A stretch of DNA of 64,000 bases from positions 1-64,000 of the forward strand of contig JAQGPJ010000025.1 of the NCBI GenBank assembly GCA_028293125.1, written 5' to 3'. Source of the DNA: Verrucomicrobiales bacterium (GTDB lineage: Bacteria; Verrucomicrobiota; Verrucomicrobiia; Verrucomicrobiales; V1-33). The number at the start of each line of letters is the position of its first letter. The stretch's first letter is position 1. Below the pieces are notes generated by a model, which saw only the letters and a program-made list of their open reading frames with translations, searched no databases and was not told the origin of the DNA. Below, piece after piece: positions 1-64,000 of the stretch. The translations under genes were made by a program, and so were the position numbers.

Positions 1-184
1 TATGACAAGTGCTTGCATTGGTCGAAATACCATGTATGCAGGTGTTGGACGTTCAGAAAAACCTGTCACATCCCTTTCAATGCCAGCTTTCGGCATCCCC
101 GTTCGGCTTGGAATTTGAAACTAAGGCCATGACCCGACCAGCAGCGACGCCCAATAACTAATAACCCTTTCCCCCTCCCCACAA
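1..184. other. Window-edge stretch with no recognisable gene
   Basis: This stretch lies downstream of purH (minus strand) up to the window edge. I find no convincing reading frame, tRNA or strong terminator hairpin. Its composition is less GC-rich than the neighbouring coding DNA, as expected for intergenic sequence. Confidence 0.4.
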
Positions 185-1729
185 TCAATGCAGGAAATGC
201 CGGTGCCCCGTGAAGACCATGGACATGCCGCGCTCGTCGGCCGCGGCGATGACGTCTGGATCCTTGACGGATCCGCCGGGCTGGATGGCGGCGGTGGCTC
301 CGGCCTCGGCGGCGGCGATGAGACCGTCGGGGAAGGGGAACATGGCGTCGCTGGCCACCACACTGCCCTCCAGGGACAGACCGGCGGCCTGGGCTTTCCA
401 GACCGCGATGCGGCAGGCATCCACGCGGCTCATCTGGCCGGCTCCGATGCCCAGGGTGCGGTCATGGGCACCGAAGACGATGGCGTTTGATTTGACGTGC
501 TTGCACACCTTCCAAGTGAAGCGCATGGCCTCCAGCTCCTCCTTGCTGGGCGGGCGTTTGGTGACGGTCTTGTCCTCCAGATCCTGCAGGCCCAAGGCGC
601 GGATGTCGCGGTCCATCACCATCAGGCCGCCGGGGGCGCTGCGGATGACAGGGTTTTTCTCCATCCACTGGCCCACGGCCTGCAGATTGGCCTGGATGAG
701 GCGCAGGTTTTTCTTCTTCTGAAGGATGGCGCGGGCATCGGCCTCGAAATCCGGGGCGATGATGACATCCGTGAAAATCTCGCTGATTACACGGGCCAAG
801 CGTTCGGTGAGGGGGCGGTTGGTGACGATGACCCCGCCGAACGGGGCTTGGCGGTCGGTCTCGAATGCCTTGTCCCAAGCGGCGCGCAGATCGTCGTCGT
901 CGCAGCCCACGCCGCAGGGGTTGGTGTGCTTCAGAATGGCCACCGTGGGGCGCTTAAACTCCAGCACCAGATTCACCGCGCCCTCGATGTCCAGGATGTT
1001 GGTGTAGCTGAGCTCCTTGCCCTGCAGCTTCTCAAAGAAATCCCCGAAACTGCCGTAGAGGCTGGCTTTCTGGTGCGGGTTGTCGCCGTTGCGCAGGGTC
1101 TGGTAGAACGGGACATTGATGCTGAAGCAGCCCTCTGTGGACTGCTCCTGGGCCAAGTAGTTGGCGATGGCGGTGTCGTAGGCGGCGGTGCGCTGGAACA
1201 CCTTGATGGCCAGGCGCTCGCGGGTCTTCAGCAGCGTCGCGCCGCCGTTGGACTGCATTTCGTCCAGCACTGGCGCGTAGTCCGCGGGATCGGTGATCAC
1301 GGTCACGCTGGCGTGGTTTTTACAGGCCCCGCGCAGCATGGCAGGACCGCCGATGTCGATGTTCTCCACCGCCTCGTCAAAGGTCACGCCGGGCTTGGCG
1401 ATGGTTTTTTCAAAGGGGTAAAGGTTGACGATCAGCAGATCGATGGGCGGCACCCCCAGCTCCGCGGCGCGGGAGACATGGTCGGGATTCTCCCGCTGAT
1501 ACAGGAAGCCGCCGTGCACCTTGGGGTGCAGGGTCTTCACCCGGCCGTCGAAACACTCAGGGTAGCCGGTGTAGTCGGAGACCTCCACCACGGGCAGGCC
1601 CAGGCGGCGGATGAAAGCGGCGCTGCCCCCGGTGGAAAGCAGCTCCACGCCCAGGCCGTGCAGTCCGCGGGCAAAGGCCTCCAGGCCGGATTTATCAGAA
1701 ACGGAGATCAGGGCACGGGTGATTTTCAT
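185..1729 (-). CDS. purH: Bifunctional AICAR transformylase/IMP cyclohydrolase PurH
   Basis: This enzyme catalyses the last two steps of de novo IMP synthesis in the cytoplasm: formyl transfer to AICAR, then ring closure of FAICAR. The 514-residue length is typical. The N-terminal cyclohydrolase (MGS-like) domain opens with [10 protein letters not shown] and LLSTGGS. The C-terminal transformylase carries [11 protein letters not shown] and the catalytic-region motif LKHTNPCG. The ATG at 1729 is the natural start because [13 protein letters not shown] aligns with the family N-terminus. It is transcribed away from the DUF1080 gene; the 165 bp between them is very GC-rich and shows no clear ribosome-binding site. 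Confidence 0.97.
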
Positions 1730-1894
1730 GGATGGAGAGTGCGAGCTTTAGACCCCGCCCCCTGTGCCGCAACTGGAAATGCGCCGCGTCCGGCGGGGGC
1801 CCCGGCCCGACGGGGGGGCGGGGCGGGGCGGCGGCGTGAATATTTCATGTCAGATTGCCCCCGGTATCCGCGTTTGACCATGACATTTCCTGCC

Positions 1895-2665
1895 ATGAAA
1901 GCCGCCATCCTTGCCACCTTTTTATTCGGAGCCGTCACCCTTCCGGGATTCGCCGGCGATCAGAACATCGGCCTGAAGGCCAAACCGGTGGAGGGGGCCG
2001 AGGTCATCATCGACGGCACCCGCGCCCTGCTGGACGGCAAGTGGACCTACTGGGAGGGGCCCGGCTTCAAATCCGCCCTGCCCATCAAATGGAAAATTGT
2101 GGACGATCCCGTGGACGGCGGCACCTGCGTCATGACCGATGACCCGGTGGCGGCGGGAGGAAAATTCGGCTCCGCAGACATCGTCACCAAAAAAGCTTAC
2201 CGGGACTTCCGGCTGCACATCGAGTTCCGCGTTGCCAAAACCGGCGGCAACAGCGGGGTGTATCTTCAGAACCGCTATGAAATCCAGATCATGGATGGTG
2301 ACAAAACCAGCCACGGCCTGGGCGCCGTGATCAATGAGAGCCGGTCGCCGTATGAGGCCTACAACGGCACGGGCACTTGGAACGCCTACGATATCGTGTT
2401 CCGCGCAGCGCGGTTCAAGGACGGCAAGCTGGCGGAGAAGCCGTTGGTGACTATGTATTTCAACGGCAAAAAGGTGCATTCCAATGTGGCCATCTCCCAA
2501 GTCTGGGGCGGACCGAACTCCGGTGTGGACGGGGGCAACGACGGTGGCAAAGGCATCACTGACACGCCGCAGGGCCTAAAGCTCCAGTGCGAGGGGCACG
2601 ATGTGCGCTACCGCAATGCGTGGATACGGGAACTGGATTTGAAAGATCCCACCACGGACTTCTGA
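1895..2665 (+). CDS. Secreted DUF1080 (3-keto-disaccharide hydrolase domain) protein
   Basis: The 256-residue product begins with a signal peptide (MKAAILATFLFGAVTLPGFAG, cleavage near residue 21), so it is exported. The rest matches the DUF1080 / 3-keto-disaccharide hydrolase fold, a concanavalin-like beta-sandwich abundant in Planctomycetes and Verrucomicrobia. Visible family features are the FRLHIEFRV strand, GGNSGVYLQNRYEIQIMD and a C-terminal VRYRNAWIREL strand. The family is linked to carbohydrate degradation, but the substrate cannot be read from sequence. The frame stays open far upstream, but that extension is antisense to purH. An ATG at 1880 would add five residues; 1895 puts the signal peptide at the N-terminus. 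Confidence 0.85.
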   Translation: MKAAILATFLFGAVTLPGFAGDQNIGLKAKPVEGAEVIIDGTRALLDGKWTYWEGPGFKSALPIKWKIVDDPVDGGTCVMTDDPVAAGGKFGSADIVTKKAYRDFRLHIEFRVAKTGGNSGVYLQNRYEIQIMDGDKTSHGLGAVINESRSPYEAYNGTGTWNAYDIVFRAARFKDGKLAEKPLVTMYFNGKKVHSNVAISQVWGGPNSGVDGGNDGGKGITDTPQGLKLQCEGHDVRYRNAWIRELDLKDPTTDF

Positions 2666-2767
2666 CACCTCCTCGCGAAGGGTGCCGGCCTGTCCGTTCC
2701 GGAGCTGCGGAAGAAGGTTGACCCCGGCGGGCAGGTGGGGCAAAAACTGTGCGCCCCGGGGGGCTAT

Positions 2768-3916
2768 ATGGGAAACCGATTTCCGTGTCCGAACTGCCAC
2801 GCCCAGCACCGCTTCACCGCCGCGCTGGCGGGGAAAATGCGGCGCTGCGCGGACTGCGGATTCTTTTTCCGCGTGCCCCTGATGCCCATCGCCTCGGCGG
2901 AGGGCAGAGACTGGCCGCCGGACACCCTCTGGCGGCTGCGGATGGGCAGTGGCCGGCAATTCGGCCCTGTGCGCCGGGAGGTGATCCAGGAATGGCTGCG
3001 CGAGCACCGCGCCAATGCCGACTGCCTGGTCTCGCCGGAGCCGGGCGGGGAGTGGTACCAGCTGGAGGATGTGTTTGGCGGCGGGGTCAATCATCCGCGC
3101 CCGGTGGCGGATCCGCTCGCGCCCGAGGAGACTCCGGCGGCGCGCATCCCGGCCTCCGGTCTGCTGGATTTTCTGCCGGAGATGACCGCCACCCGCCGGA
3201 CCCACAGCCGGCGCCTTGTGCGCGGGCATCAGGAGGTGCTGCGGGATCTGGAGCGGGAGTGCGGGGCGTCCGAGGGCATGGTGAAATGCTGCGGCACCAA
3301 ACTGGTGCCTCTGACGCACCGCCGCGACATCGGCCAGCGCGGCTACGGGCCGCAGCCGTTGGAGGCGGAGGCGGCGACGGTGGCTGCGTTCCGGGGCCGG
3401 CAGGGGTCGGAGTTCTACGCCATTGTGCCCTGGGGCCGGCTGGGGCGGATGCCGCATGAGTTTCTGAGCATCCTGCCGGGGCAGCTGCCCTCGCCGGTGG
3501 CCCTGCGGCGCAGCGATGAGCATGTCTTTGGCGGCGGCTGCTGGATCGGGGCCTCGGGAAATGCGGACGATGTGACCGCTGTGGCCGCCGCCCGCAGCTT
3601 GGAATCCCTGGCGGACGGGGTGGAGTGGGAGTGGTTCAGCACCAACCGCCTCTATTCCATGGTCCTGGTCTGGGGGGTGCAGGGCATGCCGCTGGGGTCG
3701 GGGAAGTTCGCGCACCTTATGCAGTCGGCCCGCCATGAAAATTTTCAAGGAGAGCCGCTGCCGGATCTGGGGCTGCTGTGGTATCTGGAGAAACAACGGG
3801 CCTTTTTCAAATTCGCCCGCCGCCTTTCCGTTCCCGGCGAGGGCGGCACCCAGGTGCTTTTCGGCTGCTGCGGGGCGCTGTTTCTGGGGCTGGCGGCGGA
3901 CGCGCTGCGGGAATAG
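2768..3916 (+). CDS. Zinc-ribbon protein with a GYF_2/DUF4339-like domain, function unknown
   Basis: The 382-residue predicted soluble protein has three parts. Residues 7-30 form a short zinc ribbon with two CxxC pairs (C7/C10 and C27/C30), like the zinc ribbons heading many PVC proteins. Residues about 55-105 (LWRLRMGSGRQFGPVRREVIQEW ending EWYQLEDVF) resemble a GYF_2/DUF4339 module, which is associated with protein-protein interaction. The remaining 270 residues match nothing I recognise. An ATG at 2735 is possible, but 2768 places the zinc ribbon at the start. It lies about 100 bp upstream of ftsY on the same strand and could be co-transcribed with it. Confidence 0.75.
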   Translation: MGNRFPCPNCHAQHRFTAALAGKMRRCADCGFFFRVPLMPIASAEGRDWPPDTLWRLRMGSGRQFGPVRREVIQEWLREHRANADCLVSPEPGGEWYQLEDVFGGGVNHPRPVADPLAPEETPAARIPASGLLDFLPEMTATRRTHSRRLVRGHQEVLRDLERECGASEGMVKCCGTKLVPLTHRRDIGQRGYGPQPLEAEAATVAAFRGRQGSEFYAIVPWGRLGRMPHEFLSILPGQLPSPVALRRSDEHVFGGGCWIGASGNADDVTAVAAARSLESLADGVEWEWFSTNRLYSMVLVWGVQGMPLGSGKFAHLMQSARHENFQGEPLPDLGLLWYLEKQRAFFKFARRLSVPGEGGTQVLFGCCGALFLGLAADALRE

Positions 3917-4016
3917 CCGGTTGCGCGGGCACTGCGGGCGTGGCGTAGTCCGCCTCCTCCCGGCTGATCCGAACCCATCTATGCCGGGAAAGTGTCTTTT
4001 CTCCCCCGAACAGCCC

Positions 4017-4868
4017 ATGGCCGGATTTTTCAAAAAGCTGATCCAGCGCTTCACGCGCCGCAAAGTGGACCTCGATGAGCTCGAGGAAACCCTTATCACC
4101 GGCGATGTGGGGGTGCCCATGACCCTGCAAATCCTGGAGAAACTGCGGGAAATGGGACGCAGCCTGGAGGCCGAGGAGGTGGTGGATGTATGCCGTCAGG
4201 AGATCCTCAAAATCCTGCCTCCCCAAACGGAGCCGCTGTCAGTCCCGGCGGCGGGAAAACCCTGCGTGATCCTCGTTGTCGGCGTCAACGGCACCGGCAA
4301 GACCACCTCCACCGCCAAGCTGGCGCACTGGCTGCGCGGGCAGGGGAAAACCGTGATGCTGGCCGCCGCCGACACCTTCCGCGCCGCCGCCATCGAGCAG
4401 CTGGACCACTGGGCGCAGCGGCTGCAGATCCCCATCACCAAGGCGCAATACAAAGCCGACCCCGCCGCGGTCTGCCACGACGCCTGGGAGGCCGCGTCCA
4501 AAAGGGGAATCGACTACCTGATCTGCGACACTGCCGGCCGCCTGCACAACAAGCACAACCTCATGGAGGAGCTGTCCAAGATCGAGCGCGTGCTGGGCCG
4601 CAAGGACCCCACCGCCCCCCATGAGACGCTGCTAGTGGTGGATGCCACCACGGGCTCCAACGCCCTCGTGCAGGCCCGCGAATTCCAAAAAGCCGTGGGC
4701 AGACTGACCGGGGTCATCGTCACCAAACTCGACGGCAGCGGCAAGGGCGGCGTCATCGTCTCCATCCAGCAGGAGCTGAAAATCCCCGCCCGCTTCATCG
4801 GCACCGGTGAAGGGCCGGATGATTTCGGACCCTTTGAATCAAAGGCCTTTGTGGAGGCGGTGCTGTAG
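4017..4868 (+). CDS. ftsY: Signal recognition particle receptor FtsY
   Basis: FtsY is the membrane-associated GTPase that receives SRP-ribosome complexes for co-translational insertion. This 283-residue form has only the N and G domains and lacks the long acidic A domain of E. coli FtsY, as in many bacteria. The N domain starts MAGFFKKLIQRF with a basic amphipathic helix. GTPase motifs are G1 GVNGTGKTTSTAKL (about residue 88), the AADTFRAAA motif II, G3 DTAGRLHNK, G4 TKLDGSGKGG and the closing GTGEGPDDFGPFE. The ATG at 4017 is chosen because family homology begins there; an in-frame ATG at 3981 would add 12 unrelated residues. Confidence 0.95.
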   Translation: MAGFFKKLIQRFTRRKVDLDELEETLITGDVGVPMTLQILEKLREMGRSLEAEEVVDVCRQEILKILPPQTEPLSVPAAGKPCVILVVGVNGTGKTTSTAKLAHWLRGQGKTVMLAAADTFRAAAIEQLDHWAQRLQIPITKAQYKADPAAVCHDAWEAASKRGIDYLICDTAGRLHNKHNLMEELSKIERVLGRKDPTAPHETLLVVDATTGSNALVQAREFQKAVGRLTGVIVTKLDGSGKGGVIVSIQQELKIPARFIGTGEGPDDFGPFESKAFVEAVL

Positions 4869-4898
4869 CGGGGCTTGGGCCCGGTCATGGAGGCGGGA

Positions 4899-4989
4899 CA
4901 AATTTGAAAATTACAATCTCAGATTTCAGCAGCCTGCGGCCAAGCTTGCAGGCATGGCAAATCTGAAATCTCCAATCTCAGATTCCAGC
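4899..4989. repeat. Two 32-bp direct repeats flanking a hairpin
   Basis: Two copies of a 32-bp element (4899-4930 and 4958-4989) differ at 5 positions; the core is CAATCTCAGATT. The spacer contains the inverted pair GCCTGC/GCAGGC around a palindromic CAAGCTTG. The element lies between ftsY and the VOC gene (convergent 3' ends). AT-rich 'aaatctgaaatct' words of this kind recall intergenic repeats in other PVC genomes, but I assign no function. Confidence 0.75.
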
Positions 4990-5027
4990 TGCAGCCGGTC
5001 CCGGGCAGGACTTCGGCTGGCCCCGCC

Positions 5028-5510
5028 TCATGGGTATGGACCGGCGGCGCGCTCCACGGCGGCGATGTCGATTTTCACCATTGTCATCATAGCCTCCATG
5101 GCGTGGCGGGCACGGTCCCGGTCCGGGTCCTTGATCAGCTCCAGCAGCCGGACCGGCGTCACCTGCCAGAAGAGACCCCAGCGGTCCTTCAGCCAGCCGC
5201 AGGCCGCCTCCGAGCCGCCATCGGCGGTCAATGCCGCCCACAAACGGTCCGTCTCCGCTTGGTCCTGGCAGGAGATCATGAAGGAAACTCCCTCGGTGAA
5301 CGTGAATCCCGGCGTGTTGAGCGCGATGAACGGAGTCCCCGCAAGCGTGAACTCGACGATCAGCACTGATCCGATTCCGCTGCCCGGTGTATCCACCGGC
5401 GAGTGCGTCACCCGGTCGATCCTGGAGTCCGGCAGGAGCGAGACATAGAAGCGGGCGGCCTCCTCGGCCTGCCCGTTGAACGATAGGAAAGGAGTGACTT
5501 TCTGAATCAT
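5028..5510 (-). CDS. VOC family protein (PhnB / 3-demethylubiquinone methyltransferase-like)
   Basis: The 160-residue protein belongs to the vicinal-oxygen-chelate superfamily, PhnB-like group. It opens with VTPFLSFNGQAEEAARFY and continues with FTLAGTPFIALN, FTEGVSFMISC and a GGSEAACGWLKDRWGLFWQVTP block. These proteins form small dimeric beta-alpha-beta-beta-beta folds. Most of this group has no established reaction, and the old name '3-demethylubiquinone-9 3-methyltransferase' comes from a Pfam label rather than biochemistry. Length and domain are complete. The start ATG is preceded by an AT-rich 5' region. Confidence 0.85.
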   Translation of the reverse strand: MIQKVTPFLSFNGQAEEAARFYVSLLPDSRIDRVTHSPVDTPGSGIGSVLIVEFTLAGTPFIALNTPGFTFTEGVSFMISCQDQAETDRLWAALTADGGSEAACGWLKDRWGLFWQVTPVRLLELIKDPDRDRARHAMEAMMTMVKIDIAAVERAAGPYP

Positions 5511-5682
5511 ATTTTTATACTTTCTACGGAATGTTAAGGCGGTGATGGCCGGCGGAGGGGATGAAAGGGTGTCAACTGCGGCCTATGGTTGTGGAAAGTT
5601 GGGCAGCGGGACAAATTCAGAGCTATTTTCTCAAAATACCATCCGGGCAAAGTTCGGGAGTGTTTTCTCAAAAGGGTGGCAT

Positions 5683-5877
5683 TCAGTTTTCAAAGGATAT
5701 CAAAGGACCGGCCGCCCGCATGAGGTTGATGGCTTCAATCAGATTCGATTTACCGCTTCCATTGGGGCCGATGAACAGATTCAGGGCTTTTAATTCGATG
5801 CCTTCATTCTCCGGTCCAAAAGAAAGGAAATTCCGCGGCTTGAGGTGGTGGATCAAAATAGGATCGGGATCGGACAT
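5683..5877 (-). pseudogene. N-terminal fragment of a RecF/SMC-like AAA family ATPase
   Basis: Only 64 residues are encoded, yet they match the extreme N-terminus of AAA-type ATPases annotated as 'AAA family ATPase' (AAA_21/OLD-like). The fragment has a HHLKPRNFLSFG strand and a complete Walker A, GPNGSGKS (residues 37-44), followed by NLIEAINLMRAAG and then a stop. The family normally continues for about 300 residues with the signature, Walker B and H-loop motifs. I find none of these in the roughly 170 bp downstream to the VOC gene. It is best read as the remnant of a deleted gene; a functional mini-protein is unlikely because no Walker B is present. Confidence 0.7.
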
Positions 5878-6036
5878 GGTTTGAAATTCATGGGCCGATG
5901 GTGGACGGTCCCTCCTTCCCCGTCGAGCGGAAGAGCAGGTCTGAGCCGGCTCAAATACTGCCCCCGCCGGGAATCAAGGGCGATGAGGGCTTTTTTACGG
6001 GGATTTGAAACCCCTGCAAACGCGTGAAAACACTGG

Positions 6037-6063
6037 TCGACAAAGACTTTTCCGTGATAGAAT
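6037..6063 (+). promoter_or_regulatory. Candidate sigma-70 promoter giving a leaderless sigma-factor mRNA
   Basis: TCGACA (6037-6042) and TAGAAT (6058-6063) each match the -35 and -10 consensus at 5 of 6 positions. The 15-nt spacer is short. The ATG of the sigma-factor gene lies 7 nt after the -10 box, so transcription would begin at or next to the start codon. No Shine-Dalgarno sequence is visible, consistent with leaderless initiation. Call made by eye. Confidence 0.4.
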
Positions 6064-6070
6064 CCGGTCT

Positions 6071-6796
6071 ATGCCAACCCGTAAGGAAAAGGCGGTCCCT
6101 GTCAAAACCGCCCCCGTGACTGTTGCCGACGCCAACGCGCCGGACGCTCCCGCCGAGGTGCCGCCGGAGGTGGTGAAGCAGGTTTATGAGAAAACCCGCA
6201 AGAGCCTGATCGAGCGGCTGGGGAACTGGGAGGATCAGAAGTCGTGGGACGAGTTTTACCGCACCTACTGGCGGCTGATTTACGGCGTGGGCCTGAAGAG
6301 CGGGCTGCGGTCGGAGGAGGCGCTGGACGTGGTGCAGGAGACCATTCTGGCCATCGCCAAGCAGTCCAAGGAGCACCGCTACGATCCCAAGGCCGGCTCT
6401 TTCAAGGTCTGGCTGATGAACATGACGCGCTGGCGCATCGGCGACCAGTTCCGGAAGCGCGCCAAGGACACCGCGATGTATCATTTCCCCGGCGACGAGG
6501 AGGGTCGGAACACCAGCACCCTGGACCGGGTGGAGGATCCGGACGCGCAGAAGCTGGACCGCATCTGGGAAGTGGAGTGGAAACGGAATATCGCCGACCG
6601 CGCCATCGCCACCGTGAAGCAGCGGGTCTCGCCGCGCCAATTTCAGATTTTCGATGCCTACGTGATCAAGCAGTGGAGCGTGAAAAAGGTCATGACCGAG
6701 CTTGGCGTGAGCATGGCGCAGGTTTATCTGGCCAAACACCGTGTCGGCGGCCTCATCAAGAAGGAGCTCGCCGAACTGGGAAAACAGCTGATCTGA
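6071..6796 (+). CDS. RNA polymerase sigma factor, sigma-70 family (ECF-like)
   Basis: The 241-residue protein has a basic, Pro/Ala-rich N-terminal extension of about 40 residues before the sigma regions. Region 2 is seen in SWDEFYRTYWRLIYGV, EALDVVQETILAIAK and GSFKVWLMNMTRWRIGDQFRKRA, the usual core-binding and -10 recognition helices. Region 4 is a C-terminal helix-turn-helix around ISDF-type 'RQFQIFDAYVIKQWSVKKV' and 'LGVSMAQVYLAKHRV'. It therefore probably directs RNA polymerase to a dedicated promoter set. The kinase gene follows after 3 nt, so the two are probably translated from one mRNA. ATG 6071 is preferred over an upstream one at 6005 because of the promoter-like boxes just before it. 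Confidence 0.88.
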   Translation: MPTRKEKAVPVKTAPVTVADANAPDAPAEVPPEVVKQVYEKTRKSLIERLGNWEDQKSWDEFYRTYWRLIYGVGLKSGLRSEEALDVVQETILAIAKQSKEHRYDPKAGSFKVWLMNMTRWRIGDQFRKRAKDTAMYHFPGDEEGRNTSTLDRVEDPDAQKLDRIWEVEWKRNIADRAIATVKQRVSPRQFQIFDAYVIKQWSVKKVMTELGVSMAQVYLAKHRVGGLIKKELAELGKQLI

Positions 6797-6799
6797 CCT

Positions 6800-9700
6800 G
6801 TGGAGATACGTACTGCCTCCCCGCGGATTCCGGACCACGAAGTGCTGCGCTGCATCGGCAAGGGCAGCTACGGCGAGGTGTGGCTGGCGCGCGCCGTCAC
6901 GGGCACGCTGCGGGCCGTGAAGGTGGTGCATCGGGAGGATTTCGAGCTGGAGCGGACCTTCGAGCGCGAGTTCGAGGGCATCATGAAGTTCGAGCCCAAC
7001 TCCCGCGATCATCCGGGGCTGGTTCACATCCTGCATGTTGGCCGGAATGACGAGGAGAAGTTTTACTACTACGTCATGGAGCTGGCGGATGACCGTGAGC
7101 GGGGATCGCGGGTGGATGCGGCGGACTATGAGCCCCGGACCATGGGCACGGACAAGGCGACCAAAAGCCGGCTGCCGGTCATCGAGTGTCTGGAACACGG
7201 GGCGCAGCTGGCGGAGGGGCTGGCCCATCTCCATGAGTGCGGGCTGACGCACCGGGATATCAAGCCGTCGAACATCATCTTCGTGAACGGCCGGGCCAAG
7301 CTGGCGGACATCGGCCTGGTGGCGGCGGCGGGGCAGATGACCTTTGTGGGCACGGAGGGATTTGTCCCTCCCGAAGGGCCGGGCACCAAGCTGGCGGACA
7401 TTTACAGCCTGGGCATGGTGCTCTACGAGATGAGCACCGGCAAGGACCGGCTGCAGTTTCCGGAACTGCCGGACGATCTGGGCAATCTGGGCGAGGCCCG
7501 CACGCGGCCCCAGTGGCAGGCCCTGAATGAGATCATTCTGCGGGCCTGCTCGCCGCAGCCGAAGAAACGGTTCCCCGGCGCGCGGGAGATGGCGCAGGCG
7601 TTGCGCTCCGCCGGTCGGAGAAAGCTGGCGGGGACCGGCTGGGCGCGGCGGCTGGTGAATTTCCCGCTGGTCACGGCGGCGGCTGCTTTTCTGATTGTCA
7701 CCTGGCGGCATCATGGGGCCATGCCGTGGCCTCCCGGCCGGTTTGCGGACGGGCAGACCGGCATCGCCCCGCCGCCCCCGCTTCTCACAGGCCGGGTCAG
7801 CCTGGAAAGCGAGCCCTCCGGAGCCGCCATCTGGTGGAATGGCAAACAAATGGGGTTCACCCCCTTTATCTGCGAGGTGCCTCCCGGCGATGCGGAGTTT
7901 GTGCTGAAGCGGGACCGCTACATGGACGTGACGGTGCCGGTGCGGGGCGTGGAGGCCGGGGGCCTGAGAAAGCCCGGCGTGGTGAAGCTGCAGTTCTTCA
8001 ACCCCCCCAAGCCCGGCCTGGACTGGACCAACAGCCTGGACATGGTTTTCGAGCCGCGGCCCGACGGAAGTCATATCTCCAAAAGAGCGGTGAGCGAGGC
8101 CCAGTTCACCAATGTCCACATGGCGCAGGTCAGCGATGTGCATCAGGAGGACACCCCGGAGGGAGCCACCATTTACATGATCTGGGTGCCGCCTGAGGAG
8201 GCGATTCGTTTCTGTGCGCAACTGACAGAGCGGGAAACCCTGCTTAACTGGCTGACGCCGGATCTGTACTACAAGCCGGTGCCCTACCGCCCCGTGAAGC
8301 CTCCTCCAGTGGAAAAACCAAGTTATGAGTTTTTCCGGCTGGCGGTGGAGAAATTCAGCAAATTGCTGATCACCTCCGATCCGCCGGGTGCCGCAATCTA
8401 TGAGGGGGACAAAACCGAAGCCCAAGGGGGCTCTCCCATTGGCCTCACCCCATGGCCCATTCCACGGCAGGTGCCAGGTGATTTGAATTACACGCTGACT
8501 CTCCAAGGCTACACCGATGTCAGAATCACGGACTCCGTGAAACCGGGCGAGGAGCGGACGATCCACAGGGAGATGGCCAAAAGCAGCATGGCGGTTTTTG
8601 GCGCCTCCTGGAGGAACAGTCTGGGGCAGCGGTTCATGCCTCTGAACACCGGCAGGGAACTGCTTTTCAGCCAGTGGGAGACGCGGGTTTCGGACTACGC
8701 TGCTTTTGCCAGGGAAAAACAGCGACGCATCCGGGGAAATGAGATGAAGCAGACCGGCAGCCATCCCGTGGTGAATGTCACGCGTGAGGACGCGAGGGAT
8801 TTTTGCCGCTGGCTGACGGACCGGGAGCACAAGTCCGGCTATCTCAGCGAAACTATGGAGTATCGGCTGCCCTCCGATGCGGAGTGGAGCGCGGCGGTGA
8901 ATTCTCCGAATCTGGTGGTGGAGCAGGCGACACCGGCCCAGCGGAACATGTCGCTTTCAAGTGTCTATCCCTGGGCGGGGCGCTATTTTCCACCCCCTGT
9001 GGTGAATCCTCTGACTAAAACTCCGGGAGTCGCCAATCTGGGCGATCTGACGGCTCTCCGCGCCGGCGCTCTCCGGCTGGATGCGGGTGAAACCAAAACG
9101 CTGGAGGATTCCAAATATTCAGATGGCTGGACCTTCACCTCCCCGGCGGGCACGTATGGACCGGTTCCCTACAAATTTCCAGGAAGCCAAGAGGCAAAGG
9201 AGAAATTTGAACTCTGCGACATGTCCGGCAATGTCTGGGAATTCGTCAACGATGACTATGGGGCCAAGGAGAAAAGTGACCCGTCCGACGCGCCGGATCA
9301 GACCAAATATGCCGTTTTGCGGGGTGGGGCATGGGACACCTCCGCTGCTGATTTTGTGAAGCTCGCCATCCACTACCGGCGGGCCATTCCACCTGACAAA
9401 TATGACAGTGCCTCCGGCTTCCGGGTCGTGATCGCGTCCGTGCCGGGGGAGAAGCCGGAGCCTCCGGTGTCGGTCACGCCTTTTCCCTCCACCTTTCCCT
9501 TTCCCCAAGTGGTCCCGCCGCTGTATCCTCTGCCGGGCAACAATCCTCCCCGACCGGTGCCGGACCCTCCACCCTCCGGCACTGGCGGCACCAATAATGC
9601 CGGCAGTGGCACAGGAACCGGGTCCGGCCATAACAACAATAGCAGTAACAACGGCGGAGGCGGCATGCAGTTCCCAAAGGAGAAGCCCTATAATCCACCG

Positions 9701-9952
9701 CCGATGCCAATCCCGATGCCGGCAAACCCGGCTCCGGTGCCAGGACCGGTATCCCCGCCCTCATCCCCGGCGGGGCCAGCCTCCGGCGGCAACGTCAACA
9801 GCCTGCTGTCACCACCGTCAGACGCCGGCCCCTTTCAGACGTCGATTTCCAGTTCCAGTTCCGGTTTCTCCAGTCCAGCCGTCTTTCCAACGACCGCGGA
9901 TGCTCCGGCTACGAGCCCGATGCCGGCTGAAACGGGGACATCTCGCCCTTGA
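6800..9952 (+). CDS. Membrane Ser/Thr protein kinase with PEGA and FGE-sulfatase-like domains
   Basis: The 1050-residue protein starts at a GTG 3 nt after the sigma-factor stop, which suggests translational coupling. The kinase domain (about 10-275) has GKGSYGEV, the ATP lysine in RAVKVV, HRDIKPSN (about 150) and DIG in place of DFG; its Asp is kept, so activity is plausible. One transmembrane helix (about 287-303, LVTAAAAFLIVTW) leads to an outer part with two PEGA-like repeats (about 330-395 and 518-590). These are followed by a formylglycine-generating-enzyme/SUMF1-like fold (about 594-880; DVTREDARDF-type motif, DMSGNVWEF, VLRGGAWD, SGFRVV). I do not see the catalytic FGE cysteine pair, so this domain probably binds rather than oxidises. 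A Pro/Gly/Ser-rich tail ends the protein. The last 44 nt overlap the convergent GNAT gene. Confidence 0.88.
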   Translation: MEIRTASPRIPDHEVLRCIGKGSYGEVWLARAVTGTLRAVKVVHREDFELERTFEREFEGIMKFEPNSRDHPGLVHILHVGRNDEEKFYYYVMELADDRERGSRVDAADYEPRTMGTDKATKSRLPVIECLEHGAQLAEGLAHLHECGLTHRDIKPSNIIFVNGRAKLADIGLVAAAGQMTFVGTEGFVPPEGPGTKLADIYSLGMVLYEMSTGKDRLQFPELPDDLGNLGEARTRPQWQALNEIILRACSPQPKKRFPGAREMAQALRSAGRRKLAGTGWARRLVNFPLVTAAAAFLIVTWRHHGAMPWPPGRFADGQTGIAPPPPLLTGRVSLESEPSGAAIWWNGKQMGFTPFICEVPPGDAEFVLKRDRYMDVTVPVRGVEAGGLRKPGVVKLQFFNPPKPGLDWTNSLDMVFEPRPDGSHISKRAVSEAQFTNVHMAQVSDVHQEDTPEGATIYMIWVPPEEAIRFCAQLTERETLLNWLTPDLYYKPVPYRPVKPPPVEKPSYEFFRLAVEKFSKLLITSDPPGAAIYEGDKTEAQGGSPIGLTPWPIPRQVPGDLNYTLTLQGYTDVRITDSVKPGEERTIHREMAKSSMAVFGASWRNSLGQRFMPLNTGRELLFSQWETRVSDYAAFAREKQRRIRGNEMKQTGSHPVVNVTREDARDFCRWLTDREHKSGYLSETMEYRLPSDAEWSAAVNSPNLVVEQATPAQRNMSLSSVYPWAGRYFPPPVVNPLTKTPGVANLGDLTALRAGALRLDAGETKTLEDSKYSDGWTFTSPAGTYGPVPYKFPGSQEAKEKFELCDMSGNVWEFVNDDYGAKEKSDPSDAPDQTKYAVLRGGAWDTSAADFVKLAIHYRRAIPPDKYDSASGFRVVIASVPGEKPEPPVSVTPFPSTFPFPQVVPPLYPLPGNNPPRPVPDPPPSGTGGTNNAGSGTGTGSGHNNNSSNNGGGGMQFPKEKPYNPPPMPIPMPANPAPVPGPVSPPSSPAGPASGGNVNSLLSPPSDAGPFQTSISSSSSGFSSPAVFPTTADAPATSPMPAETGTSRP

Positions 9953-10430
9953 GCAGCAGACGCATGGGCACCATGTGGGAAAGCACAAAGCCGTTGCGCT
10001 CAAAGAACCGCTGGGACTCGGCGCTGACGCGGTCCGTGAGCAAGGTGATGCGCTTGAAATCCTTCTTGGCGGCGAACTCCTTCACATGATCCACCAGCCG
10101 GGTGCCGTAACCGTGCCCGCGGTGCTCCCGGCGGATGATCACGTCCTCCATCAGCAGCACAAAGCCGCCCTCCGCCGTGCTGATGGTGAACAGCAGGTTC
10201 ACCATGCCGATCACCTTGTAATCATTGCGCAGCACAAAAATCCGCCCCCGTGACGGCTGCTCCAGGATCAGCTGCAGCCCGTGCCGCTGCTTCTGGGCGT
10301 CCGGTCGGAAGTCGGCTTCCATCGCCAGCAGGGACACCACCAGATCTGTCAGTTCCGGCAGGTCCTCAATGGTGGCGGATTCGATTCGGATTTGATCGGC
10401 GGCAGCAGCATTGTCCACAGTGGTCAACAT
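9909..10430 (-). CDS. GNAT family N-acetyltransferase
   Basis: The 173-residue protein is predicted to transfer an acetyl group from acetyl-CoA to an unidentified amine. The GNAT core is clear: IRIESATIEDLPELTDLV at the start, then strands VIGMVNLLF and GGFVLLMEDVIIRREHRGHGYGTRLVDHV, which contains the acetyl-CoA loop R-x-x-G-x-G/Y. It ends RFFERNGFVLSHMVPMRLLL. ATG 10430 is chosen; a TTG 36 nt upstream would add 12 residues with no family counterpart. The 3' end overlaps the kinase gene tail-to-tail by 44 bp. Confidence 0.85.
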   Translation of the reverse strand: MLTTVDNAAAADQIRIESATIEDLPELTDLVVSLLAMEADFRPDAQKQRHGLQLILEQPSRGRIFVLRNDYKVIGMVNLLFTISTAEGGFVLLMEDVIIRREHRGHGYGTRLVDHVKEFAAKKDFKRITLLTDRVSAESQRFFERNGFVLSHMVPMRLLLKGEMSPFQPASGS

Positions 10431-10540
10431 GGCATTCAGTGTCGCCCGGACGCAGGGGGGAATCAAGCGCCGCTTGTGTCCACAGGGGCGGATTTTTGTT
10501 CATAAACCCGCAGCCAAGATACTTTATTTCTCTGAAAATT

Positions 10541-10759
10541 ATGAAAATACGAGATAACCCCAGTTTGCCGGAGCGCAAGGAAAAACTCAAGGCGATCCGC
10601 AACAGCGTAGCTGATCGGCAGCGCGTTACATGGAGTTTTCAGCACGCCAAGCTCCGAATACGGCGACCCCATCCCGCGCAGGCGGAGGAGTTTAAAAAGC
10701 CTGAGGAATCCGGAAAAACATCCGAATCCTCAGGAATCCTCCGTTTTTTGCTGTCATAG
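10541..10759 (+). CDS. Possible small basic protein (low confidence)
   Basis: A 72-codon frame opens with MKIRDNPSLPERKEKLKA, is rich in Lys, Arg and Glu, and has no recognisable domain. It is listed because a promoter-like pair lies just upstream and a terminator-like hairpin overlaps its last codons. That overlap counts against coding, since terminators normally lie beyond the stop. The transcript could instead be a small RNA or a leader for the downstream gene. Confidence 0.25.
   Translation: MKIRDNPSLPERKEKLKAIRNSVADRQRVTWSFQHAKLRIRRPHPAQAEEFKKPEESGKTSESSGILRFLLS
10700..10749 (+). terminator. Rho-independent terminator-like hairpin
   Basis: CCTGAGGA (10700-10707) pairs with TCCTCAGG (10727-10734), with partial pairing continuing inward around an A-rich loop. 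A run of six T (10744-10749) follows on the plus strand after a short spacer. An A-run directly before the stem would also allow use on the minus strand. Confidence 0.5.
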
Positions 10760-10788
10760 CGCTCAGTTTTTCCAAAGCTTGCCCGCCA

Positions 10789-13700
10789 ATGAAATTAAGC
10801 CTTCTCCTTTTTGTGATGCCGGCGCTGCTGAGGCCCGATGCCCTGCAGGCCGCTCCCGCGCGCTGGGCGGATCCGTCGGTGCCGGTGACGGAGGGACTGG
10901 AGCTTTGGCTGGATGCCTCCCGGGAGAACGAGGCCCGCGAGGCGCATTACATGAACCGGCTGAACGAGGGGCAGGGCATGGAGCTGTGGCACGATTCCTC
11001 AGGGAATTCGCGGCACCTGACCCAGTGGGCCTCGGCGGCGCGCCCGCAGTGGCGGCAAGGGGCGGCGGATTTTGATGGCGGGCAGTTTCTGGCGTCGCTG
11101 GTGACGCCGGGGCTGGAGTCCAAAAGCTGCACGGTCTTTCTGGTGGCGGCTCCGGAGGGGTCGGCGGGGGATTACCCGGCTCTGCTGAGTCTGGCTCGGC
11201 GCGGGGAGAACGACTACACCAGCGGCCTGACCATTGATTTCGGCGGGAAGGCGGCTCCGGCGGGATCGGTGGACAGTGTCAATGTGGAGGGCGCGGGCCA
11301 GTCGGGACCTTGGAATCTGCTGGGTGGAGCTGTGTCCGTGGAGGCCGGGCATCTGTTCACCGTGACCAGCACCGCAGGCGGACGCACGGGGCTGCGGCTG
11401 GATGGCGCGGACCGGGGCGCACGGGAGCGCCACGGCGTGGCCCTCGCGGTTGACCGGGTGTCGGTCGGCGCCCGGTTTGTGGAGCCGGAGATGCGGCATT
11501 TTTATCGGGGCCGGATCGCGGAGATTTTGTTCTACAACTGCGTGCTCAGTCCAGAGAAGACTGCGCGCGTGGAGTCGTGGCTGGGGAAAAAACACGCGGC
11601 ATTCCTGCGCCCCGCCGATCCCAACGCCGCCGCCGCGGCCCCGCTGATTCCGGTGCGCAATGCTCCACCGGTGCAGATGCTGGTGCCAGGATTCCGGGTG
11701 GATGAACTGCCGGTGCGCCTGACCAATCTGAACAACATCGAATACGGCCCGGACGGACGGCTGTTCGCGGGCGGCTACGATGGCCGCTTCCACCTGCTGC
11801 GGGACACGGACGGCGACGGGCTGGAGGACAAAGTGGACACCATCTCCTCCGCAGTGTCGGACGACTATCCGCTGGGCATGGTGGTGAAGGATGGCATGCC
11901 CCACGCGCTGCTGGCGGATGAGATCATCCGCTTCCGCGACACCAATGGCGACGGCGTGCCGGACAAACGCGAGTCCGTGGCCCAAGGCTGGGATGATCCC
12001 GCCCTGCGCACCGATCCCCTGCTGATGCACCGCCGGGTGGACAGCGCCATGGCTCTGGCGGCGGGGCCTGACGGCTCATGGTATGTGACCATGGGCAGCG
12101 CCAATCCCGGCAATGGCTACTGGCAGAAGGCGGAGGGAGATGTGTGGGCACCCGACGCCGTGAAAACCGGCCCGCCGGTGTATTCCCCTGACAAACGGCG
12201 CGGCTGCCTGCTGCGGATCGCGCCGGACGGCACCGTCACCCAGCTGGCCAGCGGGCTGCGCTACATCATGTCGCTGCAATGGAACGCGGACGGCGAGCTG
12301 TTCGCCACTGATCAGGAGGGGGCCACTTGGCTGCCGAACGGCAACCCCTTCGATGAGCTGCTGCATCTCCAAACCGGAAGGCATTATGGATTTCCCCCAC
12401 GCCATCCCAAACTGCTGCCGGGTGTGGTGGACGAGCCCAGTGTATGGGACTTCTCCCCGCAGCATGAGAGCGCGTGCGGGTTCCGCTTCAATGGCCCGCT
12501 GCCGGACCGCAAACGGCTGGGACCGGAATTCTGGGCCGGCGACGCCTTCATCACCGGGGAATCGCGCGGCAAGCTCTGGCGCACCAGCCTGGCCCGCACA
12601 CCGTCCGGCTATGTAGCGGCAACCCATCTGATTGCCTGCACGGGACTTCTGATGGTGGACTGCGCGGTCTCCCCGCAGGGGGATCTGGTCATCTGCGGGC
12701 ACTCCGGCGCCCCGGACTGGGGCAATGGTCCCACCGGGGAGGGCCGAATTTTCAAAATCCGTTATACCGAGCCGGAGGCGCCGCAGCCGGTGCTGGCCTA
12801 TGCGCGGGATGCCGTGACCACGGTGGTGCGGTTTGACCGCGCCCTGAATCCCGGTGACTGGCGGGATGCGGCCAAACGCGTGCATCTGGAGGCCGGGAAG
12901 TTTGTGACGGCAGGGGAGCGGTTTGAGGCATTCCGGCCTGGCTATGCTGTAGTGAGGGGGCAGGAGAACACCCCGCGCTACCGCCTGCCGGTGAAAGACG
13001 CGGTACTTTCCCCGGATGGCCAAGGTCTTGTGATCACCACGGGCACGGCCCGAACTTCGGCGGTGAATTACAGTATCACTCTGGATAGCCCGCGCCGTCA
13101 GGAGGGCCTGCCGCAGGTGGAGGCGCTGGATCTGGCTTATGATCTGGGCGGATTGGAGGCGCACTGGACCGGCACCGATGGCGGGGACTGGCGCGGCTGG
13201 CTGCCCCATTCGGACATGGAAGTGGTGCGGGTGCTGACGCGCGGCAGCGGGGATCACACCGCCCTCCTGCAAAAGCTGTCCCGTCCGGGGCGGCTGGCGC
13301 TGCGCACCCGACTGGATCTTTCCCATCTGCTGCAGCCCGCCGTGCAGCCTGGATCGAAGCTGGACCACAAGCCGGAGCCGGAGGTGGTGACCCTCACGCT
13401 GAAAAGCGATGCCGCCCTCTCCGTCCAAGCTCCCGGCTGCGAAGTCAACGGGAACGGAGGCACGGAAGTGACTCTGCACCGCACGATGGACCCCGCTGCG
13501 GACTGGCAGGATCTGGTGCTGGAACTGGCCACGCCTGCCACCCGGCTGGAGACCGCCTTCACCACGGCCTATGATTCCATTCCCCGCCCGTTGGGCACCC
13601 GGCGTTTCCTCCTGCCGTTCGCCACTCCGGACGCGGGGGTGGTGGTGAAGGCCGCCATCCCTGAAATCGCCGGCGGTGATCCCGCCAAGGGCCGGGAGCT

Positions 13701-14106
13701 GTTTATGGGCAGGGCCACCTGCTTCACCTGCCATCAGTTCCGCGGTGAGGGCCATGCCGTGGGGCCCGACCTGACCAACACCGTGCACCGCGACTATGCC
13801 AGTGTGATGCGGGACATCACCGAGCCCGGGGCCACCATCAATCCCGATGCCGTGGCCTACGTGGCGGAGCTGAAGGACGGCACCACCGCCGTGGGCACGC
13901 GGGTCGGGGAGACGGAGTCGGAGATCAGACTGGCCGCGCCGGGCGGCGCGGTTACGGCGGTGTCGAAAGCCAGCCTCAAGTCCATCAGTGCACTGCCGGT
14001 TTCCCTGATGCCGCAGGGCCTGCTGGCTGCCCTCGGTGAGCGGGAGATAAAGGATCTGATGGCTTTTCTCCTGACAGAGCCGGAGAGGAAAGAGGAGGCG
14101 CACTGA
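10789..14106 (+). CDS. Secreted PVC-type dehydrogenase/cytochrome c with LamG-like N-terminus
   Basis: The 1105-residue exported protein (signal peptide about 1-22, ending LQAA) has three modules. First comes a LamG/concanavalin-like domain (about 30-275; GLELWLDASRE, WHDSSGNSRHL, YRGRIAEILFYN). Then follows the Piru_Ver 'membrane-bound dehydrogenase' beta-propeller (TIGR02604-like) from FRVDELPVRLTNLNNIEYGPDG, with Asp-rich DTDGDGLEDK and DTNGDGVPDK calcium-type loops. Last is a C-terminal PVC haem-binding domain (TIGR02603-like) with CFTCH at about 978-982 and the axial-Met region. This family is typical of Planctomycetes/Verrucomicrobia and is thought to oxidise sugars or alcohols in the periplasm. 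The substrate is unknown. Confidence 0.88.
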   Translation: MKLSLLLFVMPALLRPDALQAAPARWADPSVPVTEGLELWLDASRENEAREAHYMNRLNEGQGMELWHDSSGNSRHLTQWASAARPQWRQGAADFDGGQFLASLVTPGLESKSCTVFLVAAPEGSAGDYPALLSLARRGENDYTSGLTIDFGGKAAPAGSVDSVNVEGAGQSGPWNLLGGAVSVEAGHLFTVTSTAGGRTGLRLDGADRGARERHGVALAVDRVSVGARFVEPEMRHFYRGRIAEILFYNCVLSPEKTARVESWLGKKHAAFLRPADPNAAAAAPLIPVRNAPPVQMLVPGFRVDELPVRLTNLNNIEYGPDGRLFAGGYDGRFHLLRDTDGDGLEDKVDTISSAVSDDYPLGMVVKDGMPHALLADEIIRFRDTNGDGVPDKRESVAQGWDDPALRTDPLLMHRRVDSAMALAAGPDGSWYVTMGSANPGNGYWQKAEGDVWAPDAVKTGPPVYSPDKRRGCLLRIAPDGTVTQLASGLRYIMSLQWNADGELFATDQEGATWLPNGNPFDELLHLQTGRHYGFPPRHPKLLPGVVDEPSVWDFSPQHESACGFRFNGPLPDRKRLGPEFWAGDAFITGESRGKLWRTSLARTPSGYVAATHLIACTGLLMVDCAVSPQGDLVICGHSGAPDWGNGPTGEGRIFKIRYTEPEAPQPVLAYARDAVTTVVRFDRALNPGDWRDAAKRVHLEAGKFVTAGERFEAFRPGYAVVRGQENTPRYRLPVKDAVLSPDGQGLVITTGTARTSAVNYSITLDSPRRQEGLPQVEALDLAYDLGGLEAHWTGTDGGDWRGWLPHSDMEVVRVLTRGSGDHTALLQKLSRPGRLALRTRLDLSHLLQPAVQPGSKLDHKPEPEVVTLTLKSDAALSVQAPGCEVNGNGGTEVTLHRTMDPAADWQDLVLELATPATRLETAFTTAYDSIPRPLGTRRFLLPFATPDAGVVVKAAIPEIAGGDPAKGRELFMGRATCFTCHQFRGEGHAVGPDLTNTVHRDYASVMRDITEPGATINPDAVAYVAELKDGTTAVGTRVGETESEIRLAAPGGAVTAVSKASLKSISALPVSLMPQGLLAALGEREIKDLMAFLLTEPERKEEAH

Positions 14107-14131
14107 CCTTGGGGCGGAAGGCGCGGCAGCA

Positions 14132-14191
14132 CCTGAGCCTGAGCCTGAGCCTAAGCCTAAGCCTAAGCCTGAGCCTGAGCCTGAGCCTAAG
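14132..14191. repeat. Hexanucleotide tandem repeat (CCTRAG)10
   Basis: Ten perfect 6-nt units alternate between CCTGAG and CCTAAG in the order GGG-AAA-GGG-A, then degenerate to CCTGAT. The array fills the gap between two convergent 3' ends, starting 26 nt after the dehydrogenase stop and ending 6 nt before the phosphoesterase stop. In one frame it encodes Leu-Ser repeats, but nothing suggests translation. Confidence 0.9.
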
Positions 14192-14196
14192 CCTGA

Positions 14197-16152
14197 TCAG
14201 TGCACGTCGATCAGCGTGGGAATGGGATCGGCGGTGCCGTAGGCGGGAGGATCGGTGTCGCTGGGCAGGAAAGGGCCGAGCAGCTGGTCGCAGTGGAACA
14301 GATAAACGGTGTTCTCATCCCGCTGGAACCGCTTCTCCGACTGGAATGCCGCTGAGTAGCGGGCAGTGCGGCTGAGGCGGACCTCGTCGATGGCCCCGCT
14401 GTCGAGGAACTGGCTGGGCTTGGAGAGAGCATCCGGATTGGCGCCGATATAGAGCGGCAGCGGATTGACGGCGCGGGGACCGGTTGCTTCGCGGAAAGCC
14501 TCCGGCTTGCCGTTCACATACAGCGTCATGCGGCTGCCATCGAAGACGCCGGCGATGTGGGACCATTGGCCGATGGGAAGGCCGGTGGTGGCGATGGCGC
14601 TTTCGTACTTGCCGTTCAGGTGGGCGTGAAAGCCGGGCACATTCGTGGTCAGGTTCAGGGCGAATTCCGACTGTTCGGCTTTGGAGACGATGTCGCCGCT
14701 GACGTCGGCGCTGGAGGGTTTGACCCAGGCCTCCACGGTGAAGGGACCTTCCGGCAGGGTTTTGTCCCCCATCTCCACACGGATGGCCTCCTGGCCGTTG
14801 AACTGAATGGCCTTGCCGGTGTCCGCTTGGAAATAGCCGGCGCCAAGGTTTCTGAGCGTCACTGGCAGAGTCACGCGGCGGGGCGGCAGGGGCACGCGCC
14901 GGCCCGGCATGAGGATATCCGCCTGAAGCTCGATGGCGGGCACCGTGAAGCCGTCGTCAAATCCCTTCCGGGTGCGCAGGACCGTGAACGTGTTCTGCCA
15001 GGACTGCTTCGGCGGCAGGACCAGATGCAGATGGTCGGTGGAGGACATCCATTCCCCTCCCGCCAAGTCAGGCACCAGGGTGAGTTCGACGGGAAACTCG
15101 ACGGGGTTGGTGATTTTGAACTCCATCAGCCCCGCACCCAAGCCGGTTTCATCAATAGCGATGGGGGACGGAGTCAGTTCGAACGGAGTGTTCTTCACCT
15201 TGTTCACCGCATTGATCAACTCCGGCGTGAACTGTTTGGGATCCATCACCTCGCCCACCGGGATCACCGCCACTTTGGCTCCGTCACGGCGCACGGTGAC
15301 GAGGTTCATGTGGTGGAGGAATCCGGCCTCCGGGGAATTGCCGGGCATGGCTCCGCCGGTGGTGCCGAGCGTGATGTATTCAATGCCGTCCCGGTTGCCG
15401 TCGTAACGCAGCCGGTGGACGTGGCCGGCGAAGATGGCGCGCACATTCCCGGCGCCGGCCAGGATTTTGTGAACTTCCGCCCAGTTGCTGTCGGGGTAGG
15501 TGTTCTCCACCCAGCGGGGATGGTGCAGAAAGACAAACACGTGCTCCAGCTCCTTGGTCTCCACCAGCGTTTGACGCAGCCAGTCCATCTGGACGGGGCT
15601 CATCTGCTGATTGTCCGGGCGGGTGAAGTCCCGCATGGCGCTGGTGCCGTTGCCCTCGTCCGTGAAAAGCACCACAAAACCGCACTTCTTGTGCTCAAAC
15701 CAGTACCAGAGCGGACCGATGTGCTTTTCATAATTGCCCTCGTGCTCGCCGCGCGGGCGTTTGGATCCGCGCCAGTAGATGTCATGGTTCCCCGCCACCG
15801 GAAACCAGGGCATGTGCAGCTGATCCATGATGCCGCGGTAGTCCGTGAAATCCGCCAACCATTTCTCCCCTCCGCCGTAGCCGGGAACCATATCCCCGAC
15901 ATTCATCACCAGATCGGGATTCAGCAGATTGGTGTCCGTCACCGCCTGACGCAGAATTTCCAAGCCCTCCGGGGGGCCACCGGTGCGGTCGCCGAACACG
16001 ATGAAGTGAAAAACATCGCCGCCCTGCGGAAGGGGCAGGAGTTTGGGGGAGGGGCGGGAAGTGTGAATCTGCTGGGCTCCGCCGGTCAGCGGAAGCAGAA
16101 GGGCAGCGGCAGCGATAAGCAGGAACGGAGGGAGGCAGCGGAGCATGGGCAT
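14197..16152 (-). CDS. Secreted calcineurin-like metallophosphoesterase with C-terminal LamG domain
   Basis: The 651-residue protein has a signal peptide (MPMLRCLPPF...LTGGAQ). The metallophosphoesterase domain (about 45-300) shows all metal-ligand motifs in order: VFGDRTGG, NVGDMVPG, AGNHDIYW, FLHHPRW and FAGHVHRL. An all-beta linker follows. A LamG/concanavalin A-like domain (about 445-640; FTVEAWVKPSSADVSGDI, GQWSHIAGVFDGSRMTLYVNG, IDEVRLSRTARY) probably binds carbohydrate or protein. It is the second gene of a minus-strand pair, 6 bp after the kinase stop. The substrate, whether phosphoester, nucleotide or phosphoprotein, is not evident. Confidence 0.88.
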   Translation of the reverse strand: MPMLRCLPPFLLIAAAALLLPLTGGAQQIHTSRPSPKLLPLPQGGDVFHFIVFGDRTGGPPEGLEILRQAVTDTNLLNPDLVMNVGDMVPGYGGGEKWLADFTDYRGIMDQLHMPWFPVAGNHDIYWRGSKRPRGEHEGNYEKHIGPLWYWFEHKKCGFVVLFTDEGNGTSAMRDFTRPDNQQMSPVQMDWLRQTLVETKELEHVFVFLHHPRWVENTYPDSNWAEVHKILAGAGNVRAIFAGHVHRLRYDGNRDGIEYITLGTTGGAMPGNSPEAGFLHHMNLVTVRRDGAKVAVIPVGEVMDPKQFTPELINAVNKVKNTPFELTPSPIAIDETGLGAGLMEFKITNPVEFPVELTLVPDLAGGEWMSSTDHLHLVLPPKQSWQNTFTVLRTRKGFDDGFTVPAIELQADILMPGRRVPLPPRRVTLPVTLRNLGAGYFQADTGKAIQFNGQEAIRVEMGDKTLPEGPFTVEAWVKPSSADVSGDIVSKAEQSEFALNLTTNVPGFHAHLNGKYESAIATTGLPIGQWSHIAGVFDGSRMTLYVNGKPEAFREATGPRAVNPLPLYIGANPDALSKPSQFLDSGAIDEVRLSRTARYSAAFQSEKRFQRDENTVYLFHCDQLLGPFLPSDTDPPAYGTADPIPTLIDVH

Positions 16153-16158
16153 GAATAC

Positions 16159-17265
16159 TCAGCGGGATGCTGGTTTGGAGGAAACTGCCGCTGGAGGTTT
16201 TTCTGTCACCGGACCTGCGGGCGGTGGCGGGGATGCAGGGTGCCGGAGCACATAGATCACAGCTCCGATCACCGCCCCCACAGCCAGCAGCCACCATAGC
16301 GGCGAAATCTCCCGCTCCCGGCTGCGGCCACGGGCTTTCGATACCCCGCCGGCGGTGCGGTGCCGGGCCGGGCTGGCGCGCATGATTTTCACCGGAGCCG
16401 GTCCTTTGGCGGCCGCTGCCGCCGGCTTCTCCAGGATGGCGTCCAGCTGCCGGCGCACCTCGGCGGCGGTCTGAAAACGCTGCGCGGGATCTGCTTTCAT
16501 ACAGCCCTCAATGATAGCGTCCACCCGGCGGTCCAGATTCAGCCTGGCGGCGGGAAGCTTGAATTCCCCTGTGGGCGGGGCACCGGTCAGCATCTCGTAA
16601 AACACTGCCCCCAGCGAATAAAGGTCCGACCGCTCGTCCAGCCGGCCCTGCGGGTCCCAAAGCTCCGGTGCCGCATACTCCGGCGTGCCCATGGGCGACC
16701 ACTCCCCGCTGGGGCCGCGTCCCGCGTGGTCCAGCAGCTGCGCCAGGCCGAAGTCCGCCAGCTTCAGCACGCCCTGCTGGTTCACCAGCAGATTGGAGGG
16801 TTTGATATCCCCGTGCATGATGCCGCAGCGGTGGGCAAAGGTCAGGGCGTCGCACACCTGGCCGAGAAGATCCAGAGCCAGGGCGGGAGTCATCTGCCTG
16901 CGCTGGATCAGCTGGTGAACATTCCACCCGTCCACAAACTCCATCACCAGATAGCAGTGGCCGCCTTGGACATCGAAATCATAGACCGTGGGGATATTGA
17001 TATGCGTCAGCCGCGCCATGGCCTTGCCCTCAGTGCGGAAGCGCTCAATAGCGGAGGTGTCCCGCGTAGCTTCCGGCGGCAGGATTTTCAGGGCCACCGG
17101 ACGGTCCAGAGCCTTCTGCACCCCGCTATAGACCGCCCCCATGCCTCCCACAGCGATGAGGTGGCGGATTTCGAACTGGGGCAGCGTCGACGACAGCTCC
17201 TCCGCAGTAGGAGGCTGGAAAGAATCCGGATTCTCCGGAGGAGACAGGCCGTCGGCGGGGATCAT
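16159..17265 (-). CDS. Ser/Thr protein kinase with one C-terminal transmembrane helix
   Basis: The 368-residue kinase has a PknB-type catalytic domain (about 30-280): VGGMGAVYSGV loop, PVALKIL with the ATP lysine, VMEFVDG hinge, MHGDIKPSN catalytic loop, ADFGLAQLL, and GTPEYAAPE. The HRD arginine is replaced by glycine (HGD), so this is a non-RD kinase, probably not controlled by activation-loop phosphorylation in the usual way. A basic Ala/Pro linker leads to a TM helix (about 322-341, LWWLLAVGAVIGAVIYVL) and a Pro-rich tail. The catalytic domain would be cytoplasmic. It heads an operon with the secreted phosphoesterase. Confidence 0.92.
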   Translation of the reverse strand: MIPADGLSPPENPDSFQPPTAEELSSTLPQFEIRHLIAVGGMGAVYSGVQKALDRPVALKILPPEATRDTSAIERFRTEGKAMARLTHINIPTVYDFDVQGGHCYLVMEFVDGWNVHQLIQRRQMTPALALDLLGQVCDALTFAHRCGIMHGDIKPSNLLVNQQGVLKLADFGLAQLLDHAGRGPSGEWSPMGTPEYAAPELWDPQGRLDERSDLYSLGAVFYEMLTGAPPTGEFKLPAARLNLDRRVDAIIEGCMKADPAQRFQTAAEVRRQLDAILEKPAAAAAKGPAPVKIMRASPARHRTAGGVSKARGRSREREISPLWWLLAVGAVIGAVIYVLRHPASPPPPAGPVTEKPPAAVSSKPASR

Positions 17266-17510
17266 ACGGAGGAGGGGGCAGGGAGGGATAGGGGAAATCA
17301 GTATGCGGCGGCGGGGGACCGTTTAGCAAGTGTGGAGGGGACGGGAGGCTAAAACGTTTATCCGCCGCAGCACCCCGGGTTGTTTCAGCGGACTGCGGGG
17401 ACATTCGGCGGTGCCGGAGCCTGGGGAGAGGCATTTTCGTAAATTCCCTGTAAAGCCGGTTCGGCGAGGGGTTGCAGGGGACCGAGCAGGGATTATCCTG
17501 GCTGTCACCC

Positions 17511-17942
17511 ATGAATCATGTGTTCACCTACGGCTCGCTGATGTTTCCCGAGGTCTGGCAGCGCGTCACCGCCAGCCGGACCACCGGAGAGCCGGCGCGG
17601 CTGGACGGATTCGAGGCCCGGAAGCTGGCAGGACAGACCTACCCCGTGCTGGTCACCGCGCCAAGTTCGGCGGTGGAGGGCATGCTTTACCGGAATGTGG
17701 ATGCCGGGGCGCTGGCGCGGCTGGATTTGTTCGAGGGTGATTTTTATGCGCGCCGCACCGTGACGGTCATCCCGGGCGGCGGGGGGAGGGCGAGCGGTGA
17801 AAAAGTGCCGGCGGAGGTTTACGCGGCGGCGGCGGAGGACCATCCGGACATCCTGCCGGAGCGCTGGTTGACGGATGAGTTCCGTGACAGGCATCTGACT
17901 CATTTTCTGACCTTCGATCGAGGCTTTGCCGGGCCGCGCTGA
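17511..17942 (+). CDS. Gamma-glutamylcyclotransferase (AIG2-like) family protein
   Basis: The 143-residue protein has the gamma-glutamylcyclotransferase/AIG2 fold. FTYGSLM near the N-terminus is the substrate-binding YGSL loop, and RLDLFEGDFYARRTV contains the conserved glutamate expected to act as acid/base. Family members cyclise gamma-glutamyl amines to 5-oxoproline, although many bacterial members are untested. The start at 17511 puts MNHVFTYGSL at the N-terminus as in homologues. It is followed after 52 bp by the aldo/keto reductase gene on the same strand. Confidence 0.85.
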   Translation: MNHVFTYGSLMFPEVWQRVTASRTTGEPARLDGFEARKLAGQTYPVLVTAPSSAVEGMLYRNVDAGALARLDLFEGDFYARRTVTVIPGGGGRASGEKVPAEVYAAAAEDHPDILPERWLTDEFRDRHLTHFLTFDRGFAGPR

Positions 17943-17994
17943 ATGCGGCGAAATTGCGCCGTGACAGGCGGAAAATCCCGCTATGCTGGGCGGC

Positions 17995-18906
17995 ATGACG
18001 CGCATCAGGCTCCACGACTCCTCACCGGAATTCTCCCGCCTCGCCTTCGGCACCTGGCGGCTGCTGAAGGATCCCGCCACCTCCACGCCGGAGGCGGTGC
18101 TGGCGCTTCTGAAGATCTGTCTGGACGTGGGCATCACTACTATCGACACCGCCGAGATTTACGGCGAATACCGTGTGGAGGAGCTGATCGGTCAGGCGCT
18201 GAAGCTGGACCCGGGCGTCGCCGGGCGTGTGGAGATCATTACCAAGGCCGGCATCTATGTGCCCAACGCCTTTCATCCGGAGCGGAAAACCGCGCACTAC
18301 AACGCCACCGCCGCCCGTCTGGTGAAGAGCGCGGAGAAATCCCTGCGTTGGCTGGGGGTGGAGACTCTGGACCTGTTTCTGGTGCACCGCCCCGACTGGC
18401 TGGCCTCCGTCGATGAGACCGCCGCCGGCCTGAATCAGCTGATCAAAGAGGGCAAAATCCGCTCCGCCGGAGTCTCCAACCACTCCGTCTCCCAGTTCCG
18501 AGCGCTTGGCAGCCGGGTGGAGCAGCCTCTGGTGACCAATCAGGTGGAGTTCAATCCCTTCCACATGGCCCCTATCTATGATGGCGTGTTCGATCAGTGC
18601 CAGGAGCTGCGGGTGAAACCCATGGCGTGGTCGCCCATGGGTGGAGGACGGCTCTTTGAGGACGAAAATCCCACAGCGGCCCGGCTGCGGGAGGCCTTCG
18701 GGGAAATGTCAGGGCGTTATGGCGGAGCCACGGCGGATCAGCTGGCACTGGCTTGGATCATGGCCCATCCCTCCCAGCCCATGCCCGCGCTGGGCACCGG
18801 CAAGGCGGAGCGGCTGCGGGCCGCCGCCGCGGCGGACGGACTGAAGATCAGCCGCGAGGACTGGTATGCTGTCTGGCAGGCCGCCCACGGGCACCGCATT
18901 CCCTAG
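17995..18906 (+). CDS. Aldo/keto reductase (YdhF-like)
   Basis: The 303-residue TIM-barrel oxidoreductase uses NAD(P)H to reduce carbonyls. Tetrad residues are visible: Asp and Tyr in IDTAEIYGEYRVEE, Lys in EIITKAGIY and His in LDLFLVHRPDW. Also present are the SAGVSNHSVSQ strand and the late NADP-binding ALGTGKAERLRAA region. The overall pattern resembles the YdhF subgroup. An in-frame ATG at 17983 would add four residues; neither start has a clear ribosome-binding site. The substrate is unknown. Confidence 0.9.
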   Translation: MTRIRLHDSSPEFSRLAFGTWRLLKDPATSTPEAVLALLKICLDVGITTIDTAEIYGEYRVEELIGQALKLDPGVAGRVEIITKAGIYVPNAFHPERKTAHYNATAARLVKSAEKSLRWLGVETLDLFLVHRPDWLASVDETAAGLNQLIKEGKIRSAGVSNHSVSQFRALGSRVEQPLVTNQVEFNPFHMAPIYDGVFDQCQELRVKPMAWSPMGGGRLFEDENPTAARLREAFGEMSGRYGGATADQLALAWIMAHPSQPMPALGTGKAERLRAAAAADGLKISREDWYAVWQAAHGHRIP

Positions 18907-18922
18907 CGGAGCTTCCGGCGGG

Positions 18923-19684
18923 TCAGACTGGCGGCCCGGCTTCGGCCAGAGCAGCGCTGAGTACGGTTTTGCAGATCCGGATTTTGTCCTCATTGGCCTC
19001 GCGCCACCCGTATTCATCCGCTTGGGTGAAGCTGCCCATAAAGCAGCCGGGATTGAAAAAGGTCATGCCGCCGCGCACCGGACTGCGGGCGCTGAGGTGG
19101 ATTTCGCGGACCCCGGTTTTCCGCACGATGCCGCCAAGATTAAGCTCCGTCACCCCGCCTCCCGGCATGATGGAGAGGCGGCCCGCCGCCTGCCGCACCA
19201 GCGCGGTCAGCTGTGCGGTGCCCGCCGGCACATCCGGTTTGCCGCCGGAGCTGAGAACCCGCCGGATCCCAAGCCGGATGATGTCCTCCAGCGCTTCGGA
19301 AAGATCACGGGTCATGTCAAAAGCGCGGTGAAAGGTGATATCCAGCGGCCCGGCGGCCTCCATGAGCTGCCGGCAGCGGTCCATGTCCACCTGCCCCCCC
19401 GCCGTGAGGCATCCAATGACCACACCGTCCGCTCCAAGTTCCCGCGCCACGGAGATGTCGTGCTGCATGGTCTCCATCTCCGCCTCCGAATACAAAAAGT
19501 CATATCCGCGCGGGCGGATGATCACCATCAGCCTGCCGGGAAAAGCGGCGCGCACCCCCCGGATCATGCCCGCACTGGGCGTGGTCCCGCCCTCCGGCAG
19601 CCCCGCGCAAAGTTCCACCCGGTCCGCGCCTCCGGCAGCCGCGGCGCGGGCAGAGGCGATGCTGTCGATGCAGATTTCAAGCAT
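18923..19684 (-). CDS. cutC: Copper homeostasis protein CutC
   Basis: The 253-residue cytoplasmic TIM-barrel protein has family hallmarks: LEICIDSIASARAAAAGGADRVELCAGL at the start, GGTTPSAGMIRGV, MVIIRPRGYDFLYSEAE, MQHDISVARELGADGVVIGCL, ITFHRAFDM and RVLSSGG. CutC is historically linked to copper tolerance, but its biochemical role is disputed. It converges with the aldo/keto reductase (16 bp between stops). Confidence 0.93.
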   Translation of the reverse strand: MLEICIDSIASARAAAAGGADRVELCAGLPEGGTTPSAGMIRGVRAAFPGRLMVIIRPRGYDFLYSEAEMETMQHDISVARELGADGVVIGCLTAGGQVDMDRCRQLMEAAGPLDITFHRAFDMTRDLSEALEDIIRLGIRRVLSSGGKPDVPAGTAQLTALVRQAAGRLSIMPGGGVTELNLGGIVRKTGVREIHLSARSPVRGGMTFFNPGCFMGSFTQADEYGWREANEDKIRICKTVLSAALAEAGPPV

Positions 19685-19699
19685 GGGTTAAAGGCCGGG

Positions 19700-19724
19700 T
19701 CTTGGAATTTTGGAGCTTGGAATG
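19700..19724. repeat. Short CTTGGAA/TTTTGGA word array
   Basis: Three consecutive 7-nt words (cttggaa, ttttgga, gcttgga) lie between the SWIM gene and cutC, 15 bp upstream of the cutC start. It is too short to prove a repeat on its own. I list it because similar arrays occur in other gaps of this window. Confidence 0.45.
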
Positions 19725-19780
19725 AAAGTCGGTGGAAACCGTATTGACGGATGGATTTTCAGCCTGCGCCGGAAATGATC

Positions 19781-20944
19781 CTAGCTTTTTCCTTTGGCTT
19801 TTTTGGTGGAGGGCTTGGCCTTGGTTTTGGTCTTTTTAGCTGCGGGTTCAGGAGCGGATTCCACTGTTGGCACGGCTTTGGGTGTTTTGCTGAATATGAC
19901 CCGGACTGGAATAATCGGTTTGGCTTTAGCCTTGGAAGCGGCCCTTTTTTTCGCTTGGGTTTTGGTTTTGGGCGCCACTTTCCGCAAGTCCGCCATTGTA
20001 AACACTTTTGGGGACCAGTCTGTGGTTTTGGTTTTAATCGGGGATGCCGGTTTTGCCGGGGTTTCGGATTTGGTTTTGGCGTTTCCCGGGGTTGTGGCTT
20101 GGGTTTTGACAGGGAACGCGGCTCTTGAAGCGGCTTTGGTTTTCGCTTTCACCGAAGGTGCCACAGGGAACTTGGCGGCGGCTTTAACCGGTGGTGGCGG
20201 AGTGGAGGAGCCGGGAGCGCTGTCGGCGAGGTCGATGCCGAAAAGAGCGCTCAGTTCATCGCTGGAGAAGTCGTCGTCGGATTGACCGGCGGAGCCGCCG
20301 CCTTTGCCGGGAGTGGAGGCCAGGGAGGCCGCGGAGGAGGCAATGAGCTCCGAGGGATCAGTGCCGCGGAGTTCGAAGAAGATTTTGGGATCACGGTCAA
20401 ACAGCACGGCGGCGGCGTACAGCACAGCGGCGCGGTGCTTGCAGAGGTCGGCATAGTCCAGACAAGTGCAGGAGTGCCGGATTTCCCTGGGGGACGGAAA
20501 CAGGCCGGAGTCGCGATCGCAGACAATTTTCATCACGCCGTCGCCGAGCTTGCCGCTGAGCAGGTCCAGCAGGCTGGCCACCTGGCCTTCGCACTGCCGG
20601 CGGATGGCTTTCCATTTGGCGGAGGGCAGAGGGGAGATATGGACCTCCACCTCGTAAAGCGACGATCCCGCGACGGTGGCGGTCATTTTTCCGGGTTCAG
20701 CTTTGAAGTTGTAAACATTCCCCTGCCGCAGATAGCTGCGGCCGCGCGGCATGCGGTATTCATAGTCACTGTAGGATTCCAGATGCCGGCACCATTCTTT
20801 GGCCCAGAAGGATTTCACCAGCTTGGCGCTGCCCTTCGGGGCCTCAAAGGATTCAAAGGTCTGCCCGCGCTTCACCCGCAGGGCGATCTCTTTCCGGGTA
20901 AGTTCTTTCTGCTCGGCGGCGTCGGAGTAATAATACCAGGACAT
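19781..20944 (-). CDS. SWIM zinc-finger protein with a basic Lys/Ala/Pro tail
   Basis: The 387-residue protein has an N-terminal domain of about 230 residues holding a SWIM zinc finger, CTCLDYADLCKH (pattern CxCx6CxH, about 160-171), then a 150-residue disordered tail rich in Lys, Ala, Thr and Pro (AKTKTKAKPSTKKAKGKS at the end), suited to nucleic-acid binding. SWIM proteins commonly neighbour SNF2 helicases in bacteria and are thought to assist them. Here the helicase gene lies just upstream on the same strand. The tail coding sequence is strongly repetitive (AAA/AAG, GCC, ACC codons) and less GC-rich than the rest, giving a T-rich plus strand. Confidence 0.85.
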   Translation of the reverse strand: MSWYYYSDAAEQKELTRKEIALRVKRGQTFESFEAPKGSAKLVKSFWAKEWCRHLESYSDYEYRMPRGRSYLRQGNVYNFKAEPGKMTATVAGSSLYEVEVHISPLPSAKWKAIRRQCEGQVASLLDLLSGKLGDGVMKIVCDRDSGLFPSPREIRHSCTCLDYADLCKHRAAVLYAAAVLFDRDPKIFFELRGTDPSELIASSAASLASTPGKGGGSAGQSDDDFSSDELSALFGIDLADSAPGSSTPPPPVKAAAKFPVAPSVKAKTKAASRAAFPVKTQATTPGNAKTKSETPAKPASPIKTKTTDWSPKVFTMADLRKVAPKTKTQAKKRAASKAKAKPIIPVRVIFSKTPKAVPTVESAPEPAAKKTKTKAKPSTKKAKGKS

Positions 20945-21006
20945 GGGGTGTGGGAGGATTTGGACTGGAAAAGGACTGACGGGCTAAATGAGGGCGGTGG
21001 CGGGGA

Positions 21007-21120
21007 TCAGACAAAAGCTATGGAATCCCTCCGCAGGGCGCGAGCCAATTCCCGCGGCCGCTCCCGCGCGTCAATGAAAATACGGCGGCGGGAATTTTGG
21101 ATGACGGTTTCATAGGGCAT
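21007..21120 (-). CDS. Possible 37-residue protein between the SNF2 and SWIM genes
   Basis: A short frame starts 13 nt after the SNF2 helicase stop and reads MPYETVIQNSRRRIFIDARE, continuing with RPRELARALRRDSIAFV. It is on the same strand as both neighbours and basic. Its spacing would fit an operon member. I recognise no family. Such a short frame can arise by chance in GC-rich DNA, so confidence is low. Confidence 0.3.
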   Translation of the reverse strand: MPYETVIQNSRRRIFIDARERPRELARALRRDSIAFV

Positions 21121-21133
21121 GCGGCCAGCTTGG

Positions 21134-23833
21134 TCAGGATTCGGTCACCAAGGTGGCCGATGCGTCCAGCGCGACGAATTTCAGCAGCGCCTCGTTGGAC
21201 ATTTCAGTCAAAAGGACCTCGGCTCCGGCTTCCTTGCCCAGCAGATCGGCGGCGAGGGCTTTTTTGTCCTCGATCATCAGGTGGATGCGCTCCTCGATGG
21301 TGCCCTGAGTGACAAACTTGTGGACAAGAACATTGCGCTTCTGGCCAATGCGGAACGCGCGGTCAGTAGCTTGGTTTTCGACAGCGGGGTTCCACCAGCG
21401 GTCGAAATGAATGACGTGGCTGGCGGCGGTGAGGGTGAGGCCGGTGCCCCCGGCCTTGACGCTGAGGATGAAGAACGGCGGGCCCCCAGGTTCCTGGAAT
21501 CTGGCGACCAGTTTCTGCCGCTGGCCCACAGCCGTGGCGCCGTGAAGCACCAAGCCCGGGCTGCGGAAGATGCCGGTGAGGAACTGGTGCAGGGGGTCAA
21601 TGATCTCCCGGAACTGCGTGAAGATGAGCACGCGCTCCTGCCGGCTGGCGATCTCCTCGCAGATTTCCTCCAGACGCTGGAATTTGCCGCTGTCGGCGGG
21701 GGTGTAAACGCCGTCCGCGCTCCAGTGGCTGGGGTGGTTGCAGACCTGCTTGAATTTGACGAGGTAGCTGACCACCAGCCCCCGGCGCTCCATAGGCGTC
21801 AGGTTCTCATCGTGGAGATCGCGCTTCAGCTGCTCCACCAGCTTGCCGTAAAGAATCGCCTGTTTCCGGCTCAAACCGCAGGACGCCACCACCTCGGTTT
21901 TGTCCGGCAGGTCGGGGATAATGGATTTGTCGGTCTTCATGCGCCGCAGGATGTAGGGCTGCACGAGACGGCGCAGCGGTCCATAGCCGGTGGCGGCGAG
22001 GTGCTTCAGGGATTTGGCGAAGGTGGCGGCGTTGCCCAGCAGGCCGGGATTGAGGAAATCAAAAAGACTCCAGAGATCGCCGGGCCGGTTTTCAATCGGA
22101 GTGCCGGTGAGCGCCAGCCGCCAGGGCGCGCGGGTGTTTTTGACCGCTTTGGCCTGGCCGGTGCCGGCATTCCGGATCGCTTGGGCCTCATCCAGAATGA
22201 CCGCCTGCCAGGCGATGCCCTGCAGGGCGGGACTGCGGGCCAGCAACCCGTAGGTGGTGATCACCGCATCCCAGCCCTTGTTCAGCAGCGAGGAGGCCGG
22301 ATCCGCCAGCGTGGCATCGAGAACCGGCCGCGGAGTCTGGGAGGCATGGACCGTAAAAATGCAGAGATGCGGGGCGAACCGCGCAAACTCCGCCAGCCAG
22401 TTTCCCAGCAGGCTGGCGGGCACCACCAGCAGCGCCGGGGCCGGAGGACCCGGTTTTTTTGCGGAGTCCGCTTTGCCATCCGATGGGGATGCGGACAGCA
22501 GGGCGATGACCTGCAGGGTTTTGCCCAGGCCCATGTCATCCGCCAAGCAGGCTCCCAGCCCCAGCCGCCGCATGAAGTGCAGCCAGCCCAGGCCTTTTTC
22601 CTGATAGGGGCGCAGGGTGGCTTTGACCTGCGTAGGGGCGGCGCGGGCGGCGGGATCGCGCAGTTGGTCGAGAGCCGCTTGGAGGTTTTTGCCGGCCACG
22701 ACTTCCGCCCAGTCGGTGGAATGACCGGGCAGCCCCCCATCTTCCGCCGGCCCGCCCCGGGGTTGGTAGCCGGCCAGAAATCTCATGCCCTCGTGGAAGC
22801 TGAGCCCGCCATCGGCATGGGCATCGGCCACTTTGCCCCAGTGGGACATCACCTCATCCAGGCGGCCGCGGTCGATTTCGATCCATTGTCCGCGCAGGTT
22901 CAGCAGCCCGGAGGGACTGTTGCGGATGCGGTCCCAGTCCTCCTGGCTGAGCGGCTGGCCATCCAGCGTGGTGCTGATGCTGAAGCGCAGCATGGCATCG
23001 ACCCCGAGCATGGATTTGTCCGTGTCCAGCTTCACCTGCACCGTCGGACGCGCCGGGCGGCCGCCCCGCCACCAGTCCGGGACCTTCAGCACCAGGCCGG
23101 CTTTCTCCAGCACCGGAATCTCCCGGATAAACTGCCAGGCCTCATCCGGCCGCCAGGCCAGTGGCTGAAAAACCTGACGGGACTCCAGCATCCCCAGCGC
23201 CCAAGCGCTGGCTTCGGCGGCATTGCGCACGGGCTCCAGAATGGTGTCCAGCGCGCGCTGGTCCTTCGATTCCGCATACGCCCGGAGAGCCCGTCCCAAC
23301 GGAATATGCCGGGGATTGCCGGCGGTGTTCAGGCTCTCGGTGTAGGTCGCCAGAAAGGCGAACGGTTTGTCAGGGTCGCGCTTGTTCTCCGCCAGGTGAA
23401 AGGTGACGCGGCCCACTGCATGCCAGCCCGGCTGGTGCCGGATCAGCCAGTCATCAAGGTTGCTCTCATCCCCGCCGCAGGCGGCGGTGAGCAGAACGCA
23501 GGCATCGTCCCAAAGCCGGATCAGGGATTCGGGCCGCAGGGTCTCCGCTCCGGGAAAAGGGGGCGCGGATAGAATCCAGTCCATCATTTCATCAGCCGGC
23601 GCCGCAGGAGCGGTCAGCCGCGTCTGACAAACCCGCGCCAGCCACCGCCGGGCAAAACGCTGCAGCCAGTCCAGCCCCGCATCCGCCAGACCGGAGGGCA
23701 GGGCGGCCAATTGCAGAAGCCCCTCGCCGTCCCCGGCGGCAAAGGTGGAAATGAGAGCGGCCTCATCCGGATTTTCCGCCTCCCCGGCAGTCAGAAAACG
23801 GCCTTCGGGCAAACGAACAAGCGAAATCGGCAT
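21134..23833 (-). CDS. SNF2-family DEAD/DEAH-box helicase
   Basis: The 899-residue protein has an N-terminal region of about 400 residues (SNF2-associated, beta-rich), then the SNF2 ATPase. Motifs are Walker A DDMGLGKT, motif II LDEAQAIRN (DEAQ), motif III LTGTPIENRPGDLWSL, motif IV region LIFTQFREI, motif V SVKAGGTGLTLTAA, and motif VI ATDRAFRIGQ. It probably translocates on double-stranded DNA to remodel bound proteins, as for RapA/HepA. The ATG at 23833 is chosen because the frame upstream runs into a repeat array at 23921-23956. No restriction, methyltransferase or DISARM/BREX partner lies nearby, so a defence role is not supported. The SWIM protein is the likely partner. Confidence 0.92.
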   Translation of the reverse strand: MPISLVRLPEGRFLTAGEAENPDEAALISTFAAGDGEGLLQLAALPSGLADAGLDWLQRFARRWLARVCQTRLTAPAAPADEMMDWILSAPPFPGAETLRPESLIRLWDDACVLLTAACGGDESNLDDWLIRHQPGWHAVGRVTFHLAENKRDPDKPFAFLATYTESLNTAGNPRHIPLGRALRAYAESKDQRALDTILEPVRNAAEASAWALGMLESRQVFQPLAWRPDEAWQFIREIPVLEKAGLVLKVPDWWRGGRPARPTVQVKLDTDKSMLGVDAMLRFSISTTLDGQPLSQEDWDRIRNSPSGLLNLRGQWIEIDRGRLDEVMSHWGKVADAHADGGLSFHEGMRFLAGYQPRGGPAEDGGLPGHSTDWAEVVAGKNLQAALDQLRDPAARAAPTQVKATLRPYQEKGLGWLHFMRRLGLGACLADDMGLGKTLQVIALLSASPSDGKADSAKKPGPPAPALLVVPASLLGNWLAEFARFAPHLCIFTVHASQTPRPVLDATLADPASSLLNKGWDAVITTYGLLARSPALQGIAWQAVILDEAQAIRNAGTGQAKAVKNTRAPWRLALTGTPIENRPGDLWSLFDFLNPGLLGNAATFAKSLKHLAATGYGPLRRLVQPYILRRMKTDKSIIPDLPDKTEVVASCGLSRKQAILYGKLVEQLKRDLHDENLTPMERRGLVVSYLVKFKQVCNHPSHWSADGVYTPADSGKFQRLEEICEEIASRQERVLIFTQFREIIDPLHQFLTGIFRSPGLVLHGATAVGQRQKLVARFQEPGGPPFFILSVKAGGTGLTLTAASHVIHFDRWWNPAVENQATDRAFRIGQKRNVLVHKFVTQGTIEERIHLMIEDKKALAADLLGKEAGAEVLLTEMSNEALLKFVALDASATLVTES

Positions 23834-23920
23834 GAAAGGAAAACAGTAATAAAAAGGCCGTCTCCGGCGGAAATACAGAAAGAAATCCACAGCCCCGCCA
23901 CCAGGCGTGACCCGCCCACT

Positions 23921-23956
23921 TGTTCCACTCAGTCCATCCTGTCCACTCAATCCACC
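23921..23956. repeat. Nonamer word array (TCCAYYCNN)
   Basis: Four 9-nt words run in tandem: tccactcag, tccatcctg, tccactcaa, tccacc. They sit between the start of the SNF2 gene and the 3' end of the HD phosphohydrolase gene. The same word type occurs inside pbpC at 42452-42490. Confidence 0.75.
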
Positions 23957-23965
23957 CCGAATTTC

Positions 23966-25660
23966 CTAACCCGCCGTCTGCCGCCGCGCAATCACCGTGG
24001 TTGCCGGATTCCGCTGGCCGGGGCCGGTCCGCGGACGGTCGGCGGCGGACTCAATGCGGTCGGCGCGCGTTTCCTCCTTGGTGCGGGTCTCCCTCTCCTT
24101 CTCGCCGGGATAGGGAATGCGCCGGTGCAGGGCGGTGCGCAGGGTTTTGGAAAAGCTGTCGCGGACCGACTTAAGCTCCCTCATGGTCAGATCGCACTCA
24201 TCCAGCTGGCCATCGCGGGCGCGGGCGCGGATGATTTCATCGACCAGGGTCTCGATGCGTGATGGGGTAGGCTTGGAAAGGGAGCGGCTGGCGGACTCCA
24301 CGGCGTCGGCCAGACTGATGATGGCGCTTTCCCGGAAATCAGGTTTGGGACCCGGATAACGGAAGCTGGATTCGGAAACCTCCGGAATGTCCTCTTCGGG
24401 CAGTTTCCCCTCAACAACCTGTTTTTTGATCTCCTCCGCCTGGTCCAGAGCGCGGCGGTAAAAATAAACGATCAGCGAGTTGCCGTGATGCTGCTGGATG
24501 ACGTCGATGATTTGGGGGTTCAGCTTGTGCTTGAGTGCGAGGTCGACCCCGTCCTTCACATGGGAGATGACCACCAGCGCACTCATGCTGGGCGTCAGGT
24601 CATCATGCGGGTTCTCGGAGCCGTTGGTGTTCTCGATGTAGTATTCCGGCTTGGTGAGCTTGCCCACATCGTGGAACAGGGCGCACACCCGGCAAATGGT
24701 GGGATTGGCCCCCACGTCGAGAGCGGCGGCTTCGGCGAGATTGGCCACCATCAGGCTGTGATGCCAGGTGCCGGGGGCCTCCATGGTCATGCGGCGCAGC
24801 AGGGGATGGTTCAGATCCCCCAGCTCCAGCCAGGAGACAGTGGTGGTGATGCGGAACACCCCCTCCAGCAGCGGCAGCAGGCTGCCGGCGATGGTGGAGG
24901 TGAGAATGCCCGCCAAGAGCATTACGGGAGCCTCCGCCGCCAGCTTTTTCCAAGGGGCCAGCGATCCCGGCGAATGCCACACAGGCTCCATCAGGCCCAG
25001 CAGCGCGCAGCCCGCCACGCCCGCCAGACCAGCATAAAATCCCGCCCGCATCAGGGTCCCGCGCTTCCGCAGGGACTGCGTGGCCCGCACCGCCGCCCAG
25101 CCGCTGGCGGCGCTGACGATGGCGAATGGAAGACCGATGTCATTGGGCATCAGCAGCGTGCCCAGCAGCGAGCCGTAAATCACGGCGAACAGCCCGTGGG
25201 GCGGACCCAGCAGCAGGGTCATCAGCATGGGGGCCAGCGCCAGCGGGGCGAAGTAGATCACCGAGCTTTCCGGCAGCTGGTTCAGCCTGACCAGAAAATT
25301 GGTTCCCTGCATCAGCACCAGCTGCAGCAGCAGCGCCAGAAAGGTGAGCAGGAACCGGCCGTTGCTGGCATAGCATGGGCACAGGTAAATCCGCAGATGG
25401 GCCACAGAGGTGAGGATTATGGCGCTCAGACAGCCGATGCCCAGCAGGGAGCTGCTCCCCAAATTCCAAAACACGCTGGTTTCATCCAGCATGCGCACCA
25501 TCACGCCCATGGCGCAGACAAAGGAGGCCACGATCAGGGCACGCACATACGGGCTGCTGCTCAGGGCCTCCACCCATTCACTCCGGTTCTGCTCCCGGCG
25601 TTTTTTACCGCAGGAGTAACCCTTCCGCTGAAGTCGTTGACGTTTAAAAAAGTCCCACAT
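23966..25660 (-). CDS. Membrane HD-domain phosphohydrolase (PgpH / 7TM-HD family)
   Basis: The 564-residue protein has a basic N-terminus, about seven hydrophobic segments (residues 40-270) and a cytoplasmic HD domain (about 290-470). Metal ligands appear in GTWHHSLMVANLAEAAA, CALFHDVGKL and NPHDDLTP. A charged, disordered tail follows. The family (PF07698-HD) includes the Listeria c-di-AMP phosphodiesterase PgpH, so hydrolysis of a cyclic dinucleotide is a reasonable inference. Unlike PgpH it lacks the large N-terminal extracellular 7TMR-HDED domain. In many genomes this gene precedes ybeY; here it does not. Confidence 0.87.
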   Translation of the reverse strand: MWDFFKRQRLQRKGYSCGKKRREQNRSEWVEALSSSPYVRALIVASFVCAMGVMVRMLDETSVFWNLGSSSLLGIGCLSAIILTSVAHLRIYLCPCYASNGRFLLTFLALLLQLVLMQGTNFLVRLNQLPESSVIYFAPLALAPMLMTLLLGPPHGLFAVIYGSLLGTLLMPNDIGLPFAIVSAASGWAAVRATQSLRKRGTLMRAGFYAGLAGVAGCALLGLMEPVWHSPGSLAPWKKLAAEAPVMLLAGILTSTIAGSLLPLLEGVFRITTTVSWLELGDLNHPLLRRMTMEAPGTWHHSLMVANLAEAAALDVGANPTICRVCALFHDVGKLTKPEYYIENTNGSENPHDDLTPSMSALVVISHVKDGVDLALKHKLNPQIIDVIQQHHGNSLIVYFYRRALDQAEEIKKQVVEGKLPEEDIPEVSESSFRYPGPKPDFRESAIISLADAVESASRSLSKPTPSRIETLVDEIIRARARDGQLDECDLTMRELKSVRDSFSKTLRTALHRRIPYPGEKERETRTKEETRADRIESAADRPRTGPGQRNPATTVIARRQTAG

Positions 25661-27141
<1,481 letters not shown>

Positions 27142-27259
27142 CGGAAGGCCCAAGCACGTGGCGCATCAGAGTTTAAGACCTTTCCGCGGACGCGGCGGGC
27201 CTGTCCAAAGCCGCCGCACCGCACTGCGGGAAGGTGACAGATAGATCTTTTTCAGCAGA

Positions 27260-27305
27260 GCCGGATTCCGTTCCGGGAGGCGATGCGGCATGGCCGGAAT
27301 CCGGC
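27260..27305. repeat. Perfect 11-bp inverted repeat (stem-loop) after leuB
   Basis: GCCGGATTCCG (27260-27270) pairs exactly with CGGAATCCGGC (27295-27305) across a 24-nt loop. It lies 118 bp after the leuB stop. No T-run follows on either strand, so it is not a classic intrinsic terminator; it may stabilise the 3' end or bind a protein. Confidence 0.6.
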
Positions 27306-27396
27306 ATCCCGCCCATCCCGCCCTTTCCCAGCTATGGACTCCGGGTGAGGAATTGGTTTACGGTTCCTTGGGACTGGACACAATGAACTGACCAAT

Positions 27397-29733
27397 ATGC
27401 CAAAGAATCCGCTGTTCCCCCAGACTCCCCGATGGCTTTCCCGCATCCGGCTGACCACCGGGGCCGCCGGTCTTGCCGCCGCGGCTTTGAGCCTTGCCGC
27501 CTGCGGGCCGGGAAAGGTCAACACCTCCATCAAACGCGAACGGGCGGAGGTGCAGCGGGAGACCGGGGAACTGCCCCCCGCCGGCACCGCGAAACGGCTG
27601 GAGCGGGAGCAGTCCGTGTTCCTCCGCCGCCACGCCAACGACCCGGTGGACTGGTATCCGTGGGGGGAGGAGGCCTTTGCCAAAGCCCGGGCCGAGGGCA
27701 GGCTGGTGCTGGTCTCCATCGGTTATGCCAGTTGTCCGTGGTCGCAGAGGATGCAGGATGAGACCTTCTCGGATCCGGTGACCGCCCGCTTCATGAACCG
27801 GCATTTCGTCAATGTGCTGGTGGACTGCGGGGAGCGGACGGAGGTGAACAACATTTATATCAATTTCCTGTTTTGGAAGAGCCGCCAGTCCGGCTGGCCC
27901 CTGCACCTCTGGCTGACCCCGGAAGGGCTGCCGGTTTTCAGCGGCAATTACTTTCCGGCCAAATCCAGCGGCAACCAGGCTTCGTGGAATCCGATCATCG
28001 AGCACATTCAAAACAGCTACGCCGATGATCCCGCCCACGTGCAGGGGAAGGCGCTGGAGGTTGTGAGGGAGTATGGGCGCGAATATCGGAAACTCTGGAA
28101 AAGCACCGGCGCGCCTCCGGTGCCGGCAGCCCAGGCGGCCTGCTTCGACCGGCTGCGGTCGATGTTCGATCCGGTGCACGGCGGCTTCACGCAGGCACCG
28201 AAGTTTGCGCTGCCCTACGCGCTGGAGTTTCTACTGAACTACACGGCCAGGCTGGGCGAAGACCGGGTGGGCAGGAAAAAGGAGGCGGAGAACATGCTCG
28301 GCGTCTCCCTTTCCAATCTGGTGCGCGGGGGCATCCACGACCAGCTGGGCGGCGGCTTCCACCGTTACAGCATGGATATTTACTGGGCGGTGCCGCAGTT
28401 TGAAAAGATGCTCTACGATCAGGGCACCTTGGCCGGCGTGCTGGCCGAGGCGGCGGTGACGCTGAACCGTCCGGAGTATCTGGAGACCGTGCGGGATGTG
28501 CTGGGTTATACGGACCGGGAACTGGGACAGCCGGATGGCGGATTCTCCGGGGCCCAGTCGTCCAGCAGCCCCGCCGCCGGGGGCTCCGGCGAACTGGTCG
28601 AAGGCAGTTATTACCAGTGGACCTGGGAGGAGATGGAAAAAGTGGCCGGCACCGCCGCCATGCCGCTGCTGCGCGCCGTGTACGATGTGGATGACCAGGG
28701 CAATATCCCGATCGATTCCCCGGCCTATTCCCGCATGCGGAAAGTCAATGTGCTGAGGATCGTCCGGCCACTGGAGGAGGCCGCCGAATCGCTGAAAACC
28801 GATCCCGCAACCGCGCGGCGGACGTTGGACACCGCCCGCGCCGCCCTGCTGGAGGCCAGAACCAAACGTCCGCGGCCTCTGCTGGACAATGCCGTGATCA
28901 CCAGCTGGAACGGAGCCGCCATCTCCGGATTCGCCCGCGCCGGCTGGGTGCTGAATGATCCCGCCCTGACGGAGCGGGCCGGCAAGGCGGCGGATTTTGT
29001 GCTGGGCAAACTCCGCCAGCCCGACGGTGCCCTGGTTCATGCCTGGCTGGATGCGCCCTCCGCGGCCCCCGCGGGCTCGGAGGATTACGCCATGATGATC
29101 CGCGGGCTGCTGGATCTTTATGAGGCCACGGGGACCGCCAAATGGCTGAAGGAGGCCGCCGCACTTCAGGACAAACAGAACGGACTCCTCTGGGACCCGC
29201 AGGATGGCGGTTTTTTTGACAGCGCCCAGCAGCCATTTCTGTTCAACCGCATGAAGTCGGCGGATGAGAGCACGGAGTTTGCCCCGGCGGCCATCTGCAC
29301 CGTCAATCAGGCGCGCCTGGGCTGGCTGCTGAACCGCACGGAGGATCTGGCCAAAGCCCGGACTGCGCTCAACACGTGCGGCAGTCTGGCCAACAACGCG
29401 CCGGCCACTTTCCTCCGCCTGCTGCTGGCGGCGGATCTGGTGCAGCGCCCGCCGCTGCAGATCGTCATCACCGGCGCTCCCGATGCCCCGGACCGCGCGG
29501 CCCTGCTGGCGGCTCTGCGCCAGCGCCCCTCCGCCGGGACCGTGCGCCTGTATCTGGACGGCGGGGAAGGCGGCAAACTCCTGACCGCCGGCCAGCCCTC
29601 ACTGGAGAAACTGACCAGCCCGTCGGGACGCACCACGCTGCATTTCTGCCGGAACTTCGAACTGCTGCACTCCATCACGGATCCGGCGCAGGTGAAGCCG
29701 TGGATGGAGGCCCAGGCCTTGGCCAGTCCGTGA
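27397..29733 (+). CDS. YyaL-like thioredoxin-fold (DUF255) lipoprotein
   Basis: The 778-residue protein has a lipobox (LAAC, Cys36), so it is probably membrane-anchored outside the cytoplasm. The DUF255/Thioredox_DsbH N-terminal domain begins HANDPVDWYPWGEEAF, followed by an (alpha/alpha)6 barrel with GGIHDQLGGGFHRYSMD, VPQFEKMLYDQ and DNAVITSWNGAAI. The family's usual CHWC redox site reads CPWS here (C113/S116), so the second cysteine is missing and dithiol chemistry is unlikely. The family, related to human SPATA20, has no settled function. It converges on the kinase-MurQ gene with 23 bp between stops. Confidence 0.87.
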   Translation: MPKNPLFPQTPRWLSRIRLTTGAAGLAAAALSLAACGPGKVNTSIKRERAEVQRETGELPPAGTAKRLEREQSVFLRRHANDPVDWYPWGEEAFAKARAEGRLVLVSIGYASCPWSQRMQDETFSDPVTARFMNRHFVNVLVDCGERTEVNNIYINFLFWKSRQSGWPLHLWLTPEGLPVFSGNYFPAKSSGNQASWNPIIEHIQNSYADDPAHVQGKALEVVREYGREYRKLWKSTGAPPVPAAQAACFDRLRSMFDPVHGGFTQAPKFALPYALEFLLNYTARLGEDRVGRKKEAENMLGVSLSNLVRGGIHDQLGGGFHRYSMDIYWAVPQFEKMLYDQGTLAGVLAEAAVTLNRPEYLETVRDVLGYTDRELGQPDGGFSGAQSSSSPAAGGSGELVEGSYYQWTWEEMEKVAGTAAMPLLRAVYDVDDQGNIPIDSPAYSRMRKVNVLRIVRPLEEAAESLKTDPATARRTLDTARAALLEARTKRPRPLLDNAVITSWNGAAISGFARAGWVLNDPALTERAGKAADFVLGKLRQPDGALVHAWLDAPSAAPAGSEDYAMMIRGLLDLYEATGTAKWLKEAAALQDKQNGLLWDPQDGGFFDSAQQPFLFNRMKSADESTEFAPAAICTVNQARLGWLLNRTEDLAKARTALNTCGSLANNAPATFLRLLLAADLVQRPPLQIVITGAPDAPDRAALLAALRQRPSAGTVRLYLDGGEGGKLLTAGQPSLEKLTSPSGRTTLHFCRNFELLHSITDPAQVKPWMEAQALASP

Positions 29734-29756
29734 CCCTGAAGCTTTTTTCGAAGCAG

Positions 29757-31715
29757 TCACCGCCGCGGCTGCGGGCCGGTGTTTTTCAATAACGATTCAT
29801 AAGCCGCCTTCACTACCCAGCCTGAGGCTTCCAATGCGGCCCGCGCCGTGTCCAAGCTTTCGCCCGTGAGGTCGCGGAGGATGCGCTGGGCGCGGTCGCG
29901 GAGCTTCACGTTGGAGGGGTTCAGGTCGATCATGAGGTTGCTGACCACCTTGCCGGTGCGGCTCATGGCCAGGGTGGTCAGCAGATTGAGCACCTGTTTG
30001 GTGGCGGTGCCGGCTTTTAGTCGGGTGGAGCCGGTGAGGACCTCCGGCCCCAGATCCGGGGCGATCACATGGTCCGGCTGGAAAGCGTCCGGATTTTCAG
30101 CCAGCACGGTTTTCACGGCGGGGTTGAAGCACAGGATCACTGTGACCGCCCCGCGCGCCTTCGCCTCGGTCAGGGCACCCCAGACATAGGGCGTGCGCCC
30201 GCTGGCGGCGATGCCGATCACGGTGTCGTTTTTGCCAACGTTGCGGTGGCGGATGGCGTCGGCTCCGGCGGCGGCATCGTCCTCCGCACCCTCGACGGCG
30301 CTCCACAGGGCGCGCTGACCGCCGGCGATGATGCCCTGCACCTGCTCACGGGGCGCGCGGAAGGTTGGCGGGCATTCGCTGGCGTCCAGCACCCCCAGAC
30401 GGCCGCTGGTGCCGGCTCCAATGTAATAGAGACTGCCGTCGTTTTGGAAGGAGTGGATCACCGCCTCCAGCACCCGCACCAGGCTTTCCCGCTCCCGTCC
30501 GATGGCGGCGGGCACGCGGCTTTCCTCGTCCAGCATCAGGTCCACGGCCTCCGGAAGCGGCATGGTGTCGAGATACAGGGAGCGCGGATTCCGCCGCTCG
30601 GTGGGGGAATCGCGCAGGGACGTTAGGACTTCGAAATTGGCTGCGTCCGCCGGGGCTGACGTCAGTGGGGAAAGGGCAGGGCTTTCCTCCTTTCCGCTGT
30701 CGCTGCCAATGCTGCCGCCGCTGCCGGCGGTGGATTTGGAGGATTTGGATGCCCGGCGCGGTTTCGTAGCCGTTGACGGTGGCACGGGCACCGGCATCCG
30801 CCGCGCCAGAGCCACCGCGCCCCAGGTGCTGGATCTGGTCAGCGGCAGCACGGTGGCGAGCGGAAAGGCCGCCTTCAGCCGTTTGGCGACCTCGCGGCAA
30901 AAGCCGGGGTTTTTGAGCAGCACGCTGCCATTGAGCACAAACTGCACAGGCTTTGATGTTCCAGCCAGGCGGGCGGCGCAGGCGATGGCGTCGGTGGCGA
31001 GAGCTTCGGCGGCGCTGTTTAAAATTGCTTTGGCCAGTGGGTCGCGGAGCGCGGCGGCGCGGAAAACAGGGATGGCCAGAGCCGCGAGGTCCATTTTGGC
31101 GGCCTGCATGGACCAGTCGATCAAATCGTCCGGGACATTCAGGGCCAGGGCATCAAGGATCAGCACCCCCAGCTTTGGCCATTTTCCAGACCGGTCCGCG
31201 TGGGCCACCAGCTCCCTGAGCGCGCGCAGTCCGATGTCCGTGGCGCTGCCCCGGTCACCGATGATGTGGCCGCGCCCGCCCACCTTGGCTTTCCTCCCAT
31301 CCGGCGCGAAGCCGAAACAGCAGGATCCGGTGCCGCTGAGCACCAGCACCCGCGCGGCGGTGCCGGGGGCGGCGGGCACGGTCGAAAGCGCGGTCTCCAG
31401 ATCATCCGTGGCATAGCAGGGAATTCGCGGGAAAACCGGCGCCGCGGCACTGCGGATGCGGTGCCGGTCCTCCTCCGACCGGGTGGCCGCCAGGCCGATG
31501 GCCACGGCGGTCAGGGATTCCACCGGCACCGGCAGCCGGGCCGCCACCTCCCTCAGCCGCCATTGCAGTTCGCTGTCGGAAAGCAGGTGCAGATTGCTGG
31601 GCGGGAATTCCGCCTCCATCAGAACTTTGCCGCCGCCATCCGCCAGCAGGGCGGTGGTGCGCGTGCCGCCTCCTTCGATACCCAGATAATACCCTTCGGG
31701 TCCTCGGTTTTTCAT
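29757..31715 (-). CDS. Fusion of BadF/BcrA-type sugar kinase and MurNAc-6-P etherase MurQ
   Basis: The 652-residue protein joins two recycling enzymes. Residues about 8-310 form a BadF/BadG/BcrA/BcrD ATPase-like kinase (YLGIEGGGTRTTALLAD phosphate-1 loop; VLSGTGSCCFGF; GGRGHIIGDRGSATDIG), the family that contains MurK, which phosphorylates MurNAc and GlcNAc. A low-complexity Ser/Pro/Lys linker (about 315-360) leads to a full MurQ (about 375-645) with the SIS fold and signature GAGTSGRLGVLDASECPPTF, whose Glu is catalytic, and GIAASGRTPYVWGAL. MurQ removes D-lactate from MurNAc-6-P to give GlcNAc-6-P. The kinase part probably makes that substrate, so one polypeptide could perform two consecutive steps of peptidoglycan recycling. 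Confidence 0.9.
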   Translation of the reverse strand: MKNRGPEGYYLGIEGGGTRTTALLADGGGKVLMEAEFPPSNLHLLSDSELQWRLREVAARLPVPVESLTAVAIGLAATRSEEDRHRIRSAAAPVFPRIPCYATDDLETALSTVPAAPGTAARVLVLSGTGSCCFGFAPDGRKAKVGGRGHIIGDRGSATDIGLRALRELVAHADRSGKWPKLGVLILDALALNVPDDLIDWSMQAAKMDLAALAIPVFRAAALRDPLAKAILNSAAEALATDAIACAARLAGTSKPVQFVLNGSVLLKNPGFCREVAKRLKAAFPLATVLPLTRSSTWGAVALARRMPVPVPPSTATKPRRASKSSKSTAGSGGSIGSDSGKEESPALSPLTSAPADAANFEVLTSLRDSPTERRNPRSLYLDTMPLPEAVDLMLDEESRVPAAIGRERESLVRVLEAVIHSFQNDGSLYYIGAGTSGRLGVLDASECPPTFRAPREQVQGIIAGGQRALWSAVEGAEDDAAAGADAIRHRNVGKNDTVIGIAASGRTPYVWGALTEAKARGAVTVILCFNPAVKTVLAENPDAFQPDHVIAPDLGPEVLTGSTRLKAGTATKQVLNLLTTLAMSRTGKVVSNLMIDLNPSNVKLRDRAQRILRDLTGESLDTARAALEASGWVVKAAYESLLKNTGPQPRR

Positions 31716-32059
31716 AGGAGGCGGAGCGGGGGTTTTCCGGGTGGTTGGGATCTTAGCGGGGCGGCGGGACGGCGGATCATGGAAAGAGCGCGGATTTTGC
31801 TATAAATCGTAAAACGGAACCGGCGACATCAAACAGAAATCCCATTCGTCCTTGGAAAAAGGACATGGATTTGCCTCCGCTGACCGTTCGAGGCCGGCTG
31901 AGATGGAGAGCGGATCAGGGAAAAGGATCAGTGGGGGCCGTTGATGGATGCGTATTCCACCGGCACCGGAGCGGCCTGCCGCCTGTGGCGCTTTCTCCTG
32001 CAAGGGTCTCCGAAAACTTCAGGCTCCGGCGAGCGTAGAGATTTTGGATACCCCCTCCA
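31716..32059. other. Divergent intergenic region
   Basis: These 344 bp separate the kinase-MurQ gene from the DUF1549/DUF1553 gene. A TATAAAT (31801-31807) could serve as a -10 element, but no matching -35 is obvious on either strand. I see no small frame with family resemblance, no RNA gene and no repeat. Confidence 0.35.
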
Positions 32060-34903
32060 ATGCCCCGCTCCCCTCACCGCGTCACCGTCTCCGCTTTTGC
32101 CCTCGCCGCTGCCTGCCTGTCCCCGCAGGCCGGTCGGGCGGATGAGTTTTCCCCGGAGCAGCTCGAGCATTTTGAAAACAAGGTCCGCCCCGTGCTGGCG
32201 GAGCATTGTCAGAGCTGCCATGGGAAGGAAAAGCAGCAGAACGGCCTGCGGCTGGACTCCCGCGCCGCCGTGCTGAAGGGCGCGGATTACGGTCCGGTGG
32301 TGGTGTCCGGGCATCCGCAGCAGAGCAAACTGATCCATGCCGTGCGCCATGCCGCCGGGGTGGAGCCCATGCCCAGAAAAGCGGACAAACTGCCGGAGGA
32401 GGCCATCGCGTCGCTGGAGGACTGGATCCGTCAGGGGCTGCCATGGCCGGCGGAAGCGGTGCCTGTGAAGGATGCGCCTTCGTGGCGGAAGCATTGGGCT
32501 TTCCAGCCGGTGACTGATCCGCCATCGCCCGCAGTGAAGAATTCCGACCTCGTGCGCCAGCCGCTGGATGCCTATGTGCTGGCGCGGTTGGAGGGAGGGA
32601 ATCTCACCTTTTCCCCGCTGGCGGAGCGTGCAGCGCTCATCCGGCGGGCGTATTTCGACCTCACCGGTCTGCCGCCCTCGGCGGATCAGGTGCGGGATTT
32701 TCTGAATGACACCTCGCCGGACGCCTGGCCGAAGGTGGTGGACTCCCTGCTGGCCTCCCCGCACTTCGGCGAGCGCTGGGCGCGGCGCTGGATGGACATC
32801 GCCCGCTATGCCGACACCAAGGGGTATGTGTTCCAGGAGGAGCGCAGCTACGCCTACGCCTACACCTACCGCGACTGGCTGGTCAACGCCTTCAACCGCG
32901 ACCTGCCGTATGATCAGTTTCTGGTGAGGCAGATCGCCGCCGACCACATCACCGACACCGCCAAAGACCCGTCCGATCTCGCGGCTATGGGCTTCCTCAC
33001 CCTGGGCCGGCGCTTTCTGAACAACCAGCCGGATATCATCGACGACCGGCTGGATGTGGTCTTCCGGGGCACCCAGGCCCTGACCGTGGCATGCGCCCGG
33101 TGCCACGATCACAAATTCGATCCCATTCCCACCGCCGACTACTACTCCCTCTACGGCGTCTTCAACAGCAGCATGGAGCCGGAGGAAAAGCCGCTGCTGG
33201 GCGAGCCGGAGGACACTCCTGAACTGCGCGCCTACAGAAAAAACCTCGCGGAGAAGGAGGCGGCCTACCGCGCCTATAAAAGCCTGCATCCCCCCAGGCC
33301 TGGTCTGCCGGCACCCTTCCGTGAACTGGCTTTTCACCAAAGCCGTCAGCCGTTTTTCATCCGTCACCGCAACGAGCTGAACCGCCTGAAAGTCGAGGTC
33401 GAGCAGTTGAAGAGCTCCAGCCCCGCCTCACCGCCGCGGGCTATGGTGATGGTGGACAAGCCGCAGCCGGTGGAGCCGGTCATTTTCCAGCGGGGCAATC
33501 CCGGCCGCCACGGCCCGCAGGTTCCCCGGCGTTTTCTGGAGGCGCTGAGCCGGGAGGGGGAGCGTCCGAACTTCAGCAAGGGCAGCGGCCGTCTGGAGAT
33601 GGCGCAGGACATTGCCTCCGACAAAAACCCGCTCACCGCCCGCGTGTTCGTGAACCGCGTCTGGGGCTGGCTGAACGGCGTGCCGCTGGTGGATTCGCAG
33701 TCGGATTTCGGCGTGCGCACCCCGCTGCCGGACAATCCGGAGCTTCTCGATCACTTGGCGGCCCGGTTCATGGCCGAGGGCTGGTCCATGAAGAAGCTCA
33801 TCCGCACTATCCTGCTATCCACCTCCTGGCAGCAGTCCAGCCGGGTTTATGCGGAGGCCGTGGCCAAAGATCCGGAAAACCGGCTGCACTGGCGGCAGAA
33901 CCGGCGGCGGCTGGATTTCGAGGCCCTGCGCGACTCCCTGCTGTCCGTCTCCGGAGCGCTGAACCCGTCCATGGGGGGCAGGGGATCGGAACTGGTCATG
34001 GACGGGGCCTCCTCGCGGCGCACCCTGTACGGCCTGATCGATCGCCAGAATTTGCCCGGCATCTTCCGCACCTTCGACCTCGCCAGCCCGGACGCCACCG
34101 CGCCCAAGCGCTTTGAGACCACCGTGCCGCAACAGGCCCTTTTCATGATGAACAGCCCGTTCATCGAAGCTCAGGCCGGCCGCCTCGCCGCCTTGGCCGG
34201 GGCGCAGCCGGACCCCACCGCGCGCATCCGCCAACTTTACCTGACCGTGCTGTCCCGCGAACCGGACCCTGATGAGATCCAGCTGGGACTGGCCTGTCTG
34301 AACGATCTCCAGGCCCAGCCGCGCCAGACCGGCACCGACTGGCAGAATGGCTGGGGCGCGTTCCAGGCCGCCACGGGCAAAGTGGACTTCCATCCATTCC
34401 CCTGGTTTCAAAAGGACCGCTGGTCTCCCTCCGCGCAGTTTCCGGATCCGGTCTTCGGGCATCTGATTCTGCATCCCAAAGACGGCCATCCGGGTTCGGA
34501 TGACGCCCACGCGGTCATCCGCCGCTGGACCGCGCCTGAAGCCGCGACCGTGCACCTTGGCGGGGTGGTCATGCTGCCTTCAAAGGACAGCACGGGAATC
34601 ACTGCCGGCATTGTGCATTCCCGGCTCGGCCAGCTGGGCGTCTGGAACGTGCCCCCCGGCGGCCAAGCCGACGCTTCGGTGGCCTCCGTGTCCCTCCAGC
34701 CGGGGGACACCTTGGACTTCATCCTCGGCTGCGCGGGCAGCCCCAACTCCGATTCCTTCACTTGGGACCCGGTGATCAGCGACGTGGCCACCGGCATCAC
34801 CGCCGCCCGGGCCAGCGCCGATTTCGGAGGTCCCGGCATGCCGGCTCTGGCGGCGTATGCCCAGGCGCTGCTGTGCTCCAACGAGTTCCTCTACCTCGAC
34901 TGA
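32060..34903 (+). CDS. Secreted PSCyt1/DUF1549/DUF1553 planctomycete-type cytochrome protein
   Basis: The 947-residue exported protein has a signal peptide (ending GRA near 27), then PSCyt1, a c-type haem domain with CQSCH at 50-54 and an MPRKADKL region. DUF1549/PSCyt2 follows (PLDAYVLARLE, RRAYFDLTGLPPS, GERWARRWMDIARYADTKGY, a second CARCHDHKFDPI near 345), then DUF1553/PSD1 (LTARVFVNRVWGWLNG, GWSMKKLIRTILLS, FDLASPDATAPKRF, TTVPQQALFMMN). A C-terminal extension of about 150 residues may be an extra beta domain. Such proteins are abundant in PVC bacteria and are usually encoded next to a DUF1501 sulfatase-like partner. That partner is absent here. They are thought to be periplasmic redox proteins in polysaccharide use. 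Confidence 0.9.
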   Translation: MPRSPHRVTVSAFALAAACLSPQAGRADEFSPEQLEHFENKVRPVLAEHCQSCHGKEKQQNGLRLDSRAAVLKGADYGPVVVSGHPQQSKLIHAVRHAAGVEPMPRKADKLPEEAIASLEDWIRQGLPWPAEAVPVKDAPSWRKHWAFQPVTDPPSPAVKNSDLVRQPLDAYVLARLEGGNLTFSPLAERAALIRRAYFDLTGLPPSADQVRDFLNDTSPDAWPKVVDSLLASPHFGERWARRWMDIARYADTKGYVFQEERSYAYAYTYRDWLVNAFNRDLPYDQFLVRQIAADHITDTAKDPSDLAAMGFLTLGRRFLNNQPDIIDDRLDVVFRGTQALTVACARCHDHKFDPIPTADYYSLYGVFNSSMEPEEKPLLGEPEDTPELRAYRKNLAEKEAAYRAYKSLHPPRPGLPAPFRELAFHQSRQPFFIRHRNELNRLKVEVEQLKSSSPASPPRAMVMVDKPQPVEPVIFQRGNPGRHGPQVPRRFLEALSREGERPNFSKGSGRLEMAQDIASDKNPLTARVFVNRVWGWLNGVPLVDSQSDFGVRTPLPDNPELLDHLAARFMAEGWSMKKLIRTILLSTSWQQSSRVYAEAVAKDPENRLHWRQNRRRLDFEALRDSLLSVSGALNPSMGGRGSELVMDGASSRRTLYGLIDRQNLPGIFRTFDLASPDATAPKRFETTVPQQALFMMNSPFIEAQAGRLAALAGAQPDPTARIRQLYLTVLSREPDPDEIQLGLACLNDLQAQPRQTGTDWQNGWGAFQAATGKVDFHPFPWFQKDRWSPSAQFPDPVFGHLILHPKDGHPGSDDAHAVIRRWTAPEAATVHLGGVVMLPSKDSTGITAGIVHSRLGQLGVWNVPPGGQADASVASVSLQPGDTLDFILGCAGSPNSDSFTWDPVISDVATGITAARASADFGGPGMPALAAYAQALLCSNEFLYLD

Positions 34904-35047
34904 GATCGGTTTTTCCCGGTCCGGAAGCGCCGCCGCAACGGGGCAAATCCTATCGTCCTGCCGGATTTGATAGTATTTTGGCTTTATTTTCAATCCCGTG
35001 TGCTTTTTTGATTCCGTATGCCACGATAGGGCGGCCTTCGGGCCGTC

Positions 35048-38000
35048 ATGAAATTCCTCCTTCCGCTGCCCCTGAAACGACTGGCCGGAGGAATCCTCGG
35101 CCAGTTCCATTGGTCGCCGCCGCCTTGGCTGCGATGGATCTCCCGGACCATCTGGACCGCCTGCCGGCGGCACCCCAAACTCATTCTTTTCACCCTCCTC
35201 ATCGCGGCCGGCGGGGGCTGGGGCGGCATGCAGTGGTGGCGCTGGAAGGAGGCCCACCGGGCGCGGCCCGATCCGAAGCCGGTGGTTTTTCGGGAACTGG
35301 CCATCAGCGCCAACAATCCCCCGGCTCCCGGCTACGACAGGGAGAAAAAGCAGTTTCTGCCCAGTGCGCTGAGCATTCGGTTCAGCGGTCCGGCCGCGCC
35401 ACTGGTCAAAGCGGGTGTCAGGGAGGAGAAGGAAAAGAACAGGGGGAGGCTGGAGAATGCCAAAGTGGATGGGGTCAGTCTCGATCCCCCACACGCGGGC
35501 CAATGGCAGTGGGAGAATGAAAACACTCTGACATTCCGTCCCTCCTCCCCCTGGCCGCCGGGACGCAGCTTCAAAGCCACCTTGGAGTCCTCCCTGGCGC
35601 TGGCGCCGGAGGTCCGCCTGCGGCAGCGCAGCCTAACGGTCACCACGGCCCCGGTGACGGCGATGGTGGAGAGCATGGAGTTCTATATCGACCCCACCGA
35701 TCCTGCCAACCAGCAGGTGGTGGGCAGCCTGCGCCTCAACCATCCTTTCAGCCAGGAGGAGCTGGAAAAGCATCTGACCCTGGGCTCGATTGGCGGCACA
35801 CCGCTTTTCACCACCGGGGGAGCCCCTTGGACGCTGGTGCCGGATCTGACCGAGCCCCGCCACTGGTGGGCGCGCTCCGCCCGGGTGGTGGTGCCCCCCA
35901 AGGAGGACTTCGCGGTGTTCACCATCACTCCGGGCCTGAGAAGCACGGACGGCGGCGAGCCGCTGGCTCAGGAGTCCGTCCGCAAAATGGTGGTCCGCGA
36001 CAAATTCAGCGGTCTGAGCATCGCCAAAGCCGACGGCTCCGTGGTCAATGACAGCGAGGGGGAGCCAGCCCAGCATCTGATGATAAGCACAGCGGGCTAC
36101 GTCAAACCGGAGGATCTGTCTTCCCGCCTGGAGATCAGACATCTGCCAGACCGTGAGAATGAGAACCCGTGGGACGATCCGGTTTCCATCCCGGCGGATG
36201 TGCTGGCCGCAGCCCCGGCGGTGACGCCGGTTCCGGTCCCGCCGGGGAAACCTATCACGGATATCCATGCCTGGCGGCTGCCGCCGCTGGCACCGGGACA
36301 GCTCCTCCTGAAAGTGCGCAAAGGGCTGCCGGGGCTGGGAGGATATGAACTGCAGGATGACTGGACCACCCTGATTGCCGTTCCTGATTTTCCCCGCCAG
36401 CTGGAGTTCACCGCCCGGGGCGGCCTTTTGTCGCTGAACGGGGAGCGGAAACTCTCCGTCAAATCGCGCGGTGTTTCCCATATCCGTTACACCGTGGCGC
36501 GCATTCCCCTGGGGCAGATCAACCATCTGGCCAGCATGACGCGGGGGCGGTTCGAGTCCCCTGCCTGGCGCGTCTGGGCTTTCGGCACGGAGAACATCGC
36601 CCATATCCGGCGCACCGTGGTGCCCACCGGCGAGCCCAACGACTGGCAGACGGTTTGGAGCACCTTCGATTTCCGGGAATGCATGGAGGTGCCCGATCCC
36701 GCTGACGCCGATCCCACCCGCGGCTTGTTCTTCATCAAGGCCGAGGCTGTCCGCCCCCGTCCCAAAAAGGTGGAGGCTGTGGCAAATGCGGGCAGTGACG
36801 AAGAGAATAAAACAGAGGAGCAGAAGCAGCAGGATGAGAAAAACGGAGTGGACCGCTTTGATGAGGACCCAGGGTGGCAGCGGATCAGCGTCGTCCGCAA
36901 TCCGCTTCCCGCCTTCAATCAGAATCTGGAGACTCAATTCGAAAGCATTGACGACAGCCAGTACGGGCCTTCACGCTTCGTGCTGGTCACCGATCTTGGC
37001 CTGCTGGTGAAGGACAACACGGATGGTTCCCGCGATGTCTTTGTGCAGTCCCTTCTGAAGGGCGAGCCCGCCGGTGGCGTCACCCTCAGTCTGGTGGCGA
37101 AGAATGGCGAGTCCGTCATGAGCGCCGTCACCACGGAGGACGGCCATGCCCGGTTTGACGATGCCGGCGGCTTCGCCAACGACCGGCGACCGGTGGTGAT
37201 CGTGGCCCGGAACGACAGCGACGCCTCCTTCATGCCCCTGAACCGGGATGACCGGAAGCTGGACTTCTCGCGCTTTGACACCGGCGGACTGGAGGCCGGA
37301 GCTCCCGGCACCCTGGATGCCTTTGTCTTCACGGAGCGCGGGGTTTACCGCCCGGGCGATTCCGTGCATGCCGGTCTGATCGTCCGGCTGCGGTCCGGAG
37401 GTCTGCCGCCGGCGGGATTGCCGGTCACGGTGATGGTCAAAAACTCCGCCTCCCGTCCCGTGTTCCAGCAGACCCTGACCATGCCCGCCGACGGCGTGCT
37501 GGAATGCACGGGCAAGCTGAGGGAAACCGATCCTACCGGTGTTTTTTCACTGGAGGCGGTGCTCTTTCCCGACAAACCAGATCCCGTGCTCATCGGGCGC
37601 ATGCTGTTCCGTGTGGAGGACTTCCAGCCGGACCGCATGAAGCTGAAAGCCACATTGCCGGGCATGCCGGAGCAGGGGTGGCGGACAGATCCGGAGCTGT
37701 CGGCCGTGCTGGACCTCCAGACGCTGTTCGGCTTCCCCGCCGCCGGACGCCGCATCACCGGCAAGCTGACCCTGGCCCCGGCGGACTTCAGTTTTCCCGA
37801 ATGGCCGGGCTACACCTTCCATGACCGGGCTCCGGCGGACAAAGTGCTGCAGGCCGGTCACGAGAAAAACCTGGGGGAGATCCAGTCCGGCGCGGATGGC
37901 GGCGGGCGGTTTGATCTGGGGCTGAAATCCCTGGACGCCTCCGTGGCCTTCACCTTCGCCGCCGAAGCCTTCGAGCTGGACAGCGGGCGCAGTGTCGCGG

Positions 38001-38260
38001 TTTCGAAAAGAGGGGTGTTCTCACCCATGGCCAGCATCGTGGGCTGGAAAGCGGACGGGGAGCTGGGCTACATCGGCAAGGACGCGCCGCGCCGCCTGCA
38101 TTTGATCAGCCTCGGGCCGGACCTGAAGGCCGTGGCCTCCCCAGCGCTCCGGCTGGTGCTGATCGCCCGCCGGCAGCTGTCCATCCTGACCAAACAGGCC
38201 AACGGCGGTTACGCCTATGTCTCCACCCGGACGAAAAGGAGATTGCCAATACGGAACTGA
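35048..38260 (+). CDS. Alpha-2-macroglobulin family protein, N-terminal part (frameshifted)
   Basis: This is the first 1070 codons of a bacterial alpha-2-macroglobulin (ECAM/YfhM-like). A basic N-terminus and one membrane anchor (about 50-65, LILFTLLIAAGGGWGG) are followed by MG domains. Typical landmarks are FVLVTDLGLLVKDN, VFVQSLLKGEPAGGVTLSL, FVFTERGVYRPGDSVHAGLIVR and an MG4-7-like tract. The frame ends in a 10-residue nonsense tail after YAYVSTR. The family sequence continues in another frame as DEKEIANTELTIPAAG, so one base seems to be lost near 38229. The intact protein would be 1998 residues. It is predicted to trap proteases in the periplasm and works with PbpC, encoded next. Confidence 0.88.
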   Translation: MKFLLPLPLKRLAGGILGQFHWSPPPWLRWISRTIWTACRRHPKLILFTLLIAAGGGWGGMQWWRWKEAHRARPDPKPVVFRELAISANNPPAPGYDREKKQFLPSALSIRFSGPAAPLVKAGVREEKEKNRGRLENAKVDGVSLDPPHAGQWQWENENTLTFRPSSPWPPGRSFKATLESSLALAPEVRLRQRSLTVTTAPVTAMVESMEFYIDPTDPANQQVVGSLRLNHPFSQEELEKHLTLGSIGGTPLFTTGGAPWTLVPDLTEPRHWWARSARVVVPPKEDFAVFTITPGLRSTDGGEPLAQESVRKMVVRDKFSGLSIAKADGSVVNDSEGEPAQHLMISTAGYVKPEDLSSRLEIRHLPDRENENPWDDPVSIPADVLAAAPAVTPVPVPPGKPITDIHAWRLPPLAPGQLLLKVRKGLPGLGGYELQDDWTTLIAVPDFPRQLEFTARGGLLSLNGERKLSVKSRGVSHIRYTVARIPLGQINHLASMTRGRFESPAWRVWAFGTENIAHIRRTVVPTGEPNDWQTVWSTFDFRECMEVPDPADADPTRGLFFIKAEAVRPRPKKVEAVANAGSDEENKTEEQKQQDEKNGVDRFDEDPGWQRISVVRNPLPAFNQNLETQFESIDDSQYGPSRFVLVTDLGLLVKDNTDGSRDVFVQSLLKGEPAGGVTLSLVAKNGESVMSAVTTEDGHARFDDAGGFANDRRPVVIVARNDSDASFMPLNRDDRKLDFSRFDTGGLEAGAPGTLDAFVFTERGVYRPGDSVHAGLIVRLRSGGLPPAGLPVTVMVKNSASRPVFQQTLTMPADGVLECTGKLRETDPTGVFSLEAVLFPDKPDPVLIGRMLFRVEDFQPDRMKLKATLPGMPEQGWRTDPELSAVLDLQTLFGFPAAGRRITGKLTLAPADFSFPEWPGYTFHDRAPADKVLQAGHEKNLGEIQSGADGGGRFDLGLKSLDASVAFTFAAEAFELDSGRSVAVSKRGVFSPMASIVGWKADGELGYIGKDAPRRLHLISLGPDLKAVASPALRLVLIARRQLSILTKQANGGYAYVSTRTKRRLPIRN
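38226..38233 (+). other. Frameshift site in the alpha-2-macroglobulin gene
   Basis: The sequence reads cccggacg. Restoring one G (cccgggacg) gives a continuous translation, V-S-T-R-D-E-K-E-I-A, joining the two halves without loss. The total span 35048-41043 is one base short of a multiple of three, as expected for a single deletion. Confidence 0.85.
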
Positions 38261-38349
38261 CCATTCCGGCGGCGGGACTGGACCTGACGCTGCCGGCCGG
38301 AGAAACCGGGGACTTCCGCCTGGAGTTCCGCAACCCGGCGAGCCAGCTG

Positions 38350-41043
38350 ATGGCCGCCTGCGGTTTCACCGTGACCGGCAAGGGTGACGGAGGCCGCAGT
38401 CTGCAGCAGAATGCGGAACTGACCCTGAAGACCGCGCGTCAGGACTGGCAGAGCGGTGAGAATCTGGAGGTCAGTCTGCGAGCTCCCTTCACCGGTGCCG
38501 GCCTTATAACCATCGAGCTGGAGAAGGTGCTGGGCTGGAAGTGGTTCAAAAGCGCGGACAAGGAATCCATCCAGACCATCCCCGTGCCGGAAGGGCTGGA
38601 GGGCACCGCCTATGTGCAGGCGGCCTTTGTCCGGGCCGTGGACTCGCCGGAGATCTTCATGAGTCCGCTGAGCTATGCCGTGCAGCCCTTCCGGGCCAAC
38701 TACGCCCGCCGCCTGCTGCCACTCACCCTGGAGGTGCCGGAGCGCATCCGGCCCGGTGAAACCCTGCGCGCCATCCTGCGCAGCCCGGTGCCGGCCCGCG
38801 CGGTGGTGTACGCCGTGGACGAGGGCATTCACCAGATCACCAACTACACGCTGCCCAATCCCCGGGACTTCTTTCTGCGCCCGCGGGCGCTGGAGGTGGA
38901 GACCTCCCAGATTCTGGACCTGCTGATTCCGGAATACACCCTCCTGGGCCGGAGCCGGGCCTTTGGCGGCGACGGCGGTCCGGAGCTGAACATGAATCTG
39001 AATCCCTTCCAGCGGAAGCGCGAGGCTCCGGTCGTTTACTGGTCCGGCCTCGTGAGCACCAGCCCGGACGGGGTGGCGGTGGAGTATCCGGTGCCGGATT
39101 ATTTCGCCGGTCAGCTGACCTTCATGGCCGTCGCCGCCGGCGGGGAGGGGTATGGGGCCGCGCAGGCCAAAACCATCGTGAGGGGGCCGTTCGTGCTGAC
39201 CCCCAATGTTCCGGTTTTCGCCGCGCCCGGCGACACCTTCACGCTGTCTCTGACCGTGGCCAACAACGTGGAGAACGCCGGGGCGGAGGCCGCCCGCGTG
39301 TCCACCCGCCTGACCGGCACGCCGAACATCACCGTCACCCGCAGCCCCGATCCGGCGGACATCGCGCCGGGCCGCGAGGGCACGGTGCGGTTTGAAATCA
39401 CGGTGGGTGAGCCCTTGGGCAACGCCTCCCTCACCTTCCACGCCGACGCCGCCGGACAAAGCGCCGAACGCACCGTGACCCTGAGCATCCGCCCGGCCTC
39501 GCCGCGCATGACCACCGTGCAGAGCGGTTACTACCGCCAGCCGGATCACGTGGTGAAGCCCCAGCGGACGATGTATCCGGAATTCGCGGCGCGGGAGGCC
39601 TCGGTCTCCGCGCTGCCGATGAATCTGGCGCGCGGGCTGGCCCAGTGGCTGGAGGAATTTCCCCACGACTGCACCGAGCAGATCATCAGCCGCGCCATGC
39701 CGCGCCTGCTGCTGCATACGGACGCCTCCTTCGGCTTTGACCGCGCGGCCGCCACGGCGGACCTGGACCGGGTCTTCGCCCGGCTGCGGGGCCGGCAGGC
39801 GGCCAATGGCCGCTTCGGCCCGTGGTCCGATGCGGCGGAGGGCAGTCTCGACTTCCTGACGGTTTACGCCGCCGACTTCCTCCTCAGTGCCAAGGAGGCG
39901 GGATTCGCGGTGCCGGAGGACCTACTGCGTCCGACCGTGAAAAGCCTGAGGGAAATAGCGGCCATGAACCCGCAGGGCACCTTGGAGCAGACCACCCAGG
40001 CGCGGGCCATTTACCTGCTGACCCGCTCCGGCGAGGTCACCACCAACTACCTGCTGAACCTGCGCGACACGCTGGAGAAAGCCGATCCCGCCTGGCGCAC
40101 CGGCCCATGCGCGCTGTGGATGGCCGGCACCCACGCCCTGCTGCGCCAGGACAAGGAGGCGGAGGCCATCGTCAAGGACTGGAGGGCCGCTAAAAAACCG
40201 GCGCTCCGCCTATGGAATTTCTGGCAGGAGCAGCCGCTGGCGCTGGACGCGCTGGATCTGGCGCTCCTGAGCCGGCACTTCCCGGCCATCGCGGGCAAAC
40301 TGAATTACGATGACCTGCAGCCGGTGCTGACCGGTCTGGAGAAGGCGGAATTCAACACCTACTCCGCCGCCTGCTGCATCCAAGCCCTGAAAGCGTGGTC
40401 CGGTCTTCAGCAGAAGTCAGGCGTGCAGACCTCCCTGACGGAGCTGGGCGCCAACGCCGCGTCCCGGCTGCTCGCGCCGCCCGGAGCCGGCCTGCTCACC
40501 GGTGTCTTCACGGAGGGGGCGTCGGGCCTGCAGTTCGGTCTTCACCGCCCGGAGGGAGCGCCGGACCTGGGAGCCTATTATCAGGTGGTTGAAAGCGGCT
40601 TTGACCGTGGACTGCCGGCAGCCCCGGTGCGCAACGGACTGGAGATCGCCCGCCGCTGCACTGCGCTGGACAGCCAAGGGCCCAAGGACGGTCTGCCCGT
40701 CGGCACCAGCGTGAAAATGGAAATTCTGCTGCGGAACCTGACCGGGGCCGAATTGGAGAATCTGGCCATCGTGGACCTGCTGCCCGGCGGCTGGGAGGTG
40801 AAGTCGGGCAGTCTGCGCCCCGGTCCTGGCGGCGCGCCCGGCGCGGACTCCGTGGACATGCGGGAGGACCGGAACATCTTTTACTGCGGTCTGGCGGGGC
40901 GGGGCACGAGGGTGTTCACCTATCAAATCCGTCCGGTCTGCGCGGGCGCGGTGACGGTGCCGCCGGTCTTCGCCAACTCCCTGTACCGGCCGGCGGTGCA
41001 GGCCCGGAGCATGGCCGATAAAATCAAATCCGTCCCGCAGTGA
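38350..41043 (+). CDS. Alpha-2-macroglobulin family protein, C-terminal part with thioester
   Basis: This 897-codon frame is the continuation of the upstream half. The ATG at 38350 is only the first in-frame Met after the frameshift; homology begins at about 38230. It holds the A2M domain (RPGETLRAILRSPVPARAVVYAVDEGIHQ, PVVYWSGLVSTSPDGVAVEYPVPDYFAGQL) and the thioester motif C-T-E-Q (codons 39670-39681, about residue 1542 of the intact protein). That motif is the reactive bond that captures attacking proteases. An alpha/alpha barrel and a receptor-like beta domain follow. The TGA overlaps the GTG of pbpC (GTGA), indicating translational coupling. Confidence 0.9.
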   Translation: MAACGFTVTGKGDGGRSLQQNAELTLKTARQDWQSGENLEVSLRAPFTGAGLITIELEKVLGWKWFKSADKESIQTIPVPEGLEGTAYVQAAFVRAVDSPEIFMSPLSYAVQPFRANYARRLLPLTLEVPERIRPGETLRAILRSPVPARAVVYAVDEGIHQITNYTLPNPRDFFLRPRALEVETSQILDLLIPEYTLLGRSRAFGGDGGPELNMNLNPFQRKREAPVVYWSGLVSTSPDGVAVEYPVPDYFAGQLTFMAVAAGGEGYGAAQAKTIVRGPFVLTPNVPVFAAPGDTFTLSLTVANNVENAGAEAARVSTRLTGTPNITVTRSPDPADIAPGREGTVRFEITVGEPLGNASLTFHADAAGQSAERTVTLSIRPASPRMTTVQSGYYRQPDHVVKPQRTMYPEFAAREASVSALPMNLARGLAQWLEEFPHDCTEQIISRAMPRLLLHTDASFGFDRAAATADLDRVFARLRGRQAANGRFGPWSDAAEGSLDFLTVYAADFLLSAKEAGFAVPEDLLRPTVKSLREIAAMNPQGTLEQTTQARAIYLLTRSGEVTTNYLLNLRDTLEKADPAWRTGPCALWMAGTHALLRQDKEAEAIVKDWRAAKKPALRLWNFWQEQPLALDALDLALLSRHFPAIAGKLNYDDLQPVLTGLEKAEFNTYSAACCIQALKAWSGLQQKSGVQTSLTELGANAASRLLAPPGAGLLTGVFTEGASGLQFGLHRPEGAPDLGAYYQVVESGFDRGLPAAPVRNGLEIARRCTALDSQGPKDGLPVGTSVKMEILLRNLTGAELENLAIVDLLPGGWEVKSGSLRPGPGGAPGADSVDMREDRNIFYCGLAGRGTRVFTYQIRPVCAGAVTVPPVFANSLYRPAVQARSMADKIKSVPQ

Positions 41044-43400
41044 AACGGCTGCGGGCGGTTTGGCGGCGGTGCCGCTGGCTGGTGCCGGCGGCGCCGCTGC
41101 TGCTGTGGCTGGCCTGGTTGGCTCTGCCGGCGGTGCCATTGCTGCCCCCGGAGAAAACCTGGTCCCGCCGGGTCATGGACCGCGGCGGGAAACTGCTGCA
41201 TGTCACTTTGGCCAATGACGGGCGTTACCGGCTGTGGACGCCGCTGGCGGACCTGCCGCCGGATCTGGCCGCCGCCACCCTGGCCCACGAGGACCAGCGC
41301 TTCCGGAGTCACCGGGGAGTGGACCCGCGCTCCATCGGCCGGGCGGTTTGGGGCGTGGTCAGCGGCCGGCGGCTGGGCGGCGGCTCCACCATCAGCATGC
41401 AGCTGGCGCGGCTGAGGTTCGGACTGGAGACCAGAACCTGGTCGGGCAAAGCCGTTCAGATGTTCCGCGCCCTGCAATTGGAGCGCCATTACTCCAAGGA
41501 CCAGCTGTTGGAGGCCTATCTGAACCTCGTGCCCTGCGGCGGCAATGTCGAGGGCTCCGGCACCGCCAGCTGGGTTTGGCTGGGCAAGCCGCCGTCGGCC
41601 CTGACCTTCCGGGAGTGTGTGGCCCTGAGTCTGGTCCCCCAGCGGCCCGCCCGCCGAAGTCCGGCCCGCCCGGACGCCGATCCCACCGCCGGTCCGCTCC
41701 AAAGCGCGGTCATTCAGGCGCTCCGGGGCCGCAGTGAGCCGCAGGATGCCGGCTTCCATCTCACCGCCGTGTCCCGGCCACCCCGCACGGCTCCCCATTT
41801 CACACGGGAAGTCCTGCGCCGCGGCACCGGCCCCGTGGTTTCAACCTCCCTGGATGCGGCATGTCAGGAAACCGTGGAGCGGACCCTGCGGGATTTTCTG
41901 CGCCACGCCGCCCAGGAGGGTGTGCGCAATGCCAGCGCGCTGCTGGTCCACGCGCCCACCCGTGAGGTCCGCGCGTGGGTGGGATCGGCGGATTTTTTCG
42001 ATGCCGACATTCAGGGGCAGGTGGACGGCGTGCGGGCCCGGCGGTCGCCGGGGTCGGTGCTGAAACCCTTCATCTACGGCCTGGCCATTCGTCAGGGGCT
42101 CATCCTGCCCCAGACTTTGGTCACCGACGCCCCGGCGGTCTTCAGGGACTACAATCCGGAGAACTATGACCGCGGTTTCGCCGGCCCCATCCCCGCCGCC
42201 GAAGCCCTGTACCGCAGCCGCAACCTGCCGGCCATCCAGTTGCTGAGCCAGCTGCGCAAACCCGATTTTTATTCCTTCCTCAAGCTCGGCGGCGTTTCCC
42301 TGCCGCACCCGGCAGGACACTACGGTCTGGCCCTTGCTCTGGGCGCGGAGGAGGTCAGCGTGAAGGAGGTGGCCACCCTCTACGCCATGCTGGCCGATGA
42401 CGGCCTGCCACGCCCCCTCCAATGGACCTTGGCCCAAAGTTCCACAGCCCCTGTCCATCCTGTCCATCCCGTCCACTCAGTCCATCCACCCGCCCCGCCC
42501 GCGGAAACATCCCCCTTTTCCCCCGGTGTGCGCTTTCTCGTGCGATCCATGCTGCACCCCCGCCAGCCCGCTCCCACCGATGAGGCCTGGACCGCCGGCT
42601 TCCCCGGCGTGAGCTGGAAAACCGGCACCTCCCACGGCTGGCGGGATGCCTGGGCCGCGGCCATTCACGGCGAGTATGTGCTGGTGGTCTGGGCCGGGGA
42701 CTTCAAAGGAAAACCCAATCCCGCCCTGACCGGACGCCGCACCGCCGCACCGCTGCTGTTCTCCATTCTCGGAGCGCTGCGGCTGCCCTGTCCGCCCGAT
42801 GAATCCCCGCCGGATCTGCGGCGCGCGGAGTTCTGCGCCGCCTCCGGCGATCCGCCGGGGCCTCATTGCCTTCAACGGACCAGCGGATGGTGTCTGCCGG
42901 GGATTTCCCCAGTCCGCGCCTGCACCCTGCATCAGGAAATCCTGATCGACACCGCCACCGGCCTGCGGGTGCCCACCGACGACGGACGACCCGGCCTGCG
43001 CCACGAAACCGCGGAAATCTGGCCGCCGCATCTGCTGGAGCTGTTCCGCCGGGCCGGTGTGCCCCGCGTCCAGCCGCCGCCTTTTGAGACAGCGGCTGCC
43101 ACGGCCGCGGCCGGCGGGGGCCGGGGCGGCAACCGCTCGCCGCGCATCGTCTCGCCCGTGGCCGGGCGCACCTACACGCTGCGGTCCGGCGACGCCGGGC
43201 GGCGGACCATCCCGCTGCAGGCGGAGGCCGCGCCCGGCGTGACGAAACTGTTCTGGTTCTCGGCGCGGGAATTCCTGGGCTCCACGGACCCGGCCACTCC
43301 CTGGCTGTGGCATGCGGTGCCCGGATCCCCGCAAATCCGCGTGATCGACGACCAGGGCCTAAGCGCCTCGTGCCCGGTCCGGGTGGAACTGGTGCCGTAG
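41040..43400 (+). CDS. pbpC: Penicillin-binding protein 1C (bifunctional glycosyltransferase/transpeptidase)
   Basis: The 786-residue inner-membrane peptidoglycan synthase starts at a GTG overlapping the alpha-2-macroglobulin stop. A membrane anchor (about 12-35) is followed by a GT51 glycosyltransferase (LAHEDQRFRSHRGVDPRSI, LGGGSTISMQLARL). The transpeptidase shows SVLK (in RRSPGSVLKPFIYGLAI), SRN (YRSRNLPA) and KTGTS. A BiPBP_C beta domain closes the protein (IVSPVAGRTYTL). The A2M-PbpC pairing is known in other bacteria and is thought to repair cell-wall breaches together with protease trapping. A His-Pro-Val array (PVHPVHPVHSVHP) encoded by 42452-42490 interrupts the transpeptidase domain between the SRN and KTG motifs. 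Confidence 0.93.
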   Translation: MKRLRAVWRRCRWLVPAAPLLLWLAWLALPAVPLLPPEKTWSRRVMDRGGKLLHVTLANDGRYRLWTPLADLPPDLAAATLAHEDQRFRSHRGVDPRSIGRAVWGVVSGRRLGGGSTISMQLARLRFGLETRTWSGKAVQMFRALQLERHYSKDQLLEAYLNLVPCGGNVEGSGTASWVWLGKPPSALTFRECVALSLVPQRPARRSPARPDADPTAGPLQSAVIQALRGRSEPQDAGFHLTAVSRPPRTAPHFTREVLRRGTGPVVSTSLDAACQETVERTLRDFLRHAAQEGVRNASALLVHAPTREVRAWVGSADFFDADIQGQVDGVRARRSPGSVLKPFIYGLAIRQGLILPQTLVTDAPAVFRDYNPENYDRGFAGPIPAAEALYRSRNLPAIQLLSQLRKPDFYSFLKLGGVSLPHPAGHYGLALALGAEEVSVKEVATLYAMLADDGLPRPLQWTLAQSSTAPVHPVHPVHSVHPPAPPAETSPFSPGVRFLVRSMLHPRQPAPTDEAWTAGFPGVSWKTGTSHGWRDAWAAAIHGEYVLVVWAGDFKGKPNPALTGRRTAAPLLFSILGALRLPCPPDESPPDLRRAEFCAASGDPPGPHCLQRTSGWCLPGISPVRACTLHQEILIDTATGLRVPTDDGRPGLRHETAEIWPPHLLELFRRAGVPRVQPPPFETAAATAAAGGGRGGNRSPRIVSPVAGRTYTLRSGDAGRRTIPLQAEAAPGVTKLFWFSAREFLGSTDPATPWLWHAVPGSPQIRVIDDQGLSASCPVRVELVP
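42452..42490 (+). repeat. Nonamer word array inside pbpC, in frame
   Basis: Words tgtccatcc, tgtccatcc, cgtccactc, agtccatcc run in tandem and add about 13 residues (V-H-P/S-V-H) without breaking the frame. The same word type forms the intergenic array at 23921-23956. The period of nine keeps any copy-number change in frame. Confidence 0.8.
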
Positions 43401-44101
43401 CGGCGGGGAGCGGGCGGGTCATCGCGGCTCCTCCCAATTCTACCGTGTCACGAATTCAAAAAAACTCGGTGACAATCAAAGAGTCATGACTTTTTGGGGA
43501 ATCGCTTGATTATATTTAACTCATTTATTATCTGCACCCTCACTCATTTTTGTCAATCACCCGGACCTCCATGGTGAATGGTATTAATGATAACATTATT
43601 TTAAATTCAGAGTTTCCAACCTTCCGACGGTCTCCCGGAGGGGTCTTCCCACGGCGGGAAAAGGCTTCATTTCCCTTGAAATTCCTTGCCTTGAACGGGG
43701 TTCCGTGCTTTATTTGGAATCACTGAATCCAAGGTGTGCGGCATAACTGTTTTTATGTTATTATGACATTCTTTTTTCGTCCGCGGCGTCCCTCCTTTCC
43801 GTCCACCGCCGGAGAGCGGATCCGGAACGGCGCGCGGCGGCCTGACGCCGGGCGGCGCCACCGCGAAGGAGGCTCAAAACCGATCGGACACCGGCTGAAT
43901 GCGGATGCTCCCTCCCATGACGCCGGCGTCACCGGTGACACCCATGTCACCGGTGACATGCGAGCTTTTTTCCGGAATTCCGCCGGGGGGGTGACGCCCA
44001 TGCCACCCCGGGGGTGGCGCGGATGTCACCGGGGGGGCACCGGGGTCTCCGGGGGAGAGGCGCCCATGCCACCTGAGCCCTCCATCATGCGGCCACCCTC
44101 A
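43401..44101. other. 700-bp gene-free region: AT-rich half and palindrome-rich half
   Basis: The region lies between the convergent ends of pbpC and the alcohol dehydrogenase. From about 43440 to 43775 it is far richer in A and T than the rest of the window, with no open frame of substance on either strand. From about 43790 it becomes very GC-rich and carries repeated GTCACC/GGTGAC words. I see no tRNA or recognisable RNA family. It may be a decayed gene, a small-RNA locus or a protein-binding region. Confidence 0.5.
43928..44073. repeat. Palindromic GTCACCGGTGAC and related CCCATGYCACC repeats
   Basis: Two perfect 12-bp palindromes GTCACCGGTGAC occur at 43928-43939 and 43946-43957, 18 bp centre to centre. 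CCCATGYCACC recurs at 43941, 43997 and 44063, with a related ATGTCACC at 44023. The third lies in a CCACCCC/GGGGTGG hairpin context. This looks like a degenerate direct-repeat array with internal dyads. Confidence 0.75.
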
Positions 44102-45127
44102 TCAGACGGGCCGCAGCACGCTTTTGACCACCTCGCCCTTGTGCATTTTCTCAAAAGCCTCGTGCCACTCCGTCACCGGCCAGACGCCGCCGATGATGGG
44201 CTTCACATCGAACTGGCCGCTGCTCAGCAGGGCGATGACGCGTTCCCAGATTGGCCAGTTGTGGCTGAAGCTGCCCTGAAGGGTGATGTTCTTCTGCACC
44301 AGGGGGTCGATATTGAACCCCAGCGGCTGCGGACCCCAGCCCACCTTGCTGATCCAGCCGGCGGGACGCACGAGGTCGAGCGCGATTTTAAGGGTCACGC
44401 TGGCCCCGGCGGCGTCAATCACGCCGTCGCAGCCCAGCCCGTCGCGCTCCTGCGCCCAGGGTTTGGCGTCGCCGATGATCACCTCACAGCCGTAGCCGCG
44501 GGCGATCTCCAGCCGGTGGGCGTCCTGCGCCAGGCCCACGATGGCCACCTCCGCCCCGCACAGGCGGGCCATGGCGGCGCACAGAATGCCGATGGTGCCG
44601 GGGCCGAGGACCACCACGCGGTCGCCGGGCTCGATGCGGGCGTTTTTCACCACCGCATTGTAGGCCACGCAGCAGGGCTCCGTCAGGCAGGCCTGCTCAA
44701 AGGGCAGCTGGTCCGGCACGTGGTGCAGGATGCGGGCCGGCACGCGCACGTATTTGGTCATGGCTCCATTGACCCCGTAGCCGAATCCCTTGCGGGTGGG
44801 GTCAAGGTTGTAAAGCCCCCGCCGGGTCATGGGGTTGTTCTGGCTGATGATGGCTGCGGTTTCAGACACCACGCGGTCGCCCTCTCTCCAATGCTCCACC
44901 TCTTTGCCGGTCTCCACGATGACACCGCCAAACTCATGGCCCAGCACCACCGGGTAGTTCACCGGCCAGGAGTGGTCGGCGGTCCACTGGTGCAGGTCGC
45001 TGCCGCACACCCCGACATTGGCCACCTCCAGCAGGACATCCTCCTGGCCAATCTCCGGTTTTTCGATTTCACGGACTTCGACGGAGCCTTTTTCAGGGGC
45101 AAAATTGACAACAGCAGCGGATTTCAT
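44102..45127 (-). CDS. Zinc-binding alcohol dehydrogenase family protein
   Basis: The 341-residue MDR-family NAD(P)-dependent dehydrogenase has the GroES-like catalytic domain with zinc ligands Cys41 (GVCGSDLHQW) and His64/Glu65 (LGHEFGGV). The Rossmann domain shows VVVLGPGTIGILCAA. It resembles sorbitol/threonine dehydrogenase-like members. The four-cysteine structural zinc lobe is missing: the region after VVSETAAII contains no cysteines (SQNNPMTRRGLYNLD). The start at 45127 is chosen because MKSAAVVNFAPEKG aligns with family N-termini; upstream in-frame ATGs give a non-homologous extension. The substrate is probably a polyol or sugar derivative, not resolved. Confidence 0.9.
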   Translation of the reverse strand: MKSAAVVNFAPEKGSVEVREIEKPEIGQEDVLLEVANVGVCGSDLHQWTADHSWPVNYPVVLGHEFGGVIVETGKEVEHWREGDRVVSETAAIISQNNPMTRRGLYNLDPTRKGFGYGVNGAMTKYVRVPARILHHVPDQLPFEQACLTEPCCVAYNAVVKNARIEPGDRVVVLGPGTIGILCAAMARLCGAEVAIVGLAQDAHRLEIARGYGCEVIIGDAKPWAQERDGLGCDGVIDAAGASVTLKIALDLVRPAGWISKVGWGPQPLGFNIDPLVQKNITLQGSFSHNWPIWERVIALLSSGQFDVKPIIGGVWPVTEWHEAFEKMHKGEVVKSVLRPV

Positions 45128-45382
45128 GGATGGGTGGTGGGCTGCGCACAGAAGGCGCCGCCATACAACGGTTGGACAACAGCGTTTTAATCCTGGAAAG
45201 CGCCGGATTCCATGAGTGATCAGCAGGAAAAAGCGGGCCGCCCGCCGCCATTGACGGAATAACAACCGGTGAAAGGGAGAAGACGCTGATTGTTTGCGGA
45301 GGCCGGGTTTCTGAAACGCGGGCAACTTGGCCCTTTCCCCTCATGGGAAGGGATGGCTATGGTGGGGATCGTTATCGTTGTT

Positions 45383-48300
45383 ATGATTAAAAGGATCCCC
45401 CTTTCCCTCCGGACTTTGGCTCCCCTGTGGCTGCTGGCGCTGTGTGTTCCGGCCTGGGCGCAGCCGCTGCCGCAGGCCAATGAAAAAGCCCAGCGTTATT
45501 ACGACAGCCTGCTCAAACGCCCGGTGCCGGGAGCGGCGTTTGACCGGTTTTACGGGGCTTGGCTGGACTCTGAGACGCTGGAGTCCCTGGAGAAATGGCT
45601 GAGCGCCAAAGCGGACGCCCCCAACGCTCCGGCGGGGGCCCGGCTGCTGCTGGCCTATTTTTACTCGCGCCAGAGCGAGCCGCAGAAGGCCATCGCCCAG
45701 TTCAGCAAAGTCCTGGCGGCGGATCCAGTCAATGCGGACGCCTGGTATCAGAAGGCCATGGCGTCCGCCCGGCTGCTGGATTCGGCGGCGGCGCTGAAGG
45801 ATCTGGAAAAGGCCGCGCAGGCCAAACCCTCCAAGCTGCTGGCGGCGCAGATCCGGCAGGCCCAGGGCCGGCTGCTGGCACGCCAGGGCCAGCCGGAGGA
45901 GGCGCGGAAGGTGTGGCAGGAACTGCTGGCGGCCAGTCCCGGTGACGAGGCCCTGGCGGAGGATCTCATTGATCTCCAGATGGCCGAGGGGCTTTATGAT
46001 GACGCTCTGGCCACCACGCAGAAACTGTTGGCGGGCACCCGCGATGCCTACAAAAAGGTCCAGCGCCGGTTGAGACTGGGGGAGATTTACCTGAAGTCCG
46101 GCAAGCGGGACGAGGCTGTGAAGGTCTGGCGCTCCTGCCTGGATGACACAGGATCGGACTCGTGGCTGGAGAAAGAGATCCTGGCGCAGCTGGAACAGGC
46201 CTTCCGGCGGGAGGACGCCATGGATCCCCTGATGAAGGAGATGGCGGAGCTTACCGCAAAATACCCGCAGCGGCTCACCCTCCGCCGCCATTATGCCAAA
46301 CTGCTGGCGGAGACCGGCGACTTGGACAGCGCGGTGAAGGCTTACCGGGGGATCCTGGAGCTGGCACCAGGGGAGCGGAGCGTGCGCGAGGGCTTCATCG
46401 ACCTGCTGAAGGACAACAAACGCCTGCCGGAGGCGGTGGAGCAGCTGAGGGAGCTGGTGCGGCTGAATCCCGGCGATTTGGAACTGCTGGCGCGGCTGGC
46501 GGATTTGCAGTCGGACAGCGGGGACAAGGCCGGAGCCAAGGCCTCGATGGAGCTTTTTCTGACCAAATCCGACCAGGGCGAGGCCGCATGGCTGCGGGTG
46601 GCGGCGGCGCTCGAGCGGTATGGAATGAAGGAGGACGCTTTGGCGCAGTATCGGCGCACGGCGGAGAAGTTCCCGGACAACCCGTCCGCCCGCGGTGCCT
46701 GGGCGGCGGCCCTCCACACCCAGGGGGAGAGGGAGAAAGCGTTCGGGGTGTGGCGGGAGCTGGTGAAGGGCGCGGATGCGGCGGGCCTGGCCACGGTGGC
46801 GCGGGCCGTGGCGTCACGCGGCGAACACGCCCTGGCGTATGAGCTTCTGAAGGCGCGGGAGCCGGAGTTTGCCAGGGACCCGGTTTTCCTGGCCCTGCTG
46901 TGCGATGAGGCGTCGGAGGTGGACAAACCGGGGGAGGCGCTGCCGTGGGCGCTGACGCTGGTGAGGATGTCACGGGACGCGGTGGAGCTGGAGGGCGCGG
47001 TCGCGCGCTGCCTGAAGCTGGCGGACAAGGCGGAGAAGATCGATGAGCTGCGGACACAGTTGCAGGCCGGCACCCTGACCGCGCAGGAGAAATGCCTGCT
47101 GGCGGAACTGCTGGACCGCCATGCCGATCCCCAGCGCGCGGACGCCCTGCTGAAGGAGGTGGCGGCGGCGGAGCCTGAACTGGCCACGGCGGCCCTGGTG
47201 CGCCTGCAGGGGCAGCGGAATGACTACGCGGGAGCGGCGGATTCCCTGAAAAGGCTGATCGAAAGCCCCGGCGGACGGAAATCCGTCCATGTGCAGCGTC
47301 TGGTGGAGCTTTACCGCCGGGCGGGCAGGGCGGAGGAGGCGCTGGCGTGGATTCCGGAATGGAAAAAGCTGTCGCCGGGCAGTGTGCTGCCTTGGCAGAT
47401 GGAGGCGGAGCTGCAGTCCGATGCCGGAAAAGGAAAGGATGCCCTGCGCGCGCTGCGCCAGGCCTCGCAGGAGTTTCCCGACAATGAGGACATCCGGGCC
47501 CAGCTGGCGTCGGCCTACCGGGCCGAGGGGCAGCTGGCGGATGCGCAGCGGATTTACATGGCGCTGTATGAAGGCGCGGCGGACACCGCTGCCCGCATCC
47601 GCTGGGCCGGGATGCTGGCGGAGGTGGCGAAGGAAGCGGGGAAAACCGAGGACCTGATCGAAACCTTCGAGCAGCGCCACAAAGCCAACCGCACTTCCCC
47701 GGCCCCGCTGCTGGTGCTGGCGGAGATTCACCGGGTCACGGACAACTATGAGGGCCGCCGTAAGGCGCTCGTGGAGGCGGTGAGGGTGAAGCCGGGGGAA
47801 GTGGGGCTGCTGATGGAGATCGCTCGCATCGCGGAGCAGGAGGAGAAGTATGACGACGCCTTGGAGACCCTGCGCGAGGCCGCGCCGCTGGATAAAACCG
47901 GCAAGGTCCGGCAGATGATCACCCGTGTGCTTTTCGCGGCCGGACGGGAGGAGGAGGGCATGAGGGGACTGCGGGAGCTTTTCACCGGCCCTCCGGATGC
48001 CACAGCGGTGGAGAATGTGGCGGACTCGCTGGTGGCGCAGGATCTGTGGGGGCAGGCGGCGGATTTCCTGCTGGACCAGCTGCCATATTTTCCTGACAAC
48101 TACCGGCTGCATTATTACTGCGCCGTGGCCCTGGAGCAGGAGGGGCGGCTGGGAGCGGAGTTCGATTCCGCCGGCGTCTCCGGCAAACCCGCACGTCAGG
48201 GGACAGCGGCGGATGGTCAGTCCGGGCCCGCGCCTGGGACCGGCCCCGTTCCGGTGATCCGGAAAACCGGGGCTGTGGATCTGTTTCTCAAAATACGCGG

Positions 48301-51300
48301 TATGACCAAAGAGCTGCCGGCTCCCGCACTGCCGGTCCTGCCGGCCAGCATTCAGGGAAACCGGACCGGACCTGATTTTTACGCGGAGCTGGCCAAAGTG
48401 GCGCCGCCGAAGGCCGTGGAGATCCTGAGGCTTGGGCAGACGGCCTCCATGGCTTATCAGTACCGCCAGCGCGGTGCCCGCAGCCGCATGGCCGGTGGAC
48501 TGGCGGTGCCGCCGCAGCTGGACACCGTGCGCAGCATGGCTCTGGCGCACCTGCTGGCGGTGAGCGGCGGACTGCCGGAGGAGGGCCGGGCAAAGCTGAT
48601 TGCGGCCCTGACGGCGGAGGGCCTGCCGCAGCCGCAGTGGCTGATGGATGCCGGCGTGGTCCCGCCCTCGGGCGGATTCCGTCAGCCGGATTATTCGGAG
48701 CCTTTGGAGAAGGAGCCGGACAGCGAGGCGCTGCACACCCTGCAGGTGCTGGCGGCCACGGGCAATGCCCGGATCACCGGCGCGCAGCTGCTGAAATCCC
48801 AGTCTGTTCTGCGGCCCCACTGGCCGGTCATGGCGCAGATGGCCGCCCTGGGGCTGATCCGCGGGGAGTTGCCTGAGGAGCAGGCGGAGTTCGCCAAAAC
48901 AGTGGATGAACTCGCCGCCCAGGAGGAGTCCCCCGGCCTGATCCTGATGAACGGCGTGACCCAGGCGCTGTATCAGATCAACAACCGCCGCGGGTTTTCC
49001 ATTCCGGAAGTCAACCGCGCGAAGTTCGCCAGCCTGCAGAGCCGCATCCTGCCATGGCTGCGGGCCGACGGCGTGCAGCGGCAGAACCTGGGCTATGTTT
49101 TCCTCCAGCTGGCCGCCGGTCTGGCGGAGGGTGGGGACCTCACGCCGCTGGTGAAAATGCTGGATGAGGAGATCGCTTACTGGACCTCCGACCCTGACCG
49201 GAAAGCAGCCATGATGCGGCTGCCGTCCTCCGGACCGAACCAGACACCGCCCGTGGCGCAGGAGCTGACCTTTCCCCCGGTCCGGCTGCCGGATTTCCCG
49301 CCGCAGGTGCAGCAGGTGCTGAATGGCCAAGGGCTGCGGATGCAGGGCCTGACCCTGGCCGATGACCCCGCCCAGTGGAAAGAGGCGCTGAAGGCGGCGA
49401 AGGACCCCGTGCTGCGCGTGCTGGTGGCCAATGCCGCGGATGACAAGGAGGCCGTCAAAAAAGAGGTGCAGGCGCTGGCCTCCGCCCCTGCGCCCACGGC
49501 GGACGCGCTGATGCTGGCGGCGGCGCTCGAGGGGCAGGAGGAGCATTACGCCGAAGCCGTGGGCTGGCTGCGCAAAGCCTGGGATCTGCCGGTGTCCCGC
49601 GAGGCCCGGCGCATGCTGGACAGCGCGGTGCTGGCCTGGTCCCTGAAATTGATCGAAAGCAACGCCCAGCTGCCGGAGGACGATCCCGTGCGCTTGGCGG
49701 GCCGGGAGGCGGCCCTGCGGATGCGTCGGGAAAATCTCAATGCCGGCCAGCGTTCGGAGCTGGCGGACGCCTTTGAAACCCTGGGGCTCAAGCGCGAGGC
49801 CGACCGCATGGCGGCGGCCGCGGCCAACAGCTCCATGCCGGGGGCGCGCGGCATGACCACCTCCATGATGATGTCGGGAGCGCGCAACCGCTCGCAGATT
49901 CAGACCTTGGTGGACAAGGGTAAACGGGAGGAGGCGGTGAAAAGCGCTCTGCGGCAGCTGCGCGACCAGGCCCGCGTCTGGATCGGCGGCAACGACGGCT
50001 CCGTGCGCTACATGGCCCAGGAGTGGCTGCAGGATGTGCGCCGCAGTTCCCTGACCCGCGAGCTTCAGGAGGCGCTGCGGGCGGAAACGAAGGAGGATGC
50101 CTCCAGCCTGGCGCTGCGCGCGGCGGCATGGGATATTCTGGGTGAGCCCAAAACAGCGGTCCCTCTGTACCGCAAGGCCCTGGAGCTGAAGCCGAAGGAC
50201 ACCGGTGTGCAGACCGCGCTGGCGCTGTCCCTGCTGACCCAGGATCCGAAGGAGGCCATCGGTCTGATCTCGCGGATGGACGCGGTCCAGTTCACGGGCA
50301 TCACGAATGTCCTTCAGAACATGATGGACCAGTTCAACACCTTCGAGTCCCGGTTCTCCCTGCTGGAGGCTGTGGAGGCAATCCTGGGCCGGATGACGCC
50401 GGAGCAGACCGTGCGGCAGGATATGTCGTGGTCCCTGTATCTGCTGGAGAATGTCATGCAGCAGGGGTACAGCGAGAAGGAGTCGCTTCAGATCGGATCC
50501 CTGTATGAAAACGATCCGGAGGAGGCGGAGGCGCAATCAGAGGCGGAGGAGGGTGGCGGCGGCGGGAATAGTGACAACGGCGGGGAGGCTGTGGGCCAAA
50601 AGGCGAAAATCGAGACCTTGCAGCAGCGCCGCCTGAAATTGCACGATTCCGTGTGCCGCCGCATGATGCAGCTGCCAGGACTGGCGGAGCCGGCGTTCCG
50701 GCGCTTCGCGGGCGTGGTGCTGGCGCAGAACCTCGCCAGCCCGGCCCCCGGGGAGCTCGATACCCTGGCCATGGAGGTCCTGAAGGTGGAGGCCAAACAG
50801 CGCGGGTCCGGTCAGAACTCCGGCCGGCGGTATTATTACAGCAACAATCAGGCGATCCGCATGCCGTCCCCGGTGGACTGGCTGCTGGAGCGTGCTTGGA
50901 AGGCGAAGGATCCGCGGATGGTGATGGAGCGGCTGGCCCCGGTGCTGCGGCAGCAGGGCGGGGACGCGCTGAAGGAGATGGAGCTCCAAGCCGCGCTTTA
51001 TTTCTGCCCGGACGCGGATTTCCAAAAAACGGTGGGGGATTATCTCAAGCGCCACCAGTCCGGCCAGCAGCCGTCAGGCGGCGAGCCCACGACCCACCTG
51101 GCCGCCGCCCTGCGCATCATGAGTCTGCGCGGGCTCCAGGCGGACCTGACGGATGCCCTGGTGGACTCCATTAAGGCGCTGAACAGCAACTTCTTCGGCG
51201 GCCAGGAGCTGACTCCGGTGCTGGATTACGCGGAGTATCTGATGGAGAACCGGGGGGAGCCGGCGGCCCATGCCTTCCTGGGCCGCATCAGCGCGGTCGC

Positions 51301-54300
51301 GCTGGGGCCGGAGGCGAAGCGTCAGGATTTCCTGACGAAAAACTATCAGCCCCGCAACGGCTTCAACAGCCCCGCCGGCATGATGATTTACCGCTGGGTC
51401 CAGATGCTGCGCACGGGGCTGAACCGTCCACTGCTGGTGCTGCCCATGTTCGCCCAGGCCGAGGAGGAACTGGTTCCCTATCTTGGCAGTGAGGAGACGG
51501 CCGGACAGCCGGTGCTGCACAACTACGGCTCCGCGTTCCAGCGACGGAATTCTATTCCCGAGAAGTCGGAGAAGTTTCTGAAGTTTATCAAAACCACGCC
51601 GCTGATTGCGGATGCCGCCGGTTTTCGGAGTTACCCCGATCCCCGGCAGGGCACCCAGTCCCCGGTGGTGGAACTGCTCAAGCAGCTGTCCCAGCACCCG
51701 AAGCGCGCGGAACTGGCGCCGGCGCTGGACAGCCTGCCGAAAACGTTCGGCACCGATCTGCTGCGGAGCGTGCTCGGGCGGGGCGATTCCGACGATGCCG
51801 CCGACCTGGTGGCCAAAGTGCTGGGAGCGCGCCTTGCGGAGATCCAGGCGCTGCCGCCGGAGCGGTGGGCGGATTTTGTGGTGCTGCGGAAGGGCTTCGG
51901 TCCAGGCGGGGACGCGGATGCCTCCGTGAAAGCCTTCGATGAATGGAGCAAGAAACTTGATTCCCGGACCAGCACGGCGGATGTGGAGAAACTGCTGGCC
52001 GCCAAGGATGCGGACTCCCTTGCCAGGGGGGACGCCCAGATGATCGCCTGGCTGCAGCCGCCGCTGACAGCGGTGCTGACCAGCAGCGATCCGCGCGGCG
52101 CTGATGCCCTGATCAAAGCCCGGGTGCTGGTGGAGGGAGCCCGCCGCGCGCGCGGAGTGACCCAACTGGGTTTCAATGACGGCTCAAGCATGCTGGGACA
52201 GGTGCTGGGATCCGTGCTCAACAAGCCGCTGGTGATACCGGATGCGGAAAAGGCCGCCCGCACGGTGGCGGCCGTGCTTCAGGGACTGACGTCGGCGGAG
52301 GGTTTTCCGGTGGAGTGGAGCAACCGGATTTCCTCCGGTTTTGACCACTTGCTGGCGTCGGCGGCAATCAAAACGGAAGACGGAAAAACAATCACCCGGT
52401 TGAAGGCGTTTGCAGAGGCCGCCAAACTGAACGGCCAGGCGCACGCGCTGCTTTTTGGCCCGGTGCGGCGGCTGCTGTCCCGGAGCGATGTGACCCTTTC
52501 GTCGGAGGATCGGGCTTGGCTGGAGGCGGCGGTACCGAATGCCGGCGGTGTCCTGGGCACCATTCTCGCGGCCCGTCCGCCGGTGCCGGTGCCGGCGGAT
52601 GCGGGAGAGGGGAAGGATTCCACCCAGGCCCCCGTGGAGGCTTGGCTGCGGGCGCGGATGGCGGATGCCGCGCTGCCCCTGCCGGTGCGTCTGGGCCTGA
52701 CTTCGGATGGGCTGCGGAGCCTGAAGGAGCCGGCCTGGCCAACAGCGGCGGCGGCGGTGACGCTGCTGACGGAAAACTGGAAGTCCGGGCAGCCGGTCAC
52801 GGCGGCGGATGCGGTGCTGATTCTGGATCAGTTCAACGGAGCGCTCCCCCAGGGAGACGGCAAGGCGGTGCCGGAGGCGGCCAAACCGCTGGCCGCGGAT
52901 CTCGCGGCGGCTTGGCGGAAAACCTTGGCCGACGCCACGCGCGGCCCCGGATCCTACGGCTACCGTCCCATGCCGGTGCAGCGGAGCGAGTTCAGCCGCT
53001 CCCTGCTGACCCTGTTCCTGACCCTGCGGGACTCCAACAGTCTCAATGCCCTGCTGAACGCCATGGGACCGCAGGTGGACCGGGGCTGGCTGGCGCTGAT
53101 CGTGGCCGGGGGACAAGAGGAGATGGCCCGGCGGTTGGTAGTGCCCATGCGGCCGCAGATCCTGGCACTGGGCAACCATACCGTAAAGTTCTCCAAAGCA
53201 CTGGCGGATCATCTGCCGGGCTTCCTGGCCGGCATCACGGATGAGCGCACCCGCATTGTGACAGAGGCGCTGCTGGTTTCCCTGCCGGATCCCGGCGCAC
53301 CGTTGCCGGCGGATCCCAAAAGGCGCAGCCGGGTCAGCGATCAGTCCAAAGCATCCCCCGCCGACGAGGCCAAGGCCGCGGAGGGAATGAAGGGCGTGCC
53401 CGACCGGCTGGCGCGGATCTCGGCCCTGCTGGACCGGCTGCCGCTGGATGCCTTCAAAACCCGCACGGATCTGGAGCCGTTGGTGACACTTTACGCCGCG
53501 GAGGAGAGTCTGGCGGAAAAAGCGGCCCCGCTGCTGAACCGCTATGTGGAGGGGGATTCCCTGGCGGCGGCCAGCCTGATGGATGACGCCAATCAACGCG
53601 AGCTCCGCTGCGGCATTCTGAGCAAAGAACTGCTGCGCCGGCTGAAGGCCGGTGACGTTCCCAAAGTGGAGGAGACGCTGCGGGAGCTGGACGACAGCCT
53701 GACCGGCAACCAGACTTATTATTCCCGTCAGGAGGCCGGGAAACTATATCCGCTGATGCACGGACTGATCACCTCCTCCTGGAGTGCCTGGCCGCCGGAA
53801 ACCCGCATGCGGGTCCGGAATCTGTGGCTCAGTTTGTCGCTCGACACCGACGAAAGCCAAGCAGCCACCACCGAGTCGTTGGAGAGTTCGCGCGCGGCGA
53901 TGGCCCTGTTTCTCTACGCACTGGAGGATGATATGAAGACCTTTGTCCGTCTGACGTCAAGCCGTCCGGCGGCGGTGCGCACACAGTTCGCGGCCCGGCT
54001 GGAGGCGGCACCCCTGATCGATGTGCTGAACACTGTGAAGTATCCCTGGAGCGGCGGCACCGCGGAGATCAGCGCTGCCAAAACCCGCGTGCTGCTGCGC
54101 ATGATCAGCCAGCAGCCGTTTGTGCTGCCGGGTTCGCGGTCCAGTCACTTCGCCTATTTCCGGCATCTGATCCCCTCCGGCTGGATTACTGCGGAGGATA
54201 TCGCTGCCAATGCCGGGGCGCTGCGGGCGCAGGACACCCCCCACCCGGAGGATCTGCCGGCGGAACTGGCGGCCTTTCAGATTCAGGAGGGAAAAGGCCC

Positions 54301-55471
54301 GTGGGAGACCGCCGCCAAAAATCTGGAGACCGCCCAGTCCCGGATCGCGGCGGATGATTTCCTCAGCCTGGCCAAGCTGACCTTGCTGCGCACGAGGCTG
54401 ATGGAGAAGCAGGGCCGGGCGGCGGAGGCGCTGACGCTGCTGACCGCCTACAAGGTTCCGGACGCGCTGCCCCCTTTGGTAAGGCGGGAATTTGAGAGGC
54501 GCCTGCCGGAACTGAAAACGCTGGCCGCGCTGCAAAGCGGCGGACCGGAGAAGCTGATCGCGGAATTCACCGGCTCCCTGACGGAAAAACCGGAGGATCC
54601 GGAGGAGTGGACGAAGCTGGCGGGGGCGCTGAGTCTGTCCGGTCAGCAGCTGATGAATCAGGACCGTCCCGCCGAAGCCGCCAACTACTTCGGCATGGCT
54701 TCGGTGATCATAGGAAAGCTGGCCGCCAAGGATCCTGCCAAATACACGCCGCAGGTGCACGCTCCGGCCAAAAAATGGCAGGAGGCCGCCAAGGCCGCCA
54801 AACTACCGGGCGCGCCCCGCACGCTGGTGCCCGCCGGCAGTGCCTGGAAATATACTCTGACGCCGCCAACACCGGAGAATTGGAGGCAGCCGGCTTTCGA
54901 CGATCAAAGCTGGAAGTCCGGCGAAGCTCCGATCGGTTACGGGGAGCCGTGGCTGAAGACGGATGTCGCCACCGGACCGGACAAGTCCAAACCCTTCACG
55001 CTGTGGCTGCGCCGGGAGTTTGACACCCAGGAGGTGGCCGGGAGGTTGACCTTGGAGCTGATGCGCGATGACGGCGCGGTGGTATATCTGAATGGAAAGG
55101 AGATCGCCCGCTCCAATCTTCCTGCGGAGGATCTACAGCCCGAAACTCCGGCCAGTTCGACTGTCCAAGGTGACGAAGCCGAGCGGAAGTATCACTCCCT
55201 CATTGTGAAGGCCAAAGCCCTGCTGGTTCCAGGCCGCAATGTGCTGTCGGTGGAGGTGCATCAGGACCAGGCCGGCAGCTCCGACCTGACCCTCGATCTG
55301 GCGCTGCACGCGGATCAGCTGGAACCTTGGGAGGCGGTTCAGAAACTGGATCCCGCCACCTTGGCATCCACCCTCGGCAAAGTTTGGGCCCAGCTGCCCG
55401 CCGCTTTCCGCGATGCGGTGGTCATGCCTGGCATTTCCGCCGGAGGGTCTTCGGGGGCGGAGGAAAAATAA
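45383..55471 (+). CDS. Giant secreted TPR-repeat protein (3362 residues)
   Basis: The exported protein has a signal peptide (MIKRIPLSLR... cleaved after AWA, residue 26). Its N-terminal third or more is a long series of TPR-like helical repeats (for example AIAQFSKVLAADPVNADAWYQKAMA, AVKAYRGILELAPGERSVREGFIDLL, AVEQLRELVRLNPGDLELLARLADL). The middle is alpha-helical with fewer canonical repeats and an acidic Gly-rich patch (about 1713-1735). A C-terminal beta-sandwich (about 3145-3362; FDDQSWKSGEAPIGYGE, LWLRREFDT, DGAVVYLNGKEIARSNLP) resembles the carbohydrate-binding-like domain seen with LTD/CotH proteins. The role is unknown; a periplasmic or surface scaffold is plausible. It starts 255 bp after the divergent dehydrogenase. 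GC content and codon use match its neighbours. Confidence 0.88.
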   Translation: MIKRIPLSLRTLAPLWLLALCVPAWAQPLPQANEKAQRYYDSLLKRPVPGAAFDRFYGAWLDSETLESLEKWLSAKADAPNAPAGARLLLAYFYSRQSEPQKAIAQFSKVLAADPVNADAWYQKAMASARLLDSAAALKDLEKAAQAKPSKLLAAQIRQAQGRLLARQGQPEEARKVWQELLAASPGDEALAEDLIDLQMAEGLYDDALATTQKLLAGTRDAYKKVQRRLRLGEIYLKSGKRDEAVKVWRSCLDDTGSDSWLEKEILAQLEQAFRREDAMDPLMKEMAELTAKYPQRLTLRRHYAKLLAETGDLDSAVKAYRGILELAPGERSVREGFIDLLKDNKRLPEAVEQLRELVRLNPGDLELLARLADLQSDSGDKAGAKASMELFLTKSDQGEAAWLRVAAALERYGMKEDALAQYRRTAEKFPDNPSARGAWAAALHTQGEREKAFGVWRELVKGADAAGLATVARAVASRGEHALAYELLKAREPEFARDPVFLALLCDEASEVDKPGEALPWALTLVRMSRDAVELEGAVARCLKLADKAEKIDELRTQLQAGTLTAQEKCLLAELLDRHADPQRADALLKEVAAAEPELATAALVRLQGQRNDYAGAADSLKRLIESPGGRKSVHVQRLVELYRRAGRAEEALAWIPEWKKLSPGSVLPWQMEAELQSDAGKGKDALRALRQASQEFPDNEDIRAQLASAYRAEGQLADAQRIYMALYEGAADTAARIRWAGMLAEVAKEAGKTEDLIETFEQRHKANRTSPAPLLVLAEIHRVTDNYEGRRKALVEAVRVKPGEVGLLMEIARIAEQEEKYDDALETLREAAPLDKTGKVRQMITRVLFAAGREEEGMRGLRELFTGPPDATAVENVADSLVAQDLWGQAADFLLDQLPYFPDNYRLHYYCAVALEQEGRLGAEFDSAGVSGKPARQGTAADGQSGPAPGTGPVPVIRKTGAVDLFLKIRGMTKELPAPALPVLPASIQGNRTGPDFYAELAKVAPPKAVEILRLGQTASMAYQYRQRGARSRMAGGLAVPPQLDTVRSMALAHLLAVSGGLPEEGRAKLIAALTAEGLPQPQWLMDAGVVPPSGGFRQPDYSEPLEKEPDSEALHTLQVLAATGNARITGAQLLKSQSVLRPHWPVMAQMAALGLIRGELPEEQAEFAKTVDELAAQEESPGLILMNGVTQALYQINNRRGFSIPEVNRAKFASLQSRILPWLRADGVQRQNLGYVFLQLAAGLAEGGDLTPLVKMLDEEIAYWTSDPDRKAAMMRLPSSGPNQTPPVAQELTFPPVRLPDFPPQVQQVLNGQGLRMQGLTLADDPAQWKEALKAAKDPVLRVLVANAADDKEAVKKEVQALASAPAPTADALMLAAALEGQEEHYAEAVGWLRKAWDLPVSREARRMLDSAVLAWSLKLIESNAQLPEDDPVRLAGREAALRMRRENLNAGQRSELADAFETLGLKREADRMAAAAANSSMPGARGMTTSMMMSGARNRSQIQTLVDKGKREEAVKSALRQLRDQARVWIGGNDGSVRYMAQEWLQDVRRSSLTRELQEALRAETKEDASSLALRAAAWDILGEPKTAVPLYRKALELKPKDTGVQTALALSLLTQDPKEAIGLISRMDAVQFTGITNVLQNMMDQFNTFESRFSLLEAVEAILGRMTPEQTVRQDMSWSLYLLENVMQQGYSEKESLQIGSLYENDPEEAEAQSEAEEGGGGGNSDNGGEAVGQKAKIETLQQRRLKLHDSVCRRMMQLPGLAEPAFRRFAGVVLAQNLASPAPGELDTLAMEVLKVEAKQRGSGQNSGRRYYYSNNQAIRMPSPVDWLLERAWKAKDPRMVMERLAPVLRQQGGDALKEMELQAALYFCPDADFQKTVGDYLKRHQSGQQPSGGEPTTHLAAALRIMSLRGLQADLTDALVDSIKALNSNFFGGQELTPVLDYAEYLMENRGEPAAHAFLGRISAVALGPEAKRQDFLTKNYQPRNGFNSPAGMMIYRWVQMLRTGLNRPLLVLPMFAQAEEELVPYLGSEETAGQPVLHNYGSAFQRRNSIPEKSEKFLKFIKTTPLIADAAGFRSYPDPRQGTQSPVVELLKQLSQHPKRAELAPALDSLPKTFGTDLLRSVLGRGDSDDAADLVAKVLGARLAEIQALPPERWADFVVLRKGFGPGGDADASVKAFDEWSKKLDSRTSTADVEKLLAAKDADSLARGDAQMIAWLQPPLTAVLTSSDPRGADALIKARVLVEGARRARGVTQLGFNDGSSMLGQVLGSVLNKPLVIPDAEKAARTVAAVLQGLTSAEGFPVEWSNRISSGFDHLLASAAIKTEDGKTITRLKAFAEAAKLNGQAHALLFGPVRRLLSRSDVTLSSEDRAWLEAAVPNAGGVLGTILAARPPVPVPADAGEGKDSTQAPVEAWLRARMADAALPLPVRLGLTSDGLRSLKEPAWPTAAAAVTLLTENWKSGQPVTAADAVLILDQFNGALPQGDGKAVPEAAKPLAADLAAAWRKTLADATRGPGSYGYRPMPVQRSEFSRSLLTLFLTLRDSNSLNALLNAMGPQVDRGWLALIVAGGQEEMARRLVVPMRPQILALGNHTVKFSKALADHLPGFLAGITDERTRIVTEALLVSLPDPGAPLPADPKRRSRVSDQSKASPADEAKAAEGMKGVPDRLARISALLDRLPLDAFKTRTDLEPLVTLYAAEESLAEKAAPLLNRYVEGDSLAAASLMDDANQRELRCGILSKELLRRLKAGDVPKVEETLRELDDSLTGNQTYYSRQEAGKLYPLMHGLITSSWSAWPPETRMRVRNLWLSLSLDTDESQAATTESLESSRAAMALFLYALEDDMKTFVRLTSSRPAAVRTQFAARLEAAPLIDVLNTVKYPWSGGTAEISAAKTRVLLRMISQQPFVLPGSRSSHFAYFRHLIPSGWITAEDIAANAGALRAQDTPHPEDLPAELAAFQIQEGKGPWETAAKNLETAQSRIAADDFLSLAKLTLLRTRLMEKQGRAAEALTLLTAYKVPDALPPLVRREFERRLPELKTLAALQSGGPEKLIAEFTGSLTEKPEDPEEWTKLAGALSLSGQQLMNQDRPAEAANYFGMASVIIGKLAAKDPAKYTPQVHAPAKKWQEAAKAAKLPGAPRTLVPAGSAWKYTLTPPTPENWRQPAFDDQSWKSGEAPIGYGEPWLKTDVATGPDKSKPFTLWLRREFDTQEVAGRLTLELMRDDGAVVYLNGKEIARSNLPAEDLQPETPASSTVQGDEAERKYHSLIVKAKALLVPGRNVLSVEVHQDQAGSSDLTLDLALHADQLEPWEAVQKLDPATLASTLGKVWAQLPAAFRDAVVMPGISAGGSSGAEEK

Positions 55472-55480
55472 TATAAGGAA

Positions 55481-55598
55481 GGTAAAAGGGTTCAGGGTTC
55501 AGAAGGGCTGTTGTGGATTTCATCAGCAAAAATCCCCGCATTTTCCAGCCTTTCCCTGAACCCTGAACCTTGAACCCTGAACCCTGAACCCTTTTACC
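55481..55598. repeat. 22-bp perfect inverted repeat enclosing CCCTGAA heptamers
   Basis: The arm at 55481-55502 (ggtaaaagggttcagggttcag) is exactly complementary in reverse to 55577-55598. The right half contains five tandem heptamers CCCTGAA (55554-55588, the third CCTTGAA), and the left arm carries two complementary copies. Partial pairing continues inward (aagggctg with cagccttt). The transcript would fold into a long hairpin just after the giant TPR gene and could end or stabilise its mRNA. Confidence 0.85.
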
Positions 55599-55649
55599 TC
55601 TTTTAGCCCATTGACCGTTGTTCAGGCTGCGCGTAAGCGGCTGGGACGC

Positions 55650-56465
55650 ATGAATAGCCTGTTGATCATTGTCGGGACTGCCGCTCTGGGGTATGCCCTG
55701 CGCACTTTTGCTCACCCGCTCCCCCGTAAATTGGGAGCGCTCAGCTACTTGGTGGCCAGTTATGCCGCCGGGCTGAGCCTGACGGGGGTGCATGCCGGCG
55801 GGGCGGCGGCGGTAGCCTCGTGGTTTCTTCTGCCGTGGGTGGAGATCGTGCTGCGGGTGCGCCGGCTGCGGCTGCCGCTGGAGAAAAGCCTGCGCCATCG
55901 GTTTCCGCCGAGCCGTCAGGACTTCCCGCAACTGGTGGAGCTGACGGGGGAGCTGGAGTCGGAGGGTTTTGAGCAGACGGACGACGCCGGCTTTGACTGG
56001 CAGGAGATGCGGCAGTTCCTTCGGGTCTGCTACCACGCGCCGTCGAAGACGCAGGCCATCATCCACCTGAACCAGCAGTCCAATCTGAGCGTGGTGTTCG
56101 TGAGCATCACCAGCCGGGCGTTGGACGGGCGGATCATCACCAGTTCGAACTACCCTTTTTCATGGACCATGCAGGCACCGCCGAATCTGGTGCTGCACCG
56201 GGTGCCGGGAGCGGACTCCTTCGCCGCCCTGCTTGCAGAGCACCGCGCCATGCTGGCGGAACGGTCCATTGGCGAGAATGACCTGACCACCCCCGGAGCC
56301 GAGGGGCTGGCGGAACAGTTGCAGGCGGATCTGGACCAGCAGGTAAAGCACAACCTGCTGCGCGGGCTCATTGTGAAGGCGGGGGGGGGCACCTTCCGGT
56401 ATTCCTGGCGCGGGTGTTTTTATCTGTGGGCCCAGCTGGTGAAGGATATGGTGCGCTTCGCGTGA
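55650..56465 (+). CDS. Membrane-anchored protein of unknown function
   Basis: The 271-residue protein has two N-terminal hydrophobic segments (about 2-15 and 28-62), then a basic junction (RVRRLRLPLEKSLRHRF) and a predicted cytoplasmic alpha/beta domain of about 190 residues. Conserved-looking blocks are FDWQEMRQFLRVCYHAPSKTQ, SVVFVSITSRALDGRIITSSNYPFSW and MQAPPNLVLHRVPG. No catalytic motif is evident and I do not recognise the family. The ATG at 55650 is preferred over a TTG at 55611 because it places the first TM segment at the N-terminus. Confidence 0.7.
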   Translation: MNSLLIIVGTAALGYALRTFAHPLPRKLGALSYLVASYAAGLSLTGVHAGGAAAVASWFLLPWVEIVLRVRRLRLPLEKSLRHRFPPSRQDFPQLVELTGELESEGFEQTDDAGFDWQEMRQFLRVCYHAPSKTQAIIHLNQQSNLSVVFVSITSRALDGRIITSSNYPFSWTMQAPPNLVLHRVPGADSFAALLAEHRAMLAERSIGENDLTTPGAEGLAEQLQADLDQQVKHNLLRGLIVKAGGGTFRYSWRGCFYLWAQLVKDMVRFA

Positions 56466-56594
56466 TCCACCAAGGGGCTGGGTCCGTTGTTGATCTGTCC
56501 GGAGTGACCGCCGCCCGCCCCCGCCGGACAGGGAGAAAGGTTCCGTTTGGAAAGAAAAGGCTGGAAGCCGGAACCGCGATAAATTTTTGACCCC

Positions 56595-57179
56595 ATGAAC
56601 CCGGCCAATGCCATCACGGTAGCCCGTATCCTACTCATCCCGGTTTTCACCGGGCTGGCGGTGGTCTATGGACGGAGCGTGGAGGCCGGCAGCCCGGATG
56701 AAAAATACCGCTGGGCGGCGGTGGCGGTCTTTCTGACAGCCTCGCTGAGTGACTGGCTGGATGGCTGGGTGGCGCGGCGGTATCATCTTCAATCCCGACT
56801 GGGCAGCATGCTGGATCCGGTGGCGGACAAGGCACTGGTGCTTGCGGCTCTGCTGACACTGTCCCTGACCACCTGGCCGGGGGATCATCAACTGCCGATG
56901 TGGTTTCCGATCCTGGTGATCGGCAAGGACATCCTTTCCTTTGGCGGGGCATGGCTTATCCATCACAGCGTGGGCCGGGTCATTATCCGCCCGCACTGGA
57001 CAGGCAAAGTCTCCACAGTGGCTCTCTTGACCACCCTTGCCTGGGTGATGCTGCGGCTGACATGGGTGCCCACGATCGTCCCGGTCATCGTGGCCTCAGT
57101 GTTCGTCGTGGCCTCCGGAATTGCCTACATCGTGGACTGTTCCGTGCAAATCCGGGCGGGAGCGGCCCCTTCCCGGTAA
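56595..57179 (+). CDS. pgsA: CDP-diacylglycerol-glycerol-3-phosphate 3-phosphatidyltransferase PgsA
   Basis: The 194-residue integral membrane enzyme commits CDP-diacylglycerol to phosphatidylglycerol synthesis. The CDP-alcohol phosphotransferase signature DGx2ARx8Gx3Dx3D is intact in DWLDGWVARRYHLQSRLGSMLDPVADK (about 53-79). The start MNPANAITVARILLIPVF matches PgsA proteins, with four to five further TM helices. Phosphatidylserine or cardiolipin synthases share the motif, but the N-terminus and length favour PgsA. It lies 129 bp downstream of the membrane protein gene. Confidence 0.92.
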   Translation: MNPANAITVARILLIPVFTGLAVVYGRSVEAGSPDEKYRWAAVAVFLTASLSDWLDGWVARRYHLQSRLGSMLDPVADKALVLAALLTLSLTTWPGDHQLPMWFPILVIGKDILSFGGAWLIHHSVGRVIIRPHWTGKVSTVALLTTLAWVMLRLTWVPTIVPVIVASVFVVASGIAYIVDCSVQIRAGAAPSR

Positions 57180-57188
57180 GGGGGAAAG

Positions 57189-57286
57189 TTCTCAGTTTTA
57201 CAGTTTTCAGTTTTTAGAAATGAAGCTGAATCCGCATGCTGAAGCCGGGAGGTATTGCTCACGGCGTTCTGAGAACTGAAAACTGT
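57189..57286. repeat. CAGTTTT word array with inverted copies
   Basis: The left side (57189-57215) repeats tcagttt/acagttttcagtttt. The right side (57269-57286) carries the reverse complements ctgagaac and ctgaaaactgt. The two sides can pair to form an imperfect long hairpin downstream of pgsA. It belongs to the same kind of short-word intergenic DNA as the other arrays. Confidence 0.65.
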
Positions 57287-57294
57287 TAAATCAA

Positions 57295-57328
57295 AAACCC
57301 TCTCCGCCGCAGTGGGAGGAGAGGGTTT
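57295..57328 (-). terminator. Intrinsic terminator of the TIGR04073 gene
   Basis: AAACCCTCTCC (57295-57305) pairs perfectly with GGAGAGGGTTT (57318-57328) around a 12-nt loop. Read on the minus strand, the stem is followed by TTTTTGATTT. It lies 30 bp past the stop of the minus-strand gene and could also stop pgsA transcription. Confidence 0.75.
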
Positions 57329-57357
57329 GAAATTTGAAAACCAGCAGTTTCGGAGGC

Positions 57358-57777
57358 TCAGTTGAACTGCTCGCGGTTGTGCTGCACGCCGGAGACGAAT
57401 CCGAACTCAGGCGGGAATTCGAGGTAGCCGGTGCTGGGGTGGGTGGACTCCCGGAGGCTTTCAGGATAAGGAGCCTTGTAGGTGCCCTTGTAGGCCGGGA
57501 AGGGGAAAGTCACGAGTTCGAAAATACCGAAACCGAGGCGGGCAACTGTCTTGCGGGTGCCGTGGATCAGGCCGTAGGAGGCTGCGGCGGAATTGCCTTC
57601 CTCACGGGTGGTCTTGGCGAACTGGGTCGGGATTTCCGTCACGCCATAAACGATGTTCGAAAGGGCGCGGCTGAGCTTGCGGATAGGACCGTTTTTCTCA
57701 GTGGGAGGGGCTTGGAAGTCGGCCATGCTCACGCCGGCAATGCCGACGGTCATCAGAATCAGGATGGTCTTTTTCAT
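57358..57777 (-). CDS. Exosortase system-associated protein, TIGR04073 family
   Basis: The 139-residue exported protein has a signal peptide (MKKTILILMTVGIAGVSMA). The mature part has the pattern of TIGR04073: GPIRKLSRALSNIVYGVTEIPTQ, then GTRKTVARLGFGIFELVTFPFPAYKGTYKAPYP, ending near EFGFVSGVQHN. This family occurs in Verrucomicrobia and relatives that have an exosortase/PEP-CTERM sorting system, so the host probably has one elsewhere. Its molecular role is unknown. It is flanked by its own terminator and appears monocistronic. Confidence 0.85.
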   Translation of the reverse strand: MKKTILILMTVGIAGVSMADFQAPPTEKNGPIRKLSRALSNIVYGVTEIPTQFAKTTREEGNSAAASYGLIHGTRKTVARLGFGIFELVTFPFPAYKGTYKAPYPESLRESTHPSTGYLEFPPEFGFVSGVQHNREQFN

Positions 57778-57876
57778 AAAAAAACTGTGGTGCGGGCAAC
57801 CTAGCGGGGCGCACGATTCTTTGGCAACATGTAATTTCGGATTTTTGGGTCCAAATCTTATGGAAATCCCGCCTTT

Positions 57877-59319
57877 TCAGACGGGACGGAGGGTGTGCCA
57901 GTCCGTGGCCTGTTCATATGCCTGAGCTGCACGGAGGATCACGGCTTCTCCCAAAGGCGGACCGAGAAGCTGAAAACCGATTGGGAGCGCAGGGCTGCCG
58001 CTGGTGAAGCCGCAGGGCACGCTGATGCCGCAGATGCCGGCCAGATTGGCAGCGATGGTGAAGATGTCGGCCAAGTACATTTGCAGCGGATCGCTGCTGT
58101 GCTCGCCGAATTTGAAGGCCGGGGCCGGGCTGACGGGGCAGGCGAGAACATCGACTTTGGCAAAAGCCTCCCGGAAATCCCGCCGGATCAGCTGCCGCAC
58201 CTTCTGCGCCTTGGTGTAGTAGGCATCATAGTAGCCGGAGCTGAGCACGTAAGTGCCCAGGATAATGCGGCGCTTCACCTCCGCACCGAACCCTTCAGCG
58301 CGGGAGCGGTCGTAGAGGTCGCGCAGATCTTTCGGATTTTCACAGCGGTGTCCGTAGCGGATGCCGTCGAAGCGCGCCAAATTGGCGGAGGCCTCGGCGG
58401 TGGCGATAATGTAATAGACCGCGACTGCCGCGGAGGTGTGGAGCAGGGAAACCGGAATGATCTCCGCCCCTTGGCTTTCCAATTCGCGGATGGCACCCTG
58501 CACGGCGGCCTCCACCTCCGGATCAGTGCCAGGAATGAAATACTCCGCCGGCAGGCCGATGCGCAGGCCCCTCACCCCGCTGCGCAGGGTGGCGCTGAAG
58601 TCCGGCACGGGCTGCCGGATGCAGGTGGAGTCCGAGGGATCGGGTCCGGCGATGGCCTGAAGGACCAGCGCGGCGTCCTCCACAGTGCGGGTCAAGGGGC
58701 CTGCCTGATCCAGCGAGGAGGCGTAGGCGGTGATGCCGTAGCGGGATACCCGGCCATACGAGGGCTTGAGGCCCACGATGCCGCAGAAGGAGGCCGGCTG
58801 CCGGATGGAGCCCCCGGTGTCCGTACCCAGGGCGGCCACTGCCTCCCCGGAGGCCACGGCGGCGGCGGATCCCCCGCTGGAGCCGCCCGGCACGCGGGTG
58901 GGATCCCAAGGATTCCGCGTGATTTGAAGAGCGCTGTTCTCCGTGGACGATCCCATGGCGAACTCATCCAAGTTCAGCTTTCCGAACGGCACCGCCCCGG
59001 CACTTCGCAGCCGCGAAACCACGGTGGCGTCGTAGGGGGAGGTGTATTTGCCCGCCAGAATCCGGGATCCGCAGGTGGTCGGCTGGTCCTTGACGTTGAT
59101 AAGATCCTTTACCCCGATGGGAATTCCGCCCAGCGGCCGTGAAAGATCGGCGGTCTCCGCCTCCGCCAAGGCGCGGTCAAGGTCGCGGAAAAGGTAGGCT
59201 CCGATTTGGCTGTCCGTCCGGGAGATTTGGCTCTCCACACTGCGGAGGAGATCGGCGGGGGAGATTTCCCGCGCCAGAAGCTGGCGGCGCAGGGTGGCGA
59301 TGGGCTGGGTGTGCAGCAT
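57877..59319 (-). CDS. gatA: Asp-tRNA(Asn)/Glu-tRNA(Gln) amidotransferase subunit A
   Basis: The 480-residue amidase subunit releases ammonia from glutamine for transamidation of Glu-tRNA(Gln) or Asp-tRNA(Asn). The amidase-signature Lys-cisSer-Ser triad is visible: Lys in [11 protein letters not shown], the Ser residues in [16 protein letters not shown] and [16 protein letters not shown]. The N- and C-terminal regions ([37 protein letters not shown]) match GatA rather than a general amidase. gatC lies 157 bp upstream on the same strand; gatB is not in the window. Confidence 0.95.
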
Positions 59320-59476
59320 GGGGAACAGAGAAAGGATCAGGAAACAGCCGGTGACCGGGAATGCGGGTATTGGAAAAGACAGGCTTCAGGCCATGGAACG
59401 GCGGAGCAGTGTGAAGGAAATCGGGGACGACGGTGCGGAAGCGGAAACCTGAATCCTGAAAACGTCCTTTTTCCTT

Positions 59477-59770
59477 TCATTCCACCACTTTGGGGACCAT
59501 GAACTGATCTCCGGAGCGGCGCGGGGCATTAAGCAGGGCGGACTCCATCGGCTGCGGAGAGCGCGATTCATCAGCACGGGTGAAATCAAAGGCTTCCGCA
59601 TCGTGGGTGCCGGGCTCGATGCCGGTGGTGTCAATTTCGTTCAGCTGCCCGATGTAGTTCAGAATCCGCTCCAGCTGGGAAGCGTAAACGGCCTCCTCCT
59701 CCGGAAGAAGCTGGAGCCGCGCCAGACCGGCGGTGTAGTGGATGTTGAGGGAGGATTCCGGGAGATTCAT
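59477..59770 (-). CDS. gatC: Asp-tRNA(Asn)/Glu-tRNA(Gln) amidotransferase subunit C
   Basis: The 97-residue small subunit stabilises GatA in the GatCAB complex. It has the usual layout: LNIHYTAGLARLQLLPEEEA, QLERILNYIGQLNEIDTTGIEPGTH, and a C-terminal tail with NAPRRSGDQFMVPKVVE, where the 'F.VP.v.e' ending is typical. It precedes gatA and is probably co-transcribed with it. It is divergent from the ROK-like kinase gene, with 136 bp between. Confidence 0.93.
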   Translation of the reverse strand: MNLPESSLNIHYTAGLARLQLLPEEEAVYASQLERILNYIGQLNEIDTTGIEPGTHDAEAFDFTRADESRSPQPMESALLNAPRRSGDQFMVPKVVE

Positions 59771-59906
59771 GAATGCCGTGTCCTGTCACGGATCGCCCCG
59801 CCGGGCAAGAGCGGGAATGCGGTGGTGCTCCGGACCCTCGAAAAGGATGTAAATCAATGGGATATCCGGTAGAGACAGGGACATTTTTGAAGTCTTATTA
59901 AACCCT

Positions 59907-61295
59907 ATGCAGCCATTGACGATCTCCCCCCGCTTCACCCCTCCACTGGACCCCGGCTTCATGCCGCCGGTTCTGTGGAATCAGGCCTACGAGGCCAGTG
60001 CCGCCGGCGGGGAAAAACTGGTGGTGGCCTTGGAGGGGGAGAATGGCCGGATTTCGGTGCATGAGACCAAAGTGCGCTCGGAGACCGATGCGGAGACACT
60101 GCGCTATGTGGAGCGTCTGGTGAAGTTCCTCCTGTGGATGCGCGGCGGCTGGCGGCTGGTGATCGGTGGTCCCGCGGAAATTGGTCAGGCCATCCGGAAT
60201 ATTTACTCAGCTAACGGAGACCGGGCTTTCGACGCGGAGTTGATGACCCGGGTTTACGGTCGGGCGTTCACCGTGGAGATCACCACGGCGGAGGCGGCTC
60301 CGGATGCCTGGGAGTCCGGCGCGGAGGTGGGTGGGCATCTGGACGGATGCCGCATCGGATTCGACCTCGGCGCCAGCGACTACAAGGTCGCCGCCGTAAA
60401 GGATGGCGAGGTGGTTTACAGCGACGAGTTCGCCTGGGATCCGCGCGCGCAGAAGGATCCTGATTATCATTATCAGCATCTCAACGCCGGCCTGAAGGCC
60501 GCCGCCGCCCACTTACCACGCGTGGACGCCATCGGAGGCAGCTCCGCCGGCGTGATTGTCAACAATCGGTTCATGGTGGCCTCCCTGCTGCGCTCCATTC
60601 CGGAGGACCGGCTGGAGGAGGCGCGCGGCCTTTTCGAAAGGCTGCGGCTGGAATGGAATGTGCCGCTGGAGGTGGTCAACGACGGGGATGTAACCGCCCT
60701 CGCCGGTGCCATGTCCCTGGGCGAGCGCGGCGTGCTCGGCGTGGCCATGGGGTCCAGCGAGGCGGCGGGTTTTGTGGACCGCGAGGGCTGCATGACCGGC
60801 TGGCTCAGCGAGCTGGCGTTCGCCCCCGTGGACATGAATCCGGAGGCTCCCCGGGACGAGTGGTCCGGCGATGCCGGAGTGGGCGCGCTGTATTTTTCCC
60901 AGCAGGCCGTGGGCCGGCTGCTGCCCGCCGCGGGCATTCCCGTGCCCGCCGACATGCCGCTGCCCGAGCGCTTGCGGCTGGTGCAGCTGCTGATGGCGGA
61001 GAAGGATCCGCGCGCTCCGGCCATTTACGAGACCATCGGGGTTTACCTGGGATACACAGTGGCCCATTATTTCCAGTTTTACGGGTTCAGCCACCTGCTC
61101 ATCCTGGGCCGCGTAACTACTGGAGCGGGTGGAGAGATCATTCTCTCCAAGGCCCGGGAGGTGCTGGAGGCGGAATTTCCCGCCATCGCCCGGCAGGTGA
61201 GCGTGCGTCTGCCGGACGAGAAAAGCCGCCGTGTGGGCCAGGCCTGCGCCGCCGCCAGCCTGCCTGCCCTGCGCCATGAGGCTCTGGTCAGATAA
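59907..61295 (+). CDS. ROK-family-like sugar kinase with N-terminal extension
   Basis: The 462-residue protein has an actin-like ATPase fold. After an unusual N-terminal domain of about 145 residues comes IGFDLGASDYKVAAVKDGEVV (phosphate-1), GSSAGVIVNNR, VVNDGDVTALAGAM (the catalytic-base region of ROK proteins) and GVAMGSSEAAGFVDREG. The C-terminal region has ILGRVTTGAGGEIILSKAREVL. The cysteine zinc motif of classical ROK kinases is not seen. A sugar or amino-sugar is the likely substrate. The PIG-L deacetylase gene follows after 44 bp, suggesting joint action. Confidence 0.8.
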   Translation: MQPLTISPRFTPPLDPGFMPPVLWNQAYEASAAGGEKLVVALEGENGRISVHETKVRSETDAETLRYVERLVKFLLWMRGGWRLVIGGPAEIGQAIRNIYSANGDRAFDAELMTRVYGRAFTVEITTAEAAPDAWESGAEVGGHLDGCRIGFDLGASDYKVAAVKDGEVVYSDEFAWDPRAQKDPDYHYQHLNAGLKAAAAHLPRVDAIGGSSAGVIVNNRFMVASLLRSIPEDRLEEARGLFERLRLEWNVPLEVVNDGDVTALAGAMSLGERGVLGVAMGSSEAAGFVDREGCMTGWLSELAFAPVDMNPEAPRDEWSGDAGVGALYFSQQAVGRLLPAAGIPVPADMPLPERLRLVQLLMAEKDPRAPAIYETIGVYLGYTVAHYFQFYGFSHLLILGRVTTGAGGEIILSKAREVLEAEFPAIARQVSVRLPDEKSRRVGQACAAASLPALRHEALVR

Positions 61296-61339
61296 GTAAG
61301 AAGAGAAAATCCGTTATTCCCCAGGCTTTTTTCCGACTC

Positions 61340-62200
61340 ATGCAGTTTTCCCAACCTTCCGCCACCGTTCTCATCCCGGACGGTGCCTCCATGCCCCATG
61401 CCCTTTCACGGGTGACCCATCTGGGGATCGGCGCCCATCAGGACGATCTGGAGTTCATGGCCTTCCACGGCATCGCCGCCTGCTTCCATTCCCGGGAGGA
61501 TTGGTTCGGCGGCGTCACCTGCACCAACGGGGCGGGCAGTTCCCGCATCGGGCCGTATGCCGGCCACACGGACGCCGATATGATGGCCGTGCGCCGCACG
61601 GAGCAGGAACTGGCGGCCCGCGTTGGGCGCTACGGCTGGATGGCGCAGCTGGACCACCCCAGCAGTGTGGTGAAATCCCCGGATAACTCCCGCCTGCGCG
61701 ATGATCTGCGCGGCATCCTGAGCCTCTGCCGTCCGCGCCTGGTTTACACCCACAATCCCGCCGACAAGCACGACACTCATCTGGGGGTGACTGTCGCCCT
61801 GCTGGAGGCCATCCGCTCCCTGCCGCCGGACCAGCGCCCCCAGACGGTGCATGGCTGCGAAGTTTGGAGAAATCTCGACTGGATGGAGGATGCCGACAAG
61901 GTCGTCCACAATGTCTCCGGACACGATTGCCTGGCGGCTGCCCTGAACGGTCTTTTTGATTCCCAGATCGCCGGCGGCAAACGCTACGACCTCGCGGTCA
62001 TGGGCCGCCGCCGGGCCAATGCCACGTTCTTCGACTCCCACAGCACGGATGACAGCGACTCCCTGGCGTTCGCCATGGACCTCACGCCGCTGATCCAGGA
62101 CGACTCGCTGGATATTCTGGATTTCACTCTGACCCACGTGGAGAAGTTCGCGGCCAGCATCCGGGAGAAGCTTGGGCGGCGGCTGGGGCGGGGAGTGTGA
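61340..62200 (+). CDS. PIG-L family deacetylase
   Basis: The 286-residue protein belongs to the LmbE/PIG-L superfamily of zinc-dependent deacetylases acting on GlcNAc-type groups. The signature is present: GAHQDDLEF (AHxDD) near residue 35 and THNPADKHDTHLGV for the third zinc ligand. No signal peptide is seen, so it acts in the cytoplasm. Paired with the ROK-like kinase just upstream, it could deacetylate an N-acetylated amino sugar during catabolism or recycling. The exact substrate is unknown. Confidence 0.9.
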   Translation: MQFSQPSATVLIPDGASMPHALSRVTHLGIGAHQDDLEFMAFHGIAACFHSREDWFGGVTCTNGAGSSRIGPYAGHTDADMMAVRRTEQELAARVGRYGWMAQLDHPSSVVKSPDNSRLRDDLRGILSLCRPRLVYTHNPADKHDTHLGVTVALLEAIRSLPPDQRPQTVHGCEVWRNLDWMEDADKVVHNVSGHDCLAAALNGLFDSQIAGGKRYDLAVMGRRRANATFFDSHSTDDSDSLAFAMDLTPLIQDDSLDILDFTLTHVEKFAASIREKLGRRLGRGV

Positions 62201-62248
62201 TTGATTGCGGGTTTGATACAGCAGGGCAGGCAGGTTCCCAGCCGGAAC

Positions 62249-62676
62249 TCAGGTGTCATAATCCCCGCTGTCCCACGGTTCGTAGAACGCCATGTAGTTT
62301 CCGGGCTGCATTTCGACAACCCATTCATCCCCGTCATCCTCAGGGGCGCATGGAATAAGCCCGAATGCCGTTCCGAAGTGTTCGACCTCGAATGGCTGTA
62401 TTTCTATGCGGCAATATTCAACCGGTCCAGCTCTGCAAGCCTCTGCTCAAAAATATGGGCCACCTGCTCTTGGTCCTGCTCTTCACGTGTGCCGAGGTCA
62501 TCAATCCGCGCTTCCAGAAAACGGCCCTGCTCATCAAAAAGGTAGAGAGCCATAAACTCACGAACCCTTGGAATGAATGGTGTTGTGAGCAGGAACTGAC
62601 GGCCATCCGGCAAACAGCCGATGTGACGGGCATGGTGATCGTCGTGCTCAATCGCGATAAGTTCCGGTTTGCTCAT
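62249..62676 (-). pseudogene. Small hypothetical protein gene with a single-base frameshift
   Basis: Read from ATG 62676, the product begins MSKPELIAIEHDDHHARHIG and runs through QFLLTTPF, REFMALYLFDEQGRFLEARIDDLG and EQRLAEL, then meets a stop at 62404. A shift of one base near 62425 (ctggacc restored to ctgggacc) extends it as LGPVEYCRIEIQPFEVEHFGTAFGLIP to a natural end, GNYMAFYEPWDSGDYDT, at 62249. The restored protein has about 142 residues, predominantly acidic and soluble. The quality of the downstream frame makes a frameshift more likely than a short protein. I do not know its function. Confidence 0.65.
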
Positions 62677-63046
62677 AGGGAGGAGTATGCTTTGGATCCG
62701 ATGAAAGCCAGCCGCTGATTGATATTGTGAACAGTTTTGACTCCCTTGAAAAGGTAGATCCGGCAAATTTTCATAATTAAGCAAAATGCGTAAAAACCCC
62801 GCATCACCCGAAAACGGATCGCCAGCTTTATGGAAATTATTTACAAGGCAGTTCAAGAAAATAAAACTTCCTTAAAATTATTGAATAACTTCCTTTTTCC
62901 GGCAAAAGTTTTGTGCTACCTGTGAATTACAGGAATTTCTGATATTTTGAGAAAACGAACCATCTTGACTGCTTGAATTTCTGGAATGGCGTGTGTGGTG
63001 GATTTACACGTTGCATTTCGCGGGAGCGCACTAGTTTGGCGGCTCT
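62677..63046. other. AT-rich intergenic region upstream of the glycosyltransferase gene
   Basis: These 370 bp are markedly AT-rich. They contain two direct copies of AACTTCCTT (62865-62873, 62887-62895) whose starts are 22 bp apart, about two helical turns. A TGTGCTACCT sequence near 62911 could be an extended -10. No gene is seen. It is a likely regulated promoter region for the downstream gene, but the boxes are judged by eye. Confidence 0.35.
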
Positions 63047-64000
63047 GTGAATTCCCCCTCCTCTGAAGCCCCCGCTGGTCCGCTGCGGCGGAATGGTGCG
63101 CTGATTCTCCTGCTGGCAGCCGTGCTGACAGCTGGGATGCTGCGCCTGCCGCACCGGGAAATCAAAGCCATGCATGTGGATGAAACCACGCAGGCCCTGA
63201 AGCTGCGGGACCTGATGAACGGGAAGTACCGCTATGATCCGGTGGACCACCATGGCCCGACCCTCCTCTACGCCACCATACCGGTGAAGTGGCTGTCCCC
63301 CGTCAAAACGTGGAACGACCTGACTGAGAGCCAGCTGCGTTTGGTGCCGGCACTGTTCGGAATGGGGCTGCTGGCGCTCCTGTGGCTGGTGCGGGATGGG
63401 TTGTCCCGAGTGGAACTGGCATGGGGGGCGCTGGCGGTCGCGGTCTCCCCGTTGATGGTGTTTTACAGCCGGTATTACATCATGGAGATGCTGCTGGTTT
63501 TTTTCACCTTCGCGGCGATGGGGTGCGGGTGGAGATTTTACCAGACCCGCCGGACAGGCTGGCTGGCTGGGGTGGGCCTCAATCTGGGGGCTATGCACGC
63601 CACCAAGGAAACTTGCGTGCTGCACTTCGCGGGCATGGCGGCCGGCTTGGCTCTGGCGGGCGCGCTGGCGGCGGGCAAAAGCCGCGGAACGTTCGTTGAA
63701 TGGCGGAAGAGCCTCCCCACCCGCCAGCATCTTTTGGTGCTGGTGATTTCCGCCGTGGTCTCTTCGGTGACTCTGTTTTCGCAGTTTTTCACCAAACCGG
63801 TGGGGGTATGGGACAGCATCGCAACCTATTTGAAAATGCTCGGGCGGGCGCAGGGGCAGGGGCATCAGCGCCCTTTTTCCTATTACTTCGAGGATCTGCT
63901 CTGGGGGAAAGCCGTTGCCGGAGGGCCACAGAATCTCCCTTTTGCGGACCGGATGGCGGATCTGTATAAATCGCTGCCGGACATGCTGGGCCTTCAATCC
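63047..64000 (+). CDS. TIGR03663-family membrane glycosyltransferase/flippase-associated protein (partial)
   Basis: The gene starts at GTG 63047 and runs open to the window edge (318 codons, C-terminus missing). After a short cytoplasmic segment, the first TM helix (ALILLLAAVLTAGMLRLP) leads to a conserved luminal loop, HVDETTQALKLRDLM followed by YDPVDHHGPTLLYATIPV. Multiple TM helices follow (LVPALFGMGLLALLWL, ALAVAVSPLMVFYSRYYIME). The HxDE and DHHGP loop is the hallmark of the TIGR03663 (Agl23-like) group in the GT-C/PMT superfamily. Transfer of a sugar from a lipid carrier is the expected activity; the acceptor is unknown. Confidence 0.85.
   Translation, partial: MNSPSSEAPAGPLRRNGALILLLAAVLTAGMLRLPHREIKAMHVDETTQALKLRDLMNGKYRYDPVDHHGPTLLYATIPVKWLSPVKTWNDLTESQLRLVPALFGMGLLALLWLVRDGLSRVELAWGALAVAVSPLMVFYSRYYIMEMLLVFFTFAAMGCGWRFYQTRRTGWLAGVGLNLGAMHATKETCVLHFAGMAAGLALAGALAAGKSRGTFVEWRKSLPTRQHLLVLVISAVVSSVTLFSQFFTKPVGVWDSIATYLKMLGRAQGQGHQRPFSYYFEDLLWGKAVAGGPQNLPFADRMADLYKSLPDMLGLQS

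Follow-up and report, generated by a model that had tools for sequence, protein, structure and literature searches.

The VHP tract in the transpeptidase domain of pbpC is most likely a solitary array of a dispersed 9-base repeat, which either originated in a variable PBP1C loop or landed there, and which has been tolerated in frame. In the window, the 64-kb stretch of DNA that was analysed, pbpC (41040-43400, + strand) encodes a penicillin-binding protein 1C of 786 aa. The product gave a full-length equivalog match to TIGR02073 (635 bits), with the Transgly, Transpeptidase and BiPBP_C domains and the SXXK, SXN and KTG motifs all present. The residues concerned, S339-K342, S393-N395 and K527-G529, are common to the products at L039/L040. 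An alpha-2-macroglobulin family gene (38350-41043, + strand) lies directly upstream with a 4-base overlap, and the two genes form the usual A2M-pbpC pair.

The array consists of four exact GTCCAYYCN units, in order GTCCATCCT GTCCATCCC GTCCACTCA GTCCATCCA, at 42453-42488 on the + strand. Viewed as exact TCCAYYC units with a 9-base spacing, it reads TCCATCCTG TCCATCCCG TCCACTCAG TCCATCC at 42454-42487. In the frame of pbpC each nonamer is read as GTC-CAT-CCN, V-H-P, and the array encodes VHPVHPVHSVHP (V472-P483), downstream of S393-R394-N395 and upstream of K527-T528-G529-T530-S531. The claim of the preliminary description that tandem TCCAYYCNN words add V-H-P residues in frame between the SRN and KTGTS motifs was thus confirmed for residues 472-483. 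The site that it had given, 42452-42490, was also right, but not its exact limits, since the nonamer units run from 42453 to 42488.

The codons of the tract were distinctly different from those of the gene around it. GC3 was 0.46 in the tract compared to 0.83 in the remaining pbpC, and rare codons were concentrated here, with two of the four CCT codons and one of the two TCA codons of pbpC falling within the tract. Codon choice so unlike that of the gene argues for a DNA word that happens to be read as protein, not for selection on each residue of a peptide.

The genome (6.48 Mb in 120 contigs) was covered completely by pattern searches, and about 1 Mb of it (60 stretches and the window) was read directly. 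The exact two-unit pattern gave 68 matches genome-wide and none for the reversed control; the genome-wide count that the preliminary description had called for therefore revealed a multi-copy dispersed word. In the window itself, 7 matches with at most one mismatch were found against 0.44 expected, and none of 100 shuffles reached 7. Moreover, eight exact four-unit arrays were present in the 1 Mb read, compared with none for the reversed control. The consensus of the unit is TCCAYYCNG, the commonest units being TCCACTCAG and TCCATCCCG, which are mixed in arrays of two to six units. The words that had been reported to recur between genes at 23921-23956 were recovered as a solitary array (23924-23957, + strand, between two genes), whose four exact units belong to the family seen in pbpC.

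The arrays were unevenly spread: 13 of the 68 matches fell on one 82-kb contig (C38), and an unbiased 400-kb sample contained none, where evenly distributed arrays would have given about four. The same contig (L041-L044) also carries many heptad arrays. Most arrays were intergenic and only a handful of about 51 lay inside supported genes, as sorted by open frames, GC3 and context rather than by formal gene calling. The family is a dispersed short tandem repeat, lineage-specific and patchy in its occurrence. A perfect six-unit array was found at C55:45150-45201. On visual inspection, a four-unit array in a further stretch (L055:6673-6706) seems to overlap the stop codon of a gene with a C-terminus similar to that of anthranilate/chorismate synthase, and the repeat may supply that stop; the opposite strand carries a perfect six-unit array at a distance of about 450 bases.

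Arrays were also seen in other genes. A GT9 glycosyltransferase gene carries an array-encoded VHPVHP, and none of 13 homologs showed it. In a kinase gene (L050) there is a four-unit array in antisense, and a DnaC/IstB-like gene (L057) has an array near its N-terminus, encoding a VHP linker. For these two proteins the homologs do not extend over the array, and only the GT9 case was comparable. Two-unit matches in genes can arise by chance: a match in L067 was rejected as a family member, since it proved to be the ordinary GMDGME motif of a receiver domain.

The preliminary description had named absence of the VHP tract from pbpC of close relatives as support for recent insertion. Twelve homologs from several families of the order and from two other Verrucomicrobiales MAGs, about 41-53% identical to the pbpC product, were compared. 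The VHP tract was absent from all 12, with an alignment gap at the repeat. The opposite outcome, a VHP tract kept in distant PbpC proteins with other codons, did not occur among these 12. The extra length compared with the homologs was about 17-21 residues, which exceeds the 12 residues of the repeat, and the difference from these distant proteins is therefore not a clean 36-base addition. At about 41-53% identity, the homologs neither date nor bound the insertion.

The homologs vary in length between the preceding helix and the pre-KTG helix, and PBP1A has a far longer segment here. The loop position of the array is one at which class A PBPs are very unequal in length. Since this loop is already length-variable, a neutral linker was taken as the default reading, and the array probably has no effect on PBP1C.

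In all, 51 arrays were examined with their surroundings, using a criterion slightly looser than the exact two-unit pattern. Heptads in one fixed orientation flanked 19 of the 51 on both sides, compared with 7 of 5000 random positions. Seven arrays had heptads on one side only, and 25 were solitary, including both arrays of the window, although some of these 25 are chance pairs. The heptads were GGGTTCA, GTTTTCA or TTATTGG before the array and TGAACCC, TGAAAAC or CCAATAA after it. Many composites have a common core; its end, CTTTCAGTTTG, immediately precedes the array, and TGCAGCC immediately follows the array. In six cases, two of the 51 arrays faced each other on opposite strands less than 600 bases apart. 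No heptad arms or core sequence were found up to 200 bases from the pbpC array, and neither the pbpC site nor the one composite element examined folded better as a single strand than its shuffles.

We next consider the relatives. The sister-genus genomes G008, G011 and G012 contained 55, 32 and 20 pattern matches, respectively, and the same-genus genomes 2-12, which is near background. G012 and G011 align over about 10 kb at 94% identity, and an orthologous intergenic array in this block had four units in G012 and three in G011, with identical edges and an exact 9-base difference, showing that single units are gained or lost in the family. The length variation considered in the preliminary description was therefore borne out for the family, as a change of one whole unit. 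A second pair of arrays, L113 (G008) and L116 (G011), was discarded as orthologs; the arrays are alike, but the aligned block fails to bridge them. Long adjoining intergenic arrays of related 9-base words, including GTCAATAAG, GTCCGATCC and CCGCCCATC, were seen in G008 and G011 (L109-L126).

Across the phylum, three-unit arrays were present in 18 of 388 genomes, mostly each with its own word variant. The heptad pair TGAACCCTGAACCC was found in 52 of the 388, and the reversed control was near zero in nearly all genomes. The class is patchy and has been amplified repeatedly. Verrucomicrobiota families in which the pair TGAACCCTGAACCC was strongly over-represented are scattered (e.g., G382, G260, G187 and G400), with up to 240 matches in one genome against 0 for its reversed control.

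These observations are consistent with the following course of events. The nonamer repeat has multiplied in this species; most copies lie between genes, and roughly one third to one half belong to a small composite element, which has a common core between inverted heptad arms. One array may have arisen or landed in the transpeptidase domain of PBP1C, in its variable loop. Arrays of the family lengthen or shorten by whole 9-base units, presumably through slippage or unequal recombination. In pbpC the nonamers are translated as (V-H-P)n, a flexible, proline-rich linker that the protein would tolerate. The unit length is divisible by three and this frame is free of stops, which allows the array to be read through and to persist. 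The pbpC copy presumably entered by the route of the family, may still vary in length and is likely to be functionally neutral.

A tract of this kind might instead be an ordinary proline-rich linker that evolved at the protein level and resembles the intergenic word by coincidence. The adjoining residues (PPAPPAE) are likewise proline-rich, the GT9 glycosyltransferase and the DnaC/IstB-like protein have VHP linkers too, and coding chance can produce two-unit matches, as the receiver motif of L067 illustrates. Four exact units built from the family's own word variants, where the reversed control gave 0, are nevertheless hard to reconcile with coincidence; together with tract codons that depart from the gene and the lack of the tract in all 12 homologs, they make this explanation improbable. 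It is also quite improbable that a complete composite of heptad arms, core and nonamers transposed into pbpC and then lost its arms, leaving the array as a remnant. That 19 of 51 arrays sit in fixed-orientation composites, a rare arrangement at random places (7/5000), speaks for such an origin, but the 200 bases to either side of the pbpC array contained neither heptad nor core, and 25 of the 51 arrays are equally solitary, even if some of them are chance pairs.

The position of the array between two catalytic motifs, in a family that varies by whole units, could also suggest a selected, tunable loop whose unit number adjusts the transpeptidase. This is highly improbable: the tract is not conserved in any of the 12 homologs, no length variation of pbpC was observed (the nearest homologs being about 50% identical), and an AlphaFold model built with three sequences had a mean pLDDT of 36.8, too poor to place the loop. 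A solitary array of the dispersed repeat, tolerated in frame, accordingly remains the preferred reading of the pbpC tract.

Dispersed heptameric repeats are known from Xanthomonas (GGGAATC) and Nostoc (GGGGA(T/C)T) (PMC4692102), and tandem heptanucleotides of the STRR type from Calothrix (mentioned in PMC4692102). Like the Xanthomonas and Nostoc heptamers, the present family has tens to hundreds of dispersed arrays of at least two units, an intergenic majority and a genic minority, pairs facing on opposite strands, and lengths that differ between related species. Unlike those G-rich heptamers, its unit is C-rich and of 9 bases, with a period that keeps the reading frame, and many arrays are tied to inverted heptad arms. 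Compared with the STRR type, the dispersed excess, the intergenic majority and the variation in unit number (G011/G012) agree, but the unit is not of seven bases; the family was therefore filed under dispersed short-word tandem repeats broadly, not as an STRR heptamer. The TGAACCC, TGAAAAC and CCAATAA heptads of this genome do have the seven-base unit.

Rickettsia palindromic elements occur in frame in unrelated protein genes, where they are tolerated (review PMC10969869). The pbpC array is likewise repeated DNA in frame inside a protein gene, but those elements are palindromic and about 150 bases long, whereas the array has 36 bases without inverted arms or significant fold. The intergenic composite modules, with inverted arms and many copies, resemble MITEs and REPINs; unlike MITEs, the pbpC array is without terminal inverted repeats. 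As in the simple sequence repeats of contingency loci, tandem units are gained or lost singly, but a 9-base unit cannot frameshift a gene off and so provides no phase-variation switch.

Dispersed repeats with units of 6-9 bases have received little study, reports being rare (PMC4692102), and our literature search found no report on nonamer repeats in Verrucomicrobia. The Verrucomicrobiota nonamers are a new family of an already known kind, the dispersed short-word tandem repeats. The analysis documents a nine-base dispersed family in Verrucomicrobiota, partly tied to inverted heptad modules, and pbpC is one clear case in which a nonamer repeat contributes residues to an enzyme. The period of nine makes the repeat unusually compatible with coding sequence. 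We speculated further that nonamer arrays and heptad arms are one recombining Verrucomicrobiota small-element system, which repeatedly seeds in-frame tripeptide repeats in protein loops; this is doubtful, but if true, new linkers would originate from the system.

Modules with inverted heptad arms at their ends were also observed between genes in the window, at 55480-55600 and 57185-57290, and, likewise intergenic, in L043, L059, L060, L064, L065 and L132. Their arm pairs were GGGTTCA/TGAACCC, TTTTCAG/CTGAAAA and GGTTATT/AATAACC, that is, differing heptads around similar cores, with or without a nonamer array. They look like a modular family of small elements, which may be of more interest than the pbpC array.
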